A stretch of 64,000 nucleotides of DNA from Stramenopiles sp. TOSAG23-6 (lineage: Eukaryota; Sar): positions 28,455 to 92,454 of the forward strand of contig LT635910.1 of the NCBI GenBank assembly GCA_900128565.1, given 5' to 3'. The translations under genes were made by a program, and so were the position numbers. Positions 1-64,000 of this stretch are shown in pieces. How positions within the stretch are numbered: position 1 is the first letter of the stretch; each line of letters starts with the position of its first letter. Below the pieces are notes generated by a model. The model was not told the DNA's origin. It saw only the letters and a program-made list of their open reading frames with translations, and searched no databases.

Positions 1-3000
1 TAGTAGATAGAATAAGTCGAGCAGCTTGAGTTGGCACAGAAATATCTTCAAGCAAGTTTGTGACCCATAAAGATAAATCATTAATTATCTCTGGATTATT
101 CAACATGTTTAAGACACATAATGGAAATGCGACAGATGCAAAATCTGCTTTGAGTCGCGACAAACCTGCCGCAGCTTTTAAAAATGGATCCATAACAAAA
201 TGACTTGATTTCGCTAAATAAGTTACTCTACATATCCATGTTTCATAAGACTCTCCACTTTGAATAGTCCACGAATGCTGCAACATTCGATAATAACTTT
301 TATATTCGTGTTTGTTTTCAGTATTTTTTAAATTTCCTGTGTCACAAGTAAACTGATTCTTATCATGTTTAAAATGAATAAAAGGGAGTAAATGTTGTTT
401 TGTTAAATCATCTAAAAAATTCATGGCGATTTTCCCACTGTCCGTAGAAAGCATACCACCGATAGCATACGCTGCTGTGCTAATTACATTTGGATCTGGA
501 TCGACTAAACAGGCCTCAGCACTACGAAGTAATTCAGCTTTTGCTTGAATTAATAAATATTCTTCTCCTAAAGTCTTAATAGTATTACTATTCTTTTCAT
601 TTTTGTTTGATGAAAAATTATTGATAGTAGTACAACCTACCAAAGAGATAATACTTGGATTTACTGTACCAATACATCCTAAACAGCGTGCTGCTAATGA
701 TTGCAAAATATATGACTGATCAGGGGAAGTAAATGAAAGTAAAGCGCGTACAAGGGTATCCATATCAGAAGATATATTATTCTGTGATTTTTGCGATTTT
801 TGAGCTTTCTGTGATAATAAATAAACTAAAGCAGCTGAATGATTTTCTAAAGTAGATAATAAAGTTTGTAAAGGAAAAATCGCATTTGACCCGTGAAACG
901 ATTTTGAATGATCCAAAAACGTTCGCAAAGTTCTTTGAAGAGTTTCAACTTGACATAATTTTGTATTTGATGAATTATTTAGTGTAGACTGAGAGACCTT
1001 CTCATGAATAACAATAGAATTAACGCTTTTACTAGACGATGATGATTCTTTAGTGTAGTCTTCATTAGCACTTTTACTAGACGATGATGATTCATTACTA
1101 TGTTCTTCATTCATTTTTACTATGTACCGTAAATCATCTACTAAAGACTTAATTTTATCCATATCAGTAGAATGTAATACCACATCCACATTTGTTGTTT
1201 TCTTTTTATTACTTGTATCAATAGTATTTAATTCGAAACAAATACTAAATGCGGCAATGAGCTCAGGAAATCGCATTAAAAAGAAATCAATACGTTTTAG
1301 TAATAATAGATGTTTTCTACTCAAGGATGAATTGTTTTTGTTTTTACTGTAGCTATCTTTCAAATCATTGATTCCAGAACGGTCTAATAAGAGTTGTACT
1401 ATAGTACAGCACACAAGACAATGACGTTGTTTGTACGTACGTAGAATATGTAGTATAATATGTACAATCATACGAATTGTCGCAGGCTCTACGGAGATAC
1501 TTCCAAGTAAATCGATACAAAGTTCAAATGATTGTAGTAATCGATTAAGAATATAAACATTATCACATTCATGAATGTTTTTGTTCATCAGTAAAAGAAC
1601 TTTCTCAGTATTTGCACGTTTTAATAAATCTTCTGGGGTTTGTTTAGATTTATGTCTACTAGCAAAGTGAACAATTGCTTTCCGGACACTTTTGATATTT
1701 ACTAACGCAAGCGTACCTGATTTTTCTAATGCAGCGACAGAAAATAATCTATTGATTAACCCCAATGTTTGTTTTGGAGTACACAAGCCATTCATCATTT
1801 TAGATACTGAACCGTATATATTGACTAACCATTTCTCTGCTTGTGTCGCCAATTTATGATCTGTTGGAAGTTTGGTGAAATAAAGAGGTAGAAATGAACC
1901 GACTATATCACCTAAATTTGCATCAATAAATTGGCAAATTGCAGATTTCAGTATATTTGAATCACTTTGAATAGAAATATTTTTCATATTAATTGATCCT
2001 TGTAAATGCATTGCACTTACTAAAAGTTTTATACGCTCCGCGTTTGAATTTCGTACAATTAAAACTGATAATACTACAGGTAATGCTCCACAATGCTCTG
2101 ATAAAAAATTGTTCCAACTACTCGTTCCCATTAATGATATTGGGAACGATTCTATAGATGCATACTCTTCAATCCAACGAAATAAAATATATTCGAGATA
2201 TTCTTGTAGATATTCCTGAGTATTTTGAAATCCCAAAGAAGTAGCAACACGTGAGAGGATACATGAAGTACTACACTCAATTTCTGGAATACAATAAAAT
2301 GTACACAACTTATATAACGAATCTCGTCGGTGTTCAAGTACTTTACTTCTTTTAGCGACTTCACCAAGTGTTAATAACCCGGTAATACATTTATTGTTTT
2401 GATTCATATCGTCATTAGATGACTCATCTTTCTTAGTTTTGATTCTTGGCATTATACATTCAATGGATTGATCTTTTACTAACACAGAAAACGACTCAAC
2501 TTCAGTTAATAAAGGTATTACGCTAGATGCAACATGACGCACGGAATATTCATTATCTTGCAATAATTTACACGAAATGACTAAAAGCAATTCACCAAAC
2601 TCACCAGGGGCAATATAAAACCAAGGTATAAGTGTAATTAACCACAATCGACGAACTATCGAGTTACGCCAACTTTTTTTATCTTTACCCACAAATTTTA
2701 ATAAAGCTTCCACATTAGCTAAAATATTATAATTATTTTGATCACTGGATGAAGTAACAAAAGAAATAGTAGTCGTATTTGAGGAATATAACATCATACC
2801 AATATGATATAGTAAACAAAGCAAACGAGACTGGATTTCTGGATGGCCATGATATTCAGACATAACTAAACGAAATATTTCTAAAATGTCATTTAATCCA
2901 AATCTACGTAGATTTTTTTTAGTACAATGATAATGAATGATTAAATCACATGCACAACCAATACAAGTCAATGCTATCACTGGGTTTGCAATGAGTTTGG

Positions 3001-6000
3001 GATTTTTTAATATTTGGCGTATTTGTTGTATTACATTTTTCACTTTTAAAATTTTTAAATCTTGAATATTTTTTGATTTACTTTTACTTGATTGAGTTTC
3101 TTCATCTGACGAATAAATACATGTCATTATTGTGTTACATTGCAGCATCAAACAAGTACACATACAAAGTTCAATAATATTATTTGACCCATTGATGACT
3201 TGAAGCATGTTTGTTCCCGAATGAGTGACTTGACTACAATACACAACCGAACAAGACGCTAGAAGGTCTAATGAAAATAATTCATCTACCTTTAACATTC
3301 TTTTTGTTCTATTATTATATTCATTTTCAACTCTATTTTTTCCATTATAATTTTCTGTATCAATATCATCCTCATCACTATCGAAGCCACCGCTGCAACT
3401 TCTTTTTCCAGATAAATTCATTTCAAAAGACTGATATGATGTAGATTGTGTTTGTTGCATTGTTTTCATACACAAATCTATATGCTGTGTTAACCATTTT
3501 AATATACAGTTTACATAATCTTTATTCTTGTACACTAGACTACTGCTACATTTTTCAGTATCCAAAGAATTTGAATTATGATCAACATCGTTATTGACAA
3601 ACATTCTAGACGATAAATATATTATGGTAGAAGGATCCATAGTGAATGATTCATCATACTTTGTTACATTTTGATTATTTGATGTATCACAAAATTTTCC
3701 CAAACAAATGGTCATAAAACGTTTTACTCTAGCAATCAATTTGAGAGTATTTTTCAATGCCGTTTCACATTGAGAACGTTTTAACGAATTGACCAATGCA
3801 TTTAAAACCTTTTTCATTGCACTTGTTGAAGAAACAACAAAAGCTGTAATTCGACAAAATGTTTTCATACTAAACTTCTTACCTAAATCCTTTTTTACAT
3901 TATTCTTATCAATGTCCATTGATTCTTTCTTATCTGTTGAAGAGTTTTCTACATATTCCTCATAATATTGTTGAAGTTCTATAAATGATGCATTTACAGT
4001 ATCAATAACCATTGATACAAGCACACGTTGTTGTTCTATTGTAACTAAATTCATACTTACAAACGTTGGAACATTTGGACAATTACCTAAAGGATCAGCA
4101 TTTGGCAAATTCGAAATTGAATCTGTACCTAATTTCGTACCTAACGAATTTCTAATTTGTTGAGAGTCATCTACTGTAGTGTCATATTCAAACATATGAT
4201 ATAATGGATTAGTACTAAATAACACGTTCTCAGCATTTGAAATCCACTTTTTCATGCATACATCAACAGTTTTAATTTCGGGGAGATTTTCATAGTAATT
4301 TGAATTGTTCAATTCTGTTAATGATTTTTGAACTTTTGTAGATGGAATGATGAAATAACCTTTCAAACCACCTACTCGAAAGGCATCTAATGTGCATTTA
4401 TTCCATACATCACTATATAGTGATTTTGATATGAGTTTTTCTATATTTGTATTTTCAGTATTTCTTTTTTTTTGAGTATTTTGGTTACAACTGGGACATA
4501 CTAATGAAATTATATCAGCTATAAAGAATTGTAATCTCTCATGCACTTCAACATCAGATTGAATACACTCTTTAATACTAAGATGTGTATCAAAAGTAGT
4601 TATCATTTGGTTTTTTATCACTGTATTAAACCACTGTAAAATCTCATATAAAATACATTCTCTTTGTGAATTCGGATTAGAATTTTTACGATTGTGAGTT
4701 GATCCAATTGTTATACTAGTATTTCCCATACCATATAATTCAGCAACATTTAGAAAAGCAGAGGTTATCCCAGTAAATAAAAAACTTTTACTATATCGTG
4801 TTCTTTGCGTAATTCCAGAATTACCAGAATTTAATAGTAATATATTCCAAATATTATTCTGAGTTCTAGATATAAAATGATTTGAAAATATACTATTATT
4901 TAAATGTAAAAGTTCACATATGATTTTCACACATAATGAAATGATGCCTGTTGCATTAGAAGTCTTTGATATCTGAAGTTTTCCTATACATGAACAATAT
5001 ATTTGTTGCCAAGAATTAATGATTGAACACATCACTTTTTTTTTTGTACGTTTTTTTCCACAAAAGGATGAATTACTTGTGTTATTTATATCAAATGTAA
5101 TATTTTGTTTTAGTTTTACTTGACATAAGGCATAGATACAACGAAGTATCCAAAATGTTTCCATTGCAGTTGACTTTTCAGTATCTATCGCAACAAAACG
5201 AGAACAGAGAATGGTGATAACATTTTCATATCTTTTTGTAAAAATATTTGAAAACATTTCAGGAAAACGAGAAATAAAGTATGTAAGTATTCTTAATGTT
5301 GTTATACAATCAATATTACTCGTGGTTGCATCATGTACAGTATCAAATTGTAATGTATGTATCAGTTTTTCCAGAGGAGATATTTTTAGTATTGTCTTCA
5401 TTTTTTTTTTGTTTTCTTGACTCTCTTCAACAGAATATGATCTTTTTCTTTTATTTGAAATTGAATCTGTAACAAATCCAGACGTTTCCGTACCAAACGA
5501 AGTTCGAATTTGCTGAAAACCACCTTCAGTGTTTATGTTCTCTACATTTTCAATATTACTTTCTATACGTATTTCTCTTTGGTTTATATTTTCCAAAAAC
5601 AAATGATGACAATGATATATTAATTCACTAGCTAACATTATTATAATACTTTCATTGCGTGGTAAATTATAAATTCGAGTACCTATTGATAATGACTTTG
5701 ATCGGAGAGAACGTTTCATTGTAATACCTAAAATATCTCCATTACATTTGACATTCTGGATTTGCTTACCCAATACAATATGTTCATATAAACGTATTAA
5801 TAATGAACTTCTTATATTTTTGTTATTTTTGTTGATATGAATTATTGGATCGTTCCAATGCAATCCACCACAAGTAGCAGGAGCCTTTGAAATACAAACT
5901 TGTATTCTTGAATTACGTAAATGAAGTAAAAATAACATAGTAATACATTGTTTACTCCCACTGTGCTTTGGTAAATTAGGCCAAACCCGGAGACAAAAAT

Positions 6001-6835
6001 TGAGAATACCATAGGAATATCTTCGATATGATTGAATAGATTCAATAGGGAATCGCTGAAGTACGATACAAATACAATTTATAACTTCTGTGACAGTTGC
6101 ATTATCATTATGATTACGATTATTAAGCCACGAAGTAACTGTAGCTAAGACAATTGGTAAATATTTTACAACTACTTTAGAATTTAGAAAATTGCTCAGT
6201 AGTAAACAGACAATACGAAAATGTTTCACATCGGAAGAACAAAAGTGCTTATCCCGGATAAAGCTAAGAAAAGAATGCATCAAATTTCGAAATACACGAG
6301 GAGATAATTTACCACAATATTGACATTGTAGTAAAAGTACACGTAGTATATTGCATGTACTATTATGTAGCTTCATATTAGTCTCTTCCGCATGCAAAAT
6401 GCGTTCACAATTTTCAAAAATTTCACCAACAACTGAAAGTAAAGCAGAACCAGGGAGAAAATCTTCAGCTTTTCGAATAACTTCACCAAGTAAATCTTGA
6501 TCATACTGGCCGCCACGTGAGCTCACAGGTTTCTTTCGGCCTTTTGACTCAGCAACTAAATAGTCTAAAATATCTCCGACGAGATCGGCCCACGAAACTC
6601 GAATAGACTCTCCTGTCCTTGAATTTTCATTATCAATCAAACGATTAGCCTCTTTTTGTTTGACTGAATTACGGTTTAGTAAATTCACATACCGTCCATT
6701 ATTTGCACGAATATAAGAAAATATAAGTTTTTTTCCCTCTTTGCGATCAGTTGCTTTCGACGACACAAGCTTAATAATAGCAGAATTAAGAGCGTTCAGT
6801 AGTCGATTATTCTCGCGGCGCAAAGCATCCCCCAT
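1..6835 (-). CDS. ATM: ATM-type PI3K-like kinase, N-terminal part (runs off left edge)
   Basis: An uninterrupted minus-strand frame runs from the ATG at 6835 to the window edge, giving about 2,278 residues without a stop or obvious intron. It is alpha-helical, HEAT-like solenoid throughout. Residues about 15-40 (LVSSKATDRKEGKKLIFSYI) fit the TAN motif region at the N-terminus of ATM/Tel1. The stretch read from about 2110-2230 (residues roughly 1540-1580: EYLEYILFRWIEEY followed by SFPISLMG) matches the human ATM segment around HLDYLVLEWL...NLSSFPFILL. ATM is the DNA double-strand-break checkpoint kinase; its FAT, kinase and FATC domains should lie beyond position 1. Ser/Asn-rich low-complexity inserts occur near 1000-1110 and 3300-3420. 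It is divergent from the small gene at 7312. Family assignment is by eye on the solenoid, not on the catalytic domain. Confidence 0.82.
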   Translation of the reverse strand, partial: MGDALRRENNRLLNALNSAIIKLVSSKATDRKEGKKLIFSYIRANNGRYVNLLNRNSVKQKEANRLIDNENSRTGESIRVSWADLVGDILDYLVAESKGRKKPVSSRGGQYDQDLLGEVIRKAEDFLPGSALLSVVGEIFENCERILHAEETNMKLHNSTCNILRVLLLQCQYCGKLSPRVFRNLMHSFLSFIRDKHFCSSDVKHFRIVCLLLSNFLNSKVVVKYLPIVLATVTSWLNNRNHNDNATVTEVINCICIVLQRFPIESIQSYRRYSYGILNFCLRVWPNLPKHSGSKQCITMLFLLHLRNSRIQVCISKAPATCGGLHWNDPIIHINKNNKNIRSSLLIRLYEHIVLGKQIQNVKCNGDILGITMKRSLRSKSLSIGTRIYNLPRNESIIIMLASELIYHCHHLFLENINQREIRIESNIENVENINTEGGFQQIRTSFGTETSGFVTDSISNKRKRSYSVEESQENKKKMKTILKISPLEKLIHTLQFDTVHDATTSNIDCITTLRILTYFISRFPEMFSNIFTKRYENVITILCSRFVAIDTEKSTAMETFWILRCIYALCQVKLKQNITFDINNTSNSSFCGKKRTKKKVMCSIINSWQQIYCSCIGKLQISKTSNATGIISLCVKIICELLHLNNSIFSNHFISRTQNNIWNILLLNSGNSGITQRTRYSKSFLFTGITSAFLNVAELYGMGNTSITIGSTHNRKNSNPNSQRECILYEILQWFNTVIKNQMITTFDTHLSIKECIQSDVEVHERLQFFIADIISLVCPSCNQNTQKKRNTENTNIEKLISKSLYSDVWNKCTLDAFRVGGLKGYFIIPSTKVQKSLTELNNSNYYENLPEIKTVDVCMKKWISNAENVLFSTNPLYHMFEYDTTVDDSQQIRNSLGTKLGTDSISNLPNADPLGNCPNVPTFVSMNLVTIEQQRVLVSMVIDTVNASFIELQQYYEEYVENSSTDKKESMDIDKNNVKKDLGKKFSMKTFCRITAFVVSSTSAMKKVLNALVNSLKRSQCETALKNTLKLIARVKRFMTICLGKFCDTSNNQNVTKYDESFTMDPSTIIYLSSRMFVNNDVDHNSNSLDTEKCSSSLVYKNKDYVNCILKWLTQHIDLCMKTMQQTQSTSYQSFEMNLSGKRSCSGGFDSDEDDIDTENYNGKNRVENEYNNRTKRMLKVDELFSLDLLASCSVVYCSQVTHSGTNMLQVINGSNNIIELCMCTCLMLQCNTIMTCIYSSDEETQSSKSKSKNIQDLKILKVKNVIQQIRQILKNPKLIANPVIALTCIGCACDLIIHYHCTKKNLRRFGLNDILEIFRLVMSEYHGHPEIQSRLLCLLYHIGMMLYSSNTTTISFVTSSSDQNNYNILANVEALLKFVGKDKKSWRNSIVRRLWLITLIPWFYIAPGEFGELLLVISCKLLQDNEYSVRHVASSVIPLLTEVESFSVLVKDQSIECIMPRIKTKKDESSNDDMNQNNKCITGLLTLGEVAKRSKVLEHRRDSLYKLCTFYCIPEIECSTSCILSRVATSLGFQNTQEYLQEYLEYILFRWIEEYASIESFPISLMGTSSWNNFLSEHCGALPVVLSVLIVRNSNAERIKLLVSAMHLQGSINMKNISIQSDSNILKSAICQFIDANLGDIVGSFLPLYFTKLPTDHKLATQAEKWLVNIYGSVSKMMNGLCTPKQTLGLINRLFSVAALEKSGTLALVNIKSVRKAIVHFASRHKSKQTPEDLLKRANTEKVLLLMNKNIHECDNVYILNRLLQSFELCIDLLGSISVEPATIRMIVHIILHILRTYKQRHCLVCCTIVQLLLDRSGINDLKDSYSKNKNNSSLSRKHLLLLKRIDFFLMRFPELIAAFSICFELNTIDTSNKKKTTNVDVVLHSTDMDKIKSLVDDLRYIVKMNEEHSNESSSSSKSANEDYTKESSSSSKSVNSIVIHEKVSQSTLNNSSNTKLCQVETLQRTLRTFLDHSKSFHGSNAIFPLQTLLSTLENHSAALVYLLSQKAQKSQKSQNNISSDMDTLVRALLSFTSPDQSYILQSLAARCLGCIGTVNPSIISLVGCTTINNFSSNKNEKNSNTIKTLGEEYLLIQAKAELLRSAEACLVDPDPNVISTAAYAIGGMLSTDSGKIAMNFLDDLTKQHLLPFIHFKHDKNQFTCDTGNLKNTENKHEYKSYYRMLQHSWTIQSGESYETWICRVTYLAKSSHFVMDPFLKAAAGLSRLKADFASVAFPLCVLNMLNNPEIINDLSLWVTNLLEDISVPTQAARLILST

Positions 6836-7311
6836 TGTACCGAGTGAACAAAAGCACTCGCAAAAATAAACTTGTTATTGTATCAATAATACAACATGAG
6901 TAAATTGAATATGGTTGGTTGGCTTGGGGTGGCAAGAGTGTTAATAATATCAGAAAACTTGGCCGAACTCTCGCTTCTCCTCGCTTCGTTCATCAAAATG
7001 ACCGAGCTGGGTTGAAAAAAAATCGAAATTATTTCGATTTCGTGTTTCAAAAATTATTTCTTTTTTTTGAAATCAAAAAAATCATCGTCATCGACTCATC
7101 ATCGTGTGCCTCTATTTTTTACTCTTCATATTATATAATCTTCCTGCACATTGAAATTTCACCATTGCAGAATTACACCTCTTAGATATTTGCCATCTGC
7201 ATCGGATTATATAATTAAGTCCAAATATTACTTTGGATACTGGCCGGCTCAATCATATTTGGAGAAGAGTTTCTGTGAGAGGTACGAATCTAGTGTTCAC
7301 TAAGTTCTCTA
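6836..7311. other. Divergent intergenic region
   Basis: This spacer between ATM and the 72-residue gene holds A/T runs and short palindromic AAATCGAAATTATTTCGATTT-like sequence near 7020-7045. An 88-codon plus-strand frame at 6919-7185 turns into low-complexity Phe/Ile sequence and is not supported as a gene. Confidence 0.5.
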
Positions 7312-7530
7312 ATGTCTGGACTAGTCAAAAATAGTTCAAACCTAGCCGCTACACCATCAAGTGTTATGAATGAAATTTCACACTTTACTCGATGGGCAGA
7401 ATCGGGGAAAGAATCAAAAGAGATTTACCAGCGAACAAAACAAGACTTATCTGTAGAAATCCTCGATGACCTCCGGAAAGAAATTGCTGAACTTGCAAAG
7501 GACCACTGGATGTTTGTTGAAGGTTCATAG
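7312..7530 (+). CDS. Small conserved-looking protein, 72 aa, unknown
   Basis: A 72-residue single-exon frame with unbiased composition, predicted mostly helical. The C-terminal half is charged and amphipathic (DDLRKEIAELAKDHWMFVEG), like a short coiled-coil subunit of a larger complex. There is no signal peptide or membrane segment. The ATG at 7312 is the first in the frame and lies about 476 bp from the divergent ATM start, so the two may share a promoter. I do not recognise the family. The case for reality rests on balanced codon use, a Trp-containing C-terminus and position in an otherwise gene-less gap. Confidence 0.5.
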   Translation: MSGLVKNSSNLAATPSSVMNEISHFTRWAESGKESKEIYQRTKQDLSVEILDDLRKEIAELAKDHWMFVEGS

Positions 7531-8055
7531 TAGTAGAAATATGATAGAAACCTTTAGAATATATGTAGTTATATAATTGATTTATGAGGATTCTGCGGAA
7601 TTATGAAGATTAAATTTTTATTCTTTATATTTTTCTTTTTAGCTAAAAGCAGCTATATCATTCGTAACATTTGAAAGAGTTTTAGAATATTTTTTTAAAT
7701 AACAAATGCAATGCCACACAATTATTTAAATTATACAAACAAGACTATCAGACAATGATATTTACATGATATAGATTGAATTTTCATAAACGTTTTGCTT
7801 CATGTCTCTTCTTTCCTGTGTAATATTGTGTAAGTACACGAAATAAATATTTTTTCATTTTAACGGACGTTCTTCAACCGTTACTTATTATACAGCTAGT
7901 AGATAAGGTACCCGTTTGAAAGCACTTTTATACTGAACAATAAAATACGGATAATGTTGGTGCGTAATAGTGATTCTCGCTAAGCCTAGTTGCATCTATG
8001 CTATATATCCTCCGCATTTAATTGATAAAACATCTGCTAGAGTATTAGACATAAA
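7531..8055. other. Intergenic region
   Basis: AT-rich spacer between two plus-strand genes. It should contain the 3' end of the 72-aa gene and the promoter of the EF-hand gene. I see no coding frame or clear repeat. Confidence 0.5.
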
Positions 8056-11004
8056 ATGGCGGCAATTTCATTCATTCATAGAAAATTCACGAAGATGAAA
8101 AAGGAAGAGTCGAAAATTGACCATACTCCCGGGTGGTCTCGGTTAAAGCACGCACACCACGCAAAGCGACATATCAAGAATTTAGTTATCACAAGACCTA
8201 TTGCAGCAAGAGTTATTCAAAAGACATTTAAAATATATCTTAAAAAGAAGCAAGGACTTTTGGCACCGGATACAACTAAAACATCAACGTTGACTACAAG
8301 TGACGATAAACTTAATATTGCTAGTAGTTCCACTAAAGAAGTAGATGATTGTCTAAACACTCCAGACAAAAAAACAGAAAGTAAATCTGTTGCCGGTATA
8401 CCAACAGAATATCTTGAGAGAATATTCAATAAACTAGATCATGATAAAGATGGTTTCTTATCAAAGAAGGAAGTAGGCAAGTTTGCAAAAGAGTTCCACG
8501 AAAAAATAACTTCATTCTTTGGTGGAAATTCTCTCGCAGCTGGTTTCGAGGAAATGGATAGAACTAAAAGAGGAAAGGTTTCTTTTGATGATGTCATTTG
8601 GTGGCATCGCTTACACCACCCAGAAACTGAAGAAGAAGTTGAATCTCAAATACATTTTCTCTTTAATGAGATTGACACAAAGGGCACTAAAACTTTAAAT
8701 AAAGCTGAGGTTGGCAAGTTGGCTGCAAAGATGGGAGACCGACTGAAAGGATTTTTCGGATTTAGCCACAAGAAGTTAGATTTAGCATTTGTTCAAATGT
8801 CACAAATTGGAAGTTCGGTTGTAACATTTGAAGAATTTTTAGCATGGCACAAATTCAAACATCCTAAGTTGTATAAAAAGTTAGCTTCGCATAATAAAGA
8901 TATACAAGAAAGCCATGATAAAGATCAAACTAATACACAGACACATACATTAGTTACAGGCGATCTTCCACCACAGGATGTTGTGATGAAAACGCGGACA
9001 TCAATTGTAGGTAAAACATCATTTCATCCCCCCAAGACTATGAATGAAATAATATTAAAAACAAAAATTCTCTTTGATGAGGTGGATAAAAAAAAATGTG
9101 GAAGACTAACTATAAGTCAAATGAATGATCTGGCTAAAAAACTTGGATATCATCTAGAAAGATATTTTGGTTTTTCTAAGAAGAAGCTTCTAGCAGCATT
9201 CGCCGATATGTCACTAGAAGGATCTAGTACAGTTACTTTTGAGGAATTTATACTTTGGCACAAAATGTATCACCCAGAAGTATATGCTGAGGTTCCAGAT
9301 TTACATGGTACAAAACGCATTACTGGTATCAATAGTTTGATGTCGAAATGCTCCGTAGCAGGTATACCAACGGAGCATTTTCGATTGATTTTTACTGAAC
9401 TTGACACAGACAATGATGGTTTACTTTCCGAAAAGGAAGTCGGCAAGTTTGCAAAAGAGTTCCACGAAAAAATAACTTCATTCTTTGGTGGAAATTCTCT
9501 TAAAGATGGCTTCAGAGAAATGGATAGAAAACAAATGGGTCGTGTTTCGTTTAATGATTTAATTTCATGGCATCGAAAGCATCACCCAGAAACAGAAGAT
9601 GAAATTACTTCACAAGTACAGTTTCTTTTTAACCACGTTGACCAAGAGAAATCTGGATTTCTGAATAAAAAAGAAGTAGGAAAACTTGCTTCTAAAATGG
9701 GTTATCGATTGAAAGGATTCTTTGGAATAAACCATCAAAAATTAGACATTGCATTTTCAGAAATGGTAAAACCTGGAGAATCACGTGTCACATTTGATCA
9801 GTTTATAAAATGGCATAAAATACACCACCCTGAAGTTTATCGAATGGTTAAAAAACATATACCAGTCAATTTAAAGGCTCGTCAATGTGAAGAAGATAGA
9901 CCAATAAAAAAATCATGTGAAGAAGATAGACCAATAAAAACATCGTGTGAAGAAGATAGACCAATAAAAACATCCACTACAGCCAATGTCAAAGTAGACG
10001 TAGACACATGGACTGCAACAACTTGTGCACATCTTGAAGATGCACTATCAGCCAATACATCAAGGAAACACATTCATCATGATGTGAATACGCTGCTCAA
10101 CGATCTCCCAGCTGATTTGAGTGCAAGCCTTCAAGTTGCCATGTCTATGAAAAATAAAGCAATTAGTAGGTTGAACGTAGAAATGGAAAATAAAGAGATT
10201 CTTTCAGGAGCACTGAAGTATTTGCGCAAAAATAATCTTATTCCCCCAAAGAGTTCTCATATTACTGCCGACACTTCAAAAGGAGAATTTCCAGAGTTAC
10301 CAGGAGTACACTCAATTTTTACCATAGCCCTGAGGAAAATACATGACTGTTTGTCATCAGTATCTGTACTTTCTGAGCTTTCTGATTGTGATACCGAAAA
10401 TACTGGTTTACTTGATACGTCTACTGTTTTCCAAAAGCTTGACAAGCATTTGAGATTTCCTCCTCTTGAAAAAGCAGCCGTATTCCTATTGATAGATCCT
10501 AATGGTGAGGGCAAAGTTCCATATAAAGATTTACCAAATATAATACCTCAAATCCCAAAGCCTGTGAAATGTAGTTCCTCCAATGAATATTTGCATGTAA
10601 ATAAGAAAGTAGAAAATATAACTTCAAGTTCAGATAATATAGCAGGTAAAACCCCAATGAAATTATCACCAAAGAACATAGGAAGTGTTTCAGTGACACA
10701 TGAAAATTTACCAGTGGAAGCCCCACCTAGGGAAATAGAAAATTTGCCATTAACATTTGAAAGGTTACCATTTAAAAAATCATTGAAATCATCACCTACA
10801 AAAATAGGACATGAAAAGTTACGATTGAAAAAATCATTGAAATCATCACCTACAAAAATAGAGGATTTGCCATTAACATTTGAAAAGTTACCGTTGAAAA
10901 AATCATTGAAATCATCACCTACAAAAATAGAAGATTTATCAGTGGAACTTGAAAAGTTAAAGAAAAATTTGCAAGTAAAATTGAAAGCGTTTCTTAGCGA
11001 ATAA
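8056..11004 (+). CDS. IQ/multi-EF-hand modular protein, 982 aa
   Basis: A single-exon protein. An IQ-like helix (ARVIQKTFKIYLKKKQ) lies near residues 50-65. Five modules of about 83 residues follow at roughly 114-196, 197-279, 335-415, 436-518 and 519-601. Each has an EF-hand-like helix-loop-helix, a G-F/Y-F-G segment and a terminal WH(R/K)xxHPE motif. Modules 1 and 4 have textbook Ca2+ loops (DHDKDGFLSKKE and DTDNDGLLSEKE); the others have weakened loops. A 10-residue CEEDRPIK(K/T)S repeat occurs three times at 9888-9977. Around residues 770-835 a further degenerate EF-like pair is visible (SDCDTENTGLLD, IDPNGEGKVPY). The Lys/Ser-rich tail repeats KKSLKSSPTKI three times. Probably a calcium sensor or scaffold; calmodulin binding through the IQ helix is inferred. 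No transmembrane segment. Confidence 0.85.
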   Translation: MAAISFIHRKFTKMKKEESKIDHTPGWSRLKHAHHAKRHIKNLVITRPIAARVIQKTFKIYLKKKQGLLAPDTTKTSTLTTSDDKLNIASSSTKEVDDCLNTPDKKTESKSVAGIPTEYLERIFNKLDHDKDGFLSKKEVGKFAKEFHEKITSFFGGNSLAAGFEEMDRTKRGKVSFDDVIWWHRLHHPETEEEVESQIHFLFNEIDTKGTKTLNKAEVGKLAAKMGDRLKGFFGFSHKKLDLAFVQMSQIGSSVVTFEEFLAWHKFKHPKLYKKLASHNKDIQESHDKDQTNTQTHTLVTGDLPPQDVVMKTRTSIVGKTSFHPPKTMNEIILKTKILFDEVDKKKCGRLTISQMNDLAKKLGYHLERYFGFSKKKLLAAFADMSLEGSSTVTFEEFILWHKMYHPEVYAEVPDLHGTKRITGINSLMSKCSVAGIPTEHFRLIFTELDTDNDGLLSEKEVGKFAKEFHEKITSFFGGNSLKDGFREMDRKQMGRVSFNDLISWHRKHHPETEDEITSQVQFLFNHVDQEKSGFLNKKEVGKLASKMGYRLKGFFGINHQKLDIAFSEMVKPGESRVTFDQFIKWHKIHHPEVYRMVKKHIPVNLKARQCEEDRPIKKSCEEDRPIKTSCEEDRPIKTSTTANVKVDVDTWTATTCAHLEDALSANTSRKHIHHDVNTLLNDLPADLSASLQVAMSMKNKAISRLNVEMENKEILSGALKYLRKNNLIPPKSSHITADTSKGEFPELPGVHSIFTIALRKIHDCLSSVSVLSELSDCDTENTGLLDTSTVFQKLDKHLRFPPLEKAAVFLLIDPNGEGKVPYKDLPNIIPQIPKPVKCSSSNEYLHVNKKVENITSSSDNIAGKTPMKLSPKNIGSVSVTHENLPVEAPPREIENLPLTFERLPFKKSLKSSPTKIGHEKLRLKKSLKSSPTKIEDLPLTFEKLPLKKSLKSSPTKIEDLSVELEKLKKNLQVKLKAFLSE
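9888..9977 (+). repeat. 30-nt in-frame minisatellite, 3 copies
   Basis: Three consecutive copies of a 30-nt unit encode CEEDRPIK(K/T)S inside the EF-hand gene. The copies differ at only one or two bases, implying recent expansion. Confidence 0.85.
10765..10935 (+). repeat. In-frame C-terminal repeats of the EF-hand gene
   Basis: The block encoding KKSLKSSPTKI is present three times, interleaved with LPLTFEKLP-type units (also seen three times). It makes a basic, Ser-rich tail. The repeats also generate a long antisense open frame that should not be read as a gene. Confidence 0.75.
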
Positions 11005-11266
11005 AACATTTGAAAAAAAATAAAAGTAACAATAACACAATATATATGAGGAGAAAAAACAGTTCTCAAAAGTATTTTTATGTTTTTATTTATGTACAAA
11101 AAAATGTAGGAAACTACGTACCTAAATGACGTTAGTCAATGGTTCTGTATATTGTTTCATATTGTTTCATTCTAATAAAAATACACGATCAAACACTATA
11201 AACAATGTTTTTTACGTCATCTATCAGTCAATGTAAAGGCAACTCGAAATATAAATAATGAAAATA

Positions 11267-12463
11267 TTATATTCCATACTTAATGTCCATTAATGTTTGC
11301 AATATTACAATGAAGAGAATCATCAGACCGCCACTGCCTCCAAGATGCAAAGCTTTAAAACCAAATCCAGGATAAACTCCAAGAATTCCTGATTTAGATA
11401 CTAAATCACCAAAGACTTTGAAATGTGAAGCAAAATGTTGAACAAATTTACCACCACATGATTTAGATTCATCCGATTCTGAAGGTTCTTCGCGTATCAT
11501 TTGACGTTGAACAACAGAACGAACAACATCAGGTGGAGTATTAAAAACTGTTGCAAAGGAACCCGCAATGAAAGCAGAAATAAATTTAGCCAAGAAATAG
11601 AAGATTACGTGAGTTGCACCCATTAATCCAAACCATTGATTAAAAGGTTTACGGAAAAATCCAATCATCATGAAAAAGAGACCGGTCCAGATACCATTTC
11701 TCAACTGCATACCAAACCATCCAGAGTAAACACCAGCAAAACCATGTGTTTTGTACATGTGCTTTAACGCAGCAAAAACACTGTTTTTAAACTTATTTTC
11801 AGAGTCAATTTGAAGTGCAATTTTTGCAACTTCAAGTGGAGTTACAATAAATATTTCAGGAAAAGTAGCCAACATACCGATTGGTCCTTTGATGTAGAAA
11901 GGAGTTGTAGCCATAGTTGTTCCGTTAATGTGTTTACAAAACAAACCGAAAAAGAAAAATTTGGAGGCTCTCATCAAACTGGATTTAATAATCTCAGCAA
12001 GGGCTCCTTGCTTAACAAGACCTTTAAGTCCGTGTGTTTTAATGAAATCTTTGATAGACATTGGGTTTTCCTGTCCAGCAGAAGCCATTTTCAGCGCTCT
12101 TATGACGTCAACAGGGTACATGAATAAAGCAGTCAACGCAGCTGCAATACAAAGCATTAAGATGCGCCAAAGCTCAGAATCTCGTTTCTGATTTTTTGAA
12201 GGTTCATTTGGACTTGGTGCATTATGAAGTGATGTTCCTACGAGTGCGTATGGAAGAATCAATATGCTCAGCAGTAAGACACCAAGACACCCACCCACAA
12301 AATACTTTAACAAGGTTTTTCTGGATTCGTCAGCTTTTTCTTCTTCGGATTTTCCGACTTGAGAATTTCCACTGGTCTTTTTGATTGCAGTAAAGTTACT
12401 GGAGCTTGATATCTCATCCTTTTGAGATTCAATGTCTTGTTTGTTTAAGAGTTCTTGTTTCAT
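11267..12463 (-). CDS. Mitochondrial carrier (SLC25) family protein with extra N-terminal membrane helix
   Basis: 398 residues, against about 300 for a typical carrier. Three carrier signature segments are visible: YPVDVIRAL, TPLEVAKIA and TPPDVVRSV, at the ends of the odd-numbered helices of the three repeats. The charge pattern is eroded (E for D in repeat 2). About 50 polar residues precede an additional hydrophobic helix (FVGGCLGVLLLSILILPYAL) outside the standard fold. Substrate cannot be assigned from the visible residues. The gene converges on the EF-hand gene (about 260 bp gap) and diverges from the SSADH gene (about 330 bp). It should sit in the mitochondrial inner membrane, although the N-terminal anchor leaves another organelle possible. 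Confidence 0.85.
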   Translation of the reverse strand: MKQELLNKQDIESQKDEISSSSNFTAIKKTSGNSQVGKSEEEKADESRKTLLKYFVGGCLGVLLLSILILPYALVGTSLHNAPSPNEPSKNQKRDSELWRILMLCIAAALTALFMYPVDVIRALKMASAGQENPMSIKDFIKTHGLKGLVKQGALAEIIKSSLMRASKFFFFGLFCKHINGTTMATTPFYIKGPIGMLATFPEIFIVTPLEVAKIALQIDSENKFKNSVFAALKHMYKTHGFAGVYSGWFGMQLRNGIWTGLFFMMIGFFRKPFNQWFGLMGATHVIFYFLAKFISAFIAGSFATVFNTPPDVVRSVVQRQMIREEPSESDESKSCGGKFVQHFASHFKVFGDLVSKSGILGVYPGFGFKALHLGGSGGLMILFIVILQTLMDIKYGI

Positions 12464-12790
12464 TTTGGAAGAAATTAGACCGTTGTAGTGTGCTACAGAT
12501 GTGTTCGAAGTGCGTTCGAAGTTGTCCCGACCTCTTCACTTGAAACTACTCGATGCACACTGACTTTATTCTGGAGAAAAACGCATTTTCGTACTTAAAA
12601 ATCCGTACCAAAAAAGTGGAGAATTCAAAATTTCAAACACGTGTTACATTGATGATGTCTGTGAGTCTGTCACGTCGACTGGTCACTCGCACTGGCCAAG
12701 TGATCCAGATCCACTGCTGGCCAACGAAAATTGGAAGGTTGATGAAAAAAAGTTATCTCAAGATTATACAATAAGTGCAACAATCCCAAT
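12464..12790. other. Divergent promoter region carrier/SSADH
   Basis: Spacer between divergent genes. One plus-strand frame stays open from about 12572 to past the SSADH start and reads Trp- and acid-rich, protein-like sequence (HSHWPSDPDPLLANENW near 12685-12735) but has no ATG. It could be an unplaced 5' exon or chance. Confidence 0.4.
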
Positions 12791-14427
12791 ATGTTTCCTG
12801 TACATACATGTAGACGCTTCTTTTCTTCACCAGCTGTCCGTGAAAGGAGCGTTGATTTTGGCGATATTGTACGTGCAAGTTCATACTTTCGCGAACAAGC
12901 TTTCATTGGTGGTACATGGGTTGATAGTACTTCGGGTAACAGCTTTGATGTAGTCGACCCTGCTTCTGATGAATATATCGGAAGTGTACCGGATATGAAT
13001 GCTAATGATACTGATATTGCCATTCGTGCTGCTGAACATGCTCTACCCTCCTGGTCTAGAAAACTTGCGAAAGAACGTTCTGCAATTCTTGAAAAGTGGC
13101 ATGATCTTATGCTACAAAACAAGGATGAGCTGGCTCAGATTATGACACTGGAATCTGGTAAACCCCTTGCTGAATCCATTGGTGAAGTTGTTTATGGTGC
13201 ATCTTTTATAAAATGGTTTGCGGAGGAAGCAAAAAGAGCTTATGGTGATATCATACCTGAACCTTTATCTGGTCGAAAACTATTGACAGTGAAAGAACCA
13301 GTGGGAGTATGTGCTTTTGTGACACCATGGAACTTTCCTATTGCAATGATCACACGAAAAGCTGCCCCAGCACTTGCTGCTGGATGTGCCTTTGTTGTAA
13401 AACCCTCAGAGGAGACCCCTTTTAGTGCTTTAGCTTGTGCAGCAATTGCAGAGGAAGCAGGTTTGCCCCCTGGATTATTTAATATAGTAACATCATCGAG
13501 AAAAAATACACCTGAAGTAGGTGAAGTTCTTACAAATAGTAAAATAGTGAAAAAATTTTCATTTACTGGTTCAACAAAAACAGGAAAAATATTGGCTAAG
13601 CAATGTGCTAATACTGTTAAACGCGTATCCTTGGAGTTAGGTGGAAATGCACCATTTATAGTATTTGATGATGCTGATATAGATGCAGCTATTCAAGGCG
13701 TTATGTACGTTTTCATCATGAATTTGAATCTTTTTTTTTTTTCGTACTACATTTCGTACCTAACAATTTTTTTTTTACTAAAACGAAAAATATTTTTTCA
13801 CCGCACATGGATTCTAAATTTAGAAATACTGGACAAACTTGTGTTTGTGCCAATCGTATTTATGTACATGATACTATATATGATGAATTTGCTGATTTGT
13901 TAACTCAAAAAGTAAAGTCTATGCCTGTGGGTCATGGTGCTGTTAAGGGTGTATTATCAGGGCCTTTGATCAATAAGAGTGCTTTAGAAAAAGTTGAGGA
14001 TCATGTAAGTAATGCTGTAAAGTTAGGTGCAAAAGTCTTAACTGGAGGTGATAAACATATTGCTGGTGATAACTTTTATATCCCTACTGTTCTCTCTGAA
14101 GTAAATCAAAATATGAAAATAGCAAATGAAGAAACATTTGGTCCTGTAGCTCCATTATTTCGCTTTTCTAATGAAGAAGAAGTTATAACTGCAGCTAATA
14201 ATGTTGATTCTGGACTTGCAGCATATTTATATTCAAGAGATATTGGACGAGTTTTTCGAGTTTCTCAAGCTTTAGAATATGGAATGGTTGGTGCAAATGC
14301 TGGTGTTATATCATCTGAAGTTGCTCCATTTGGAGGAGTGAAAGAAAGTGGTTTAGGTAGAGAAGGTGGAAACATTGGTATGGATGAATTTATGGAAGTG
14401 AAATATATTTGTTTAGGTGGGTTATAA
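12791..14427 (+). CDS. ALDH5A1: Succinate-semialdehyde dehydrogenase, mitochondrial (two exons)
   Basis: NAD(P)-dependent oxidation of succinic semialdehyde to succinate, the last step of the GABA shunt. Exons 12791-13702 and 13807-14427 give 510 residues. The N-terminus (MFPVHTCRRFFSSPAVRE) looks like a mitochondrial presequence. ALDH landmarks are all present: TPWNFPIAM, KPSEETPFSALA, FTGSTKTGK, catalytic Glu in LELGGNAPF, catalytic Cys in NTGQTCVCAN with the CxC typical of SSADH, and EETFGPVAPLFRF. The C-terminal GGVKESGLGREGG matches the family. The 104-nt intron disrupts the frame just before the catalytic Cys. Restoring the conserved GVMDSKFRNTGQTC requires non-GT-AG ends (see the intron entry). 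Diverges from the carrier gene. Confidence 0.93.
13703..13806 (+). other. Intron with non-canonical termini (AT-AC or GT-AT) in SSADH gene
   Basis: Protein conservation places the exon junction within an ATG repeated at both ends. The intron is either 13703-13806 (AT...AC) or 13705-13808 (GTACGT...CACAT). A canonical GT-AG choice (13705-13823) stays in frame but replaces six conserved residues, MDSKFR, with one. A branch-like TACCTAAC lies at about 13757-13764. Length is not a multiple of three. Confidence 0.75.
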
Positions 14428-14866
14428 TTATTGTAAGAATGAAATCTGATTTGACAAAATTATTGATTTCTTGGTATAAGAAAAAAAATTAAAAGATCTC
14501 ACCAAATAATATATTTTATAGTACAGTTTTTATAGCCATCAAAAATAGTCAATTTATGGGGAAATTTCGCAATCTTCTCCAAACTAATTTGGTTCTTCAA
14601 AGTATTTCCGGCAATTTTATCAAAAGGCTAAAAACTCAAAAAAAATGTATTTTCTTTCAAATTGAGCGAGGCAGGCAAAAATTTATTCGCTTCAAGCAGG
14701 TTTGCGTGATCATGATTCTGTTGGGTCAAAACGTCGTGTGTCACGTCTGTCTAAAGTTGCAATACAGTATTTTTTTTTACTATTTCCTACTATAGTCCTG
14801 TAGTCGCGACTCAGACAGTCCTCTGTTTCTTCATAGCCTACGTATTCAATATTAATCCTAAAGATC
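14428..14866. other. Intergenic region
   Basis: AT-rich spacer upstream of EMC8. A 79-codon frame at 14556-14795 has no protein-like features. A second frame near 14680-14765 reads basic, Ser-rich sequence but is too short to support. Confidence 0.4.
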
Positions 14867-15493
14867 ATGAAAGTATCTAATAAAGCATACAAAAAGTTAA
14901 TATTACATTCATGCAAACATCCTTCAAAGTCAGTGGATGGTCTTCTCCTTGGTAAGTTAGTTGATGGTGGTAAGTCTATCGAAGTCGTAGATGCGGTACC
15001 CTTGTTTCACAAAAAAACTTTGGCACCAACATTAGAATTTGTTACGGCTGTAGTTGCGGAGTATGCGACCAAGATGAATCTCGTAATTGTTGGCTATTAT
15101 ATTGCAAATGAGTTGAGTTCAAATCGTGAACTTCCAGGTTTAGCTAGATCTATTGGTGATACAATTCAAGCAAAGTGTCCGTCCGCTGTGCTTTTTCTCG
15201 TCGACGCAGACTTCATTGGTAACACTGAGCGACATGCAATTCGTGTTTTCAGACGTTCAGCGTCCAATAGAAATGATGAGTGGAAAGAAGTAAAAAGTGA
15301 TACTGCAGCATCACCTATTTTGGATAATAATGTGTTGACTGACGTGTCAGAGCTTTTATCAAGTGAAACTGATGGAAACGGCGAACCTTTATGGTTTACG
15401 AAGCTTAGTGACTGGGACGATCATTTGGAAAATTTGTCATTAGATTGGCGTTGTCCTGAATTATCAGATGATGGTGAAGTCATTGACTTTTAA
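14867..15493 (+). CDS. EMC8: ER membrane protein complex subunit 8/9 (UPF0172, MPN-like)
   Basis: 208 residues, the usual size for EMC8/EMC9. The N-terminal pattern VSNKAYKKLILHSCKHPSKSVDGLLLG, followed by VDAVPLFHKKTLAPTLEF and the VGYYIANE block, is characteristic of the family, a catalytically inactive MPN fold. No JAMM metal-binding motif is present, as expected. In other eukaryotes EMC8/9 is a cytosolic, membrane-associated subunit of the complex that inserts tail-anchored and multipass proteins into the ER. There is no signal peptide or membrane helix. The gene converges on RRP45 with only about 65 bp between stop codons. Confidence 0.9.
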   Translation: MKVSNKAYKKLILHSCKHPSKSVDGLLLGKLVDGGKSIEVVDAVPLFHKKTLAPTLEFVTAVVAEYATKMNLVIVGYYIANELSSNRELPGLARSIGDTIQAKCPSAVLFLVDADFIGNTERHAIRVFRRSASNRNDEWKEVKSDTAASPILDNNVLTDVSELLSSETDGNGEPLWFTKLSDWDDHLENLSLDWRCPELSDDGEVIDF

Positions 15494-15558
15494 ATAAAAT
15501 TAAGTTTTGAATAATGGATAAATTGTTTCAGTTATTTATAAATCTTTATAACAAAAAA

Positions 15559-17031
15559 TTATCCCTTGTGACGGCGTGAACGTTTTCTCTTCCCTTTCTT
15601 TTTCTTAACAGCTTGAAGAAGATCAACAGATGCATCAGAATCAGAATCCATTAATTTTTGAGTATTTGATGAAGTCTTCGATGACGTTTGCTCAGGACCT
15701 GTCAAAGACGTAGAACTGATTGATACACTATTTTCGTTAGGTAGGAATTTTACGGATTTATCTGTACTATTTTCATTTGGATGTTTTCGTATTGATTCTA
15801 CTACATGATTCTCAGGATTTTCTTCGTTATTTGTCATTGTATTATCATATATGGTACTATTTGCATGAATACTTTCGTCTATTTGTTTTTTTTGAGAATT
15901 TACCTCCGAGTCAATTTCAGTCCATCGACTTTTCAACTCTTCCGCACCAATTTTCGGCTTTGCCATAATTAATACGTCATCTTTTTTCAAATGACTGTCA
16001 TCATTTGACTGCGCTGTGGTTGATGGTGTTGTTTTTGCGTTTAATTCAGGAAATTGATTTTGAATAGCAGAAAGTAAATGTGAGGTTGGCATTTTTGTCA
16101 TCGATTGTGGACGAAAAGCTAGTCTCCTTTCACTTGCACGTCTTTCACCATCCTCAAGAGCACTACGAAGTTGCTTAGTTACATGTAACGCCTTTTCGGC
16201 AGCTACATGTGCACAACGTAGTAATTGTTCTATCGTAAGTGCACAGCCACCAGCTTTTCGCACGGCACAAAGTTCTCTGTGTGAATTTAGAGAGAAGGTT
16301 ACACAACCGTCCATCAGTAACTCCTCACGTGCCGATGGATCAACAATAATCACTTGATTGTGATTATTTGCTGTTTCATCAGAAGACACTTCTGTAGATA
16401 TACCATCACCAAATGCAGCAAATGTAATACATATAGGTAAATGATGTATACTCAAGGGAACAGGCATACGTTCCAAGTATGAGTGAACTGTAGCGATACC
16501 ATTTTCAACTGTCACAAAAGGCTTACGGAAGTGCATGAGTGCAGCAATAACAGCAAGTGCACAAGTATCAACTATATTTCCCATTGCATCTAAAATGTGA
16601 ATATCTATTCGTATTGACCAAACACGCTCTCCTGCCACAACACATAACGCTTCAAGGTCTATTGCATTTCCATCTTTTAGTGCACGTTCAAGAAGAGAAC
16701 GAATAGTAGTTGCTTCAGGACCCGGGCGACCAGAACTGTCAAATGCAGGACTCGCCATAGGTGACATTTCAACATTTATGGAAAGAAAACCTTCCGTAGG
16801 TTTTCCTGATTGGGGTGTAACAAGTTCTGAAGTAGCGACAGCAAGTACCCGTGTTTGTCCGATTTGTACCTCAGCACGAGATTCGGCGTGGTCTCTGCCG
16901 AAACATATGCGAATATTTCTCATTTCCATGAGATGTCGACCATCCGTGCGAAGCCCTTCGTGTAATGAACTAATAGTAAAAGCTTTCTCACACGCTGGCA
17001 TGAGTTCTGAAATATCAGCATGCTTAGCCAT
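15559..17031 (-). CDS. EXOSC9: Exosome complex subunit RRP45 (EXOSC9), RNase PH-like
   Basis: 490 residues. The first 290 or so form the RNase PH fold: LRTDGRHLMEMRNIRICFG, then GQTRVLAVATSELVTPQSGKP, the ERAL block and the VWSIRIDIHILDAMGNIVD block, all diagnostic of Rrp45. The protein is a structural subunit of the RNA exosome ring in nucleus and cytosol; eukaryotic Rrp45 lacks phosphorolytic activity. The remaining 200 residues are a disordered Ser/Asn-rich acidic tail that ends in a very basic KKKKGKRKRSRRHKG run, probably a nuclear localisation signal. Start at 17031 gives the standard N-terminus. It is divergent from the SLC35B1-like gene across the repeat-rich spacer. Confidence 0.93.
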   Translation of the reverse strand: MAKHADISELMPACEKAFTISSLHEGLRTDGRHLMEMRNIRICFGRDHAESRAEVQIGQTRVLAVATSELVTPQSGKPTEGFLSINVEMSPMASPAFDSSGRPGPEATTIRSLLERALKDGNAIDLEALCVVAGERVWSIRIDIHILDAMGNIVDTCALAVIAALMHFRKPFVTVENGIATVHSYLERMPVPLSIHHLPICITFAAFGDGISTEVSSDETANNHNQVIIVDPSAREELLMDGCVTFSLNSHRELCAVRKAGGCALTIEQLLRCAHVAAEKALHVTKQLRSALEDGERRASERRLAFRPQSMTKMPTSHLLSAIQNQFPELNAKTTPSTTAQSNDDSHLKKDDVLIMAKPKIGAEELKSRWTEIDSEVNSQKKQIDESIHANSTIYDNTMTNNEENPENHVVESIRKHPNENSTDKSVKFLPNENSVSISSTSLTGPEQTSSKTSSNTQKLMDSDSDASVDLLQAVKKKKGKRKRSRRHKG

Positions 17032-18151
17032 GGTGTAAATTGCAACTACAGATGTACGGCGTAGTGTACAATGGTACGTATGAAATACGAATAGTATGGA
17101 TTGAACCGACTCTTATTACACGAAATCTCAATCGCGTTTGCAATTGGAATTGCCATTTTCGATTTTGAGTCTGCACACTCAAGGCCTATAATCAATGTAT
17201 TTCGTGATTTTTACGTCAAAATGGCCGAAAAACACATTTCTAGTGGATTGAAGTGTGAATTTGCAATTGGAGAGTGATGGGGGCCTGGCCCCCACCTCGT
17301 ACATGCATCAAACTCGAACTTTGTTCAAATATTTCATGGTGATTGAGGGGAAACTAGTTGTAATTTCTGGCGTGAATCTTTGAAGAAGTATTGTCAAAAA
17401 ATATTTAAATTATTTTGTTAGGTACAACATTTACTACGAAAAAAAATCTCGATCCGAAATCTCCGAATTTCAGAATTTGAGGCGGTATCGTTGATTACTT
17501 GCCCTTATACGCATTGTAACATTGTAAGGCTATATTTCAGGTGGTTGAATATGTCCAGTGATGCCATGAACCAATTGTGTTACCTTTATTAAAGAATTAA
17601 AGTACTATATGCAGTGTAGATTATGCACTATTTGACTACTATTGAAATTTCGATTTTGGTACGGTTAGGTACAAAAAATGAAAAAAAATAAAAAACACGA
17701 AATGAGGCGGTATCGCTGATTATAGGCCTTGAGCAGCAGGCAAATTACCGGGTAACGACTAGCATCTGAGTGACACAAAAAAATTTCGAGAATGTATTGA
17801 TAATGCNAAAAGTANTNGTANTTCNATATATTCCTTTTAAGGGCATGTTGGGGGTAACATTTGTAGTTCACGATTTGAAGCACTACTTTGAAGTACCAAT
17901 ACTTTAAAAATTACAGCGTTTTCATTTTTTGAATTTTTTTCACTCAGATGCTAGTCTTTTCCCGGTAATTTGCCTGCTGTGCTGCAACGTGGCGGTGGCA
18001 AAAAAAAACGAGCACAACAACAACGAACGAAGAAGAAGCCTTTTTCTAGTACCCATCCCGAGTAAGGTACCAGGGACACCTTCTAATTTTTGAAGTAGAT
18101 TTAAGATTCTCCTGTAATACAGGAAACAGCAATAGTGGAATTAATAAAACA
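17032..18151. repeat. Repeat-rich spacer with nested inverted repeats
   Basis: This 1.1-kb region has no supported gene. A 17-nt perfect inverted repeat pairs 17178-17194 with 17717-17733. A longer imperfect pair of about 45 nt sits at about 17733-17773 and 17940-17984 and could form a hairpin with a loop of about 165 nt. A direct repeat, GAGGCGGTATCG(t/c)TGATTA, starts at 17479 and 17704. An 8-bp GC-rich palindrome lies at 17278-17294. N bases cluster in the hairpin loop (17807-17825). Confidence 0.75.
17731..17984. mobile_element. Fold-back (MITE-like) inverted-repeat element, no coding capacity
   Basis: Terminal arms share CAGGCAAATTACCGGG and ACTAGCATCTGAGTGA in inverted orientation, separated by about 165 nt. 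No transposase and no clear target-site duplication are visible, so mobility is inference. Confidence 0.45.
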
Positions 18152-19333
18152 ATGTCGTCAAACCAATCTAGCACAACGAGGAAAATGCCTACAAACGAAC
18201 CGGTGTTTTCTTTACACTTGGTATTTTTGGTTTTAGGAGTCTGGATTACTTTCTTATTTTTTGGTAAAGCTCAAGAGTCTTTGACGCGTACCGAATTCGG
18301 TGTGTATGGTGAGAGATTTCGTTTCATGACATTTCTTATCGTTGCACAAAGCGTTGGTAATAGTTTCATTGCTGCTATCATTTTGTTATCAAGGTACGGC
18401 CGCAAAGTTCAGTTTGGTGCTGGAGTGAAAACGTCAGAATGGTTTATTGTAGCACTTGGATATTTAGGTGCTCATAAATTTGGATTATGGTCGTTATTAT
18501 ACATACCATTTCCGCTTCAAGTTCTTGTAAAGTCTTGTAAAACTGTACCAGTAATGTTTGGCGAAGTTCTTTTGGGTAAAGCAAAACTTTCACTAAAGAA
18601 AGTTGTTGGTGTTGTTTTAGTAACCGTAGGCATTGCAGTATTTATGTTATTTAAGTCTTCAACGAAGAAAGTTAAAGGTCAAGCAACTTTTGATTATTTT
18701 TCAGCAGATATGGCAAAAGGCTGTCTTCTTATTCTTGGTGCTCTATTCTGTGATGGTTTGTATGGCCCTTATCAAAATAAAATAGTTGTGGACGCAACGT
18801 TGCGTGTAAAAAAAATGAAAAATACTTCGAGTAATGCAAAGCCTAATGATGAATATATTATACCAAGTGCACATCATCTGATGTTTAATATGAATTTTTG
18901 GCAAGGTATCTTTGGATTTATTTTACTCTCTATTCAGTATTTAGGAACGGGGAAACATGAAATTTTTGAAGTCAAAGAATTTATGATACGTAATCCAGAT
19001 TGTATTAGTCCTCTAATTGTTTTCGTTTGTACAATGGCACTTGGTAATCTATTTATTTACCAATTACAACGTGATTATGGTGCACTTGTTGTCACATTAA
19101 CCACCACAATAAGGAAATTGTTTTCTGTATTACTATCTTCTTTACCAGTGGAAGGTATCTGCCACGTGGCACCTGTACCACTTTGTACATATATATCTGG
19201 ATTTGGAAATTCCATCAATAGTATTCAATGGGTTGGTGTTGGTGTAGTATTTGGTTCCAAATTTGCAGCAGGTCCAATTGCATCAATTTTAAGTTCTGTG
19301 TTTTGTAGTAAATCAAAACAAAAAACAAGTTAA
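18152..19333 (+). CDS. SLC35B1: SLC35B1-like ER nucleotide/nucleotide-sugar transporter
   Basis: 393 residues with about ten hydrophobic helices. The segment PLQVLVKSCKTVPVMF, followed by KKVVGVVLVTVGIAVFML, is the signature of the SLC35B group. The order of KAQESLTRTEFG near the N-terminus and GNLFIYQLQRDYGALVVTLTTTIRK near the C-terminus best fits SLC35B1. Members exchange ATP/ADP or UDP-sugars across the ER membrane; substrate choice among SLC35B1-B4 cannot be settled by eye. The C-terminus KQKTS carries Lys at -3 and -5, a KxKxx ER-retrieval signal, supporting ER residence. Confidence 0.85.
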   Translation: MSSNQSSTTRKMPTNEPVFSLHLVFLVLGVWITFLFFGKAQESLTRTEFGVYGERFRFMTFLIVAQSVGNSFIAAIILLSRYGRKVQFGAGVKTSEWFIVALGYLGAHKFGLWSLLYIPFPLQVLVKSCKTVPVMFGEVLLGKAKLSLKKVVGVVLVTVGIAVFMLFKSSTKKVKGQATFDYFSADMAKGCLLILGALFCDGLYGPYQNKIVVDATLRVKKMKNTSSNAKPNDEYIIPSAHHLMFNMNFWQGIFGFILLSIQYLGTGKHEIFEVKEFMIRNPDCISPLIVFVCTMALGNLFIYQLQRDYGALVVTLTTTIRKLFSVLLSSLPVEGICHVAPVPLCTYISGFGNSINSIQWVGVGVVFGSKFAAGPIASILSSVFCSKSKQKTS

Positions 19334-19725
19334 AAAAATAAGAAAATAAATCAGAATCTATGAAGTTTTCTGTTTGTTATTTATATTTGAAAAAATATCA
19401 TTAGGATTTTGATGATTCTTCTTTAGAGGTTATGAAAAGGTAAAAATATTTTCGATAATGACTTAATCAATATCCTTATGTAAAATATAAAATTAAAAGA
19501 CTCATCAATTTTCTTTATTTTCTCTAATAATTTTTTTTCATGGATTTTTGTAACTTGTCCTCTAATAATTTTGTCACGAAATATTCCATTTTTTTTTGAT
19601 TTCGAATTTCGATGATAATTTTATTTCCAATCATTCATTCAACGTCAGGTCAAAAAAGACAACTTTTGACATAAAGAAGAAACTTTTGGGAAGGAAGGTG
19701 TCTTCTCTTCAATTGAACGGAGATA
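19334..19725. other. Intergenic region
   Basis: AT-rich spacer between two plus-strand genes, with a short imperfect direct repeat (CTCTAATAATTTT at about 19522 and 19560). No gene seen. Confidence 0.5.
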
Positions 19726-22158
19726 ATGAATGGCGATCAGATTAGATTGATACAAGTTCTTCATGAAGATCAGCATGCATGTTTTCGGATTTACCGCAAT
19801 ATTCCAGTTGATGAATTGGCCGTATTAATTTCTGCTGCGTTTCAGCTAAAGTTAGAGGAAACTGTTGTTGGACTCAAAGCGACTGAATGTATTTCACTTC
19901 AACTTGTTTCGCAATACCCTTCATTGTTGAATGCACCATATTATGAATTATTGATAAACAAGAAAATGCGACAAAGTGTGCGTACAAAGGAAATGATGGA
20001 AGTTGGGTGGTTGCTTCTGAATTTTGTGGAAAATATGCTCCAAGATGGTACTATTAATGTCTCTGAGGCTAAAGTATTGGCACATCTGTGTTCTGATGGC
20101 GAACCTGCTTTATACGAGGCATACATGTATTGTACTCCAAATCATAGTGATCTTACTCTTTCAAAAATGCTTCTTCGTATTTCAAAGTTATCTCAAGATG
20201 AACGATCTCTACTTTATCTTCGTCTTTGTCGTATTAAGCAATTAACAAAACCGAATCAACTCGAAAAAGGTTTGTCCAAATTGGTTTGTTATTTATTGCT
20301 TTTAGGAATGTATAACATTGATGAGGAATTTAAAGAGTACGAAAATCAATATTATGATTCTGATATATACCTTGTACATGTTTTACAGAACTTTCTATAT
20401 CCTATTCTTCAAGAACTTGAAGCAGATACGATTCCCAGTGGAAGGTCAGAAAATACTTGCTCTACATCTACTTCTGTAGATACGTCTGATTTATATGGCT
20501 CATCTAGTTCATCATGTAATTCGAATACGTCTACAACGTCTAATCCAAGTAAACTAAGGGAATCTTTGTGCAATTCCGAGGATGAAAATATAAAATCTAG
20601 TACAATTAGTGACACATTTCTAAAAGAAGTGGCATTACTAGCAAAGAATGGCTCTATTACTGGATTTGATGCAGCGTGGTTACGAGGTCGTCGTATAGCT
20701 GGAGATGAAATTATTGATGGCACTATATTAAAGTATAAAGAAACAAAAAATCTGGTTCTTTTTCGTGAAAATTTAGTTCAAACGTCGATTCTTCTTCAAG
20801 ATCTAAATGTTGAAATGAACTTGGATTTCCTTACTTTAATCCGTGATCTTGAAAAGTTTTTGTCAAATTATAATAAAACTAAGTTGCACCGTCTAATAGC
20901 AAATGAAAACGAATTAATTTTATCGGCGTATGAAGTATTTGCTGTAACTTTAGATGAAAAAGAATTGTATGAAACATTGTTAATGGTATTACGTGTAAAT
21001 GAAACGGATTCTATTCTAAGTGAAGAATTGAGTGGTACAAAAAATGTTTCACAAACGGATGAATGTAATGTAACAAATACGAAAAATACAAAAGATTGGA
21101 ATATATCTAGAGGTGTTGAATTTGGTTATGGAATTGTTGTGAGTGAAGATGATGATGATGATGAAAATGCAGGTAGTGGGGAATTTGGTCATGGAATTCT
21201 TGTGAGTGAAGATGATGATGAAAATACAGTAAATATGAATGATAATAAATCAATAGATCAGAATTATAGTGCAATTGGTAGACTTGCTGGTACAATTGCT
21301 TCATTTGTAGCTTGTAACAAAATCGATCAAAACGTGTCGAATTTTATTATCAATTTAGTCTTAGTTGGCGATCCTACACTTCTATCTATATTCGAAGTAT
21401 ATGAAAGTTCAGGTGATGAAGAAGACTTTATAGACTCAATTCTTCGAATATACAATACAGAAAATGATAATACAGAAAATACTATTATTTCAGATGAATC
21501 AAAATCAATTTTCCTTGCGGCTGCCGTTATCAATGAAATGTTAGAAAATAGCTTGTTGAATGGAAATGAACATACTATGTTACTAAAATTATTGAAATCT
21601 AAAAATGATTATTTTATGGCGGCCGTTGATGTATATACTGTAGATGGAAATCGGGATGATTTTATTGATTCTCTTTTACGCATTGTACAACGTGCAGTGA
21701 GCGGAAATAATCCCTTTTCTACTGATTCTGTAGAAAATGATGTTGTAGATGACTTTTATGACAAGAAGCTTGAAATCGATGATGTTGATGTTGATAATTT
21801 TGTTAATTTTGATGATACAGATGATGTTGATGTTGATGATATTGAAGATGTTGCCATTGATGAAATTGATGTTGAGGATGTTGCCATTGATGTAATTGAT
21901 GATAATAATATTGATGTTGAAGATGTTGATATTGATGATAATAATATTGACGTTGAAGATGTTGATATTGTGAATGATATTGATAATAATAATACTGCAA
22001 AGAGTAACACATCAAAAGTTCTTGATCAGTCATTATGGACTAAGGAATCTTGTCCTGTAACTGGTCGTACTTATTATTACAATTCAGTGACAGAAGAAAG
22101 CAGATATAACGTACCTACTAATGAAGTATCATGCAAGAAGATAGCAGTTTCCCCCTAG
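19726..22158 (+). CDS. Acidic protein with degenerate C-terminal WW domain, 810 aa
   Basis: Single exon. The N-terminal 230 residues are helical and contain no motif I recognise. Two later helical blocks (about 290-430 and 510-650) look alike (AIGRLAGTIASF and SIFLAAAVINEM regions) and may be internal repeats. Acidic minisatellites encode a duplicated EFG(Y/H)GI(V/L)VSEDDD unit at about 470-505 and a DVD/DID-rich stretch at about 684-757. Residues about 770-800 fit a WW domain: first Trp in SLWTKES, GRTYYYNSVTEES in the middle, but Tyr (SRYNVP) where the second Trp is expected. WW domains bind Pro-rich ligands; the substitution may weaken this. No membrane segment. Confidence 0.75.
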   Translation: MNGDQIRLIQVLHEDQHACFRIYRNIPVDELAVLISAAFQLKLEETVVGLKATECISLQLVSQYPSLLNAPYYELLINKKMRQSVRTKEMMEVGWLLLNFVENMLQDGTINVSEAKVLAHLCSDGEPALYEAYMYCTPNHSDLTLSKMLLRISKLSQDERSLLYLRLCRIKQLTKPNQLEKGLSKLVCYLLLLGMYNIDEEFKEYENQYYDSDIYLVHVLQNFLYPILQELEADTIPSGRSENTCSTSTSVDTSDLYGSSSSSCNSNTSTTSNPSKLRESLCNSEDENIKSSTISDTFLKEVALLAKNGSITGFDAAWLRGRRIAGDEIIDGTILKYKETKNLVLFRENLVQTSILLQDLNVEMNLDFLTLIRDLEKFLSNYNKTKLHRLIANENELILSAYEVFAVTLDEKELYETLLMVLRVNETDSILSEELSGTKNVSQTDECNVTNTKNTKDWNISRGVEFGYGIVVSEDDDDDENAGSGEFGHGILVSEDDDENTVNMNDNKSIDQNYSAIGRLAGTIASFVACNKIDQNVSNFIINLVLVGDPTLLSIFEVYESSGDEEDFIDSILRIYNTENDNTENTIISDESKSIFLAAAVINEMLENSLLNGNEHTMLLKLLKSKNDYFMAAVDVYTVDGNRDDFIDSLLRIVQRAVSGNNPFSTDSVENDVVDDFYDKKLEIDDVDVDNFVNFDDTDDVDVDDIEDVAIDEIDVEDVAIDVIDDNNIDVEDVDIDDNNIDVEDVDIVNDIDNNNTAKSNTSKVLDQSLWTKESCPVTGRTYYYNSVTEESRYNVPTNEVSCKKIAVSP
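21776..22000 (+). repeat. GAT/GTT-rich acidic coding microsatellite
   Basis: Imperfect 6- to 30-nt units based on GATGTTGAT encode the D/V/I/E-rich stretch upstream of the WW domain. Antisense frames here are composition artefacts. Confidence 0.8.
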
Positions 22159-22490
22159 CTAGCTCTTTCGGTATCAATTTTATTTGCTTTGAGTGCTGCG
22201 ATATCAATGATTTAAAACATGTAAAGTTTCGTACAAAGAAAATAAATCGAGATTAATATCACAATGCAATCGTGAGGGTCGGTTGTATTTGGAAGATTTG
22301 GTACCATGTGTTTACATGTGCTAAATTATTCTCTTTCATCGCTAAAATAAAGAAATATTTTTTCCCTGAAATATTTGATAAAAAGTATATGAACTTCATA
22401 TAGGCATACTATTCTAAATTGGTGTATTATTATATTCATGATAAAACAAACTAACACAATAATAATAAGAAAAACATAGATTGAATTCAT
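22159..22490. other. Convergent intergenic region
   Basis: 3' ends of the WW gene and the PH-PX-C92 gene face each other. AT-rich, no coding frame or repeat recognised. Confidence 0.5.
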
Positions 22491-24674
22491 TTATGTATGA
22501 TCATCAACTGCAAAACCAACTTCAACAAATCTACAATTAATTATAACAGTTGATGACAATGGACAATTTTCATTATGTTGTGAAAAATGCTTCGCATGCT
22601 TTCTTTCAATGCATTTACTAGTAGTACTAACCGAAGATGGCCAACGAAGATCTCCTTCAATAGCACCACCATCACGAAAATCACACGGCCAATAATAAGA
22701 TGAAGATTTTCGATTTTCCAATGCTCCCATGGCTTTCAACGCAGCAGCAACAAGTTCTGAGCAAAAAAAATTTTCAAGTGCGGGTGTTTTACTTTTACGT
22801 TTTTTATTCCCTTCAATATCATCATCATCCCCATCAACGCTGATTTCTATGTCACTATCTTCAGAACATTCTATTAATGGATCAGGTGCCCGACGTAGTA
22901 ACTTAGCAGGTGTTAGACTGTATGGTTTTCCATTTGCATTTTTTGAGAATTCTCTCAATCTTTGTTTCGACTCAAACGAAAATTTGCGTTTAAAATGTCT
23001 AATTGCAATTCTTTCTGCAAATTCCTTTGCATATGCTTGAATACGAGAAACAAGAGGGAAACAAGTTACACCATCCCCTGAAGCTTCTAATAGCCACAGT
23101 CGTGAAGAATCGAATAATAAAGTCACTACACCAACATGATCCCATTCTGATCGCGTTGCTCCTCTTTGCAACCAATTGAGTGTAGATTTTGTACGAAATA
23201 GGATTATATCTCCAGGAGCTGCCATCTTTGTAAGTTTTGAAATGTGGATAATATTACGTTTCTTATATTGATCTTCTCTTGTAGTGGACAACATACCCAT
23301 AAAACTAAGAAATTTTGGTACAGACTGAGGCCATTTCATTGAAATTAATACATTTAACATATTCTCTAATGCTTCACTACGATGCTTTATAAAATCATCA
23401 GCAAGATTACGTTTGCCATACGTTTTAGGTGGGAGACTTGGTAATATCTTTTTGGTAGCATCTACAGAGGTAATAACAAGTTTACCACTTGGTGATTTGG
23501 CAAATATTTTAATAGCTCGAAGTAATTGAATAAAGTCACTATATCGATGAGTGACTGACCATTGAAGAGCACCAGAATAACATTTGAAATTATAAGCTAT
23601 ATATGTTTTTGAATTCATATCTTCTACCTTGTTCCAGCCGACTAATGTACAACGCAATTGATTACTTTCAATATCATGACGTTGTATTCTGATCATTGGT
23701 ATTTTGTTTGAATGACTCTCCAAACATGAAAGTGGTTGGTCTAGTTGTGATGCAGTTAATAATTTTTCAGATTCCCAATCAAAAATAGAAAAAGAATTAT
23801 TACCTTCTGCAATAATATCTTGCATAATTTGTAAATTTGTCTTTTCACGATGTAAACTATTCGATTCGTATACTATTTTTGTTAATTGCAAAAAGTTACT
23901 TGAAATAGTTGACTTGAAGAATTCTAAATCTGTCGTGTTATCTGTATTTTTTTGAAGTTTTTTGAATTCTAAATCTGTCGTGTCATCTGTAGTTTTTTTG
24001 CATTTTTCAGATGATTTAAATTTCAACCATTGAAATATTGCATTTTTTGCATTTGATATAGTCAAGATATTTTCATTATTAATAATATTACTAGATCCTG
24101 TATTGTCAGGAGGTTTTAAATAAAATGTTAAAGTTCCAAGATTTCCTGGTAATTTTGCTTTTAAAATAGCATTATCTAAGCCACAGTCCTTGAGGTTTTG
24201 TCGTTGAATACCAAGAGAATTTACTGTAGCAATTGAATTCGCACATTTCACTTGAATCGCATGCTTTAATTGAGAAACCCAAGCTTCTTGATTGATTTCT
24301 GTTTCAGCAGCGAAAACAACTTCCTTTTGTGCACTTTCAATATTTTTACTATTATTATCCATATCTGTTGCTAATGATATTTCAAACATAAACTTATTCT
24401 GCAGCAACAGATCAAGATCTTTCTTCTTTCTGACAGTACACCCACTACTAATAATAAACCTTTGTAACTCCATTGTGGAGTCTCTATCTTCCGAGTAACA
24501 GACTAAAGCATGTGTATTTCTACCGGCCTGATGGAATGTTTGAAGGTCACAGTGAAATTTTACCCACTGTTTGGTTGCGGTACCACAGTCCAGCATATAT
24601 AAAGTCCCATTTACTAAGGATTGAGATTCTTCTTTGAAATTACTAGAATCACTGAATTGAATAGACTCACTCAT
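22491..24674 (-). CDS. PH-PX-peptidase C92 (YiiX-like, permuted NlpC/P60) fusion protein, 727 aa
   Basis: Three regions in order. A PH-like domain lies at about 20-155 (VNGTLYMLDCGTATKQW to INQEAWVSQLKHAIQ). A PX phosphoinositide-binding domain lies at about 330-450, with WSVTHRYSDFIQLLRAI and the Pro-rich LPSLPPKTYGKRN loop typical of PX. A YiiX/C92-type papain-like domain lies at about 480-700, with APGDIILFRTKS, the His motif SEWDHVGVV and the Cys motif ENFFCSELVAAAL. The His-before-Cys order is that of the permuted NlpC/P60 superfamily. Such a protein would be recruited to PI3P or related membranes and act as a thiol hydrolase or acyltransferase there; the substrate is unknown. A TTDLEF repeat of about 50 nt is duplicated at about 23918-23990. 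Divergent from SEC22 (284 bp). Confidence 0.8.
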   Translation of the reverse strand: MSESIQFSDSSNFKEESQSLVNGTLYMLDCGTATKQWVKFHCDLQTFHQAGRNTHALVCYSEDRDSTMELQRFIISSGCTVRKKKDLDLLLQNKFMFEISLATDMDNNSKNIESAQKEVVFAAETEINQEAWVSQLKHAIQVKCANSIATVNSLGIQRQNLKDCGLDNAILKAKLPGNLGTLTFYLKPPDNTGSSNIINNENILTISNAKNAIFQWLKFKSSEKCKKTTDDTTDLEFKKLQKNTDNTTDLEFFKSTISSNFLQLTKIVYESNSLHREKTNLQIMQDIIAEGNNSFSIFDWESEKLLTASQLDQPLSCLESHSNKIPMIRIQRHDIESNQLRCTLVGWNKVEDMNSKTYIAYNFKCYSGALQWSVTHRYSDFIQLLRAIKIFAKSPSGKLVITSVDATKKILPSLPPKTYGKRNLADDFIKHRSEALENMLNVLISMKWPQSVPKFLSFMGMLSTTREDQYKKRNIIHISKLTKMAAPGDIILFRTKSTLNWLQRGATRSEWDHVGVVTLLFDSSRLWLLEASGDGVTCFPLVSRIQAYAKEFAERIAIRHFKRKFSFESKQRLREFSKNANGKPYSLTPAKLLRRAPDPLIECSEDSDIEISVDGDDDDIEGNKKRKSKTPALENFFCSELVAAALKAMGALENRKSSSYYWPCDFRDGGAIEGDLRWPSSVSTTSKCIERKHAKHFSQHNENCPLSSTVIINCRFVEVGFAVDDHT

Positions 24675-24958
24675 GTTTTTTTATATTTTTTGTTGTCCAA
24701 CTTCAACAGTCTTTTTTTCGCTGCAAATTGTGCAATAAGAAAAACAACAAGTGATCTTATCGCATCTTGGCTTTTATGATCGATGTTGATCGCGAGTCAA
24801 CGTAAGTCAAGTCAGATTTTTCAATTTTTGAGATTTCGTGTCGGTCATAAGAATTCTTCGATTCTTCGATTCGATTCTTCTTCAATCAGAAGAAAAAGAA
24901 GAAGAATCAGAAAGCTAAAGAAGAGTGACCGGCTCATTGAATACGTATTCTAATTACA

Positions 24959-25630
24959 ATGCCGGCATTAACCTTTATTGCACGTGTAACAGATGGATTA
25001 TTACTAGTTGCATCAACTGAGCATGCTGGTCAAGGGAATGACCTTGAAGCACTAAAGAAACAGGCAAAAGTGGTTTTAAAGCAACTTTCGACAATGTCAC
25101 CACAGCGTATGAGCATTGAGACAGGTTCTTATTACTTTCACTATAGTATTGCCGATGGTATATGTACATTAACCATGACAGAGCGGCATTATCCAAAACA
25201 GCTTGCATTTTCGTATTTACATGAGTTGCATCAAAAGTTCATGTCTGAATTGAAAAGAGAGTATGGTGATAGGTGGCGAACAACCATAGCAACTGTTGGA
25301 CGACCATATCAGTTCATTAAGTTTGATCGACACATTCGGAAGTTACGTAAAGAGTATCTTGATCCGAAGTCTAGCAAAAATATGGAGAAATTAGGAAGTG
25401 AATTACAAGATATTCATAGCATCATGAAGAAAAATATTCAAGACGTTTTGAGTCGAGGAGATAAACTGGATGATATTAGTCGTCAATCTATGCGCCTTCG
25501 TGAGCAAGCAAAAGATTTTAAGTGGGGTGCAAAGAAGCTAAATTATCATGAATTTTTAAGGAAATGGGGACCTGTAATATTAATTGGTTTCTTCATTTTT
25601 ATAGTTTTTTACTACAAATTTATTTACTGA
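24959..25630 (+). CDS. SEC22: R-SNARE SEC22 (longin)
   Basis: 223 residues, the normal Sec22 length. An N-terminal longin domain (about 1-125) is followed by a SNARE helix (about 130-195) carrying the zero-layer Arg in QDVLSRGDKLDDI, then a C-terminal tail anchor (VILIGFFIFIVFYYKFIY) with almost no lumenal tail. Sec22 acts in ER-Golgi vesicle fusion in both directions. The start at 24959 gives the classic MPALTFIARVTDGLLL N-terminus. Shares a 284-bp promoter region with the divergent PH-PX-C92 gene. Confidence 0.95.
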   Translation: MPALTFIARVTDGLLLVASTEHAGQGNDLEALKKQAKVVLKQLSTMSPQRMSIETGSYYFHYSIADGICTLTMTERHYPKQLAFSYLHELHQKFMSELKREYGDRWRTTIATVGRPYQFIKFDRHIRKLRKEYLDPKSSKNMEKLGSELQDIHSIMKKNIQDVLSRGDKLDDISRQSMRLREQAKDFKWGAKKLNYHEFLRKWGPVILIGFFIFIVFYYKFIY

Positions 25631-25830
25631 GTATATGAGTATGCTGTTACTGGTTCCAAACAGTTAGTTTTAAAAAAATAAANTGATTTTTTTCTTTTGT
25701 TTAAAAAAATAAATAGATTTTTTTTCTTTGGTTCAATCAACGCGACATGTTTGTTGTCTATGATGAATATCGCATCATAGTATATACTTCATATATTGTA
25801 TGCAAAAGACTTAGTAGTATATCAAAGGTA

Positions 25831-26460
25831 TCAACTTTTCACCTTTTGACGTTGTCTTTTCAATTGCAACTTCCTTATAAGCTCATCTGTAGCGGCAAGA
25901 GTGGCATAACACTCTCTAGGAGGTGGTGCAATATTCACATTTAGCATAGCTAATCGCACTGCTTCAGCAGCGGCATCAGACATGGATATACCTCTTCTAA
26001 CTGAGTTACTTTCACACTTTATATCTTTTTGTGTATTATTGAAGGTAGACGAAGCATCGTGGAGCTTTTCTCCGATATTTTCATACCCATTGTTTTTTGC
26101 TACTTCTTCGCTAGAGATACCACCATCATCTTTTTTAAGACGAGTTATGAAAGATTCATCTCCTTCGACTTTATAGCTTATGTTCCGTTTCATATTTAAA
26201 ACGCTGGCATAGTCAGCTTCTAGCATCTCTAATTGTCTATCAGCAATACTCACTTTCTGAGTATCGTCTTCCTCTTGACCTTCACAAGTATTAGCTGATT
26301 CATACTGCACATCATCTATTTGGGAATATCCCTGCATATACACATTTCCACTGATGAAATCACCATAACTATCCTCCAAATCTGTCGGTGGGGGGTCCTT
26401 ACTACTTATTTCTTCCTTTGTTGGTCTATAACCTGGCATCTTGAAAGATTGGGCCAACAA
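25831..26460 (-). CDS. Unknown hydrophilic protein, 209 aa
   Basis: A mostly disordered, acidic protein. The recognisable islands are a short helix (ADRQLEMLEADYASVL) and a C-terminal helical block with SDAAAEAVRLAML, APPPRECYATLAATDEL and a basic end, IRKLQLKRQRQKVKS. There is no signal peptide or membrane segment. Start could be the ATG at 26460 or the next Met seven codons in (MPGYRPTKEE), which looks more natural. I do not recognise the family. It is divergent from PAT1 and convergent with SEC22. Confidence 0.65.
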   Translation of the reverse strand: MLAQSFKMPGYRPTKEEISSKDPPPTDLEDSYGDFISGNVYMQGYSQIDDVQYESANTCEGQEEDDTQKVSIADRQLEMLEADYASVLNMKRNISYKVEGDESFITRLKKDDGGISSEEVAKNNGYENIGEKLHDASSTFNNTQKDIKCESNSVRRGISMSDAAAEAVRLAMLNVNIAPPPRECYATLAATDELIRKLQLKRQRQKVKS

Positions 26461-26878
26461 GAAAGACTATAAAAATCTCAAATTGTAAAGATGTGTTTAG
26501 CACTTATAGTGAGCTAATCAGCATGATCATGGACGACGATGTTACCGAGTTGATGGAATAATCTTATTCTAGAGTTTGTATTTATATATTAGAACCCTAT
26601 ATATTATAATTCCTGATGATTCTCTTCTCTCCCTTTTTTCCATAGTAATTTTATTCCCGAACTCAACTCGAACTCGCGCTAGCCTAGGGTTAGGGTTTGC
26701 ACGACTTGCGCATCAATATTGAATACACACCGACCGGGGTGTAATTCTTAGACATATTTACTTAGATTAGATAGCTACTCGATTATATTATTATTACGTG
26801 CGTGAAATACAAGACATATACCTGCATTATCTATAGCTGTACAGTATATTCTACATTCAGCGGTGAGAAGTTGAAATA
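26461..26878. promoter_or_regulatory. Divergent promoter region with telobox-like motif
   Basis: Spacer between the unknown 209-aa gene and PAT1. It contains TAGGGTTAGGGTTT at 26685-26698, about 180 bp upstream of the PAT1 start, resembling the telomere-repeat-derived teloboxes known in plant promoters. A function here is inferred only. Confidence 0.4.
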
Positions 26879-28858
26879 ATGGAAGGTGGATATGACCAGT
26901 TTAATGATGATACATTTGGCTTGGCGGATAATCTTGATGCTGACGGTGGGGAATTTATGTTCGGCAAAGCTTTACCTCGTGAAGAAGATATACGAAATGG
27001 GCTTCTTCCTGCTGTATCTTCGAAGGAAGAAGATCCTTGGGCTGCTGGTCCTGGTGCCACTGATAATCTCCCCTCATTTTTTGGTGGGGAGTCAACTGCA
27101 AGTGATCAGCAAAATAAAATAAATAGAACATCATCAATCAACGAGTCGGAAAACTCAACGAAATTTCTACCTGGAATGATGTCTTTGAAGGACCTAGAAA
27201 ATTCTTTGGCTGGTGGACTTGCTCTTGATGTCTTGAGTGATGTCCCAGAGAAGCAGCAACAAACGCAACATTTACCTCAAACACAACAGCGAATGAATAT
27301 ACCTCCACAATTTGCTCAACATATCGCTGCTGGTTGGAGACCAGGTATGCCTTTACCGCGTGGTTTCCCTACTATTACTCCTATGTCGATGACGGGGAAT
27401 CAGATACCTCGAGGTGTTCCACCAGAAATGATGATGGGAGGTTTCCCTCAAATGATTCCAAACAACAATCGTGGATTGCCTTTAGTTCCTCCTCGTGGAC
27501 AGAATTTGGTTAGAAACCCAGCAATAGTACCTCCAGTGTCTTCAAGACCGCCTCCACCTAAAAGAATGCGTTGGAGGGATGTTGATTTTGTCGTTCGACA
27601 ACAAATGAAAGCGTTACGCAACTTATCATATGATGATGATTACTATTTTCACGCACTGTGTGAAAAAAGAAATGCTGCAGCTGGATTGAATAACTTGAGT
27701 CGTTTTTCCGGTGCTCGCGGGACTGGTCAGATTCGGCCTAGTTTGTGGGCTGAAAAGACAGAAGAGCGCTGTAAAGCATGGGCTGATACAAAGAAAACAC
27801 TTGGATATACTGCTAAGACTAATTTACGTGCACCTCGTCAATTAATCAATTTAAGTTCAATCAAAAGTTCATCTTCAGCTAAGACTGACGAAGTTGAAAA
27901 TATTGTTGATCCTGATGAAGCTGTAGGAACAAAGGACATACATGAATCTTATAGAGCTTTACAACAACCGAAGTGGCGAGCTTTAGCTTCTATTGAGAGT
28001 GGAATCTCTGCATGTCTCAAGTTGGAAGCAGAAGTTCGTCGTATGCAAGCTAATGTACAAGATCGTGAGGGAAATAGAAATAATCGTTCGTCGAAAACAT
28101 CAAAGCAAAAAATGAAAATACTTCGAAGTGACTTAGCAGATGTATGGTGCTTACAATGGAAACCTAATAAGAATAGATCTACTTTAGTAAGTGAAAGAGA
28201 AGAGGAATGGAAAGGGTTAAAATTGCTGAAGACTCTAAAAGGTAAAAAACTTCTTGTGCGAACACTTCAACCTGATATTCTTAACAGACAACAAAGGAAT
28301 GCTCTTTTGGCAATGTCTGCTCAATATTTGGTTCATTTCGTATACTCAACTGGTGTTGATGATAGAGATGCTGAAGAATCTGAAAAACTCAATGAAAAAG
28401 TAACACAGACATTGGTAGATACTTTTGCTTTACCAAGTGTATCTTTATCGTGTTTGACAAAATGTCTTTCCTTGCTTACACAATCTCAAACATTGGAAAT
28501 GATTCCTTATTTACTTCAATTTAAAGCTAGTGCTGATGTGGTGCGAGTTCTGCTTGTACAAGGTGAAGCTGCTGCTGATGCGTCTAATAGCTCTTCATTA
28601 TACAATGAAGAAGCAGAAGATAGTGAAGATGATAGTTCTGTGGATAAATCTCGAAAGAATCCGAATTGGCGGGAGAGAAATGGAAGTGACTTGGCTGATT
28701 CTAAAACTTCAAAAGATAATAATCAAAGTGCGGACAAATCTCAGAATCCTGACAAAAGAGCTGTTGCCCGAGCCCGTACGGTTCAGGAGTGGCATACTGC
28801 ATTAGACAGTCTTAAAGCAAAGATTGCGGCTGGAACTGCTGCAGCTGGTGCTGAATAA
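26879..28858 (+). CDS. PAT1: PAT1-like mRNA decapping activator
   Basis: 659 residues. The N-terminus is acidic with an FND/GGEF-type region. LPGMMSLKDLENSL resembles the short conserved motif near the Pat1 N-terminus. A Pro/Met-rich middle (about 145-235) precedes the conserved core RWRDVDFVVRQQMKALR, YDDDYYFHALCEKRN, and the helical C-terminal domain with GKKLLVRTLQPDILN (compare GR/KLLARLLPLL in Pat1). Pat1 links deadenylation to decapping and localises to P-bodies, bridging the Lsm1-7 ring and Dcp2/DDX6. The family call rests on domain order and these motifs. Converges on GGTase-I beta with a gap of 132 bp. Confidence 0.8.
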   Translation: MEGGYDQFNDDTFGLADNLDADGGEFMFGKALPREEDIRNGLLPAVSSKEEDPWAAGPGATDNLPSFFGGESTASDQQNKINRTSSINESENSTKFLPGMMSLKDLENSLAGGLALDVLSDVPEKQQQTQHLPQTQQRMNIPPQFAQHIAAGWRPGMPLPRGFPTITPMSMTGNQIPRGVPPEMMMGGFPQMIPNNNRGLPLVPPRGQNLVRNPAIVPPVSSRPPPPKRMRWRDVDFVVRQQMKALRNLSYDDDYYFHALCEKRNAAAGLNNLSRFSGARGTGQIRPSLWAEKTEERCKAWADTKKTLGYTAKTNLRAPRQLINLSSIKSSSSAKTDEVENIVDPDEAVGTKDIHESYRALQQPKWRALASIESGISACLKLEAEVRRMQANVQDREGNRNNRSSKTSKQKMKILRSDLADVWCLQWKPNKNRSTLVSEREEEWKGLKLLKTLKGKKLLVRTLQPDILNRQQRNALLAMSAQYLVHFVYSTGVDDRDAEESEKLNEKVTQTLVDTFALPSVSLSCLTKCLSLLTQSQTLEMIPYLLQFKASADVVRVLLVQGEAAADASNSSSLYNEEAEDSEDDSSVDKSRKNPNWRERNGSDLADSKTSKDNNQSADKSQNPDKRAVARARTVQEWHTALDSLKAKIAAGTAAAGAE

Positions 28859-28990
28859 GCATATGTTACCTTATATTCCATCAATAGTATATTTTACGTG
28901 ATGATAAATGGAGTAGAGAAACAAAGCAATAAAGCTAATGCATTTTTAATGAAATAATTTTGTATTAAATAAAACAAACCACCACTTGTG

Positions 28991-30091
28991 TTACATTTCA
29001 TTCAAAAGTTTGATTCTTTCTGCTGCTCTTTTACTAATACACAAAGAGTTGTCTAATTGCAATATGCCAGGCTCTTTAATTAATGACATAGCACATATAC
29101 TGAAATATGAATGTAGAACATCTGGGTGTAATCCTGGAAGTTTACTAAATCCTCCAGTCCTTGGACATTGACAGTCATCTATGTGAAATTGTCTCACGGA
29201 TTCTTCATTGACTAAACTAAAAAAACCAATGAGGGTAATAGTTGCGCCGACCCAGAAAGAATAACATGTATCTGGTCGCTTATTACGTCTCCCTTGAAAT
29301 CCACCTACTTGTCTCTCCATGCACCAGCGAAGGAGTGTCGATTTTTTTGGTAAGTCACTTAATCTATTCATGAGAAATAAAGCAGAAATACTACAATAAG
29401 TAGAACCACCATGAGATTCTTGACCGGGCAATAATCCTACACCACTATCATAACTCTGACACATATTGATATATTTTACAGCCCTATCTTTATCGATACC
29501 ATCCCAAGAACCAAGCATTGTACTAATAGCACAAGCACAATATAAAAAACGCATATCGGATTCACTACCATTTGGGGTGGCAGCAAAACTACCGTCTGTT
29601 CGCTGAAGGCACCTCAATGATTTGATTATATGTGTGCGATTAATACAGGAAAAGTCGTCACCTAATATGAGAAGGATAGAGAGTGCAAAGTAAGTCATAG
29701 CAATATGGTTGGTGTTAAAGTGCGTAGCAAAGTTGCAGTCACATTTGGGCGAAAATGTAAACCCCATAAAGCTACTACCAATGAAGCCGCACCGGGTGGA
29801 TAAATCAGTACACGATGAGTGATTTTTACTGCTTCGCTTAGTATTTTCTGAATCGATTGGACAAATGATTTGTAATGAATACACCCAGTCTATAATTTCT
29901 TCCTTACTTTTCAGGCGGTCTAACGCGTCAAGTAAATCCAACGCAGATATTGCAAAAAAAGCAAGACTTAAACGATTCGTATCCAAAGAAGTATATGCTG
30001 GTGGTAGTACGCTGATACTATTGAGAAAGTACTGTATATGTTTTTCTCGTAAAAAGTCTTCATTTCGATCCATACAGGACTGTGTCGTCAT
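28991..30091 (-). CDS. PGGT1B: Protein geranylgeranyltransferase type I beta subunit
   Basis: 366 residues of alpha-alpha barrel prenyltransferase repeats. Diagnostic segments are GGSTYCSISALFLM, GGFQGRRNKRPDTCYSFWVG (containing the Asp and Cys zinc ligands) and the HPDVLHSYFS block containing the His ligand. The NKxxDTCYSFW pattern favours GGTase-I over the Rab and farnesyl enzymes. The enzyme attaches C20 geranylgeranyl to CaaL-box proteins such as Rho GTPases in the cytosol, together with an alpha subunit not in this window. Single exon; the ATG at 30091 gives a standard N-terminus. Confidence 0.93.
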   Translation of the reverse strand: MTTQSCMDRNEDFLREKHIQYFLNSISVLPPAYTSLDTNRLSLAFFAISALDLLDALDRLKSKEEIIDWVYSLQIICPIDSENTKRSSKNHSSCTDLSTRCGFIGSSFMGFTFSPKCDCNFATHFNTNHIAMTYFALSILLILGDDFSCINRTHIIKSLRCLQRTDGSFAATPNGSESDMRFLYCACAISTMLGSWDGIDKDRAVKYINMCQSYDSGVGLLPGQESHGGSTYCSISALFLMNRLSDLPKKSTLLRWCMERQVGGFQGRRNKRPDTCYSFWVGATITLIGFFSLVNEESVRQFHIDDCQCPRTGGFSKLPGLHPDVLHSYFSICAMSLIKEPGILQLDNSLCISKRAAERIKLLNEM

Positions 30092-30661
30092 TTAAATGTA
30101 TATTAATATTTGAGTAATTTTGTGGGTACCCGTATTTTTGGTAGAAGTACGAAAGTGATGATTATTGTTGTGTCAGATTCTTGGTTCTGACTTGACCTAA
30201 ATTAAATTAGCTATTATTACTGAACCTAATCGAAAATTTCAAAATTTAATTCATGATCTATAAGGATCTATAAACATAAACGATATCAACACAACGTATT
30301 AAATCGCGAATAAAAATTTGTATGAGTAAAATGTACTGTAGATAGTAAGTGATAAAGTTGTAGCTACCAATAATGCATATTTATAGAATTTTTTGAAGCG
30401 CCTGGTGCAGTTTATTTTTTACTGCATCTGCGAGTTTTATGTTAGTATGTCCTAGTGTTGAATTAAGAGTGGATTTATTAATTTCTTCTTCTTTTTTTTA
30501 ACCGCTCATGGCGTATTCGACGCAAATTGAGTTTAAGAACATCTTTAAAAATAAATTTATTTTTCTATTATTCATTTATACAAAAATGACAATTCCTCTT
30601 CAACTTATCATGTATTATATTTGTTTCATTTTAATTTCTTTGGACTTTGATATTTTTTTTT
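30092..30661. other. Intergenic region
   Basis: 570 bp between two minus-strand genes: promoter of GGTase-I beta and 3' flank of the ankyrin gene. AT-rich. An apparent 89-codon plus-strand frame at 30508-30777 overlaps the ankyrin gene 3' end and is low-complexity. Nothing else seen. Confidence 0.5.
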
Positions 30662-33481
30662 TCAAGTGTGTAAACTATGTTGATTGTCATTTTTTAGTAA
30701 AATGTCAAATGCTGAATCTTCGGCAACTCTTGCACGTTCAAGACCTATCCTTGCATCCTGCCATACTTGTGCTCTAATTGCATCATCATGCACATTGTGT
30801 CTAAGTTGTATTGCCCTAGCTTGTCCTTCTGCTAAGCGCTTATTTCGTGTTGCAATGTCAACATTTGCTTTCAGTAGTCGAATTTCATCTTGTTTTTCGT
30901 GTAGTTTAGCTTCAAGAGATGCCATTTGAACTCTCGATTTTTTTTCCATTATATTCTCAGCTACTTTCATTGATTTCATTTTCTGTCTAACTTTTTCATC
31001 TGTAGCAATTTCATTTCTTGTTTTTTGAAGCATTTCTTTACTTGATTTGGCACTAATACTACCATCAATACGATATCCATCATTCCAGTTGATACCTCTA
31101 TTTAAATTAATTCTTGAATTAGAATGATTGATAGTAGCAAATCTTGCACTCAACTTATTCACTTCTAAACTATCGATTTCCGATTGTTCTCTTAATGCAG
31201 CAAGTTCATGCATTAATTCAGTTTCATCATTTTCTTTCCTTTTGTAATACGCGTTTGTTTGATCCATATTCATTGTATTGGTATTATGAATTTTGTGTCT
31301 ATGTAGTGCCTTTGCTGTGTTTTTACTCCGAATTTTCTTTGAACTTTCAAAATAACCAGTAACATTAATATTATATTCCTCTGCAAGCCTTCTCATCTCA
31401 CTATCATCACCTTTATTGACATGTCTTTTTTGATTCATTTCATATGCCTTTTTATGTCTAGCCCGAAGAGCATCTGCGTATTTTTTCCTCTGAGTTACAT
31501 CTAATTTAGAACGTTTGTCCTTTGATTGTTTTGAACGAGTTACAATTTGTTTTTTATCTTCATATTTTTTATTAGATCGACGTTTTCGAAGTTCCCGATG
31601 TCGTTTAGCTGTCAATTCTGCCAGAGGTTTGGGTTGCCATTTTGGAGCTAAGCACCCGCGGCGCTGAATTACATGTGAACTTTTACCAGCACTTAATCGT
31701 GAGACATACGTATTTTGTAATGGTTTCAAACGGTTACTCGTGTGTACAGTCTCTATTAAATGTACTATGGAATAGTGACCTAATGTTTTTGCAGTCTCCA
31801 CTAAATCTATTCCACACACATCAATATCAACTGATGCATTAGCTGCTACTAATTCTTCTGCTATATTGGAAAATCCTCCTAGTACTGCTTCGGTAAGTGG
31901 GGTATAAAAACCATCCGGTGTCTTTGTATTGATAGCATGTACGAGTCCAGGTGCACCATGTAATCTTACAACAGCTTTAATTGTGTCGATATCTCCTCTT
32001 TGTGACGCAGTGAGAAGAGTTTTGCCAAGCATTGTATTTTCGTCATCTCCGATATCATTATCTCCAATTATGTTCATATTTTCTACAGTGCTATCTTTAC
32101 TATTCCTCATCAATTCTTCTACTTTCCCAACATCTTGTGCTGCATCGAATGCATATTTACACAATCTTTCAATCCTCTCTTTTTGAATAGTAAATGCATT
32201 CTTCATTGGTGCAACTGAAGGATTTGTAATTGAAAGACCTGCAGTTTGCAATGCATCTTTAGCGTGAGCAATACGTCGTGCATAATTTGTACCGTATTGT
32301 GGTATAGATCTTTCTTCAGCTGCAGCAATATACTGTTTTGCTGGAATTAATACACTATGTAACTGTTCAATACAAAACACTTTTAAAATCTTCTGCAGTT
32401 GACTTTTATCCTTTGCTTTTTTTATTTTTTCATTGGCTCTTTCAATGCGAATTTCTCTTTGTGTGCGATGAGTTGGGCTCTTTGATACTGCATTTGATAA
32501 TGGAGAAAGTTGTGACTGATTTTGTTTAATCTTTTGATTCATACTTTGACGTTTCTTATATAAACTCGAACCAGGAAAAGCTTTATAAGAGTGCAATGTA
32601 TCGCGTACATCGATAAAGGGTTGAATACTAGAAGTTTTTTTTGTTTTTCCCTGATAATCTGACAAGTTATGTGTATTTGACTTCTTTGGTATTCCTAGTA
32701 ATTTTCTTACATTATTTTCATGACTATTTACAATTTGGAGTTTCCAAGGTTTAGCATACGCTCGTTTATTTTGCTTCATTTTAAGCTCAGTTTGCTCTTT
32801 CATCCGCTTCTTTTGTTGTAGTTTGCGCTGACTTTCCCAAGTTTTAGGAATTTCATCAAAATTTTCGTCTTTTTTCTTATGCGATATTTTGATTTCTTTT
32901 ACTGTTCTTTTACTATCCGATGAATCAAAACTTGGTTTACCATGAATATATTTAGGTTTTAATTGTTGTTTCACATTTGAAACCTCAGTAGAATCTTGGT
33001 TGTATTTGATAATATTTTTCAAAAGTTTTCGAAACTTTTTTTTTCCAACAAAAGAGTCATTTGTATTCTTGATAGTCTCTTGAAATGCTTTATGAAGAAT
33101 TGTTTTTTTAATCAAGGGAAGATATTCAACAAAACATTCTTCTACTTCACGATATGCGACTTTTCCATTTCCATTGCTGTCGAGTTTCCCCCAAAAAACT
33201 CGTAAATGTTTGATGCTTTGTAGAATAACTTCAATATCTTGAGGGATATTTTGAAGGATTTTTGTGTTTTTCGTTTTCATGGTAGTATTTTCAAGCTCTA
33301 CTTTTTTTTTTCTTCTTGATTTGTCTATATTGCTATCAGATTGTTTATTTGTGACTTTATTTGAATCATTTTGACTAGTTGTTGCTATATGTTGTTTCTT
33401 ATCTTGTTTCTTGTCTTGTTTCAATGAAGATACAATATGCTCATGCACTTCGTCTTTTGATAAGACTACCGAAGCAGCCAT
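30662..33481 (-). CDS. EF-hand/ankyrin-repeat/coiled-coil protein, 939 aa
   Basis: Very basic single-exon protein. A single good Ca2+ loop, DSNGNGKVAYREVEE, lies at about residue 102 in an EF-hand-like unit. Two to three ankyrin repeats occupy about 485-575 (GKTLLTASQRGDIDTIKAVV, GFYTPLTEAVLGGFSNIAEEL, VETAKTLGHYSIVHLIE). The rest is Lys/Arg/Gln-rich helix, with a long coiled coil in the last 200 residues. The combination suggests a cytoskeletal or ciliary scaffold that senses calcium, but this is inference and I cannot name an orthologue. Divergent from the UBX gene across 282 bp. Confidence 0.8.
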   Translation of the reverse strand: MAASVVLSKDEVHEHIVSSLKQDKKQDKKQHIATTSQNDSNKVTNKQSDSNIDKSRRKKKVELENTTMKTKNTKILQNIPQDIEVILQSIKHLRVFWGKLDSNGNGKVAYREVEECFVEYLPLIKKTILHKAFQETIKNTNDSFVGKKKFRKLLKNIIKYNQDSTEVSNVKQQLKPKYIHGKPSFDSSDSKRTVKEIKISHKKKDENFDEIPKTWESQRKLQQKKRMKEQTELKMKQNKRAYAKPWKLQIVNSHENNVRKLLGIPKKSNTHNLSDYQGKTKKTSSIQPFIDVRDTLHSYKAFPGSSLYKKRQSMNQKIKQNQSQLSPLSNAVSKSPTHRTQREIRIERANEKIKKAKDKSQLQKILKVFCIEQLHSVLIPAKQYIAAAEERSIPQYGTNYARRIAHAKDALQTAGLSITNPSVAPMKNAFTIQKERIERLCKYAFDAAQDVGKVEELMRNSKDSTVENMNIIGDNDIGDDENTMLGKTLLTASQRGDIDTIKAVVRLHGAPGLVHAINTKTPDGFYTPLTEAVLGGFSNIAEELVAANASVDIDVCGIDLVETAKTLGHYSIVHLIETVHTSNRLKPLQNTYVSRLSAGKSSHVIQRRGCLAPKWQPKPLAELTAKRHRELRKRRSNKKYEDKKQIVTRSKQSKDKRSKLDVTQRKKYADALRARHKKAYEMNQKRHVNKGDDSEMRRLAEEYNINVTGYFESSKKIRSKNTAKALHRHKIHNTNTMNMDQTNAYYKRKENDETELMHELAALREQSEIDSLEVNKLSARFATINHSNSRINLNRGINWNDGYRIDGSISAKSSKEMLQKTRNEIATDEKVRQKMKSMKVAENIMEKKSRVQMASLEAKLHEKQDEIRLLKANVDIATRNKRLAEGQARAIQLRHNVHDDAIRAQVWQDARIGLERARVAEDSAFDILLKNDNQHSLHT

Positions 33482-33763
33482 TTAAAGCCTTGAAGTAAGC
33501 ACTCGATTTGAGATGTTTCATATACTACACTAGCTAGTAACTATAGTAGGTATCTTGATACTTTTTCACAGTTACAACCCGAATTTAACGGCCCAAAACT
33601 GAAAAAAATAATTGGAAAACATTGGAAAAAAGCAAAATAAATCGATCTCACTCATCATCGTATACGAGTCAAAAAAATTACCTCAAGTCGGGCTACTCCT
33701 GTTCAGTGCCATATTATCTATGAATGATAGTACGATTTATTACATTTCGCCTTTGATTTAGTA

Positions 33764-35821
33764 ATGTCGTTCCATAACGTTTTCTTTCGTTATGACGGGA
33801 GGCGCTTTAAATTAAAAGTTTCTGCAAGTGCGCCTGTACAAGTAGCGATTCAACAAGCATGTGTGACTGTTGGAGTAAGTTCTTTTACAACTGCTTCTTT
33901 GTACCACAAAGGTCGTCTATTAGACCCTGCTAATCCCTGGCGTTTTGCGTCTGTTCCAAGCAACGCTGAATTAGATTTAGTGGTCATTTCCTCATCATCA
34001 CGTGTTGGTCATTCTGATGCAAAATATGTCCAGGTCGCTATTCAGCAAGGTAATAAACGTTTAATGCATAAGTTCAAGAATTCGTCTAGCCTTTCGGAAA
34101 TTATTGAGTTTTTTTCTCAGCAGCCTGGAACTGTTTGCACGTGGAGTGATATGGAAGAGCCAACTTTGATTTTCATGCGTCAGGTATATCAAGAAAGAGA
34201 TTTTCATTCAACTACACTTAATAGTATTGGTGTATTTGAAGGTTCAATACTATTTAGAATTCGTCTCCAGCCACGGTCAAATCCTGTACCAAAACATTCT
34301 GTCAAAAAGAATTCAATAACTATCCAAGAGACTGAAACAATGAGAGATGTTTCCGAAGAGACGTTGACTACAATAGATAGTGTGAAAGACGTATCAACAG
34401 ATAGTATGAAAAATGTACCAACAAACAATATAACAGATGTTCCAACAAACAATATAACAAATGTACCAACAAACAATATAAAAAACGTATCGGAAGAAAC
34501 ATCAATCACACCAATTTCTACTCCCGAGCAAGCATTAGATCAACTAAGATATGCATGTTTTGATAAAGATGCAAGGGAAACCTTGAGAATATTATTTAAA
34601 GTCGTTGATAATATTTTATCTAGACCTGGAGATCTGAAAACTAGAAAATTAAAACTTTCCAACAAACATGTCAACACTAAAATTGTACAACGAAATGGCG
34701 CATTATTATTTTTATCAAGCTTAGGATTTACAAAAGTAGACGGTATTCTTATTCTCGATGAAAAAAATGAAGTAAATAGTGTATTGCAACGTGGTAGACA
34801 ACTATTGGAAAAACATGCAAATGATCTTGGAATGAAAATACCTGCAATGCCTTCTCAGCGTATGTATCCTACAGAAGTAGCTGCAGCTGCAGCTATAGCT
34901 CTAGAAAACTTTGATCCATTTTCATCAAAAATATCTCGTGTAACTCCTCAATTTCGTGGTGCATCTAAAACTGATCGAGAAGTTTCAAAACTGTTGCATA
35001 AACAACAGGAAATCTTAGGTAGTAGTTCCGGTAGATTAAGTGTTCGACCACCTGATCGTTGTATAAAGATATACTTTACTTGTACACATAAAACAACAAC
35101 AAATAGTACATTACATTTGTCTACTATGCCACCAGCGTTAGCATCAGCCTCAATGACAGATAGCCCATTAAGTGATAGTCAATTAATTTTCAGTGAAATG
35201 TCACGACGTAGAGAAGATGCAAAAAAAAGTCGTCAACTTCGTACAAAAAATATGCGAGATTTGGATAAACTCCGAAAGGTGAAATTATTCACCAAATCTT
35301 TGATTCGTGTTAATTTCCCGAGTGATGACATATCTCGACGTATTTCATTGGAAGCTGTATTTCATCCTCATGAAAACGTTGATGCTGTTATTAAAGTAAT
35401 AGAAACTTCACTATATAAGACTTCTTCTTTAGATGTTGATGAAACACCTTTTGAGTTATATATTTCACCACCAAGAACAAAACTAATTCATAATAAAACA
35501 CTTGAATCCTATGGACTTGTACCAGCTGCAATAATTTATTTATCCTGGAAAGGAACAAATGGTATGATACTTCAAGAAAGATCACGACAGAAAGTTCCTG
35601 GTTCTTTCCTTAATGAAACACTACAGTCTACATTATTGGAATACTCAAATAGTAATGAAATAGCGTCTATGTCAGAATCAGTGTTTCCTGAAATGTTTTC
35701 TTTGGATAAAGAGGAGTTGGACAAGTCAAAAAATACATCTTCAAGATTAAGTAATGTTTCCTCTTCAAAACGTGTAAAGCTTAATGGGGGTAAGAAAAAA
35801 CCTGGTTGGTTAAAATTATAA
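33764..35821 (+). CDS. TUG-type UBL / PUB / UBX protein (p97-Cdc48 cofactor), 685 aa
   Basis: Domains in order: a TUG/ASPSCR1-type ubiquitin-like domain at about 1-75, a second ubiquitin-like region at about 85-175, a low-complexity VPTNNIT(D/N) repeat at about 220-245, a PUB/PUG domain at about 255-365, and a UBX domain at about 506-612 (VNFPSDDISRRISLEAVF to LVPAAIIYLSWKG). PUB and UBX domains both bind the AAA ATPase p97/Cdc48, at its C-terminus and N-domain respectively. The protein is therefore probably a p97 adaptor for membrane or proteasome-linked work. Animal TUG lacks a PUB domain and UBXN6 lacks the UBLs, so the architecture mixes the two. Confidence 0.8.
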   Translation: MSFHNVFFRYDGRRFKLKVSASAPVQVAIQQACVTVGVSSFTTASLYHKGRLLDPANPWRFASVPSNAELDLVVISSSSRVGHSDAKYVQVAIQQGNKRLMHKFKNSSSLSEIIEFFSQQPGTVCTWSDMEEPTLIFMRQVYQERDFHSTTLNSIGVFEGSILFRIRLQPRSNPVPKHSVKKNSITIQETETMRDVSEETLTTIDSVKDVSTDSMKNVPTNNITDVPTNNITNVPTNNIKNVSEETSITPISTPEQALDQLRYACFDKDARETLRILFKVVDNILSRPGDLKTRKLKLSNKHVNTKIVQRNGALLFLSSLGFTKVDGILILDEKNEVNSVLQRGRQLLEKHANDLGMKIPAMPSQRMYPTEVAAAAAIALENFDPFSSKISRVTPQFRGASKTDREVSKLLHKQQEILGSSSGRLSVRPPDRCIKIYFTCTHKTTTNSTLHLSTMPPALASASMTDSPLSDSQLIFSEMSRRREDAKKSRQLRTKNMRDLDKLRKVKLFTKSLIRVNFPSDDISRRISLEAVFHPHENVDAVIKVIETSLYKTSSLDVDETPFELYISPPRTKLIHNKTLESYGLVPAAIIYLSWKGTNGMILQERSRQKVPGSFLNETLQSTLLEYSNSNEIASMSESVFPEMFSLDKEELDKSKNTSSRLSNVSSSKRVKLNGGKKKPGWLKL
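34414..34488 (+). repeat. 24-nt in-frame minisatellite in UBX gene
   Basis: About three copies of a 24-nt unit encode VPTNNIT(D/N). The copies are nearly identical. Confidence 0.8.
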
Positions 35822-36092
35822 TTTTGGAACTTTTATTATCATAACATGGTCTCCGTGTCGGTTTTAAGTTTTAATTTTTAAAATTTACAATTCCAAATTT
35901 ATCATCATCATACAGGTCGAAAAGATTATTTATTATTGAGTGTAATTACAATAAATATCATCCCACATTACGACAAATCCTAAACTCTTTAATAATGTTG
36001 AAGTATCTATAAATACATTAGATGTACTTAGATGCATCATTTTTTTTGGATTCATTTATCGTTAAATCATTTATTTTTATGAAGCATTTACA

Positions 36093-38278
36093 TCATTGGC
36101 GATTACTAATTAACTCAAGAACAACACTTTCATCTAGTAATGTCGATGTATCTCCAAATGCATCAATATTGTCTTCACCTTCAGCTACTTTACGGAGGAT
36201 TCTACGCATAGTTTTTCCTGATCTAGTTTCAGGCAATGCTCTACTTATTTGAATTTTATCTGGCGATGCAATTGGACCAATTACTTTTCGAACCACTGAC
36301 TTTACATCAGCTGTTAATGTAGATTCATCAAGCATTTCATCATCAGTATTATTAGGTACAACAAATGCGTATATGGCAGTACCTTTTACAGAATGTGGGA
36401 AACCAACCACAGCTGCTTTTGCTATAGACGAGTGAGTCATTATTGCTGTTTCAACTTCTGCAGTGCCCAATCTATGACCACTCACATTAATAACATCATC
36501 CGTTCGTCCTGTGATCCAGTAATAACCATCAGCATCACGTCTAGCACAGTCACCAGTAAAATATTTCCCAGGATAATCACCATAATATGCACCTTCAAAA
36601 CGACTCTGATCACCATATATTGTTCTGAGTTGTGAAGGCCAAGAACCATTAATAACTAATGAACCTTCGACAGGATTTCCTTCTAAAACAACTCCTGTTT
36701 CAGGATCTACAATTTCAGGTTTAATTCCAAAATGTGGAGCACAACATGAACCAGGTTTTGTTTCAGTAGCACCAGGCAAAGGAGTCAACATATGACATCC
36801 AGTCTCCGTTTGCCACCAAGTATCAACAATTGCACATTTACCATTTCCTACTACATCTTTATACCAATGCCATGCAGAACTATTAATCGGTTCACCCACA
36901 GTTCCCAAGACACGTAATGATTTTCGTGAGGTTTTAGTAACGTACTCATCACCTTCAGCCATTAGAGCACGTATTGCAGTAGGTGCAGTGTAAATACAAT
37001 TTATACCATACCGATCAATAATCTCCCAGAAACGAGCAGGTGTTGGATACATTGGGATCCCTTCAAACATTACTGTTGTTCCACCATTACATAGTGGCCC
37101 ATATACTGTATATGTATTGCGAAGAAATATTTTATATTTTCAATTCATTAGGTATGAAAAAAAAATGAAATTTGAAACAAAAAAGGAAGTTTGAAACAAA
37201 AAATTTGAAATGATGAAAATATACATGTATGACCTGTAATCCAACCGCAGTCTGCCGTACACCAAAATATATCTCCTTCCTTGTGATCAAATGATGTATC
37301 ATGCGTAAGTGATGCACCTAATAAATACCCTGCAGATGAGTGTAAGACACCTTTAGGCTTTCCAGTTGATCCACTTGTATACAAAATGAATAAAGGATCT
37401 TCAGCATTCATTGCTTCCGCTGGACAACAATTACTCACACATTGTATAGCATCATGATACCAAATATCTCTTCCTGGATTACTTAATAGTGGCGATGAAG
37501 TAGTTTCACCTGTACTATTGTGTAAACGATTGACAACTAATACTGATTCAACAGACTCTTCAGAAGCTGGGATTAATTCTAGTGCTTTGTCAACAATAGC
37601 TTTCAACCCGACACGTTTCCCACCCCGCATACCTACATCAGCAGTAATTACCAATTTTGACTTACAGTCAACAATTCTTCCCATTACAGCATCAGCACTG
37701 AAACCACCAAATATAATGGAGTGAATTGCTCCAATACGACTACACGCCAACATGGCAACTGCAGTTTCTGGAATCATTGGCATACAAATGGATACTCTGT
37801 CTCCTTTAACAATACCAAATTTTTCTTTTAAAACGTTTGCAACACGAGATACTTCATCAAGTAGTTCCGAATACGTTATATGTCGTGAATCATTGCAGTC
37901 ATCACCCTCCCAAATTATCGCAGTTTGGTCACCACGACCTTGTTCCACATGTCGGTCTATACAGTTTGTACTGACATTAAGTTGCCCGTCTTGGAACCAA
38001 TTTACTTCAATAGGCCCCTTTCGTATATCCAACTGGGTTGATCGGGGCACCGTAAAGTCTTTTGACCATTGAAGACGTTTTCGAGCTTCACTAGCCCAGA
38101 AATCGTCACTATTATGGTCTACACTACTCGCATATTGAGCGGCATAATCTGCAACTGTAATATTCGCTGTTGAAGCAAGAGCTGGCGGAATAGGAAACTT
38201 TGTTATATTTTCATGACTACAAAAAAGACGTTTAGCCACTGTGGAGATGTGACAACGACGGTAGGTATGGGCCAACAT
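36093..38278 (-). CDS. ACSS: Acetyl-CoA synthetase (two exons)
   Basis: Activates acetate to acetyl-CoA via acetyl-AMP. Exons 38278-37227 and 37113-36093 give 690 residues. The N-terminus ([21 protein letters not shown]) looks like a mitochondrial presequence. Landmarks are the AMP-binding P-loop [58 protein letters not shown], and the C-terminal catalytic Lys in [12 protein letters not shown]. The frame is interrupted between GWITGHT and YGPLCNGG by an intron whose length-preserving junction is not GT-AG (separate entry). It yields GHTYTVYGP, matching the invariant spacing of the family. Confidence 0.94.
37114..37226 (-). other. Intron with non-canonical termini (AT-AC or GT-AT) in acetyl-CoA synthetase gene
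   Basis: The junction lies in an ATACAT present at both ends. Reading on the minus strand, 37226-37114 is AT...AC and 37224-37112 is GT...AT. Canonical GT-AG (37224-37106) is in frame but shortens the conserved GHTYTVYGP to GHTLYGP. A branch-like TACCTAAT lies about 40 nt before the 3' end. Length 113 nt, not a multiple of three. Confidence 0.75.
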
Positions 38279-38648
38279 ATTTAATGATTTATTGAAAAGA
38301 GTGAGTTTGAATTGATGATATATGTCAACAGTGAGTGACTAGGATCCTAGCTAGAAAAATGTTTAACTGCAGAGATCGTATTAAATAATAACTGAGAGAT
38401 TGTATTAAATAATAACTGAGAGATTGTATTAAATAATAACTGAGAGATCGTAAGATACTGCACCGTGCACGGTAGTATTTTTTTGTATTTTTTTGACAGC
38501 TGCAATAATTTTGATCGCTTTAGTACGTTACCCGGTACTGAAAACGTTCGAATTTTCACGATTCGTTTTTAAACTTTTTTTGTATTTTTTTGTTGAAGAT
38601 TAAATTTTATATACACTGGATTTCCTCAGTTGTTCATCTGAAGAGAAA
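38279..38648. other. Upstream region of acetyl-CoA synthetase and tRNA
   Basis: Contains the 24-nt tandem repeat described separately and AT-rich sequence. A 70-codon minus frame here arises from the repeat and is not supported. Confidence 0.5.
38371..38451. repeat. 24-nt tandem repeat, about 3.4 copies
   Basis: Unit AGAGATTGTATTAAATAATAACTG begins at 38371, 38395 and 38419, with a partial copy at 38443. Copies differ only at C/T in the GAT(C/T)G position. Confidence 0.92.
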
Positions 38649-38730
38649 TTGCATGTAGCCAAGTGGTTACGGCGCTCGGCTGCTAACTGAGTTCCCTTTG
38701 GGAGCGCAGGTTCGAATCCTGTCATGCACG
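38649..38730 (+). tRNA. trnS-GCU: tRNA-Ser (GCT)
   Basis: A class II cloverleaf fits. D-stem GCC/GGC, anticodon stem CTCGG/CTGAG enclosing loop CTGCTAA (anticodon GCT), long variable arm with TCCC/GGGA stem, T-arm GCAGG/CCTGT with TTCGAAT loop, and discriminator G73 as in eukaryotic tRNA-Ser. The A box (TAGCCAAGTGGTT) and B box (GGTTCGAATCC) are intact and a T-run Pol III terminator follows at about 38752. Acceptor pairs 2-71 to 7-66 are perfect, but pair 1-72 is T-C instead of G-C. No intron. Confidence 0.9.
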
Positions 38731-39003
38731 ATATCCCATTATCACAATCTTCTTTTTGTTGTTTTCTTTTTATTGACTGAAATTTTGGTAACCCGGTACA
38801 CTGTACATCGCGATCACAGAAGCCAAAAATACGAAGCCCACGAAAATATTATTTTTCACATCCATGCCATGGTAGAGTATCTTCCGCGGCTCTCCGACAA
38901 AACACTTTTATAAATTTTTCCTTTAAATCAATATACAATATTAGTCATGGCGGTGGATGCGCATCACTAAGTCATTGCTATAGTATTAAAGTGTTATAAA
39001 TAA

Positions 39004-41550
39004 ATGCCGGGTCAGTCACCTTGGCAGAAATTAATGTCTGAGCAGCACGAGCAGAATCTAGCAGCTGCTGCTATCCTGGCAGAGTTCGATTCACTATCTC
39101 GAGAACAAAAGGACTCTCGAAAAAATGAGCCTCGTGTTTCTTCTCCTCGCGTGCGTGAGGCAACTGCGGCTGCATCTAGCAGGCGACGTTCATTATCAAT
39201 GAATCATAAAAGAAATGGTAGAATGTTATCAGATTCATCTCTTTATAGTCGAAAAGAACTTGAAGAAGAAGAAGATATCGACGTACAACAGTGGATTGCA
39301 AATGCTATAGACCAGTCAGAATCTGAAGCTTCATTAAGAAATACCACATTTATTGAGTCTAAAACAGATTCAAAGACATTTAGTATTCCTCAAGGTAAAG
39401 GGCTACAGAGAAACCGTAATAAACATGGAAAAGAACCTATTGAATGTAATAAACATGGAAAAGAATGTAAAAAACGTGATATTGAATATAAAAAACGTGA
39501 TATAGAATATAATAAACGTGAAGACAAACATGGATATATATTGGATGAACAATATGATACAAAAACTGAAGTGAATATTATGTTAAAGAAATGGAAATTA
39601 TCTAAAGAAAAAGCAAATATTCTGCATAATCCAAAGGTTTCAATTCGTTCCTCTTCTTCTAAAAGTAAAATACCAAAGAATTCATCTGTACCAGTGCTTA
39701 CTAGTAATACTCTACAAATAGGTACATCTCAGGATATGTCAAAGGATATATCAAAGGATTTATCAAAGGATAAAACAGCTGGTCTATTTTTATGGGGAAA
39801 CCCATCTGTTAAATCTGAGAATGTTTCCAATACATCAATAACCACCAGACGTAAACAAAGTGAATCGAAAGTATCTAATAAATTGAAAAGTAATGTTTCA
39901 AAACAAAATATTTGTCAAATTGATAAAGTTGATGAATTAGAAAAGAGAATGCAACGTCGAAGGATACTACATAGAATAGAAAAAAGACAAATGAGAGCAA
40001 GGGTATATCTTTTACAAAATATATTTACAATATGGATGAGATATGTACAACATAAACAAATCAAACGAAACAGACGTTTACAAGCTGCGTTTTATCATCA
40101 ACGTAAAAATACCCTTCGTAGTTGTTTCCGCACGTGGATGATATATATGGAAGTGAAACAAAAAAATGAGATGCAAGCATTAGTTATAAGAAATTGGAAA
40201 ATGCAGCATAAATATTTTCTTCTTTGGTATACATTTTCAAAAAAAATGCAAAATGAACGCGAGGTTGAACAATTAAAATTTTCAATGAGAAAACAGTATT
40301 ATAATGAAAAAGTAGCTAAATCATATTTTAATCAGAAAATGTATTCTCGTCATTTCGGACGTTGGGTATTGTATACAAAAGAATCTCAATGGGAAAAACA
40401 ACAGATGCGACAACGTGTCTCTAGAGAAAAAATGATGGACGCTTTAATTGTTAAAAAACAACAGGAAAAAGATAAAAAACAACAGGAAAAAGAAAGATAT
40501 AATAGGAAACAAAATCAAAATAATATAAAAAAAGAAATAGATTTTGTGAATAAAGAAAGATATAATAGGAAACAAAATCAAAATAATATAAAAAAAGAGT
40601 CAAAGTATGAAAAACAATCAGAATGTAAAATTGCAGAGAGTAAATATCGAATCAAAAGTGAAATTCAAAAGAGACATCGTAAACAAAATATAAAATTAAA
40701 AAAAGAAAAAAAGAGACAAGCTAAGCTATTTTCATCACCAAAGTATGTTACGGATATGGAAAATCGAAGAAAAATGAGACAAAAAAGTCGACAAAAGCTT
40801 CAAATGAAATACATACAGAAGCAACGACAAATTGATATTGATAAACGTCTCAAAGAATCAAAAATGAAAGAAGAACTTCAATCTAAGCATTTAGCTGAAT
40901 TAGAAGAAATACGGATAAAAAGACAATTAGCGATTGAAAATGCAAAAGCAAAAGTTATGCGAAGAAAATTAGTTAGAGAAAAATGGAATCTTTCTATTCT
41001 TCATAATAATAGAGCAATATTAAAATTTTGTGGTTGGAGAAATTGGCGTAAATTAATTTGGATACGAAATCTTCAGAGAAAAAAAGCAATTACATTTTGG
41101 AGATATAAACGAATGGAAAATGTAATTCATGCTTGGTATTTTTTTGTTGTATCATTACAAAATGATAGATATAATCGTGCACAGTATCACTATGAGCATC
41201 AACTCATTTACTTTGCTTTTTTGAGTTGGAAAAAAATATATGAAATGAATCATGAAAATATTATTGTAGCAAAGAATTTTTATTATCAATCATTTATGAG
41301 TCGAATATGGATATCCTGGTGGAGTATTGTTGAACATCGGCATCATAAGGAACAAGTTGCGCGAAATAAAAGAAATAAAATGGTTAAAATCCGTTACCGA
41401 GTTGCAGTATTACGTCGTATGTTTAATACTTGGAAAATATCAATAGAATGTTTACAATATGAAAAAAGACTTCGGAATAAAACAAAAAATACAATGAAGA
41501 AAGTTCGTAAATGGTTAGAGGAAGAAAAGGATAAAAAAATAAGCAAGTGA
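39004..41550 (+). CDS. Sfi1-like Trp-repeat, coiled-coil basic protein, 848 aa
   Basis: A disordered Ser-rich N-terminal third is followed by Lys/Arg-rich helix with about ten Trp-centred units spaced 25-35 residues apart, such as IFTIWMRYVQHKQ, CFRTWMIYMEVKQ, FLLWYTFSKK, FGRWVLYTKE, CGWRNWRKLIW, AFLSWKKIYE, WISWWSIVEHR and FNTWKISIE. This is the pattern of Sfi1/CCDC-type centrin-binding repeats, placing the protein at the centrosome or basal body by inference. Direct repeats inside the gene encode RYNRKQNQNNIKKE twice and KKRDIEY/NKHGKE units. No membrane segment. Single exon; start at 39004. Confidence 0.78.
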   Translation: MPGQSPWQKLMSEQHEQNLAAAAILAEFDSLSREQKDSRKNEPRVSSPRVREATAAASSRRRSLSMNHKRNGRMLSDSSLYSRKELEEEEDIDVQQWIANAIDQSESEASLRNTTFIESKTDSKTFSIPQGKGLQRNRNKHGKEPIECNKHGKECKKRDIEYKKRDIEYNKREDKHGYILDEQYDTKTEVNIMLKKWKLSKEKANILHNPKVSIRSSSSKSKIPKNSSVPVLTSNTLQIGTSQDMSKDISKDLSKDKTAGLFLWGNPSVKSENVSNTSITTRRKQSESKVSNKLKSNVSKQNICQIDKVDELEKRMQRRRILHRIEKRQMRARVYLLQNIFTIWMRYVQHKQIKRNRRLQAAFYHQRKNTLRSCFRTWMIYMEVKQKNEMQALVIRNWKMQHKYFLLWYTFSKKMQNEREVEQLKFSMRKQYYNEKVAKSYFNQKMYSRHFGRWVLYTKESQWEKQQMRQRVSREKMMDALIVKKQQEKDKKQQEKERYNRKQNQNNIKKEIDFVNKERYNRKQNQNNIKKESKYEKQSECKIAESKYRIKSEIQKRHRKQNIKLKKEKKRQAKLFSSPKYVTDMENRRKMRQKSRQKLQMKYIQKQRQIDIDKRLKESKMKEELQSKHLAELEEIRIKRQLAIENAKAKVMRRKLVREKWNLSILHNNRAILKFCGWRNWRKLIWIRNLQRKKAITFWRYKRMENVIHAWYFFVVSLQNDRYNRAQYHYEHQLIYFAFLSWKKIYEMNHENIIVAKNFYYQSFMSRIWISWWSIVEHRHHKEQVARNKRNKMVKIRYRVAVLRRMFNTWKISIECLQYEKRLRNKTKNTMKKVRKWLEEEKDKKISK
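40492..40600 (+). repeat. In-frame direct repeat in Sfi1-like gene
   Basis: A stretch of more than 40 identical nt encoding ERYNRKQNQNNIKKE occurs twice, with starts about 63 nt apart. Confidence 0.85.
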
Positions 41551-41861
41551 ATCAATTATATTATATAAATTATAATTTATGAAAACTTTTAGTGTAGTTT
41601 TTACATTTATTTTTCAAGGTTTTATACTCTGCAGTGAGTGATAAATAATAATTTTATCAGCCCTAAATTCGGAATTCGGAATTCGAATTTATTAATTTAT
41701 TTAAATTTGAAAATTAAATTTTTCATTGCACCTTCGAGACAACAACACACAACACTCTATTATTTCTCGTAAATAGACTACACTTCCTCCTCTCGCCTAA
41801 ATTAAACCAAGATCTGTCCAAATTGTGCCCATCAAGAAAAATAAATAATATATACGTCATA
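41551..41861. other. Intergenic region
   Basis: AT-rich spacer with short GGAATTC direct repeats near 41671-41685. No gene seen. Confidence 0.5.
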
Positions 41862-42914
41862 ATGAAGTCTTTATACTGGATGTATTTTTTATTCAGGATA
41901 TGCTGTTTATTGCTTCCAACTTATTCACAGTTGCAATCGGTAACAACAACTTTAGTTCCAGGAAGTNAAGCAGTATTCACTGTAAATGTTGACGTTAACG
42001 GAAAGCCTACCCCNTTGAATATTATGCCTGGAGAAAGCATCGATGAAGCTGTGAATAAATTTTGTAAGAAATTTGATGCTGTACCTGAAGACGTTGTAAA
42101 GCTTCAAAATAACGTACAACAGGCAATTGATGACATTACAAGAACTCTATATTTGAACACTGTCCTTCGTGATGCGTTCATGAAAAGAGTCGTTTATACA
42201 TCTACTAATAAACCTAGACCACTAAATAGTGGTATCACCTGCTATGAGGGGAAGTTTCTATACGATTTGGTTGTAACAAACAATATAGAAAATACTTTAG
42301 AAATCGGTGCAGCTTTTGGTATATCTTCAGTGTACTTTGCTCAGGGACATCATGANGCTGGTATTGGAGGGAAACACATCGCAATTGATCCTTATCAGAC
42401 TTCTCAGTGGGATGGTATTGGCATTTTACAAGTGGAACGAGCAGGTCTTTCAGACTATTTTGAGTTGCGTGAATTACCTTCATATCAAGCTCTACCAGAT
42501 GCTTTGAAAAATGATGAAGTCTATGACTTGATCTTTATTGACGGTATGCACACAGTATATAATATTTCTTCTACAATATTTATATAACAACAAAATAACA
42601 TTGTGCAATATAATTTACTCATTATTTTCTTGTGTGCTATATTTTTATTCATACAGTTTGACTATACCTTTGTTGATTTTTTTTATGCAGATATGCTATT
42701 GTCTGAAAATGGATTAATTGTATTTGATGATGGACAAATGCCTTCGGTGAAGAGTGTTGTTGATTATGCTATTAATAATCGTAACTATGTCTTAGTGGAG
42801 ACTCCAGGGTTAAGCTCTGTTGCATTTATTGTAGTCAAGAAAATTCAGCATCATGAACCACAGTGGGATGCACATGTTCCTTTTAGAACAAATTTTACGG
42901 AACAAGAACTATAA
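41862..42914 (+). CDS. Secreted or lumenal class I SAM O-methyltransferase-like protein (two exons)
   Basis: Exons 41862-42554 and 42657-42914, joined by a canonical GT-AG intron of 102 nt, give 316 residues. The ATG at 41862 is preferred because it begins a clear signal peptide or anchor (MKSLYWMYFLFRICCLLL) ending near PTYSQ; an upstream in-frame ATG at 41823 adds 13 polar residues. Residues 40-100 are beta-rich and unfamiliar. The C-terminal part is a Rossmann methyltransferase of the Methyltransf_24/COMT type: glycine motif I, LEIGAAFGISSVYFA; acidic HIAIDPYQ; YDLIFIDGMHT joined to FDYTFVDFFYADMLL; and NGLIVFDDG. Two N bases fall in the coding region without breaking the frame. Substrate unknown. 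Confidence 0.8.
42555..42656 (+). other. Canonical GT-AG intron, 102 nt
   Basis: Donor GTATAT and acceptor ATACAG, phase 0, with stops inside. Splicing restores the conserved IDGMHT-FDYTFVDF block. Confidence 0.9.
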
Positions 42915-43234
42915 AGAAAATATTTGATTACTTTGTTATCATATCCATTATATGTTTTTAAAAAAAAGTAATATATAAATATGCCAAATATATGATGAAA
43001 AATAAAATATTACTCATTGGAACCAATTATTGGAACAAATTAATAATTAGTTATTGTTGACAACATTTTAATGATTTTACATAAATTGAATTTTAAATTT
43101 ATAAGAAATTTGCTATTTTTTTCGGTTCTTTGAACTTCTTCTTTTTATTTTTTTACACTCTCTGTTCTGAGTTCTGACTTCTCTCTCTGATCGACAGATT
43201 TTGAAGTTCACAAATTGTGTCGTCCATCTAAAGT
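42915..43234. other. Intergenic region
   Basis: AT-rich spacer upstream of hexokinase. No gene or repeat recognised. Confidence 0.5.
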
Positions 43235-44710
43235 ATGCCCCCTGCAAATACATTTGCTACAGCTGCATTTGCCACAGCAACCATTTCTACCATTGCATTG
43301 CGAATGCATAAATTGTCTCAGAGTGAAACGACACCTCTATTAAAGTTTACCGTCAGTGATGAGATGTTACGTCGTTTGAAGAGCGCTTTCCTTGTTGAAA
43401 TGCAGGCAGGACTTGATGGAGTCAAAGGCTGTACAATGAAAATGCTCCCTTCATATGTTGACAAGTTACCTACTGGTGGTGAAAGTGGTACATTTTGGGC
43501 CCTTGATCTTGGTGGCACCAATTTCCGTGTTGTTCGAGTTCCCCTTTCAGAAGCTTCTGGTTGTTATGGCGAAATGTCTGATCACAAGGTGAGCCTTTCT
43601 CAACAGGCTCTCACAGGGTCCGCAGATGATTTATTCGGTTTCATTGCACATGAAATTAAAAAAGAGGGAGCTCGAACGGGTGATTTACTTTCATTTACAT
43701 TTTCTTTTCCAGTAAACCAAACCTCAATTAACACTGGAACTCTCATGGAGTGGACAAAAGGGTTTTCGACAGTTGGTGTAGTTGGAAAAGATGTTGTAGA
43801 ATTGCTTTCCGCGGCTCTCCATCGTGAAGGAATAGACGTATCTGTTGTTGCCATGGTCAATGATACAGTCGGTACTCTCATGTCATGTGCTTATGAGCGT
43901 GCTGATTGTAGGATTGGTGCTATTCTTGGTACAGGGAGTAACGCCTGTTACGTCGAGCGTATAGATAAAATTGGAAAACTAAAGAACATTAATACTGATA
44001 GTAAATATATGGTAATCAATATGGAATGGGGAGGGTTTGGTTCGGCACCATTATCTTCTCCAACACGAGCCGTACTACCATTAACTGCAATAGATGATGA
44101 AATCGATTCCGTGAGTCCCAATAAAGGACGACAAAGATTTGAAAAGTTAATATCTGGTTTATATATTGGTGAAATGGTTCGACTACTTTTACGTGATCTA
44201 GCTCACTCTGGTATGTTTTCTTCTTCATTTTCTAAATCATGGCAAAAAAATGAATTTTTATTTTGGGAGAAAAAAGCTACCATTTCTAATTCAAACATGG
44301 CATTTCAGACAAAAGAAGCTGCTCGAATTGAACGTGATGTTTCTCCTGAACTTGCNGACGTAAAAGTCGTTTTAGAACAACATGGTATAGATTGTACTAC
44401 TGCATTAATATCGGACTTTCAATTGATTCAAGATGCATGTTCTGCAATATCCACAAGATCTGCACGTCTTGCTGCTATTGGAATTGCTGCTATTATTGAA
44501 AAGATGAAAAATAGTGGTGTGGAGATGAATTCAGACACAGATGGTAGAGGTTTGTGTAGTGTTGGTATTGATGGAAGTGTTTTTGAAAAATATCCGAAAT
44601 TTAAATCAAGAATGGAAGCTGCATTAGATGCAGTGGGATGTAAATGTTCTCTAGTTTTAGCTCAAGATGGATCTGGTAAAGGTGCTGCACTGGTTGCGGC
44701 ATGTCTTTAA
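43235..44710 (+). CDS. HXK: Hexokinase
   Basis: ATP-dependent phosphorylation of glucose or fructose, the first step of glycolysis. 491 residues, the size of a single-unit hexokinase. Visible motifs: phosphate-1 LDLGGTNFRVVRV, sugar-binding FSFPVNQTS, catalytic Asp in VAMVNDTVGTLMS, phosphate-2 ILGTGSNACYVE, NMEWGGFG, and the C-terminal adenosine motif DGSGKGAALVAA. A weakly hydrophobic N-terminal stretch (TFATAAFATATISTIALRM) could be a membrane or organelle anchor. One N at 44356 falls in a codon without shifting the frame. A 46-nt tandem duplication overlaps the stop codon. Confidence 0.96.
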   Translation: MPPANTFATAAFATATISTIALRMHKLSQSETTPLLKFTVSDEMLRRLKSAFLVEMQAGLDGVKGCTMKMLPSYVDKLPTGGESGTFWALDLGGTNFRVVRVPLSEASGCYGEMSDHKVSLSQQALTGSADDLFGFIAHEIKKEGARTGDLLSFTFSFPVNQTSINTGTLMEWTKGFSTVGVVGKDVVELLSAALHREGIDVSVVAMVNDTVGTLMSCAYERADCRIGAILGTGSNACYVERIDKIGKLKNINTDSKYMVINMEWGGFGSAPLSSPTRAVLPLTAIDDEIDSVSPNKGRQRFEKLISGLYIGEMVRLLLRDLAHSGMFSSSFSKSWQKNEFLFWEKKATISNSNMAFQTKEAARIERDVSPELXDVKVVLEQHGIDCTTALISDFQLIQDACSAISTRSARLAAIGIAAIIEKMKNSGVEMNSDTDGRGLCSVGIDGSVFEKYPKFKSRMEAALDAVGCKCSLVLAQDGSGKGAALVAACL

Positions 44711-44785
44711 AAAGTATTTACTTGATGTAAATATACTGTTTGTGGCATGACTTTTAAAAAGTATTTACTTGATGTAAATATACTA
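44698..44785. repeat. Tandem duplication (46-nt period) across the hexokinase stop codon
   Basis: GGCATG followed by CTTT(T)AAAAAGTATTTACTTGATGTAAATATACT occurs at 44698-44737 and again at 44744-44784. Confidence 0.9.
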
Positions 44786-44956
44786 GATGACTGACTTACG
44801 CAATTATGTTTTTTTTNATGTAAGATAAATTAAATTAAATTTCAAAGATAGTAAACACTTGACTTACTCTTTTTAGATATATTTCATAATAAATATCTGA
44901 CACAATCATGATAAATAGTAAATAAATAACATTATTATACAATCAATCATAAAATT

Positions 44957-46345
44957 CTACGAACCATAGCTATATACAAACTCATCCAAAAAATGATTAT
45001 CTCGACCACCAAAACAATTTCCTGCACCTGGTAAACCTGAACCCGAGTCAGGTACAACTACAACAGTAAATTGATCAAATAAAGGTGGTTTTATATCTCG
45101 TGCAAATGTTTGGAAATCACCCCACAAAACTGAAGGTAAAACAGGATCATCTCCAGTTGTTCCATCTACATCTCCCCAAGATGTGATTTGGTTAGGATTA
45201 CTGGGTGATGCGTTTCCCCCAATCCAAATAAGAGATCCACAACCATCATATTTTTTGCCAGGTGGGACATATGAATTTGAAGCTTTATTTTTCAAATATG
45301 CTCGTGTTGCAAAACTTTCACAGACACGAATGATATTGACATTGTCTTTTGTACACTTATTACCTACAGAATCGATAATAGTACTTACTTGTGTAGGATC
45401 TCCTGTATCATTGAAACAAGTTTTACCACACTCGCGATGGTAATAGTCACCGGATGTGTCCACAGACGCCTCTGCTTTCGCCTTAGCAGATGATATAGAT
45501 TCCATTGTAAATTGTGCACCTTTTGGTTCAACAGGAATTTTCTTCAACTCTGCTGCATAAGCACGATCGTACGAATATTGGGAATTATTTTTTGCGTGTT
45601 CTTCCTGTAGTTTTTTTTCAGCATCTGCAACAGTCATACCATTATTAATGTATTGCTGATACTTTGTTTTACCAATAGCAGTTTTTGGACATTCTGTGTT
45701 ACAACAGCCAAAAAAATGGGATGACTTTGGATTACAAAATAAGCAAAAATATTCCTATCTTGTACACAATATGTGAGTTATAAAATGAATGAATAATTTT
45801 AATCAATGGATACGTTGTTGTAATGATTTGTCGTAGTAAATACAAAATACATTTAATTCTGCGTAGTTAGTCAAGGCATGCAACCTACAAGAACCATTNT
45901 TCCGAGGGCGACCTGCACCAGATCCGCCTACATCAAAAAAATGGTCGTACGCCATCTGTATTTCTTGTGCCAGCACATTACTGCAGCAGGACGATGAAGA
46001 ATAGTGAGCACAGGGATACAGCTCAAAAACGCTATTTTTTTGCGGTGANGAGAAAGTTCCATGGGTTGTAATTAATGGACTTCCATCTGCTTCTGATGTT
46101 GGATTTTGTCCACCATAACCCGAGATACATTGAGATGAATTTTTTATAGCTTCTTTTCCGTCTTCAGCTAACTTTCTTTTTAATTTTGTGCCTCTGTAAG
46201 AAGTCAAGGAAATTCTCTTTTGTTTTTTTTCAATTTCTGGAAATTGGACTTCGTTCATCCGACGATTATAGAGCATGATATATGATAGGCAACCCAAAAA
46301 TAACAACCATGCCAATACACATGCTTTTTTAATCTTTGATTGCAT
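44957..46345 (-). CDS. Type II membrane, Cys-rich protein of unknown function (two exons)
   Basis: Exons 46345-45814 and 45693-44957 join through a 120-nt GT-AG intron (donor GTATCC, acceptor ACACAG, phase 1), giving 422 residues. A short basic cytosolic N-terminus precedes one hydrophobic helix (ACVLAWLLFLGCLSYIMLY). The rest should be lumenal or extracellular: about 14 Cys and several N-x-S/T sites. Notable stretches are YPCAHYSSSSCCSNVLAQE, GSCRLHALTNYAELNVFC, ECGKTCFNDTG and PDSGSGLPGAGNC. No domain is recognised. Two N bases (45899, 46049) lie in codons. The second exon begins in mid-protein, so reading it alone would truncate the gene. Confidence 0.72.
45694..45813 (-). other. GT-AG intron, 120 nt
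   Basis: Minus-strand donor GTATCC after CAACAAC; acceptor in a pyrimidine-rich context ending GTAACACAG. Phase 1 on both sides; this is the combination I found that keeps frame with a good acceptor. Confidence 0.7.
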
Positions 46346-46463
46346 TGTTCTTTAGTTGTGTAATATTGAATGTGTAGAAAACTTCCAAAAGCTCCGCGTA
46401 GCGTTTTTTAACACCGTAACGGCCATTACCGGGTACCCATTTTAATAATTTGAAGTTCTTTTA

Positions 46464-48681
46464 TTATATGTTGTCATAAATTTCAAATTGTTCAAGTGTA
46501 GTATTGTGTTGCAAACGATCTGATTCAAGATCTGAAGATCCATCGTTATAATCTAATTTCCTTGGAAAGATCGTATCTGCATCAAATGCTTTTAACNAAA
46601 TTCTTTACAATAATTGAGAAGTCTTCTTCATTTTCAACTATTACACTGTTGACATCAGTAAATGAAAAGGATAAAAAGTTTTGACTCAAAAAAAATTGTT
46701 ACTTTATTACATGCACATTTTTTTAAGAGAAAAAAGCAAATTAATCAAAATAGAATATTTCGATAGAAAAATATTTTCAATAAAACAGTCTCCAACATGA
46801 AATATAATGTCATTCGCATAGGCATATATCATGAAATATAATGTCATTTGCATAGTCATATATACTACAACATGAAATATAATGTCATTTGCATAGGCAT
46901 ATATACTACAAACCATCACGTTCTGACCAAATTGCTCCATCTTGCCAATCATTAGGAAGAGAATGATTACCAATATCACTACATCTTTTTTGGTATTCTG
47001 TTCTCCCTTCAGCATCCTGACTGCCTCTATTTTGAATGTTTGAAACACCTAACTTTGCCATATGTCGTTCCAAAACACCAGCATTGTGTTCATATGAAGC
47101 ACCTCTTTCTGTATACCAATCGATAAATCGGAGTACAATAGCCAATTGCTTGCGCATTAATGTGCGAGTTGATTGTAGTTCAATAACTGCACCTTCTAAA
47201 TCATTCAATTTACGTTTTGAAAAAGCGTTTCTTGCAATTGTACTTTTATCATGATCTATGAGTTTTTGAGCTACAATATTACTACTATTTTGAGTAGCTT
47301 TCTCTAAATCTTGAATTCGTTGAGCTAGTAAGGGTAATTTCCCACCTTCTGCATTGACGTCATAATGTGACTGTACTGCTTTTTCTAACTTTTGATTAAT
47401 TTGTTTTTCTTTTCCTTTTACATCTTTGCGCCAAAGAGAAAGATCTGTAGTCAAATTAAACAAAGCTTCAATTTGGGCTTGTAATGCTCGTGTATTTTCT
47501 CCATCCGCTTCTTGCTGAAGTTGTAAAGCTTCAAGTGTTTGATGTAAAGTTTCTCTCCAACTTTGACGTCCACCTCTNGAAAAAGTTCCACTTCCTTGAC
47601 TACTACTGTGTTGGCTTACTGGTCTGTGATAATCTTCTTCATTTACAGAACTTTGTGGAGAATTAGTTACAGAACTATTTGTAGAACTTTGTGGAGAAGA
47701 TTGTGAGAAAGCGCTGCGACTTTTTGTATTTTCATTATAATTACTGAAATTATGACTGTTACAATTATTGGTATTATTATTTTCTTTGAAATTTAAATTG
47801 TTTTTAATTCCGGTCGTATTTTGCTCAACATCACAAACCTCAGAAACAATTCTTTCAACAACAGGTTCTTCATATGAAATATGTTTATCAAAAGAATTTC
47901 CATATTGCTCCATCCCTCCTTGGTCTTCAATATCTTCAGTTGGTTGTGATGTAGTCATAAGAGTTTCCTTTAGATCGTGCTCGTCAATACCTTCGAGTTC
48001 CATTATTCTATTGACACGCAAACGGAGATATCCCAANTGTTTCAATAGCCCAACATGTTGTTTTTTTGATAATTGAGAAATTTGATTCTGTTTATCTATA
48101 GCAGACGATAATTTAAGCTCTGTTGATTTGCGGAAAGAATTTAAGGAATTCCACTGTTGTGTCGCAGCCATAACAACAGTGAGCTCTGAGCGATCAATTT
48201 TACAACTNACAATACCCTCCATTGCAACTACATGTTGATGCAATTCATGGTGTGCTTTTGTCGCTTGGTNAAATGCTTCCTGTGATGAACACGTACTAAT
48301 AATATTTTTTTTTGTTTCATCAATAGCTTTCGTAATTGCTTCAGTTGTTTTCTTCAACTCCAAAACAGTTGCACTTTTATTGACAAGATCTTTCAATTCA
48401 GCGATACATTTTAAATTGATACATACCAACTCGCCAATGTTTAAATTATCAGATAATTTTAAGTCTAGGCGAATTTTTTCGCGAAGTAGACGTATTTCTG
48501 TGGCCAGTGCTAACCGCTCAACTTCCCACTCTTCCCGTTGTCGAGTCATTTCTGTCCTACTTATTGTATCTTTATCCAGACGCTGTTTCATATGGATCAG
48601 CATTGAGGCCTGTTCTTTCACTAAAGATTCTAGTGTGCTTATTCGATGCGATTGCTGCTCAAATACCCCACATGACGACAT
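46464..48681 (-). CDS. Coiled-coil protein (two exons, one frame-breaking N)
   Basis: The first exon runs 48681-46910. The ATG at 48681 (MSSCGVFEQQSHRISTLES) is preferred over one 54 nt upstream. The ORF appears to stop at 46906, but a GTAGTA donor at 46909, a 264-nt intron and a CAACAG acceptor lead to a second exon 46645-46464. That exon reads VIVENEEDFSIIVKNLLKAF and ends FEIYDNI, provided the N at 46597 is an extra base. The result is about 650 residues. Most is heptad-like coiled coil, with a Ser/Asn-rich linker (about 290-380) and a DWQDGAIWSERDGF segment near the end. No membrane helix. Possibly a cytoskeletal or centrosomal protein; family not recognised. Confidence 0.75.
46646..46909 (-). 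other. GT-AG intron, 264 nt, containing a minisatellite
   Basis: Donor GTAGTATATATG, acceptor preceded by CCTTTTCATTTACTGATG (pyrimidine tract plus branch-like sequence). Phase 2. The intron carries three 34-41-nt repeats. Confidence 0.65.
46796..46911. repeat. Intronic minisatellite, 3 copies
   Basis: Units beginning CATGAAATATAATGTCATT start at 46796, 46830 and 46871. The last copy overlaps the 5' splice site of the coiled-coil gene. Confidence 0.88.
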
Positions 48682-48972
48682 TATTAAACGTAAATAAACT
48701 CGCAGATTAGAGAAATAAACTCTCTCTCTTCCCACTCTGGTCGAAAAAAAAACTTTGCGTTTGAAATTTCAAATTTTGAAGTTTTTTTTTGAAATTTTTA
48801 AATTCGAAATTCAAATTTTCCCCAAAAAAAAAATGAAACTAAAAGAAAGCTAAAAGAAAGTATATATATTATGTGTAAACAGTATATTATTATATACAAG
48901 TTAGTGAAAAAAAAAATGTCTGTCGTTATTAATGAACTAGTTTTGATATTAAAAAGTATTAAACTACATATT

Positions 48973-50250
48973 TTATTTTAAGATGACTGGCATTGAAGAA
49001 GGAGCTCTTTTACTGAGTAGTTCAGGTTTCTTTCCTTCTTCTGTAACAAGTACATTTTCTTCATGAGCCATCTCAAAATGAGTTCCAAAACCAACACTTG
49101 GTTCAATTGAGAGAATCATACCTGATTTTATGACAGTTTCATCTGTAGGCATTATTGATGGCCATTCTGTAAGTTGTGTTCCTAAGCCATGACCCATTCG
49201 TCCAACTTCGCTAGTTCCATATCCATGTTTTTTAATAACATCGTTCATCGCAAAAAAAATGTCACAAGCACGATTTCCAGGTATAGCAGCAGAAATACCA
49301 GCTTCGGTGGCTTCATATACTACATCAAATGCATACTTTGTAGAATCACATGCTTTACCAAAAGCAAAATTACGGTCGAAATCGCAAAAATAACCGTCAT
49401 ATGTTGAACCCGTATCTATAACAAGAACGTCACCATTACCAATGATCCGATCTGTAGGTCCCATAATTATATTATTATAGGATTCGTAACCTGATTGTGC
49501 AATCATATATGGAATGCTGTCTGCTCCAGATCTAAGCAAATCTTCCTGAAGCAGCTTTGTGCACTCTCGTTCGGTCAAACCTANATGCATTTTCTCAGGA
49601 AGTCGTTCGAAGCATTCACTTGCAACTTGGCACATAAAACGAGTTTTCGAAATTTCAGCTGGAGATTTTATTGAGCGTACTTCACGTATTATTGGATGTA
49701 CATCCACAAAATCAACACTTGTACACTTATCCGCAAGTCTTTGAGTAAGTGAAATAAAATCTCCCTGTGGCATGCGGATGGTAGACTCATGTCCCATTTG
49801 AAAACCNATTCGAGAATTTGTATCATGCATTGTACTAGCTANTATTTCTAACAATGTATCANCNACTAATGTTAAACCTTCATCTAATGGGGAAGGACTC
49901 TCCCATGTACGTACCCTTTCAATCCAAGTAGACTCAAAGCCTCGGACGCCTATTGATGGTACAATAGCAATTGGTTTTCCATGTGCTGGAATAGCAAGAA
50001 ACCAAGGACGGGTTGGAGATTCCCAAAATTGAGATACCCAACCAGTATAGTATTCAAACTCTGCCTTTGTAGTAATCAAGAGCACGTCTACATTTTCTTC
50101 AAGCATTCGAAACTGTGTGCGTGACGTTCTTTCCCTGTATTCGTTGAAAGTAAATCCACGCGACGGAGACGACAGGCTTGAAAAGCACGAGATACACTTA
50201 CCTCGAAGAATGTTTTGCTGGTTTAAACTGACTAGAGAACGATTCAACAT
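48973..50250 (-). CDS. M24 family metallopeptidase (Xaa-Pro dipeptidase/creatinase-like)
   Basis: 425 residues from the ATG at 50250 (MLNRSLVSLNQQNILRGKC), which gives a plausible mitochondrial presequence; an in-frame ATG at 50343 lies upstream in an N-containing stretch. A creatinase N-terminal domain (RTQFRMLEENVDVLL onwards) is followed by a pita-bread fold with all five metal ligands: Asp in VIDTGSTYDG, Asp in CDFDRN, His in GHGLGTQL, Glu in ILSIEPSVGFG and Glu in HEENVLVTEEG. It probably removes residues from X-Pro or related amide substrates with two metal ions. Subgroup (prolidase, ectoine hydrolase-like or creatinase-like) is not resolved. Several N bases leave X residues in the N-terminal half. 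Confidence 0.87.
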   Translation of the reverse strand: MLNRSLVSLNQQNILRGKCISCFSSLSSPSRGFTFNEYRERTSRTQFRMLEENVDVLLITTKAEFEYYTGWVSQFWESPTRPWFLAIPAHGKPIAIVPSIGVRGFESTWIERVRTWESPSPLDEGLTLXXDTLLEIXASTMHDTNSRXGFQMGHESTIRMPQGDFISLTQRLADKCTSVDFVDVHPIIREVRSIKSPAEISKTRFMCQVASECFERLPEKMHXGLTERECTKLLQEDLLRSGADSIPYMIAQSGYESYNNIIMGPTDRIIGNGDVLVIDTGSTYDGYFCDFDRNFAFGKACDSTKYAFDVVYEATEAGISAAIPGNRACDIFFAMNDVIKKHGYGTSEVGRMGHGLGTQLTEWPSIMPTDETVIKSGMILSIEPSVGFGTHFEMAHEENVLVTEEGKKPELLSKRAPSSMPVILK

Positions 50251-50620
50251 GATACAACAGAAAAAAACTACGGTNCTTTCCCGGGAAAAAGAAGATTTTG
50301 GACCATAATCTGACCTCGTAAAAGTACCATTCGATTTGTTCACATGANTTGTTGTTGCGAGCCATGCGTTTGAAACTTTTCAAAATGATTGGTCGAGAAA
50401 CAAATNTAACGGTTAATATAACGGTCGAACATACTTAGTACTACAGGTGTAGTATATCCCTCGAAGTTACAAGTAAGCTTNGTGAGTTGTTTTTAACCAA
50501 ATTAAGTATNCTCAAAGAAATANTTTTCTTTCTTTGCTCAAAAACAAATAAANTAGCTCAAATGTTTTTATTGAAGAGTGATAAAATATATAATCTTGAT
50601 TTTGAATAAAACAAACAGGA
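50251..50620. other. Divergent promoter region M24 peptidase / IP3R-like channel
   Basis: AT-rich spacer with at least six N bases. No gene or clear motif seen. Confidence 0.5.
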
Positions 50621-53600
50621 ATGTCCCATTGTACTGAAATAGACTTGAAATTTGGTGACATAGTTTCTCTTCACTCAATGTCAGAAGATGGTGTGCAAGG
50701 TTTCCTCCGTGCTGAAGGCACATCTGAAATGCATGTTACTCCATCAAACTATGATAAAAATACTAAAGATATTACAAATAATACAGTAACAACTGACGAC
50801 TTTCGGGAATGTGTATTCCGTGTTATGCCTCAGAAGCAATATTCTGCGAGAGAAGAGCTTCAACTGGAAATTGAAAAATTGACGTTATTTACAGCTGCTC
50901 GAAAGACTTCAAAAGACGCATATAATTCATACAAATATGGTCAAATTGAATCTCAAATCTTGGCACTCAAAGAGAACATTTCGGATCTTCACGAAGCAGC
51001 AAACATTGAAACAAAATTTAACCAGGTTGAGACGAAAAAAAGGCTGGGTCAGTCAGTAAGGTTCGGTGAGTGCGTTCAACTGCAACATGTCAAAAGTGCC
51101 AAATATATTGCGGTTCAACCTCAAAGTGTTGCTTTATTAGAAACGACATGCTTAAAGGTTGAACTTTCCCNAGGTTCTACGTGTTCATGGTTTACAATAC
51201 GACCAAGATTTAAGGTACATACAGATGGAGATGTAGTAGAAGTTTCGGACCAAGTTGTACTGGAATTTCGCCAACGACCTCATGAATTTTTGCACGTAAA
51301 TGCCCAGGAAGAAGTGAATTGTTCTTTGGTGCATACATCATGGTATATTGAACAGTTTTCATCATACACGTCTGACATGAATCGATTTGTGAACACACTA
51401 TCAATGATAAGAATACAACATCCTCAAACTCATTCTTTTCTTTGTTCAAATGAATCAATCAAGTATATTGGAGGTAAACGGGTCATTGGATCAAATAGAA
51501 ATGTGTTGCTTCATAAAGACGTTAAACTTGCGTCATTCCGAAAGAGAGTTAAAAATAGTAAACGCGAACATGGTAGTAATAATAAAATAGACACTGTTCA
51601 TGAAACTGGTGCTGATGAGGCAGAAGAAACAGAAAGTTATGGTAATGAATCTTCAATAAATTCGCCTCATCTAAATTCTAATTTTATTTGGATCATTGAA
51701 AGAGAAGATAATCGTACAGGTGGCGTCGCAGTTTGGGGAATGCGATTTCGGTTTAGACATTTAAATAGTGGTTTATACCTATCTTCAAATCCAAGCTGTA
51801 CAGCAGCTGAATTAATAGAGGAAGCAAATGTAAATAATATACCACTGAATAAGAAAATATCAAGCCATAATNAAATNTCAAATAAAAGTACAGGGTTGCA
51901 TCAACGTATTCAAAATAAGGATGAGATACTAGCAAGTATTCGGAACTTTAGTGATCTTTGTGTTGTAAAAAATAGAGAATCAATTGGTACTCTATTTGAG
52001 TTATCTCCGATTTCTCGCAAAACACGGGATTCGTTCCAAAGAATCCAGAAAGAATCAGGTCTAAAACTTAAAGCAATTGAGTATTTCCCAGTGGTCAATG
52101 ATAAAGCAGGAAACGATAATGATGGTGAAAATAATGCAGGTACAACGAATTCAATACACCCTGCATGGGTTCATCACCANTCTATTGAAGGACTCATAGA
52201 TGGAAAAGAAATGCTAAGGTCTGTCAGATGCACTGATAAAAGCAACAACGACGATGCACTCATTATACAAAACGTGAGTTCCAAACAATCCAAGGATACG
52301 GAACATTCACTTCATCTTGTGAACAATTTTGCACAATTATTTTTCAAATTGTCTAATGGTACGTTGACATTAAATGATGTAACGACATTAAAATATGCTG
52401 CCTCTTCCTTGGGTAATATTGTATACTTTGTTACAGGCAGAACATTGAACAAAACCTCATTTGGATTTGAAGATTCTATAGAAGCTATACTGGAAGAGTC
52501 CTTAGAGGTACCATTACACCCACGCCGGCAACATCTTGTACGCGAACAAGGGGCATTGAGAATTGCATTTAATTTAATTGAGCTCTTGATTGATCGCTAC
52601 CAAATAGGTGTAAATCATATGGAGAAAGAAGCTTTAAATGAATTAGAAACTAAAGAAGACAATAATAATGAAAATAATAGAAGTAGATGGTATGATGTTA
52701 AAGGTTTACATCTTGGCCAATTAGCAGGACGTAAGTTGCCGGGAAGTATACTTGGCGAGAAAGTTATATTGTTCTGTCGTGGTTTATACGCGATGATTAC
52801 ACTGACATTTCGCGAAAATACTAAAATAGAAATTTATGCAGCACAATGGATTAATATAATGATAAAGCACATTAATCTTAATATTGGAGCTGTAGGATGT
52901 CTCACATTATTAGTTGACGATAATGCAACCATCCTCACGGAGCATGTGACTGCTAGTCATATTAAACTATTTGCAGGCTTAATTTTGCAGTTTGGAATGA
53001 ATGCGCAATATTTGGAATTCCTTCATGCTCTTTGCTCGTGTGTTAAGGGTACACTTGGTCAAAGAGAAGTTATTCCTGATAATCAAGAACTTGTTGCTCG
53101 TTACATTTTAGATTTATCACAGACAAAAATTGAAAATACGACGAAAAATGATCGTGGTAGTGTGCTCATACGTACTAAATTTGATAAAGAGAGTAAAATT
53201 TCACCACCGATACAAAATGATTCAAATGACATTGACATATTTCTCAAAGACAGTCGTACTAATAGATCAACACATTCTAGAAATGTTAGCCATAATGAAA
53301 GTAAGATATGGGGGAAAGAACTTCTAGACCAAACCCACACAATTATTATTACATGGGATTCTCCGCCTGCTTCCTTGTCACCAGAAGTTCTCTTTGGAAA
53401 AAAGTGGGTACCACTGTCAGAATTTATGAGAAAATGCGAAAACACGAAGAAAGAAGAAGGGCGAGTGACAATGAGGGATTATTATTGTACACAAATTAAG
53501 CTATTTGCAAGGATGTGCTTGAATCGAAATTATCTTGCCATAATACCACTTCAGAAGTTTCTGCCATATAATGTAATCTTTTCAGCGATTGCTGACAAAA

Positions 53601-56600
53601 AATTGCCAAATATTCTTCGTTCGCATTTTGCTACATTGATGCTTGCACTTTGGGTTGATTGCGCACCACAACGACCACTTCGTATTCCATCTCTGACAAG
53701 ACTTGAGGATGAAAACATGTCATCAAACTCTTTTAAAACCGGAAAATTTCATGCATCAACTGATTTGTATTCAGGTAAATTTTTGCTTTTACAGTTACTT
53801 ACTGTGCGATATTTTAAAGATTTGCCAGGTCAATTAAAACAAGCAGCTACACTTATCAAAAAAAAAGGTATCAACAAATTAACAGAAGAAATAGCAAAAC
53901 TTGAAAATAAGCTTATTTGCTTTGGATTCTTCGGTACAATTGAGGAACTTTTAGTCATTGGTCCCCCAATTGCACTTGCATTGACAAATAGTGATGGTGG
54001 CAGCATTGATGAGCAATTAATGTCAAGAAAAGATAATCAAAGCTTAACAAAACGAAGCGCAAAAATTCATCCCGAGATGTCTGTTGTAACATTAAAGAAT
54101 AATACTGAAAATACTAGAAATGATACAGACACTGCAAATATAGCATTCAATAAAAACTTGATCAAAAATACAAAACAGCGTAGGGGTCATGGCAAGGTAA
54201 AAAGTGAAGAAACTGCCCTTGGAATTGTTGAAAAAACATCTGTTGTTGCACTTGTGTTTATATGCTCATTACTGAATCTTTGTATTGGGTTACTCTCACT
54301 AGGTCAAGTTGCAGGTATGGAAACAAGAAATTCTACAAGTGGTTTGCGCTTCATATTTGAGGTTTCCTGTGCAATTATTTTCTGTTCTGAAGCTACACTG
54401 CGAATGTACGGTATGGGGCTCCGAGCCTATTTTGAAGATTGGTTATGTTTTTCTGATGCATTAGTGTCAATAATGGATGTGTTTGCCCTGTTCATATCAG
54501 GGGACTTTGAACACATTGCACAAATAGCTGTAGGGTTACGACTTTTACGACTATTTCGTGTGATAAGGTTAATGCAGGATATACATTATACCCACAGCTT
54601 GCTATTTGTATCTATCAAATCACAGAGTAGTATTGTTAGGCCAACCCCAGTGGATGATCCGAAATATCGACAGTCGCAAGATAATCGGGAGCTAATGTCG
54701 AGTAAACTAGAACAGGTTCGTGTACTGCTTTTGATTGAAAAAATACTATTAGATCATAGACTATCTGCTCTCATCAAGCTATGCACAGATGCTTTAAAAT
54801 CAATGAATCATTCACAGGTAGAGAATTCTACAGAGAATCCATTTGCTCTAGCTTGTAGAAACCTGTGTTGTGAAAATTCCATGGATGATGCTGTGATCAG
54901 TCGATTTCAATCAATGCAAATCCACAATGTCGATCATGGTAATAAAACATTTTACACAAATAAAACTCACGAGAGGAACGAGAGTAGCGTGAAAATACGT
55001 TCTCTATCACGAAAACTTTCACAATCAATTACACTTGGCGTCGTTGGGAAACATCTTCTCCCAAATAAGCAAAAAACAGATGCATTGATATCTCCATTTA
55101 ATCAGGTTTTTTCGACGGTTCTTCCAGAATATTGGCTTGAACAATTCACAGTTCAAAATTTAGACGAAATACTAGTTGACATGTGTCTTTTTGAGGATAA
55201 ACTTCTTGTACAGGAGTCTTTAGCCCTTTTAATAGTTAAACACAGCCAACGTGATCGGCTTTTAAATAATCTCTCTCGTGTTCATCTACTTCATGGAAGT
55301 CTTGCAGAAATGTACGCTGAATTGAAACAAATTTCAAATCATCTAGACGATGCAGCTTTTTCATTTGAATGCTGGGAGAGCCTTACACGTACAGAAATAA
55401 TTTTGGTGGATGGAAAATCTAAGCGTATTAACACTGCAAGACAGACAAACAAAAATGTCAAGAAATGGTTCAAGCAACTAACTGATCATTGCACTGAACA
55501 GCCTCTTCAAATTGATCAAAAAATCCAAATTAATGATCAATGGCGTCAAATTCAATCGGTACTTGCAAATGAAGGTATTTTTGAAACCGTTCAAGAATTT
55601 TATAGACAAGTTCCAGGTGAGGCATTCTCAATAGCAAACGCTCGAATGAAGAAGTATGTAGCAACATTAAATAATTCAAGTGAATCTAACCAGACAGCAA
55701 AAAAAGATAAACTGATATCTCAAGAAAGAACTATACCTATTATAGGTGAAAAAAGCCCCCAAAAAACACCTACAATATCAAGTGGAATGGTTATTCGAGT
55801 AGCACAGTTAGCAGGCCAGCGTCATGTAGCCTCCGAAGTATTAGAGAATACAATGAACATTTTTAGTTTATGTAACAATTTTCTTGCAGCATGGGCACGA
55901 AAAAATCCTGAGAATCAAATCACACTATTTAAGAACAGAAGAGTTTTTTTTGATTGCCTTGGTGTTGTTCCCGGTGTTCCATTGGTCGTGAGGGCTATGT
56001 TCCATGATAATAGGAGTCTTTTAGAACGTGTAACAACGGAGTTCGTAGAACGCATTGTAAACACTATGTCATCATTGGATACTCCCGAAGCTTCGTACAT
56101 AAGAGTACTACGAAGTTTTGTTGAATGTCAGGGAACTCCGGTTGCAAGGAACCAAATGAAAGTGGTGAAAGTATTCAGACGGTTGCCATCTTTTTATCTC
56201 CAAAATTGGCTAGCAACAAATCCAAATAAAGCAGAGTATAAAGCGAGAGTACATGATTTTAAAAAAGGTGTTGATTGGAGGGATAGACCACGGACTATTT
56301 TTGGGTTAGAGTTACTGGACTTATTAGCGATGTGTTCCAAGGGAAAGTGTACATTGGCCGAGGCTCTTTGTCAAACGCTATATCCGTACGATAAAGTTAT
56401 CCAGGGTATTCTAGATGAAAGGTTACCTTGGAATATCCGAGGAACATTAATGTCTTTTTTTCTCCATACTGCTGTTGAAACAGAAACGCGAATTAGTAGC
56501 TTTGGTAATTGTGCTGAAATACCGCAACTACTGACTCTGTTTGTTCGATTACTTTCCATTTTAGCCAACCATTCCGATCGATTGGTACTACTAGGAACTA

Positions 56601-59600
56601 CTGATATATGGCGAAAAAAGGAACAACTAAGCGAGATTAATATTCTCAACGTGGGAAATATTGCAACATTCGAAGAATCTGACGGAACAGCGTCCCATTC
56701 ACAAATACTTTTGCATTTAATATACACTGTAGTACTACCAACTGCTCATTCTTTTTTCACAAAATATACAACAGAAATGTCACAGATACGTTTAAGGCTA
56801 CAATCAGAAGCTAAAGGTCTAGCTAATACAGCTGCTGCTTTTGTAGCAACCACACAAGAAGGTAAAAGTATAAACCAAACTTCCGTTAATACACTATTTG
56901 ATGACTTTGACTACTGTCTTCGTAAGCTAATTTCTATGAATAAAAGTAGCAAAAGTGGTCTTCACTATCTTCTTACTGAAGTGAGAAATAGCGCATTGCC
57001 GTTGCTATCTGGAAGATCCAAAACAATGCAGAGGAAATTAGCATTGAAGCCAGTTACAGCTAAAAACTTGTCTCAAAAGACAAAACCGAAAAAAAGAAAA
57101 CATTCTCATTGGGCATTTTCGAGAGAAAAAATACAATCTGTTAACGTAGGTTCACAGAAGTTGAATCCAAAGTTGCTTGCAGATGCGATGCACAAATCAA
57201 AAAGAATGCAACAAATGGTTGATATGGAGTTCCAAAAGTTGGTTGAAATTTTCTGGCAACTCTCTGTTGATGAGGCTTCAGCTAAGAGTCGCGGAAATGT
57301 TTTAAATCGTATTGTTCTTTTCACACGCTCTATAATAAAATTTGATCCTACTTCAACAACAGCGTTTAGCCGAACCGTAGACCCTTCTTTGGAATACCTA
57401 GTTGTTGGAACGCTAAGATTATTCAATGAGTTCCAGCACAATATTGAAGTTCATAAGCTCAAACGTGTAAAACACTGGTCCTCCATTTTTTTTGGTGAAT
57501 CTAACTCAAAACAAGACGAATTTTTCAAAATGCAGCAACAGAATAAAGTAGTTTTTCAAGAGCAACTGGTTTGTGTTGGCGCAATGAAGTTAATAGTTGA
57601 TCTAGTTGCTCCTGGTATTTCTTCAGTTATAATGATTGAAGCTTTAAGTCTTGGGTTGTCGATTATAAAAGATGGCTTTAAGTCTGGAATATCAGATGCT
57701 ATTAAGTATATATCCGCCGGATCTTCGGAAGATTTCTTTTCAGGAATTCGATTTACTCTGCAGAAGTGTATGCAGGCATTGCATGAAATTATTTCGCGTA
57801 CCAAGGAACGTCATATAAAGAATGAAGGAGATGGAAACCATGACTCAAAGCGTGAGGCATATAATGAACAGAAAGGTAGATCTTCCGGTAATACGCCAAT
57901 AAAGTATCCTTCCCACATATTTCCAGCTAGGAATGCGGATTATAAGTTGCAAATGTTGCTTGTAAGAACAATTATACATTTTTTAACAAACCTCTGCCGC
58001 CGAAATCGTCATATGCAGATTCTTCTGATGGAACAGCCTTCTAATGAAATTTCCGTTAATCTCCTCAGTGTTTTTGTTCACTATTTGAATATTATTTCAC
58101 GTGACTGTTTTACAGAAAAAACTAGAAAAACTCAAAGCACTAAACTTGGAAATAATGCCGATAAAGTTTATACATTTATATCTGCGAATGACGCTGCAAT
58201 GGCTTCGTCAATAGCACATCTTTTAATTGCAGCTGTGGTTGGACCTTGTCTGGAGACACAATACTTCCTAGCTATTGACACTGAGCTGCTTCATATAACT
58301 AATAGAATAGTTCGAAAAATGCGTTTGGTTTGGTCATCTCACTCTAGCGACAATGAAGCAAGTACTCAGGATTATCATAAGCTTTTTGATACTTGGTATA
58401 ATCTAGACCAGGCAATAATTAATTTGTTACTTGCTCTTTTAGAAGGTCGTAAGGATACTGTAGTCCACGCCAAATTTTTAGGAGTTATCAAATTTCGAGA
58501 TCTAATGCGCCGTATACGGGCAATTCGATTGCAAGACATTCTCGCACATAATCATATATTCCACGGAATAGGATCTCTTGCAGAGAATATGCTTCATATT
58601 CATCCTCTTCACATTAACGCAAAGTCAGGCCTGCATAAAATCGGCAAGGGGGCAGTCGAAGCATTGAATCCTTTTACAGTCGGTTCAAATCTTCGTAGCG
58701 TTGGGCACGGGATGAACAAAGTGGGACATGATATGAGTCGTGGGGCAATGGAGGGATTACTGAGTGTAGGTAAAGGAATTCTTGGTACAGTTTCATCAAA
58801 ACCACTTTATCATCATTCCCTCAAGTATGGATTCGAAGTAGTTTCTCTATTGTTACTGTTACGGGATTATGACAAATCATGGTTTGAAGGATTTTTAAAT
58901 GTATGTGATACGCAAACAAGATTGTCACCCACGTTTTCAACTCAAACAAATAGAACTATGAAATTGAAAACGCCACGACTTGTTCACATGAAATCTCACC
59001 GTAGCCAAACTGATAAAGCTTCTGCGTATGATCTCATAAGCTGGTACAAGCGTAAAATGTCATGCGTGGAAATACTGTGGAAAGGACAAATACATCGATC
59101 ATATTTTCCCAAACCCGCTATTTTTAAATTTGTAATGGAATCTAGCCAGGAAGCATTTGTTGAAAATGTGGATAGGACAAATTCTGAAACAAAGCTNATA
59201 TCATTAATGGCAGTGGCTAAACAAATGTACCACGAAATGCAACATCAGAAGCTCTTGAAAAGCCTAAGCCTTAGCCGTTTTGGTCTTGGCTTCTTGAATG
59301 TTGCTCGTGTATTATCTGATTCGAATCAGCGAATTTTAATGAATTTATCGTTTTATCTCGCGCTAATTATTAATACTATACTTTTAGCTTTCTATAATGG
59401 AGTTGAATCTAATCCTCGGCTAACAACTGAGTATAACACTCTCTTAAACGGTGTAAGTGACACTTATGTGCACATTCTGATAACATTATTCGGAACTCTT
59501 CAGGCATTCACTGCCTCAGCCCTACTTTTACAGGTAGTTGTTGTGAACGGTCCTACCCTTCTACAGCAACCAAGGTATAATGGTAGTATCGTCCTTCTTA

Positions 59601-60577
59601 TTGGAACTACTCGAATTGGGTGGTATTTATTGTATACTTTATTTGCTGCACTTGGAGCGGGCGGGTACCACGGATTTTTTGCATTACACCTTTTAGATGT
59701 AGTAGTTAGAAACTCTACTACAAGAGACGTTCTATATAGTGTTTGGAAGCCTATACGCCAACTTTCAATGACAGCCTTCTTTGCTATGATTGTAGTCTAT
59801 ATCTTTTCAGTGCTCATTTTTTTAGAATTCCGTGCTGATTTTGAACATGGAGAATGCCGCACTTTATTCACTTGTTTTGTCACGACACTTAATTATGGTA
59901 TTCGTAATGGTGGAGGTATTGGAGAGAGTGTTATGGAGTATTTTCCGGAAGAAGCCAGAGTTGAGTGGTTCCAGCGAACTGTGTTTTATTTTCTATTTTT
60001 TGGTACTTACAATCTCTTTCCGACCTACTTGAAATTTTCATATACATATTCCTGCTTACTAACTTATCCTCACACAATCTTGATATCTAAACCTAAAACA
60101 GTTGCCGTTAATATAATCTTATTGAATATCATATTTGGTATCATTATTGATAATTTTGCAATGCTTCGAGGTGTAAAAGAAGACAAAAATTTAGATATGC
60201 AAAATATATGTTTCATATGTGGTATTCATCGACCAGAATTTGACAAATTACGCCCAAATGGGTTTAGTCAACATATATCTTCTGAACATAACATGTGGTC
60301 GTATTTACAGTTCATTGTTCATTGTTGGGAAAAAGGTAGCACTAAATTGAATGGTATTGAGCGACATGTTGAGAATTCGGTAAATAATAATGACCCATGT
60401 TGGTTTCCAGTTGGGCGAGCAATTGAATTGGAGGGGAATAACAATGAAGAAGATGAAGCAGATTTAAAAGATTCTCTAGCTAAGTTATCTTCAGAGCTTC
60501 GTGAATTTACTTCTGCTGAACTTTCTAAATTAGGTCATGAACTCAAAAGTCGTACAAATGTTTCAATTAATACTTAG
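50621..60577 (+). CDS. Giant IP3/ryanodine-receptor-like calcium channel with an internal voltage-sensor domain
   Basis: Exons 50621-60002 and 60102-60577 give 3,285 residues. The N-terminus matches the IP3R suppressor/beta-trefoil region (LKFGDIVSLHSM, FRECVFRVMPQKQYSA, GECVQLQHVKSAKYIAV), then MIR sequence (GMRFRFRHLNSGLYLSS). RIH-type helical solenoid fills about 560-1150 and 1450-2750. Residues about 1208-1320 form an inserted S1-S4 voltage-sensor domain. The C-terminal six-helix channel begins near 2900, with filter GGGIGES at 3097-3103, a pore-lining helix restored by splicing (VAVNIILLNIIFGIIIDNFA), and the CFICG...HISSEHNMW zinc-finger-like C-terminal domain of IP3R/RyR. It probably releases Ca2+ from internal stores. 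Divergent from the M24 gene; convergent with an EF-hand-like gene 72 bp away. Confidence 0.92.
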   Translation: MSHCTEIDLKFGDIVSLHSMSEDGVQGFLRAEGTSEMHVTPSNYDKNTKDITNNTVTTDDFRECVFRVMPQKQYSAREELQLEIEKLTLFTAARKTSKDAYNSYKYGQIESQILALKENISDLHEAANIETKFNQVETKKRLGQSVRFGECVQLQHVKSAKYIAVQPQSVALLETTCLKVELSXGSTCSWFTIRPRFKVHTDGDVVEVSDQVVLEFRQRPHEFLHVNAQEEVNCSLVHTSWYIEQFSSYTSDMNRFVNTLSMIRIQHPQTHSFLCSNESIKYIGGKRVIGSNRNVLLHKDVKLASFRKRVKNSKREHGSNNKIDTVHETGADEAEETESYGNESSINSPHLNSNFIWIIEREDNRTGGVAVWGMRFRFRHLNSGLYLSSNPSCTAAELIEEANVNNIPLNKKISSHNXXSNKSTGLHQRIQNKDEILASIRNFSDLCVVKNRESIGTLFELSPISRKTRDSFQRIQKESGLKLKAIEYFPVVNDKAGNDNDGENNAGTTNSIHPAWVHHXSIEGLIDGKEMLRSVRCTDKSNNDDALIIQNVSSKQSKDTEHSLHLVNNFAQLFFKLSNGTLTLNDVTTLKYAASSLGNIVYFVTGRTLNKTSFGFEDSIEAILEESLEVPLHPRRQHLVREQGALRIAFNLIELLIDRYQIGVNHMEKEALNELETKEDNNNENNRSRWYDVKGLHLGQLAGRKLPGSILGEKVILFCRGLYAMITLTFRENTKIEIYAAQWINIMIKHINLNIGAVGCLTLLVDDNATILTEHVTASHIKLFAGLILQFGMNAQYLEFLHALCSCVKGTLGQREVIPDNQELVARYILDLSQTKIENTTKNDRGSVLIRTKFDKESKISPPIQNDSNDIDIFLKDSRTNRSTHSRNVSHNESKIWGKELLDQTHTIIITWDSPPASLSPEVLFGKKWVPLSEFMRKCENTKKEEGRVTMRDYYCTQIKLFARMCLNRNYLAIIPLQKFLPYNVIFSAIADKKLPNILRSHFATLMLALWVDCAPQRPLRIPSLTRLEDENMSSNSFKTGKFHASTDLYSGKFLLLQLLTVRYFKDLPGQLKQAATLIKKKGINKLTEEIAKLENKLICFGFFGTIEELLVIGPPIALALTNSDGGSIDEQLMSRKDNQSLTKRSAKIHPEMSVVTLKNNTENTRNDTDTANIAFNKNLIKNTKQRRGHGKVKSEETALGIVEKTSVVALVFICSLLNLCIGLLSLGQVAGMETRNSTSGLRFIFEVSCAIIFCSEATLRMYGMGLRAYFEDWLCFSDALVSIMDVFALFISGDFEHIAQIAVGLRLLRLFRVIRLMQDIHYTHSLLFVSIKSQSSIVRPTPVDDPKYRQSQDNRELMSSKLEQVRVLLLIEKILLDHRLSALIKLCTDALKSMNHSQVENSTENPFALACRNLCCENSMDDAVISRFQSMQIHNVDHGNKTFYTNKTHERNESSVKIRSLSRKLSQSITLGVVGKHLLPNKQKTDALISPFNQVFSTVLPEYWLEQFTVQNLDEILVDMCLFEDKLLVQESLALLIVKHSQRDRLLNNLSRVHLLHGSLAEMYAELKQISNHLDDAAFSFECWESLTRTEIILVDGKSKRINTARQTNKNVKKWFKQLTDHCTEQPLQIDQKIQINDQWRQIQSVLANEGIFETVQEFYRQVPGEAFSIANARMKKYVATLNNSSESNQTAKKDKLISQERTIPIIGEKSPQKTPTISSGMVIRVAQLAGQRHVASEVLENTMNIFSLCNNFLAAWARKNPENQITLFKNRRVFFDCLGVVPGVPLVVRAMFHDNRSLLERVTTEFVERIVNTMSSLDTPEASYIRVLRSFVECQGTPVARNQMKVVKVFRRLPSFYLQNWLATNPNKAEYKARVHDFKKGVDWRDRPRTIFGLELLDLLAMCSKGKCTLAEALCQTLYPYDKVIQGILDERLPWNIRGTLMSFFLHTAVETETRISSFGNCAEIPQLLTLFVRLLSILANHSDRLVLLGTTDIWRKKEQLSEINILNVGNIATFEESDGTASHSQILLHLIYTVVLPTAHSFFTKYTTEMSQIRLRLQSEAKGLANTAAAFVATTQEGKSINQTSVNTLFDDFDYCLRKLISMNKSSKSGLHYLLTEVRNSALPLLSGRSKTMQRKLALKPVTAKNLSQKTKPKKRKHSHWAFSREKIQSVNVGSQKLNPKLLADAMHKSKRMQQMVDMEFQKLVEIFWQLSVDEASAKSRGNVLNRIVLFTRSIIKFDPTSTTAFSRTVDPSLEYLVVGTLRLFNEFQHNIEVHKLKRVKHWSSIFFGESNSKQDEFFKMQQQNKVVFQEQLVCVGAMKLIVDLVAPGISSVIMIEALSLGLSIIKDGFKSGISDAIKYISAGSSEDFFSGIRFTLQKCMQALHEIISRTKERHIKNEGDGNHDSKREAYNEQKGRSSGNTPIKYPSHIFPARNADYKLQMLLVRTIIHFLTNLCRRNRHMQILLMEQPSNEISVNLLSVFVHYLNIISRDCFTEKTRKTQSTKLGNNADKVYTFISANDAAMASSIAHLLIAAVVGPCLETQYFLAIDTELLHITNRIVRKMRLVWSSHSSDNEASTQDYHKLFDTWYNLDQAIINLLLALLEGRKDTVVHAKFLGVIKFRDLMRRIRAIRLQDILAHNHIFHGIGSLAENMLHIHPLHINAKSGLHKIGKGAVEALNPFTVGSNLRSVGHGMNKVGHDMSRGAMEGLLSVGKGILGTVSSKPLYHHSLKYGFEVVSLLLLLRDYDKSWFEGFLNVCDTQTRLSPTFSTQTNRTMKLKTPRLVHMKSHRSQTDKASAYDLISWYKRKMSCVEILWKGQIHRSYFPKPAIFKFVMESSQEAFVENVDRTNSETKXISLMAVAKQMYHEMQHQKLLKSLSLSRFGLGFLNVARVLSDSNQRILMNLSFYLALIINTILLAFYNGVESNPRLTTEYNTLLNGVSDTYVHILITLFGTLQAFTASALLLQVVVVNGPTLLQQPRYNGSIVLLIGTTRIGWYLLYTLFAALGAGGYHGFFALHLLDVVVRNSTTRDVLYSVWKPIRQLSMTAFFAMIVVYIFSVLIFLEFRADFEHGECRTLFTCFVTTLNYGIRNGGGIGESVMEYFPEEARVEWFQRTVFYFLFFGTYNLFPTYLKFSYTYSCLLTYPHTILISKPKTVAVNIILLNIIFGIIIDNFAMLRGVKEDKNLDMQNICFICGIHRPEFDKLRPNGFSQHISSEHNMWSYLQFIVHCWEKGSTKLNGIERHVENSVNNNDPCWFPVGRAIELEGNNNEEDEADLKDSLAKLSSELREFTSAELSKLGHELKSRTNVSINT
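60003..60101 (+). other. Stop-free 99-nt GT-AG intron in the channel gene
   Basis: Donor GTACTTAC, branch-like CTTACTAAC, acceptor CTAAAACAG, phase 1. Length is a multiple of three and lacks stops, so it reads through as 33 extra residues. Removing it restores the conserved IP3R pore helix and IIDNFAxLR. Confidence 0.9.
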
Positions 60578-60649
60578 TTATTCGCGAAACAGTGGTAACA
60601 ATTGGTACATATAAATTGAAGTAAAAACTTTTATCTTGACTAATTAAAT

Positions 60650-62413
60650 TTAAATAAATTGAATGTTAAAAATACCCGATGAATTCAAACTCAGACCAGC
60701 TTTGGATTTGTCATACATATTTTTTCCTCTCTCTTTATCTTTTGACTTTAATTGTGTGTACTTGTAGTCTAATCTCATGCATCTCTCAATAGCATCACTT
60801 ATTCCTGCCGATGTAGCTGCTTCTTCTGCAGCAATTGTTAATAGCCCTTTTGGACAATTTGGTACTGCAGCTAAGATACTTGAACTAGATACTCTATATC
60901 GTTGTAAACACAGAATTGCGTTTGAAAACCATTCGGTGAATTCTTTATATCCTATTCCCCCATCCAAGTTTTCATTCTGTCTTTCTGTGAGTGACATTGA
61001 AAATAATCCTAATTCAGGTTCGGATAAAGGTTTCATAGGCCAACTTTTTTCACATACCCAATATAGCAAATAATCAATTTCAGGCTCAGTAAGTGTTCCG
61101 ATTCCATTGGTATTCATTTTGATGAACTCCGTTTTTGCTAAACGTAAAACATTATGTATATGAGCTTTTTTAGAAAATGACAACACTTTACCCTTGTGCT
61201 TAATCTGATTTTGTTCTTCTAATATGGCTCCAATAGTAGCAGCTTCAATAATTTTTTCTTGCATGCGATGTCTTTGTGTTGTCCATTTTCCTACAGTCGA
61301 AGCTACACATTCTTTCACAAACATATGTTCATTCAGTATTCTAATATGAATCTTCTGTATTAAGGTGTCTTTTAACAACTTTAAATGTCTCAAATGTATT
61401 TGAACTCCATTTAACTGCTGCCTACTTGTACTATCCGCAGAATTTCTATCAGTTGGGACTTGTGACAATGTATCACTACAAGAACTTNCTTTATTAGTAA
61501 AAGAAAAAGATTCCGAAAAGAAATCACGAAGTCTAGAATGCCTACTGACTCCCGGAATATTCACTTTTGAGTATACATCTCGACTTTCCTCAGATTTAAA
61601 TAAACGTAGAGTAGTAGGTTGGGAAAAAGTGTCACCATATTTCAGCAGTTGTTTGGATTCTATATTAGGGCTTTCAGTGACTAATTCTTCAATAAGATGA
61701 CGCAAATATGTTTTTTCCTGTTCCCTGTCTTCTTTCTTTTGTTTTAAAGTTTTATGGGGCCTTGCAAAAGTAACCTCATTATCAAATCTGTCTATAAAGG
61801 AATGCATACTTTCTTCAAGCTGTCGCATGGAGTTCCTTCTCAATGGGAAGTATTTACTATAATCCATGCAAGTCGAGTATTTTGTTGAAGGCACACGGTA
61901 ACAATTTTTACGAAGATCGTTTACCTCATGCTTTCCTAAAGCTAATTTTTTGTTAAGTTCATTTTTCCTGTGTATTACATCAATATTTCTTTCTTCAGCC
62001 TTGCTTGTTATTCGCTTCTTAAAGCAACACAAATCATCACCAAAAACATCAACTAAAGGGCCTGAATCAATGGCTGTTGTAGCTGGTTCAACAAAAAAAA
62101 TCTTGGGCTTTGTGCACAATTTCAGAATACGTTCATCGTCGTGCTTTGGTTCTCTAAAGTTTTCCATATCTAGTTTTGTATCTCGTGACAAATCTCCATG
62201 CAATCGTGTTGTACTTTTTGGGGTGTCATTGAATAAATGTGACAGTTCTGACGAATTCATCGTTTCTAGATTATTTATAGCTTGTTGAATATCATCCATA
62301 TTGCAAGGCAATGGAACAAGGCAATATTCTAGTTCATATGGATCAGTCATAGCATCAATGTTTGAACCCACCTCTATCCTTTTCTTTGACTTATTCAAGA
62401 TTAATCTTTTCAT
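60650..62413 (-). CDS. EF-hand-like protein of unknown function, 587 aa
   Basis: Single exon. The N-terminal half is polar with acidic and basic clusters. The C-terminal 180 residues are helical, with a degenerate EF-hand (KMNTNGIGTLTEPEIDYLLY) followed by a second EF-like region ending GGIGYKEFTEWF. The final basic stretch is KYTQLKSKDKERGKNMYDKS. One N at 61488 yields an X only. No membrane segment. Family not recognised. It is convergent with the calcium channel gene (stop codons 72 bp apart), which may or may not be meaningful. Confidence 0.7.
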   Translation of the reverse strand: MKRLILNKSKKRIEVGSNIDAMTDPYELEYCLVPLPCNMDDIQQAINNLETMNSSELSHLFNDTPKSTTRLHGDLSRDTKLDMENFREPKHDDERILKLCTKPKIFFVEPATTAIDSGPLVDVFGDDLCCFKKRITSKAEERNIDVIHRKNELNKKLALGKHEVNDLRKNCYRVPSTKYSTCMDYSKYFPLRRNSMRQLEESMHSFIDRFDNEVTFARPHKTLKQKKEDREQEKTYLRHLIEELVTESPNIESKQLLKYGDTFSQPTTLRLFKSEESRDVYSKVNIPGVSRHSRLRDFFSESFSFTNKXSSCSDTLSQVPTDRNSADSTSRQQLNGVQIHLRHLKLLKDTLIQKIHIRILNEHMFVKECVASTVGKWTTQRHRMQEKIIEAATIGAILEEQNQIKHKGKVLSFSKKAHIHNVLRLAKTEFIKMNTNGIGTLTEPEIDYLLYWVCEKSWPMKPLSEPELGLFSMSLTERQNENLDGGIGYKEFTEWFSNAILCLQRYRVSSSSILAAVPNCPKGLLTIAAEEAATSAGISDAIERCMRLDYKYTQLKSKDKERGKNMYDKSKAGLSLNSSGIFNIQFI

Positions 62414-62730
62414 ATGATTACGTTCCCTTGATTTAGGATACTGTATAATGCATTATTTCTAAGCTGCTCGCTTCAGAAACTTTCCTGGGAAAGTAAGTTT
62501 ACTCGCTCCAGGGAAAGAGCTAATAACAGAGGTAGCTGGAATCAATATGAGAATCTTCAACTATTTAGTAATAGATAGCTACTTATTCTTGAAAAAAAAA
62601 AGCTTTTGATTTGATTTGAAATGCATTTGAAATTCTTTGAAATTAAAAAAAAATTTGAAATTTCAAATTTTGAATAAAAATATTGTTACCCGGGACTAAT
62701 TTTATTATTGAATTGAATTAGTAGTAGTAA
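62414..62730. promoter_or_regulatory. Upstream region with AAATTT/GAAATTTC palindromes
   Basis: Contains TTGAAATTTCAAATTTTGAA at 62655-62674, identical over 20 nt to 48761-48780 upstream of the coiled-coil gene. The first 12 nt are a perfect palindrome. A regulatory role is unproven. Confidence 0.35.
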
Positions 62731-63978
62731 TTACTCCAATAATGATTTGATTTCTTGAACTTCTGAAATTGCTTTTGGGTGATTTGGTTCCAATTGTAAC
62801 ACAGAAGAAAAATCTTTTAGTGCCCCTTTGTATTTCATCAATGCCTTTCGAGCTAGGCCTCTACGGAAGTGAGCTTTTAATCTCAAAGTTTTCTTAGAAT
62901 CATCATTTTCTGTTGCCATAACTAAAGCAACAGAAGCGTCTTGTTCTGCTTTTTTGTTGTCACCTTTCTGTAAAAACACAGCGGCGCGATTGCAATAAGC
63001 AGCAATGTTTTGTGGGAAAGTTTGAATTGAATCAGAATATGCTTTAATTGCACATTGTATATTGCCTTCGGTAAAATATTTATTTCCAAGATTTCTGTAT
63101 TCTTCAGATAAAATATTCTTCGGTTTCGTTTTGGATGTATCAATAGTTTTTGCTCCCAGTTTTGTACTTGTATTAGTTGATGATTTCATAATTGGTATAT
63201 TTTGCTTTGTTATTTTACTTTCATCCTGCTTTCTGTTAATTCCAAATTTTCCAAGCAAACGTTCTTGATTTCTCAATACATCAGCATCAGTTCGAAATTG
63301 TTTTTCTCTATTTAAATTTATCTTATCCTGTTTCGCTTGAAGTAACTTTTCCACTTCAGCCTCATTACGCTTTTCTGCAGTAGATATATGTGAACGATAT
63401 CGCTCGTGAGCAGTGAAATGTTCTGATATTGTATCATTTTCAATTTTTACTGCCTCGGAAATATTTTTGGCAACAAACGCCTGCATTTCTAGTTCAGCAG
63501 AACTTACATCAATCTCTTCTTGTTTGTTTGATTTCATATTGTTGCTATTATGGAAAAACTGAATATTACTAGGCTTGTTATTTTGACACAATAAAAGTAA
63601 CACTCGAAGTCTTTCAAGTACACTTCGTTTTTTGTTGGTACTTTCATCATTAGGCTCACTAGTTTCATGCGAAAACTCATCAATATCTAAATGCCTCTTT
63701 ATAGCTTCTTGTTTTATTAAAATACGACCTTGTTCCCGTGGTAACTTAGCTATAGTTTCAAGTGATGACATCACGAGGCGAATGATAATTAAACTTGAAT
63801 TTTCTTCAGTGTTATCAAAGGCAACCATCATTGCTTCTTCTTCTAAAATGAGATCATCGCCAGCATTTGCCAATAGTTCCACACATCCAGAAGTAATTAA
63901 CTGAGCACCGTTTCGATTAATATTTTGATCATCATTATTATTCTCCAATAAAAGTCCATTCTTAGCAAAATATACCAA
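62731..63978 (-). CDS. TPR co-chaperone-like protein, 5' end unresolved
   Basis: An open frame of about 415 codons that begins with TTG directly after a stop at 63979-63981. The true start is either the internal EEAMMVAFD Met or lies in an upstream exon beyond the window. The N-terminal part is ARM-like helix. A charged coiled coil follows (about 190-240). The C-terminal 125 residues hold three TPR motifs: SEEYRNLGNKYFTEGNIQCA, AAYCNRAAVFLQKGDNKKA and LKAHFRRGLARKALMKYKGA, followed by a capping helix. This TPR type resembles SPAG1, DNAAF4 and TTC12, Hsp70/90 co-chaperones of axonemal dynein assembly; that link is inference. Confidence 0.7.
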   Translation of the reverse strand: MVYFAKNGLLLENNNDDQNINRNGAQLITSGCVELLANAGDDLILEEEAMMVAFDNTEENSSLIIIRLVMSSLETIAKLPREQGRILIKQEAIKRHLDIDEFSHETSEPNDESTNKKRSVLERLRVLLLLCQNNKPSNIQFFHNSNNMKSNKQEEIDVSSAELEMQAFVAKNISEAVKIENDTISEHFTAHERYRSHISTAEKRNEAEVEKLLQAKQDKINLNREKQFRTDADVLRNQERLLGKFGINRKQDESKITKQNIPIMKSSTNTSTKLGAKTIDTSKTKPKNILSEEYRNLGNKYFTEGNIQCAIKAYSDSIQTFPQNIAAYCNRAAVFLQKGDNKKAEQDASVALVMATENDDSKKTLRLKAHFRRGLARKALMKYKGALKDFSSVLQLEPNHPKAISEVQEIKSLLE

Positions 63979-64000
63979 TTATGAAATCATCAACTAATAC

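Follow-up and report, generated by a model that had tools for sequence, protein, structure and literature searches.

The window, by which we mean the whole 64 kb stretch of DNA analysed (C368:28455-92454; G+C 34.5%), carries a long open reading frame (ORF) for a homologue of the IP3 receptor (IP3R) with a voltage-sensor domain (VSD) in mid-protein (Table 1). Spliced genes and IP3Rs in the assembly indicate a eukaryote, probably a single-celled one. The encoded protein, P0001 in our set, matches IP3R1 chains in the PDB with an E-value of about 1e-93. Its Ins145_P3_rec, MIR, RIH, and RIH_assoc domains all pass the Pfam cut-offs and follow the order known from IP3Rs, and both signs of an IP3R-family pore, a GGGxGD/E filter and a C-x2-C motif, can be read in the protein. 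A stretch within the pore domain is probably an intron, since joining the coding sequence across it gives FFVAVNIILLN, as in the paralogues (by eye). An ORF finder reads straight through an in-frame intron of this kind, which can then be mistaken for protein. No sign of an intron was seen in the VSD of this ORF, where the match to the family profile described below spans positions 7-144, the VSD of P0001 itself being one of the 20 seeds of that profile. We class the gene as an IP3R homologue of new domain architecture and do not claim it as a proven IP3-gated receptor; that a VSD lies inside an IP3R homologue is near certain. About 40 kb upstream of the channel gene, a 982-residue ORF (window 8056-11004, +) has many EF-hands, with EF-hand_7 matches in five stretches, ends in C-terminal K/S/P-rich repeats (by eye), and probably encodes a Ca2+-binding protein.

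Table 1. Features of the VSD-bearing IP3R homologue, in window coordinates (res, residues of P0001)
Feature	Position	Strand	Details
IP3R homologue ORF with internal VSD	50621-60577	+	3318 aa; single frame without stop, one probable in-frame intron included
N-terminal Ins145_P3_rec domain	50645..51370	+	res 9-250; E 3.3e-32
MIR domain	51569..51859	+	res 317-413; E 3.9e-7
First RIH domain	52520..53113	+	res 634-831; Pfam match
Solenoid segment ahead of insertion	53921..53989	+	FGFFGTIEELLVIGPPIALALTN; equivalent hIP3R3 FGFYSFSELLRLTRTLLGIIDC (alignment)
S1 hydrophobic core	54239..54295	+	res 1207-1225; predicted helix 1194-1230
S2 helix	54338..54415	+	res 1240-1265; F1254, E1257, R1261
S3 helix	54440..54496	+	res 1274-1292; D1279, D1286
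S4 helix and extension	54515..54625	+	res 1299-1335; R1307, R1310, R1313, R1316
RY family motif (here K1348-Y1349) plus first post-VSD solenoid helix	54662..54751	+	to about res 1377; equivalent hIP3R3 EDIVVMETKLKILEIL
Second RIH domain	55814..56173	+	C368:84268-84627
RIH_assoc domain	57953..58309	+	res 2445-2563; Pfam; JD Ca2+ site residues E/E/Q read R/A/V
IP3R pore domain, Ion_trans match	59645..60031	+	filter GGGIGE at 59909-59926
Probable intron inside pore domain	60003..60101	+	99 nt, GT...AG, in frame; sequence and paralogue comparison

An earlier note on this DNA had placed four helices in VSD order at residues of about 1208-1320 and recognized in them the S1-S4 pattern of Cav/Nav channels, and our searches bear out both points. 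The stretch that it cited, residues 1207-1316, is matched by the S1-S4 part of Ion_trans: Pfam aligns residues 1214-1326 to profile positions 10-114 of 241, i.e., to the S1-S4 half only, with an E-value of 2.3e-10 and 40.5 bits (cut-off 25) for the whole protein and 1.7e-10 for the segment by itself. The best PDB matches of the segment are Cav2.2 (E 1.5e-6), Cav2.1, Cav3.3, and Cav1.1. E1257, R1261, W1274, D1279, D1286, R1307, R1310, R1313, and R1316 all stand where the note had put them, and the marks of a Cav/Nav VSD, namely an aromatic residue and an acid in S2, an Asp in S3, and at least four Arg at i+3 spacing in S4, are all present. The predicted structure of the segment is a four-helix VSD fold (mean pLDDT 75.9) and not a set of soluble RIH helices, the outcome that the note had named as contrary to its reading. 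We rejected the spacing of the S4 arginines as sufficient evidence in itself, for 463 of 1000 shuffles of the window protein reach at least four K/R at i+3 spacing. With such runs this common in shuffled sequence, the case rests on the profile match together with conservation across species. The identity of the VSD segment to those of 21 relatives is low (16-25%).

As the note had also said, no pore follows the VSD directly, the filter GGGIGE lying about 1,780 residues downstream, and the idea that the VSD is part of a full second channel was rejected because the Ion_trans match there ends at profile position 114. The module thus resembles the VSDs of four-domain Cav/Nav channels in its S1-S4 fold, S2 acid and Phe, S3 Asp, and S4 Arg at every third residue, but its S4 is followed by an armadillo solenoid where those channels have an S4-S5 linker, and no S5-S6 pore comes next. 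IP3Rs and RyRs have four helices of their own in the S1-S4 "pseudo-voltage-sensor", which, unlike the present module, is a C-terminal part of the pore domain. Among the structural matches of the predicted VSD model are Ci-VSP and SLC9C1, where a VSD is likewise grafted onto a non-classical effector; there, however, a phosphatase or a Na+/H+ exchanger serves as effector, and the VSD is not placed in the middle of the regulatory body of a ligand-gated channel. Four membrane helices in mid-protein would leave both flanks on the cytosolic side and so retain the normal IP3R topology. The stretch ahead of S1 is basic (RRGHGKVK), and the S1-S2 loop holds an N-glycosylation sequon at N1237, which fits an outer or luminal position of that loop.

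The window gene is one of four VSD-bearing IP3R genes in the genome, the others lying on contigs C132, C108, and C312. C132 holds a 3140-residue open frame (P0002, incomplete at the contig start) with the VSD in mid-protein and a C-terminal IP3R pore. C108 has a VSD, RIH_assoc, and a pore, with an intron ahead of S4, which resumes as VRTLRLLRMLRLLRLIRAAKLARAL. C312 has the N-domain, RIH, and RIH_assoc, and a VSD interrupted by introns (by eye) whose S4 resumes as VRLLRLFRAARLAKQLL; its pore lies beyond the stretch read, and it is absent from the 16 matches found in an Ion_trans search of the assembly (408 contigs, 8.03 Mb). That search also gave four Cav/Nav-like matches on C93, one of them with 3 in-frame stops that perhaps mark an intron, two TPC-like matches on C11, and one each on C289 and C379. 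In a separate 822-residue ORF of this genome (L012:256-2724, minus strand; G000:C59), an adenylate/guanylate cyclase domain (E 4e-17) comes after a VSD-like match to Ion_trans (E 1.4e-5; 24.9 bits, cut-off 25), which makes it a possible voltage-sensor/cyclase fusion.

The earlier note had suspected that protist homologues might share this layout, and a survey of relatives agrees. A protein search with residues 1080-1480 of P0001 gave no match at E <= 0.001 among 2605 candidates, so the pore was used to collect relatives, which were afterwards examined for the VSD. Starting from the pore of P0002, we obtained 108 IP3R-like proteins, and a VSD profile, whose 20 seed proteins were picked by eye for their S4-like repeats, matched 24 of the 110 proteins in this first set. 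From a second pore-based search, with P0022, the best 120 of 2993 matches were taken. At E < 0.01 the profile matched 82 of 214 proteins, a proportion that is no natural frequency because the proteins were chosen by similarity; each match lay away from the C-terminal pore, and no C-terminal pore domain of the 214 proteins scanned was matched at this threshold. Pfam's own model agrees on 22 of 22 VSD segments tested (12 of them profile seeds), which leaves the remaining 60 of the 82 assigned by our home-built profile only. In the mostly open literature that we searched (among it PMC9694693, PMC11085791, PMC7016017, PMC3194816, PMC9663519, and PMC10613215), nothing pointed to a VSD inside an IP3R, and an earlier description elsewhere is possible. 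PF00520 is given at most once per protein in the search tables, so that the extra VSD is hidden behind the pore, and this should serve as a warning in annotation.

Named carriers of the VSD are Triparma laevis, Aureococcus anophagefferens, Cymbomonas tetramitiformis, and Ochromonadaceae sp. CCMP2298, the last with a profile match but without an S4 repeat. Cymbomonas is a green alga, and the other named carriers are stramenopiles. Among the 214 proteins the profile found no match in the named vertebrates, Trichuris, Hypsibius, Brachionus, or Salpingoeca, nor in the named ciliates, Diplonema, P0041 (whose transcript prefix suggests Euglena), or the two oomycetes Achlya and Saprolegnia. In a tree of the last 850 residues, VSD excluded, of all 110 proteins and C108, 25 VSD rows fall inside a 31-row clade (SH-aLRT 99). 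A second tree has 129 rows, made up of every one of the 82 VSD proteins, a single paralogue from the genome, and 46 of the 132 proteins that lack a VSD. It places all 83 VSD rows in one 100-row clade (SH-aLRT 98; quick search, no bootstrap, root not inferred). At least nine changes of state are needed on the tree to explain presence and absence of the VSD. Seven of the 17 rows without VSD in the 100-row clade are short (<=2000 residues) and perhaps cut ahead of the region, although other short proteins of the set do carry it, and P0031 is identical in pore sequence to the Cymbomonas protein, under a different gene model. The other nine appear to be true absences (P0005, P0023, P0027, P0030, P0039, P0122, P0125, P0160, and P0162), the loop itself having been inspected in all of these except P0027 and P0039. 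A single gain with later losses would fit best, and the green alga amid stramenopile carriers may reflect great age or transfer.

In a 22-row alignment of the VSD, the only invariant columns are F1254 in S2, D1279 and D1286 in S3, and R1307, R1310, and R1316 in S4. The same positions stand out across the 82 VSD proteins: an acid occurs at 1257 in 82 of 82, F at 1254 in 79, R/K at 1261 in 80, D1279 in 80, D1286 in 76, R/K at 1307 in 80, R at 1310 in 78, R/K at 1313 in 77, and R/K at 1316 in 76. These positions match the charge-transfer residues of voltage sensors. Functional voltage sensing by this putative sensor is likely. Seven or eight S4 charges are in register in 66 of the 82 proteins, with four in the window protein and fewer than four in six. 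A VSD match with no run of S4 charges was found in P0035, P0054, P0163, P0166, P0167, and P0173; the matches of P0166 and P0167 are weak (E about 2e-4), and P0035 shares a clade with members that have no VSD module. It is possible that these six are stages of VSD decay.

Ligand-binding residues were compared in a 37-row alignment that includes 25 of the 82 VSD proteins, numbered after turtle IP3R3 (P0189). Of the IP3-coordinating residues checked (R266, T268, R270, R503, K507, R510, Y567, R568, and K569), P0001 keeps only R510 and K569 out of nine, and in the 25 VSD proteins Y567 is found in none and R510 in 12; the columns of R266, T268, and R270 (beta-trefoil) are gappy in most VSD rows, which makes that part of the comparison weak. 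IP3 contacts are mostly missing from two oomycete IP3Rs without VSD too. The activating JD Ca2+ site (E1882, E1946, Q1949) is intact in 24 of the 25 VSD proteins, and C108 and C312 have it too. With this site kept and the canonical IP3 contacts mostly gone, the family looks Ca2+-gated, as a prediction from sequence. Compared with IP3R1-3 of the RyR/IP3R superfamily, the window protein has the same Ins145_P3_rec, MIR, two RIH, and RIH_assoc domains in the same order, a 6-TM pore, the GGGIGD/E filter, and the C-x2-C motif (filter and Cys pair read here), but differs in its Cav-type VSD in place of the wedge loop, its few IP3 contacts, and its lost JD Ca2+ site.

The window paralogue looks further derived than the family as a whole. 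It reads R, A, and V at the three JD Ca2+ positions, the sole exception among the 25 VSD proteins checked, carries Q at its fifth S4 position, against R/K in 78 of the 82, and ends a fairly long branch (1.36) in the second tree. On these grounds it could have lost part of S4 along with the Ca2+ site, its VSD being partly vestigial and the protein perhaps serving only as a heterotetramer subunit with its paralogues. This reading is compatible with the others, and we consider it somewhat unlikely, given that the window protein retains the filter GGGIGE and each of the six VSD residues that are invariant.

By alignment with IP3R, the VSD stands in place of the wedge loop in the central linker (helical) domain. 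A sequence search of the PDB with the joined flanks of P0022 returned unrelated weak matches only and no IP3R, and Foldseek with the wide model gave no IP3R among the 50 matches listed; IP3R was found in the PDB with a segment of a metazoan relative, and again in a structure-based second look. The linker before S1 is variable (40-82 residues in 14 rows). For 77 of the 82 VSD proteins we could measure how far the RY motif lies from R1316, the fourth charge of S4; the spacing is 26-28 residues in 63 of them (range 24-33; 32 in P0001 and 31 in P0002). A variable linker on the N side and a link of fixed length on the S4 side match what mechanical coupling from S4 would need. A [KT]-[IV]-x-P motif seen by eye upstream of S1 in P0004, P0009, P0010, P0013, P0018, P0019, P0020, and P0025 might be a linker docking motif.

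The VSD could instead be a membrane tether that keeps the cytosolic solenoid near the bilayer, lipids, or partners, with voltage sensing incidental. A long and variable N-side linker suits a tether, and a tether would also permit the six of 82 proteins, two of them weak matches, that match the profile without a run of S4 charges. However, the positions conserved in most members are the sensor residues themselves, and the near-constant length of the S4-side linker is unneeded by a mere tether, so we regard this explanation as improbable. Still less credible is that the VSD is itself a permeation path, signalling by its own proton or cation "omega" current and not by mechanical coupling. Isolated VSDs such as Hv1 can conduct, and there is no pore directly after the module; the near-constant S4 linker, on the other hand, favours mechanical coupling, and neither the S1 selectivity Asp nor the RxWRxxR of S4, the marks of Hv1, was seen by eye in the 22-row alignment, which disfavours proton conduction, short of excluding it. 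The overall reading of the earlier note, which had allowed for such conduction, stands as regards a poreless Cav/Nav-type VSD in an IP3R homologue, found in relatives too, and is weakened as regards protons. Misassembly or gene-model fusion of an IP3R with a fragment of a voltage-gated channel, which the fragmented assembly and five N bases within the ORF might suggest, was rejected and has next to no probability, as a single open frame runs through both flanks, a VSD recurs in another three genes of this genome and in 80 other proteins, and the RY flank follows S4 at 24-33 residues in 77 of the 82.

The best mechanism for these channels, and one that we think rather probable, is that voltage tunes ARM2 priming, with a voltage response and a coupling path that we infer. 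In animal IP3Rs the wedge loop holds ARM2 in its resting position, extended at rest and retracted when primed, and priming is done by IP3. In the present family, the VSD-IP3Rs, comprising proteins of named algae and many largely metagenomic sequences, a Cav-type S1-S4 module takes the place of the wedge loop. Ordinary biogenesis places a VSD in the same membrane as the pore, and we infer that it would lie there at the edge of the tetramer. Depolarization would move S4. The S4-to-RY linker, short and nearly constant in length, would carry this movement to the helix immediately behind the wedge loop, and ARM2 would thereby shift between the extended position of rest and the retracted, primed one. 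Voltage would in this way tune or take over the priming done by IP3 in animals, with Ca2+ as co-agonist in most members and a presumed loss of IP3 control as part of the scheme.

A stronger form, in which voltage has replaced IP3 altogether and the VSD at the wedge-loop site directly primes a Ca2+-gated release channel, we put forward only tentatively. If true, it would mean that the work done in muscle by two proteins, a voltage sensor and a release channel, is done here in one polypeptide, an ancient and separate invention of voltage-coupled Ca2+ release. In the DHPR-RyR1 pair of skeletal muscle, a voltage sensor likewise governs an IP3R/RyR-superfamily channel through protein contact, but two proteins in two membranes are involved, whereas a VSD-IP3R is one polypeptide and, by ordinary biogenesis, in one membrane.

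IP3Rs are textbook ligand-gated channels, and the presence of a VSD in dozens of relatives suggests that membrane voltage could act directly on such Ca2+ channels. With IP3 contacts mostly gone and the Ca2+ site kept in most members checked, the family bears on what opens IP3R homologues of this kind. A VSD in the very loop tied to IP3-driven priming would show electrical and chemical Ca2+ signalling merged in one protein, and the VSD-IP3Rs allow the wedge-loop/ARM2 model of IP3R gating to be tested on a natural case. In algae and other protists, these channels are candidates for voltage-linked Ca2+ signalling.
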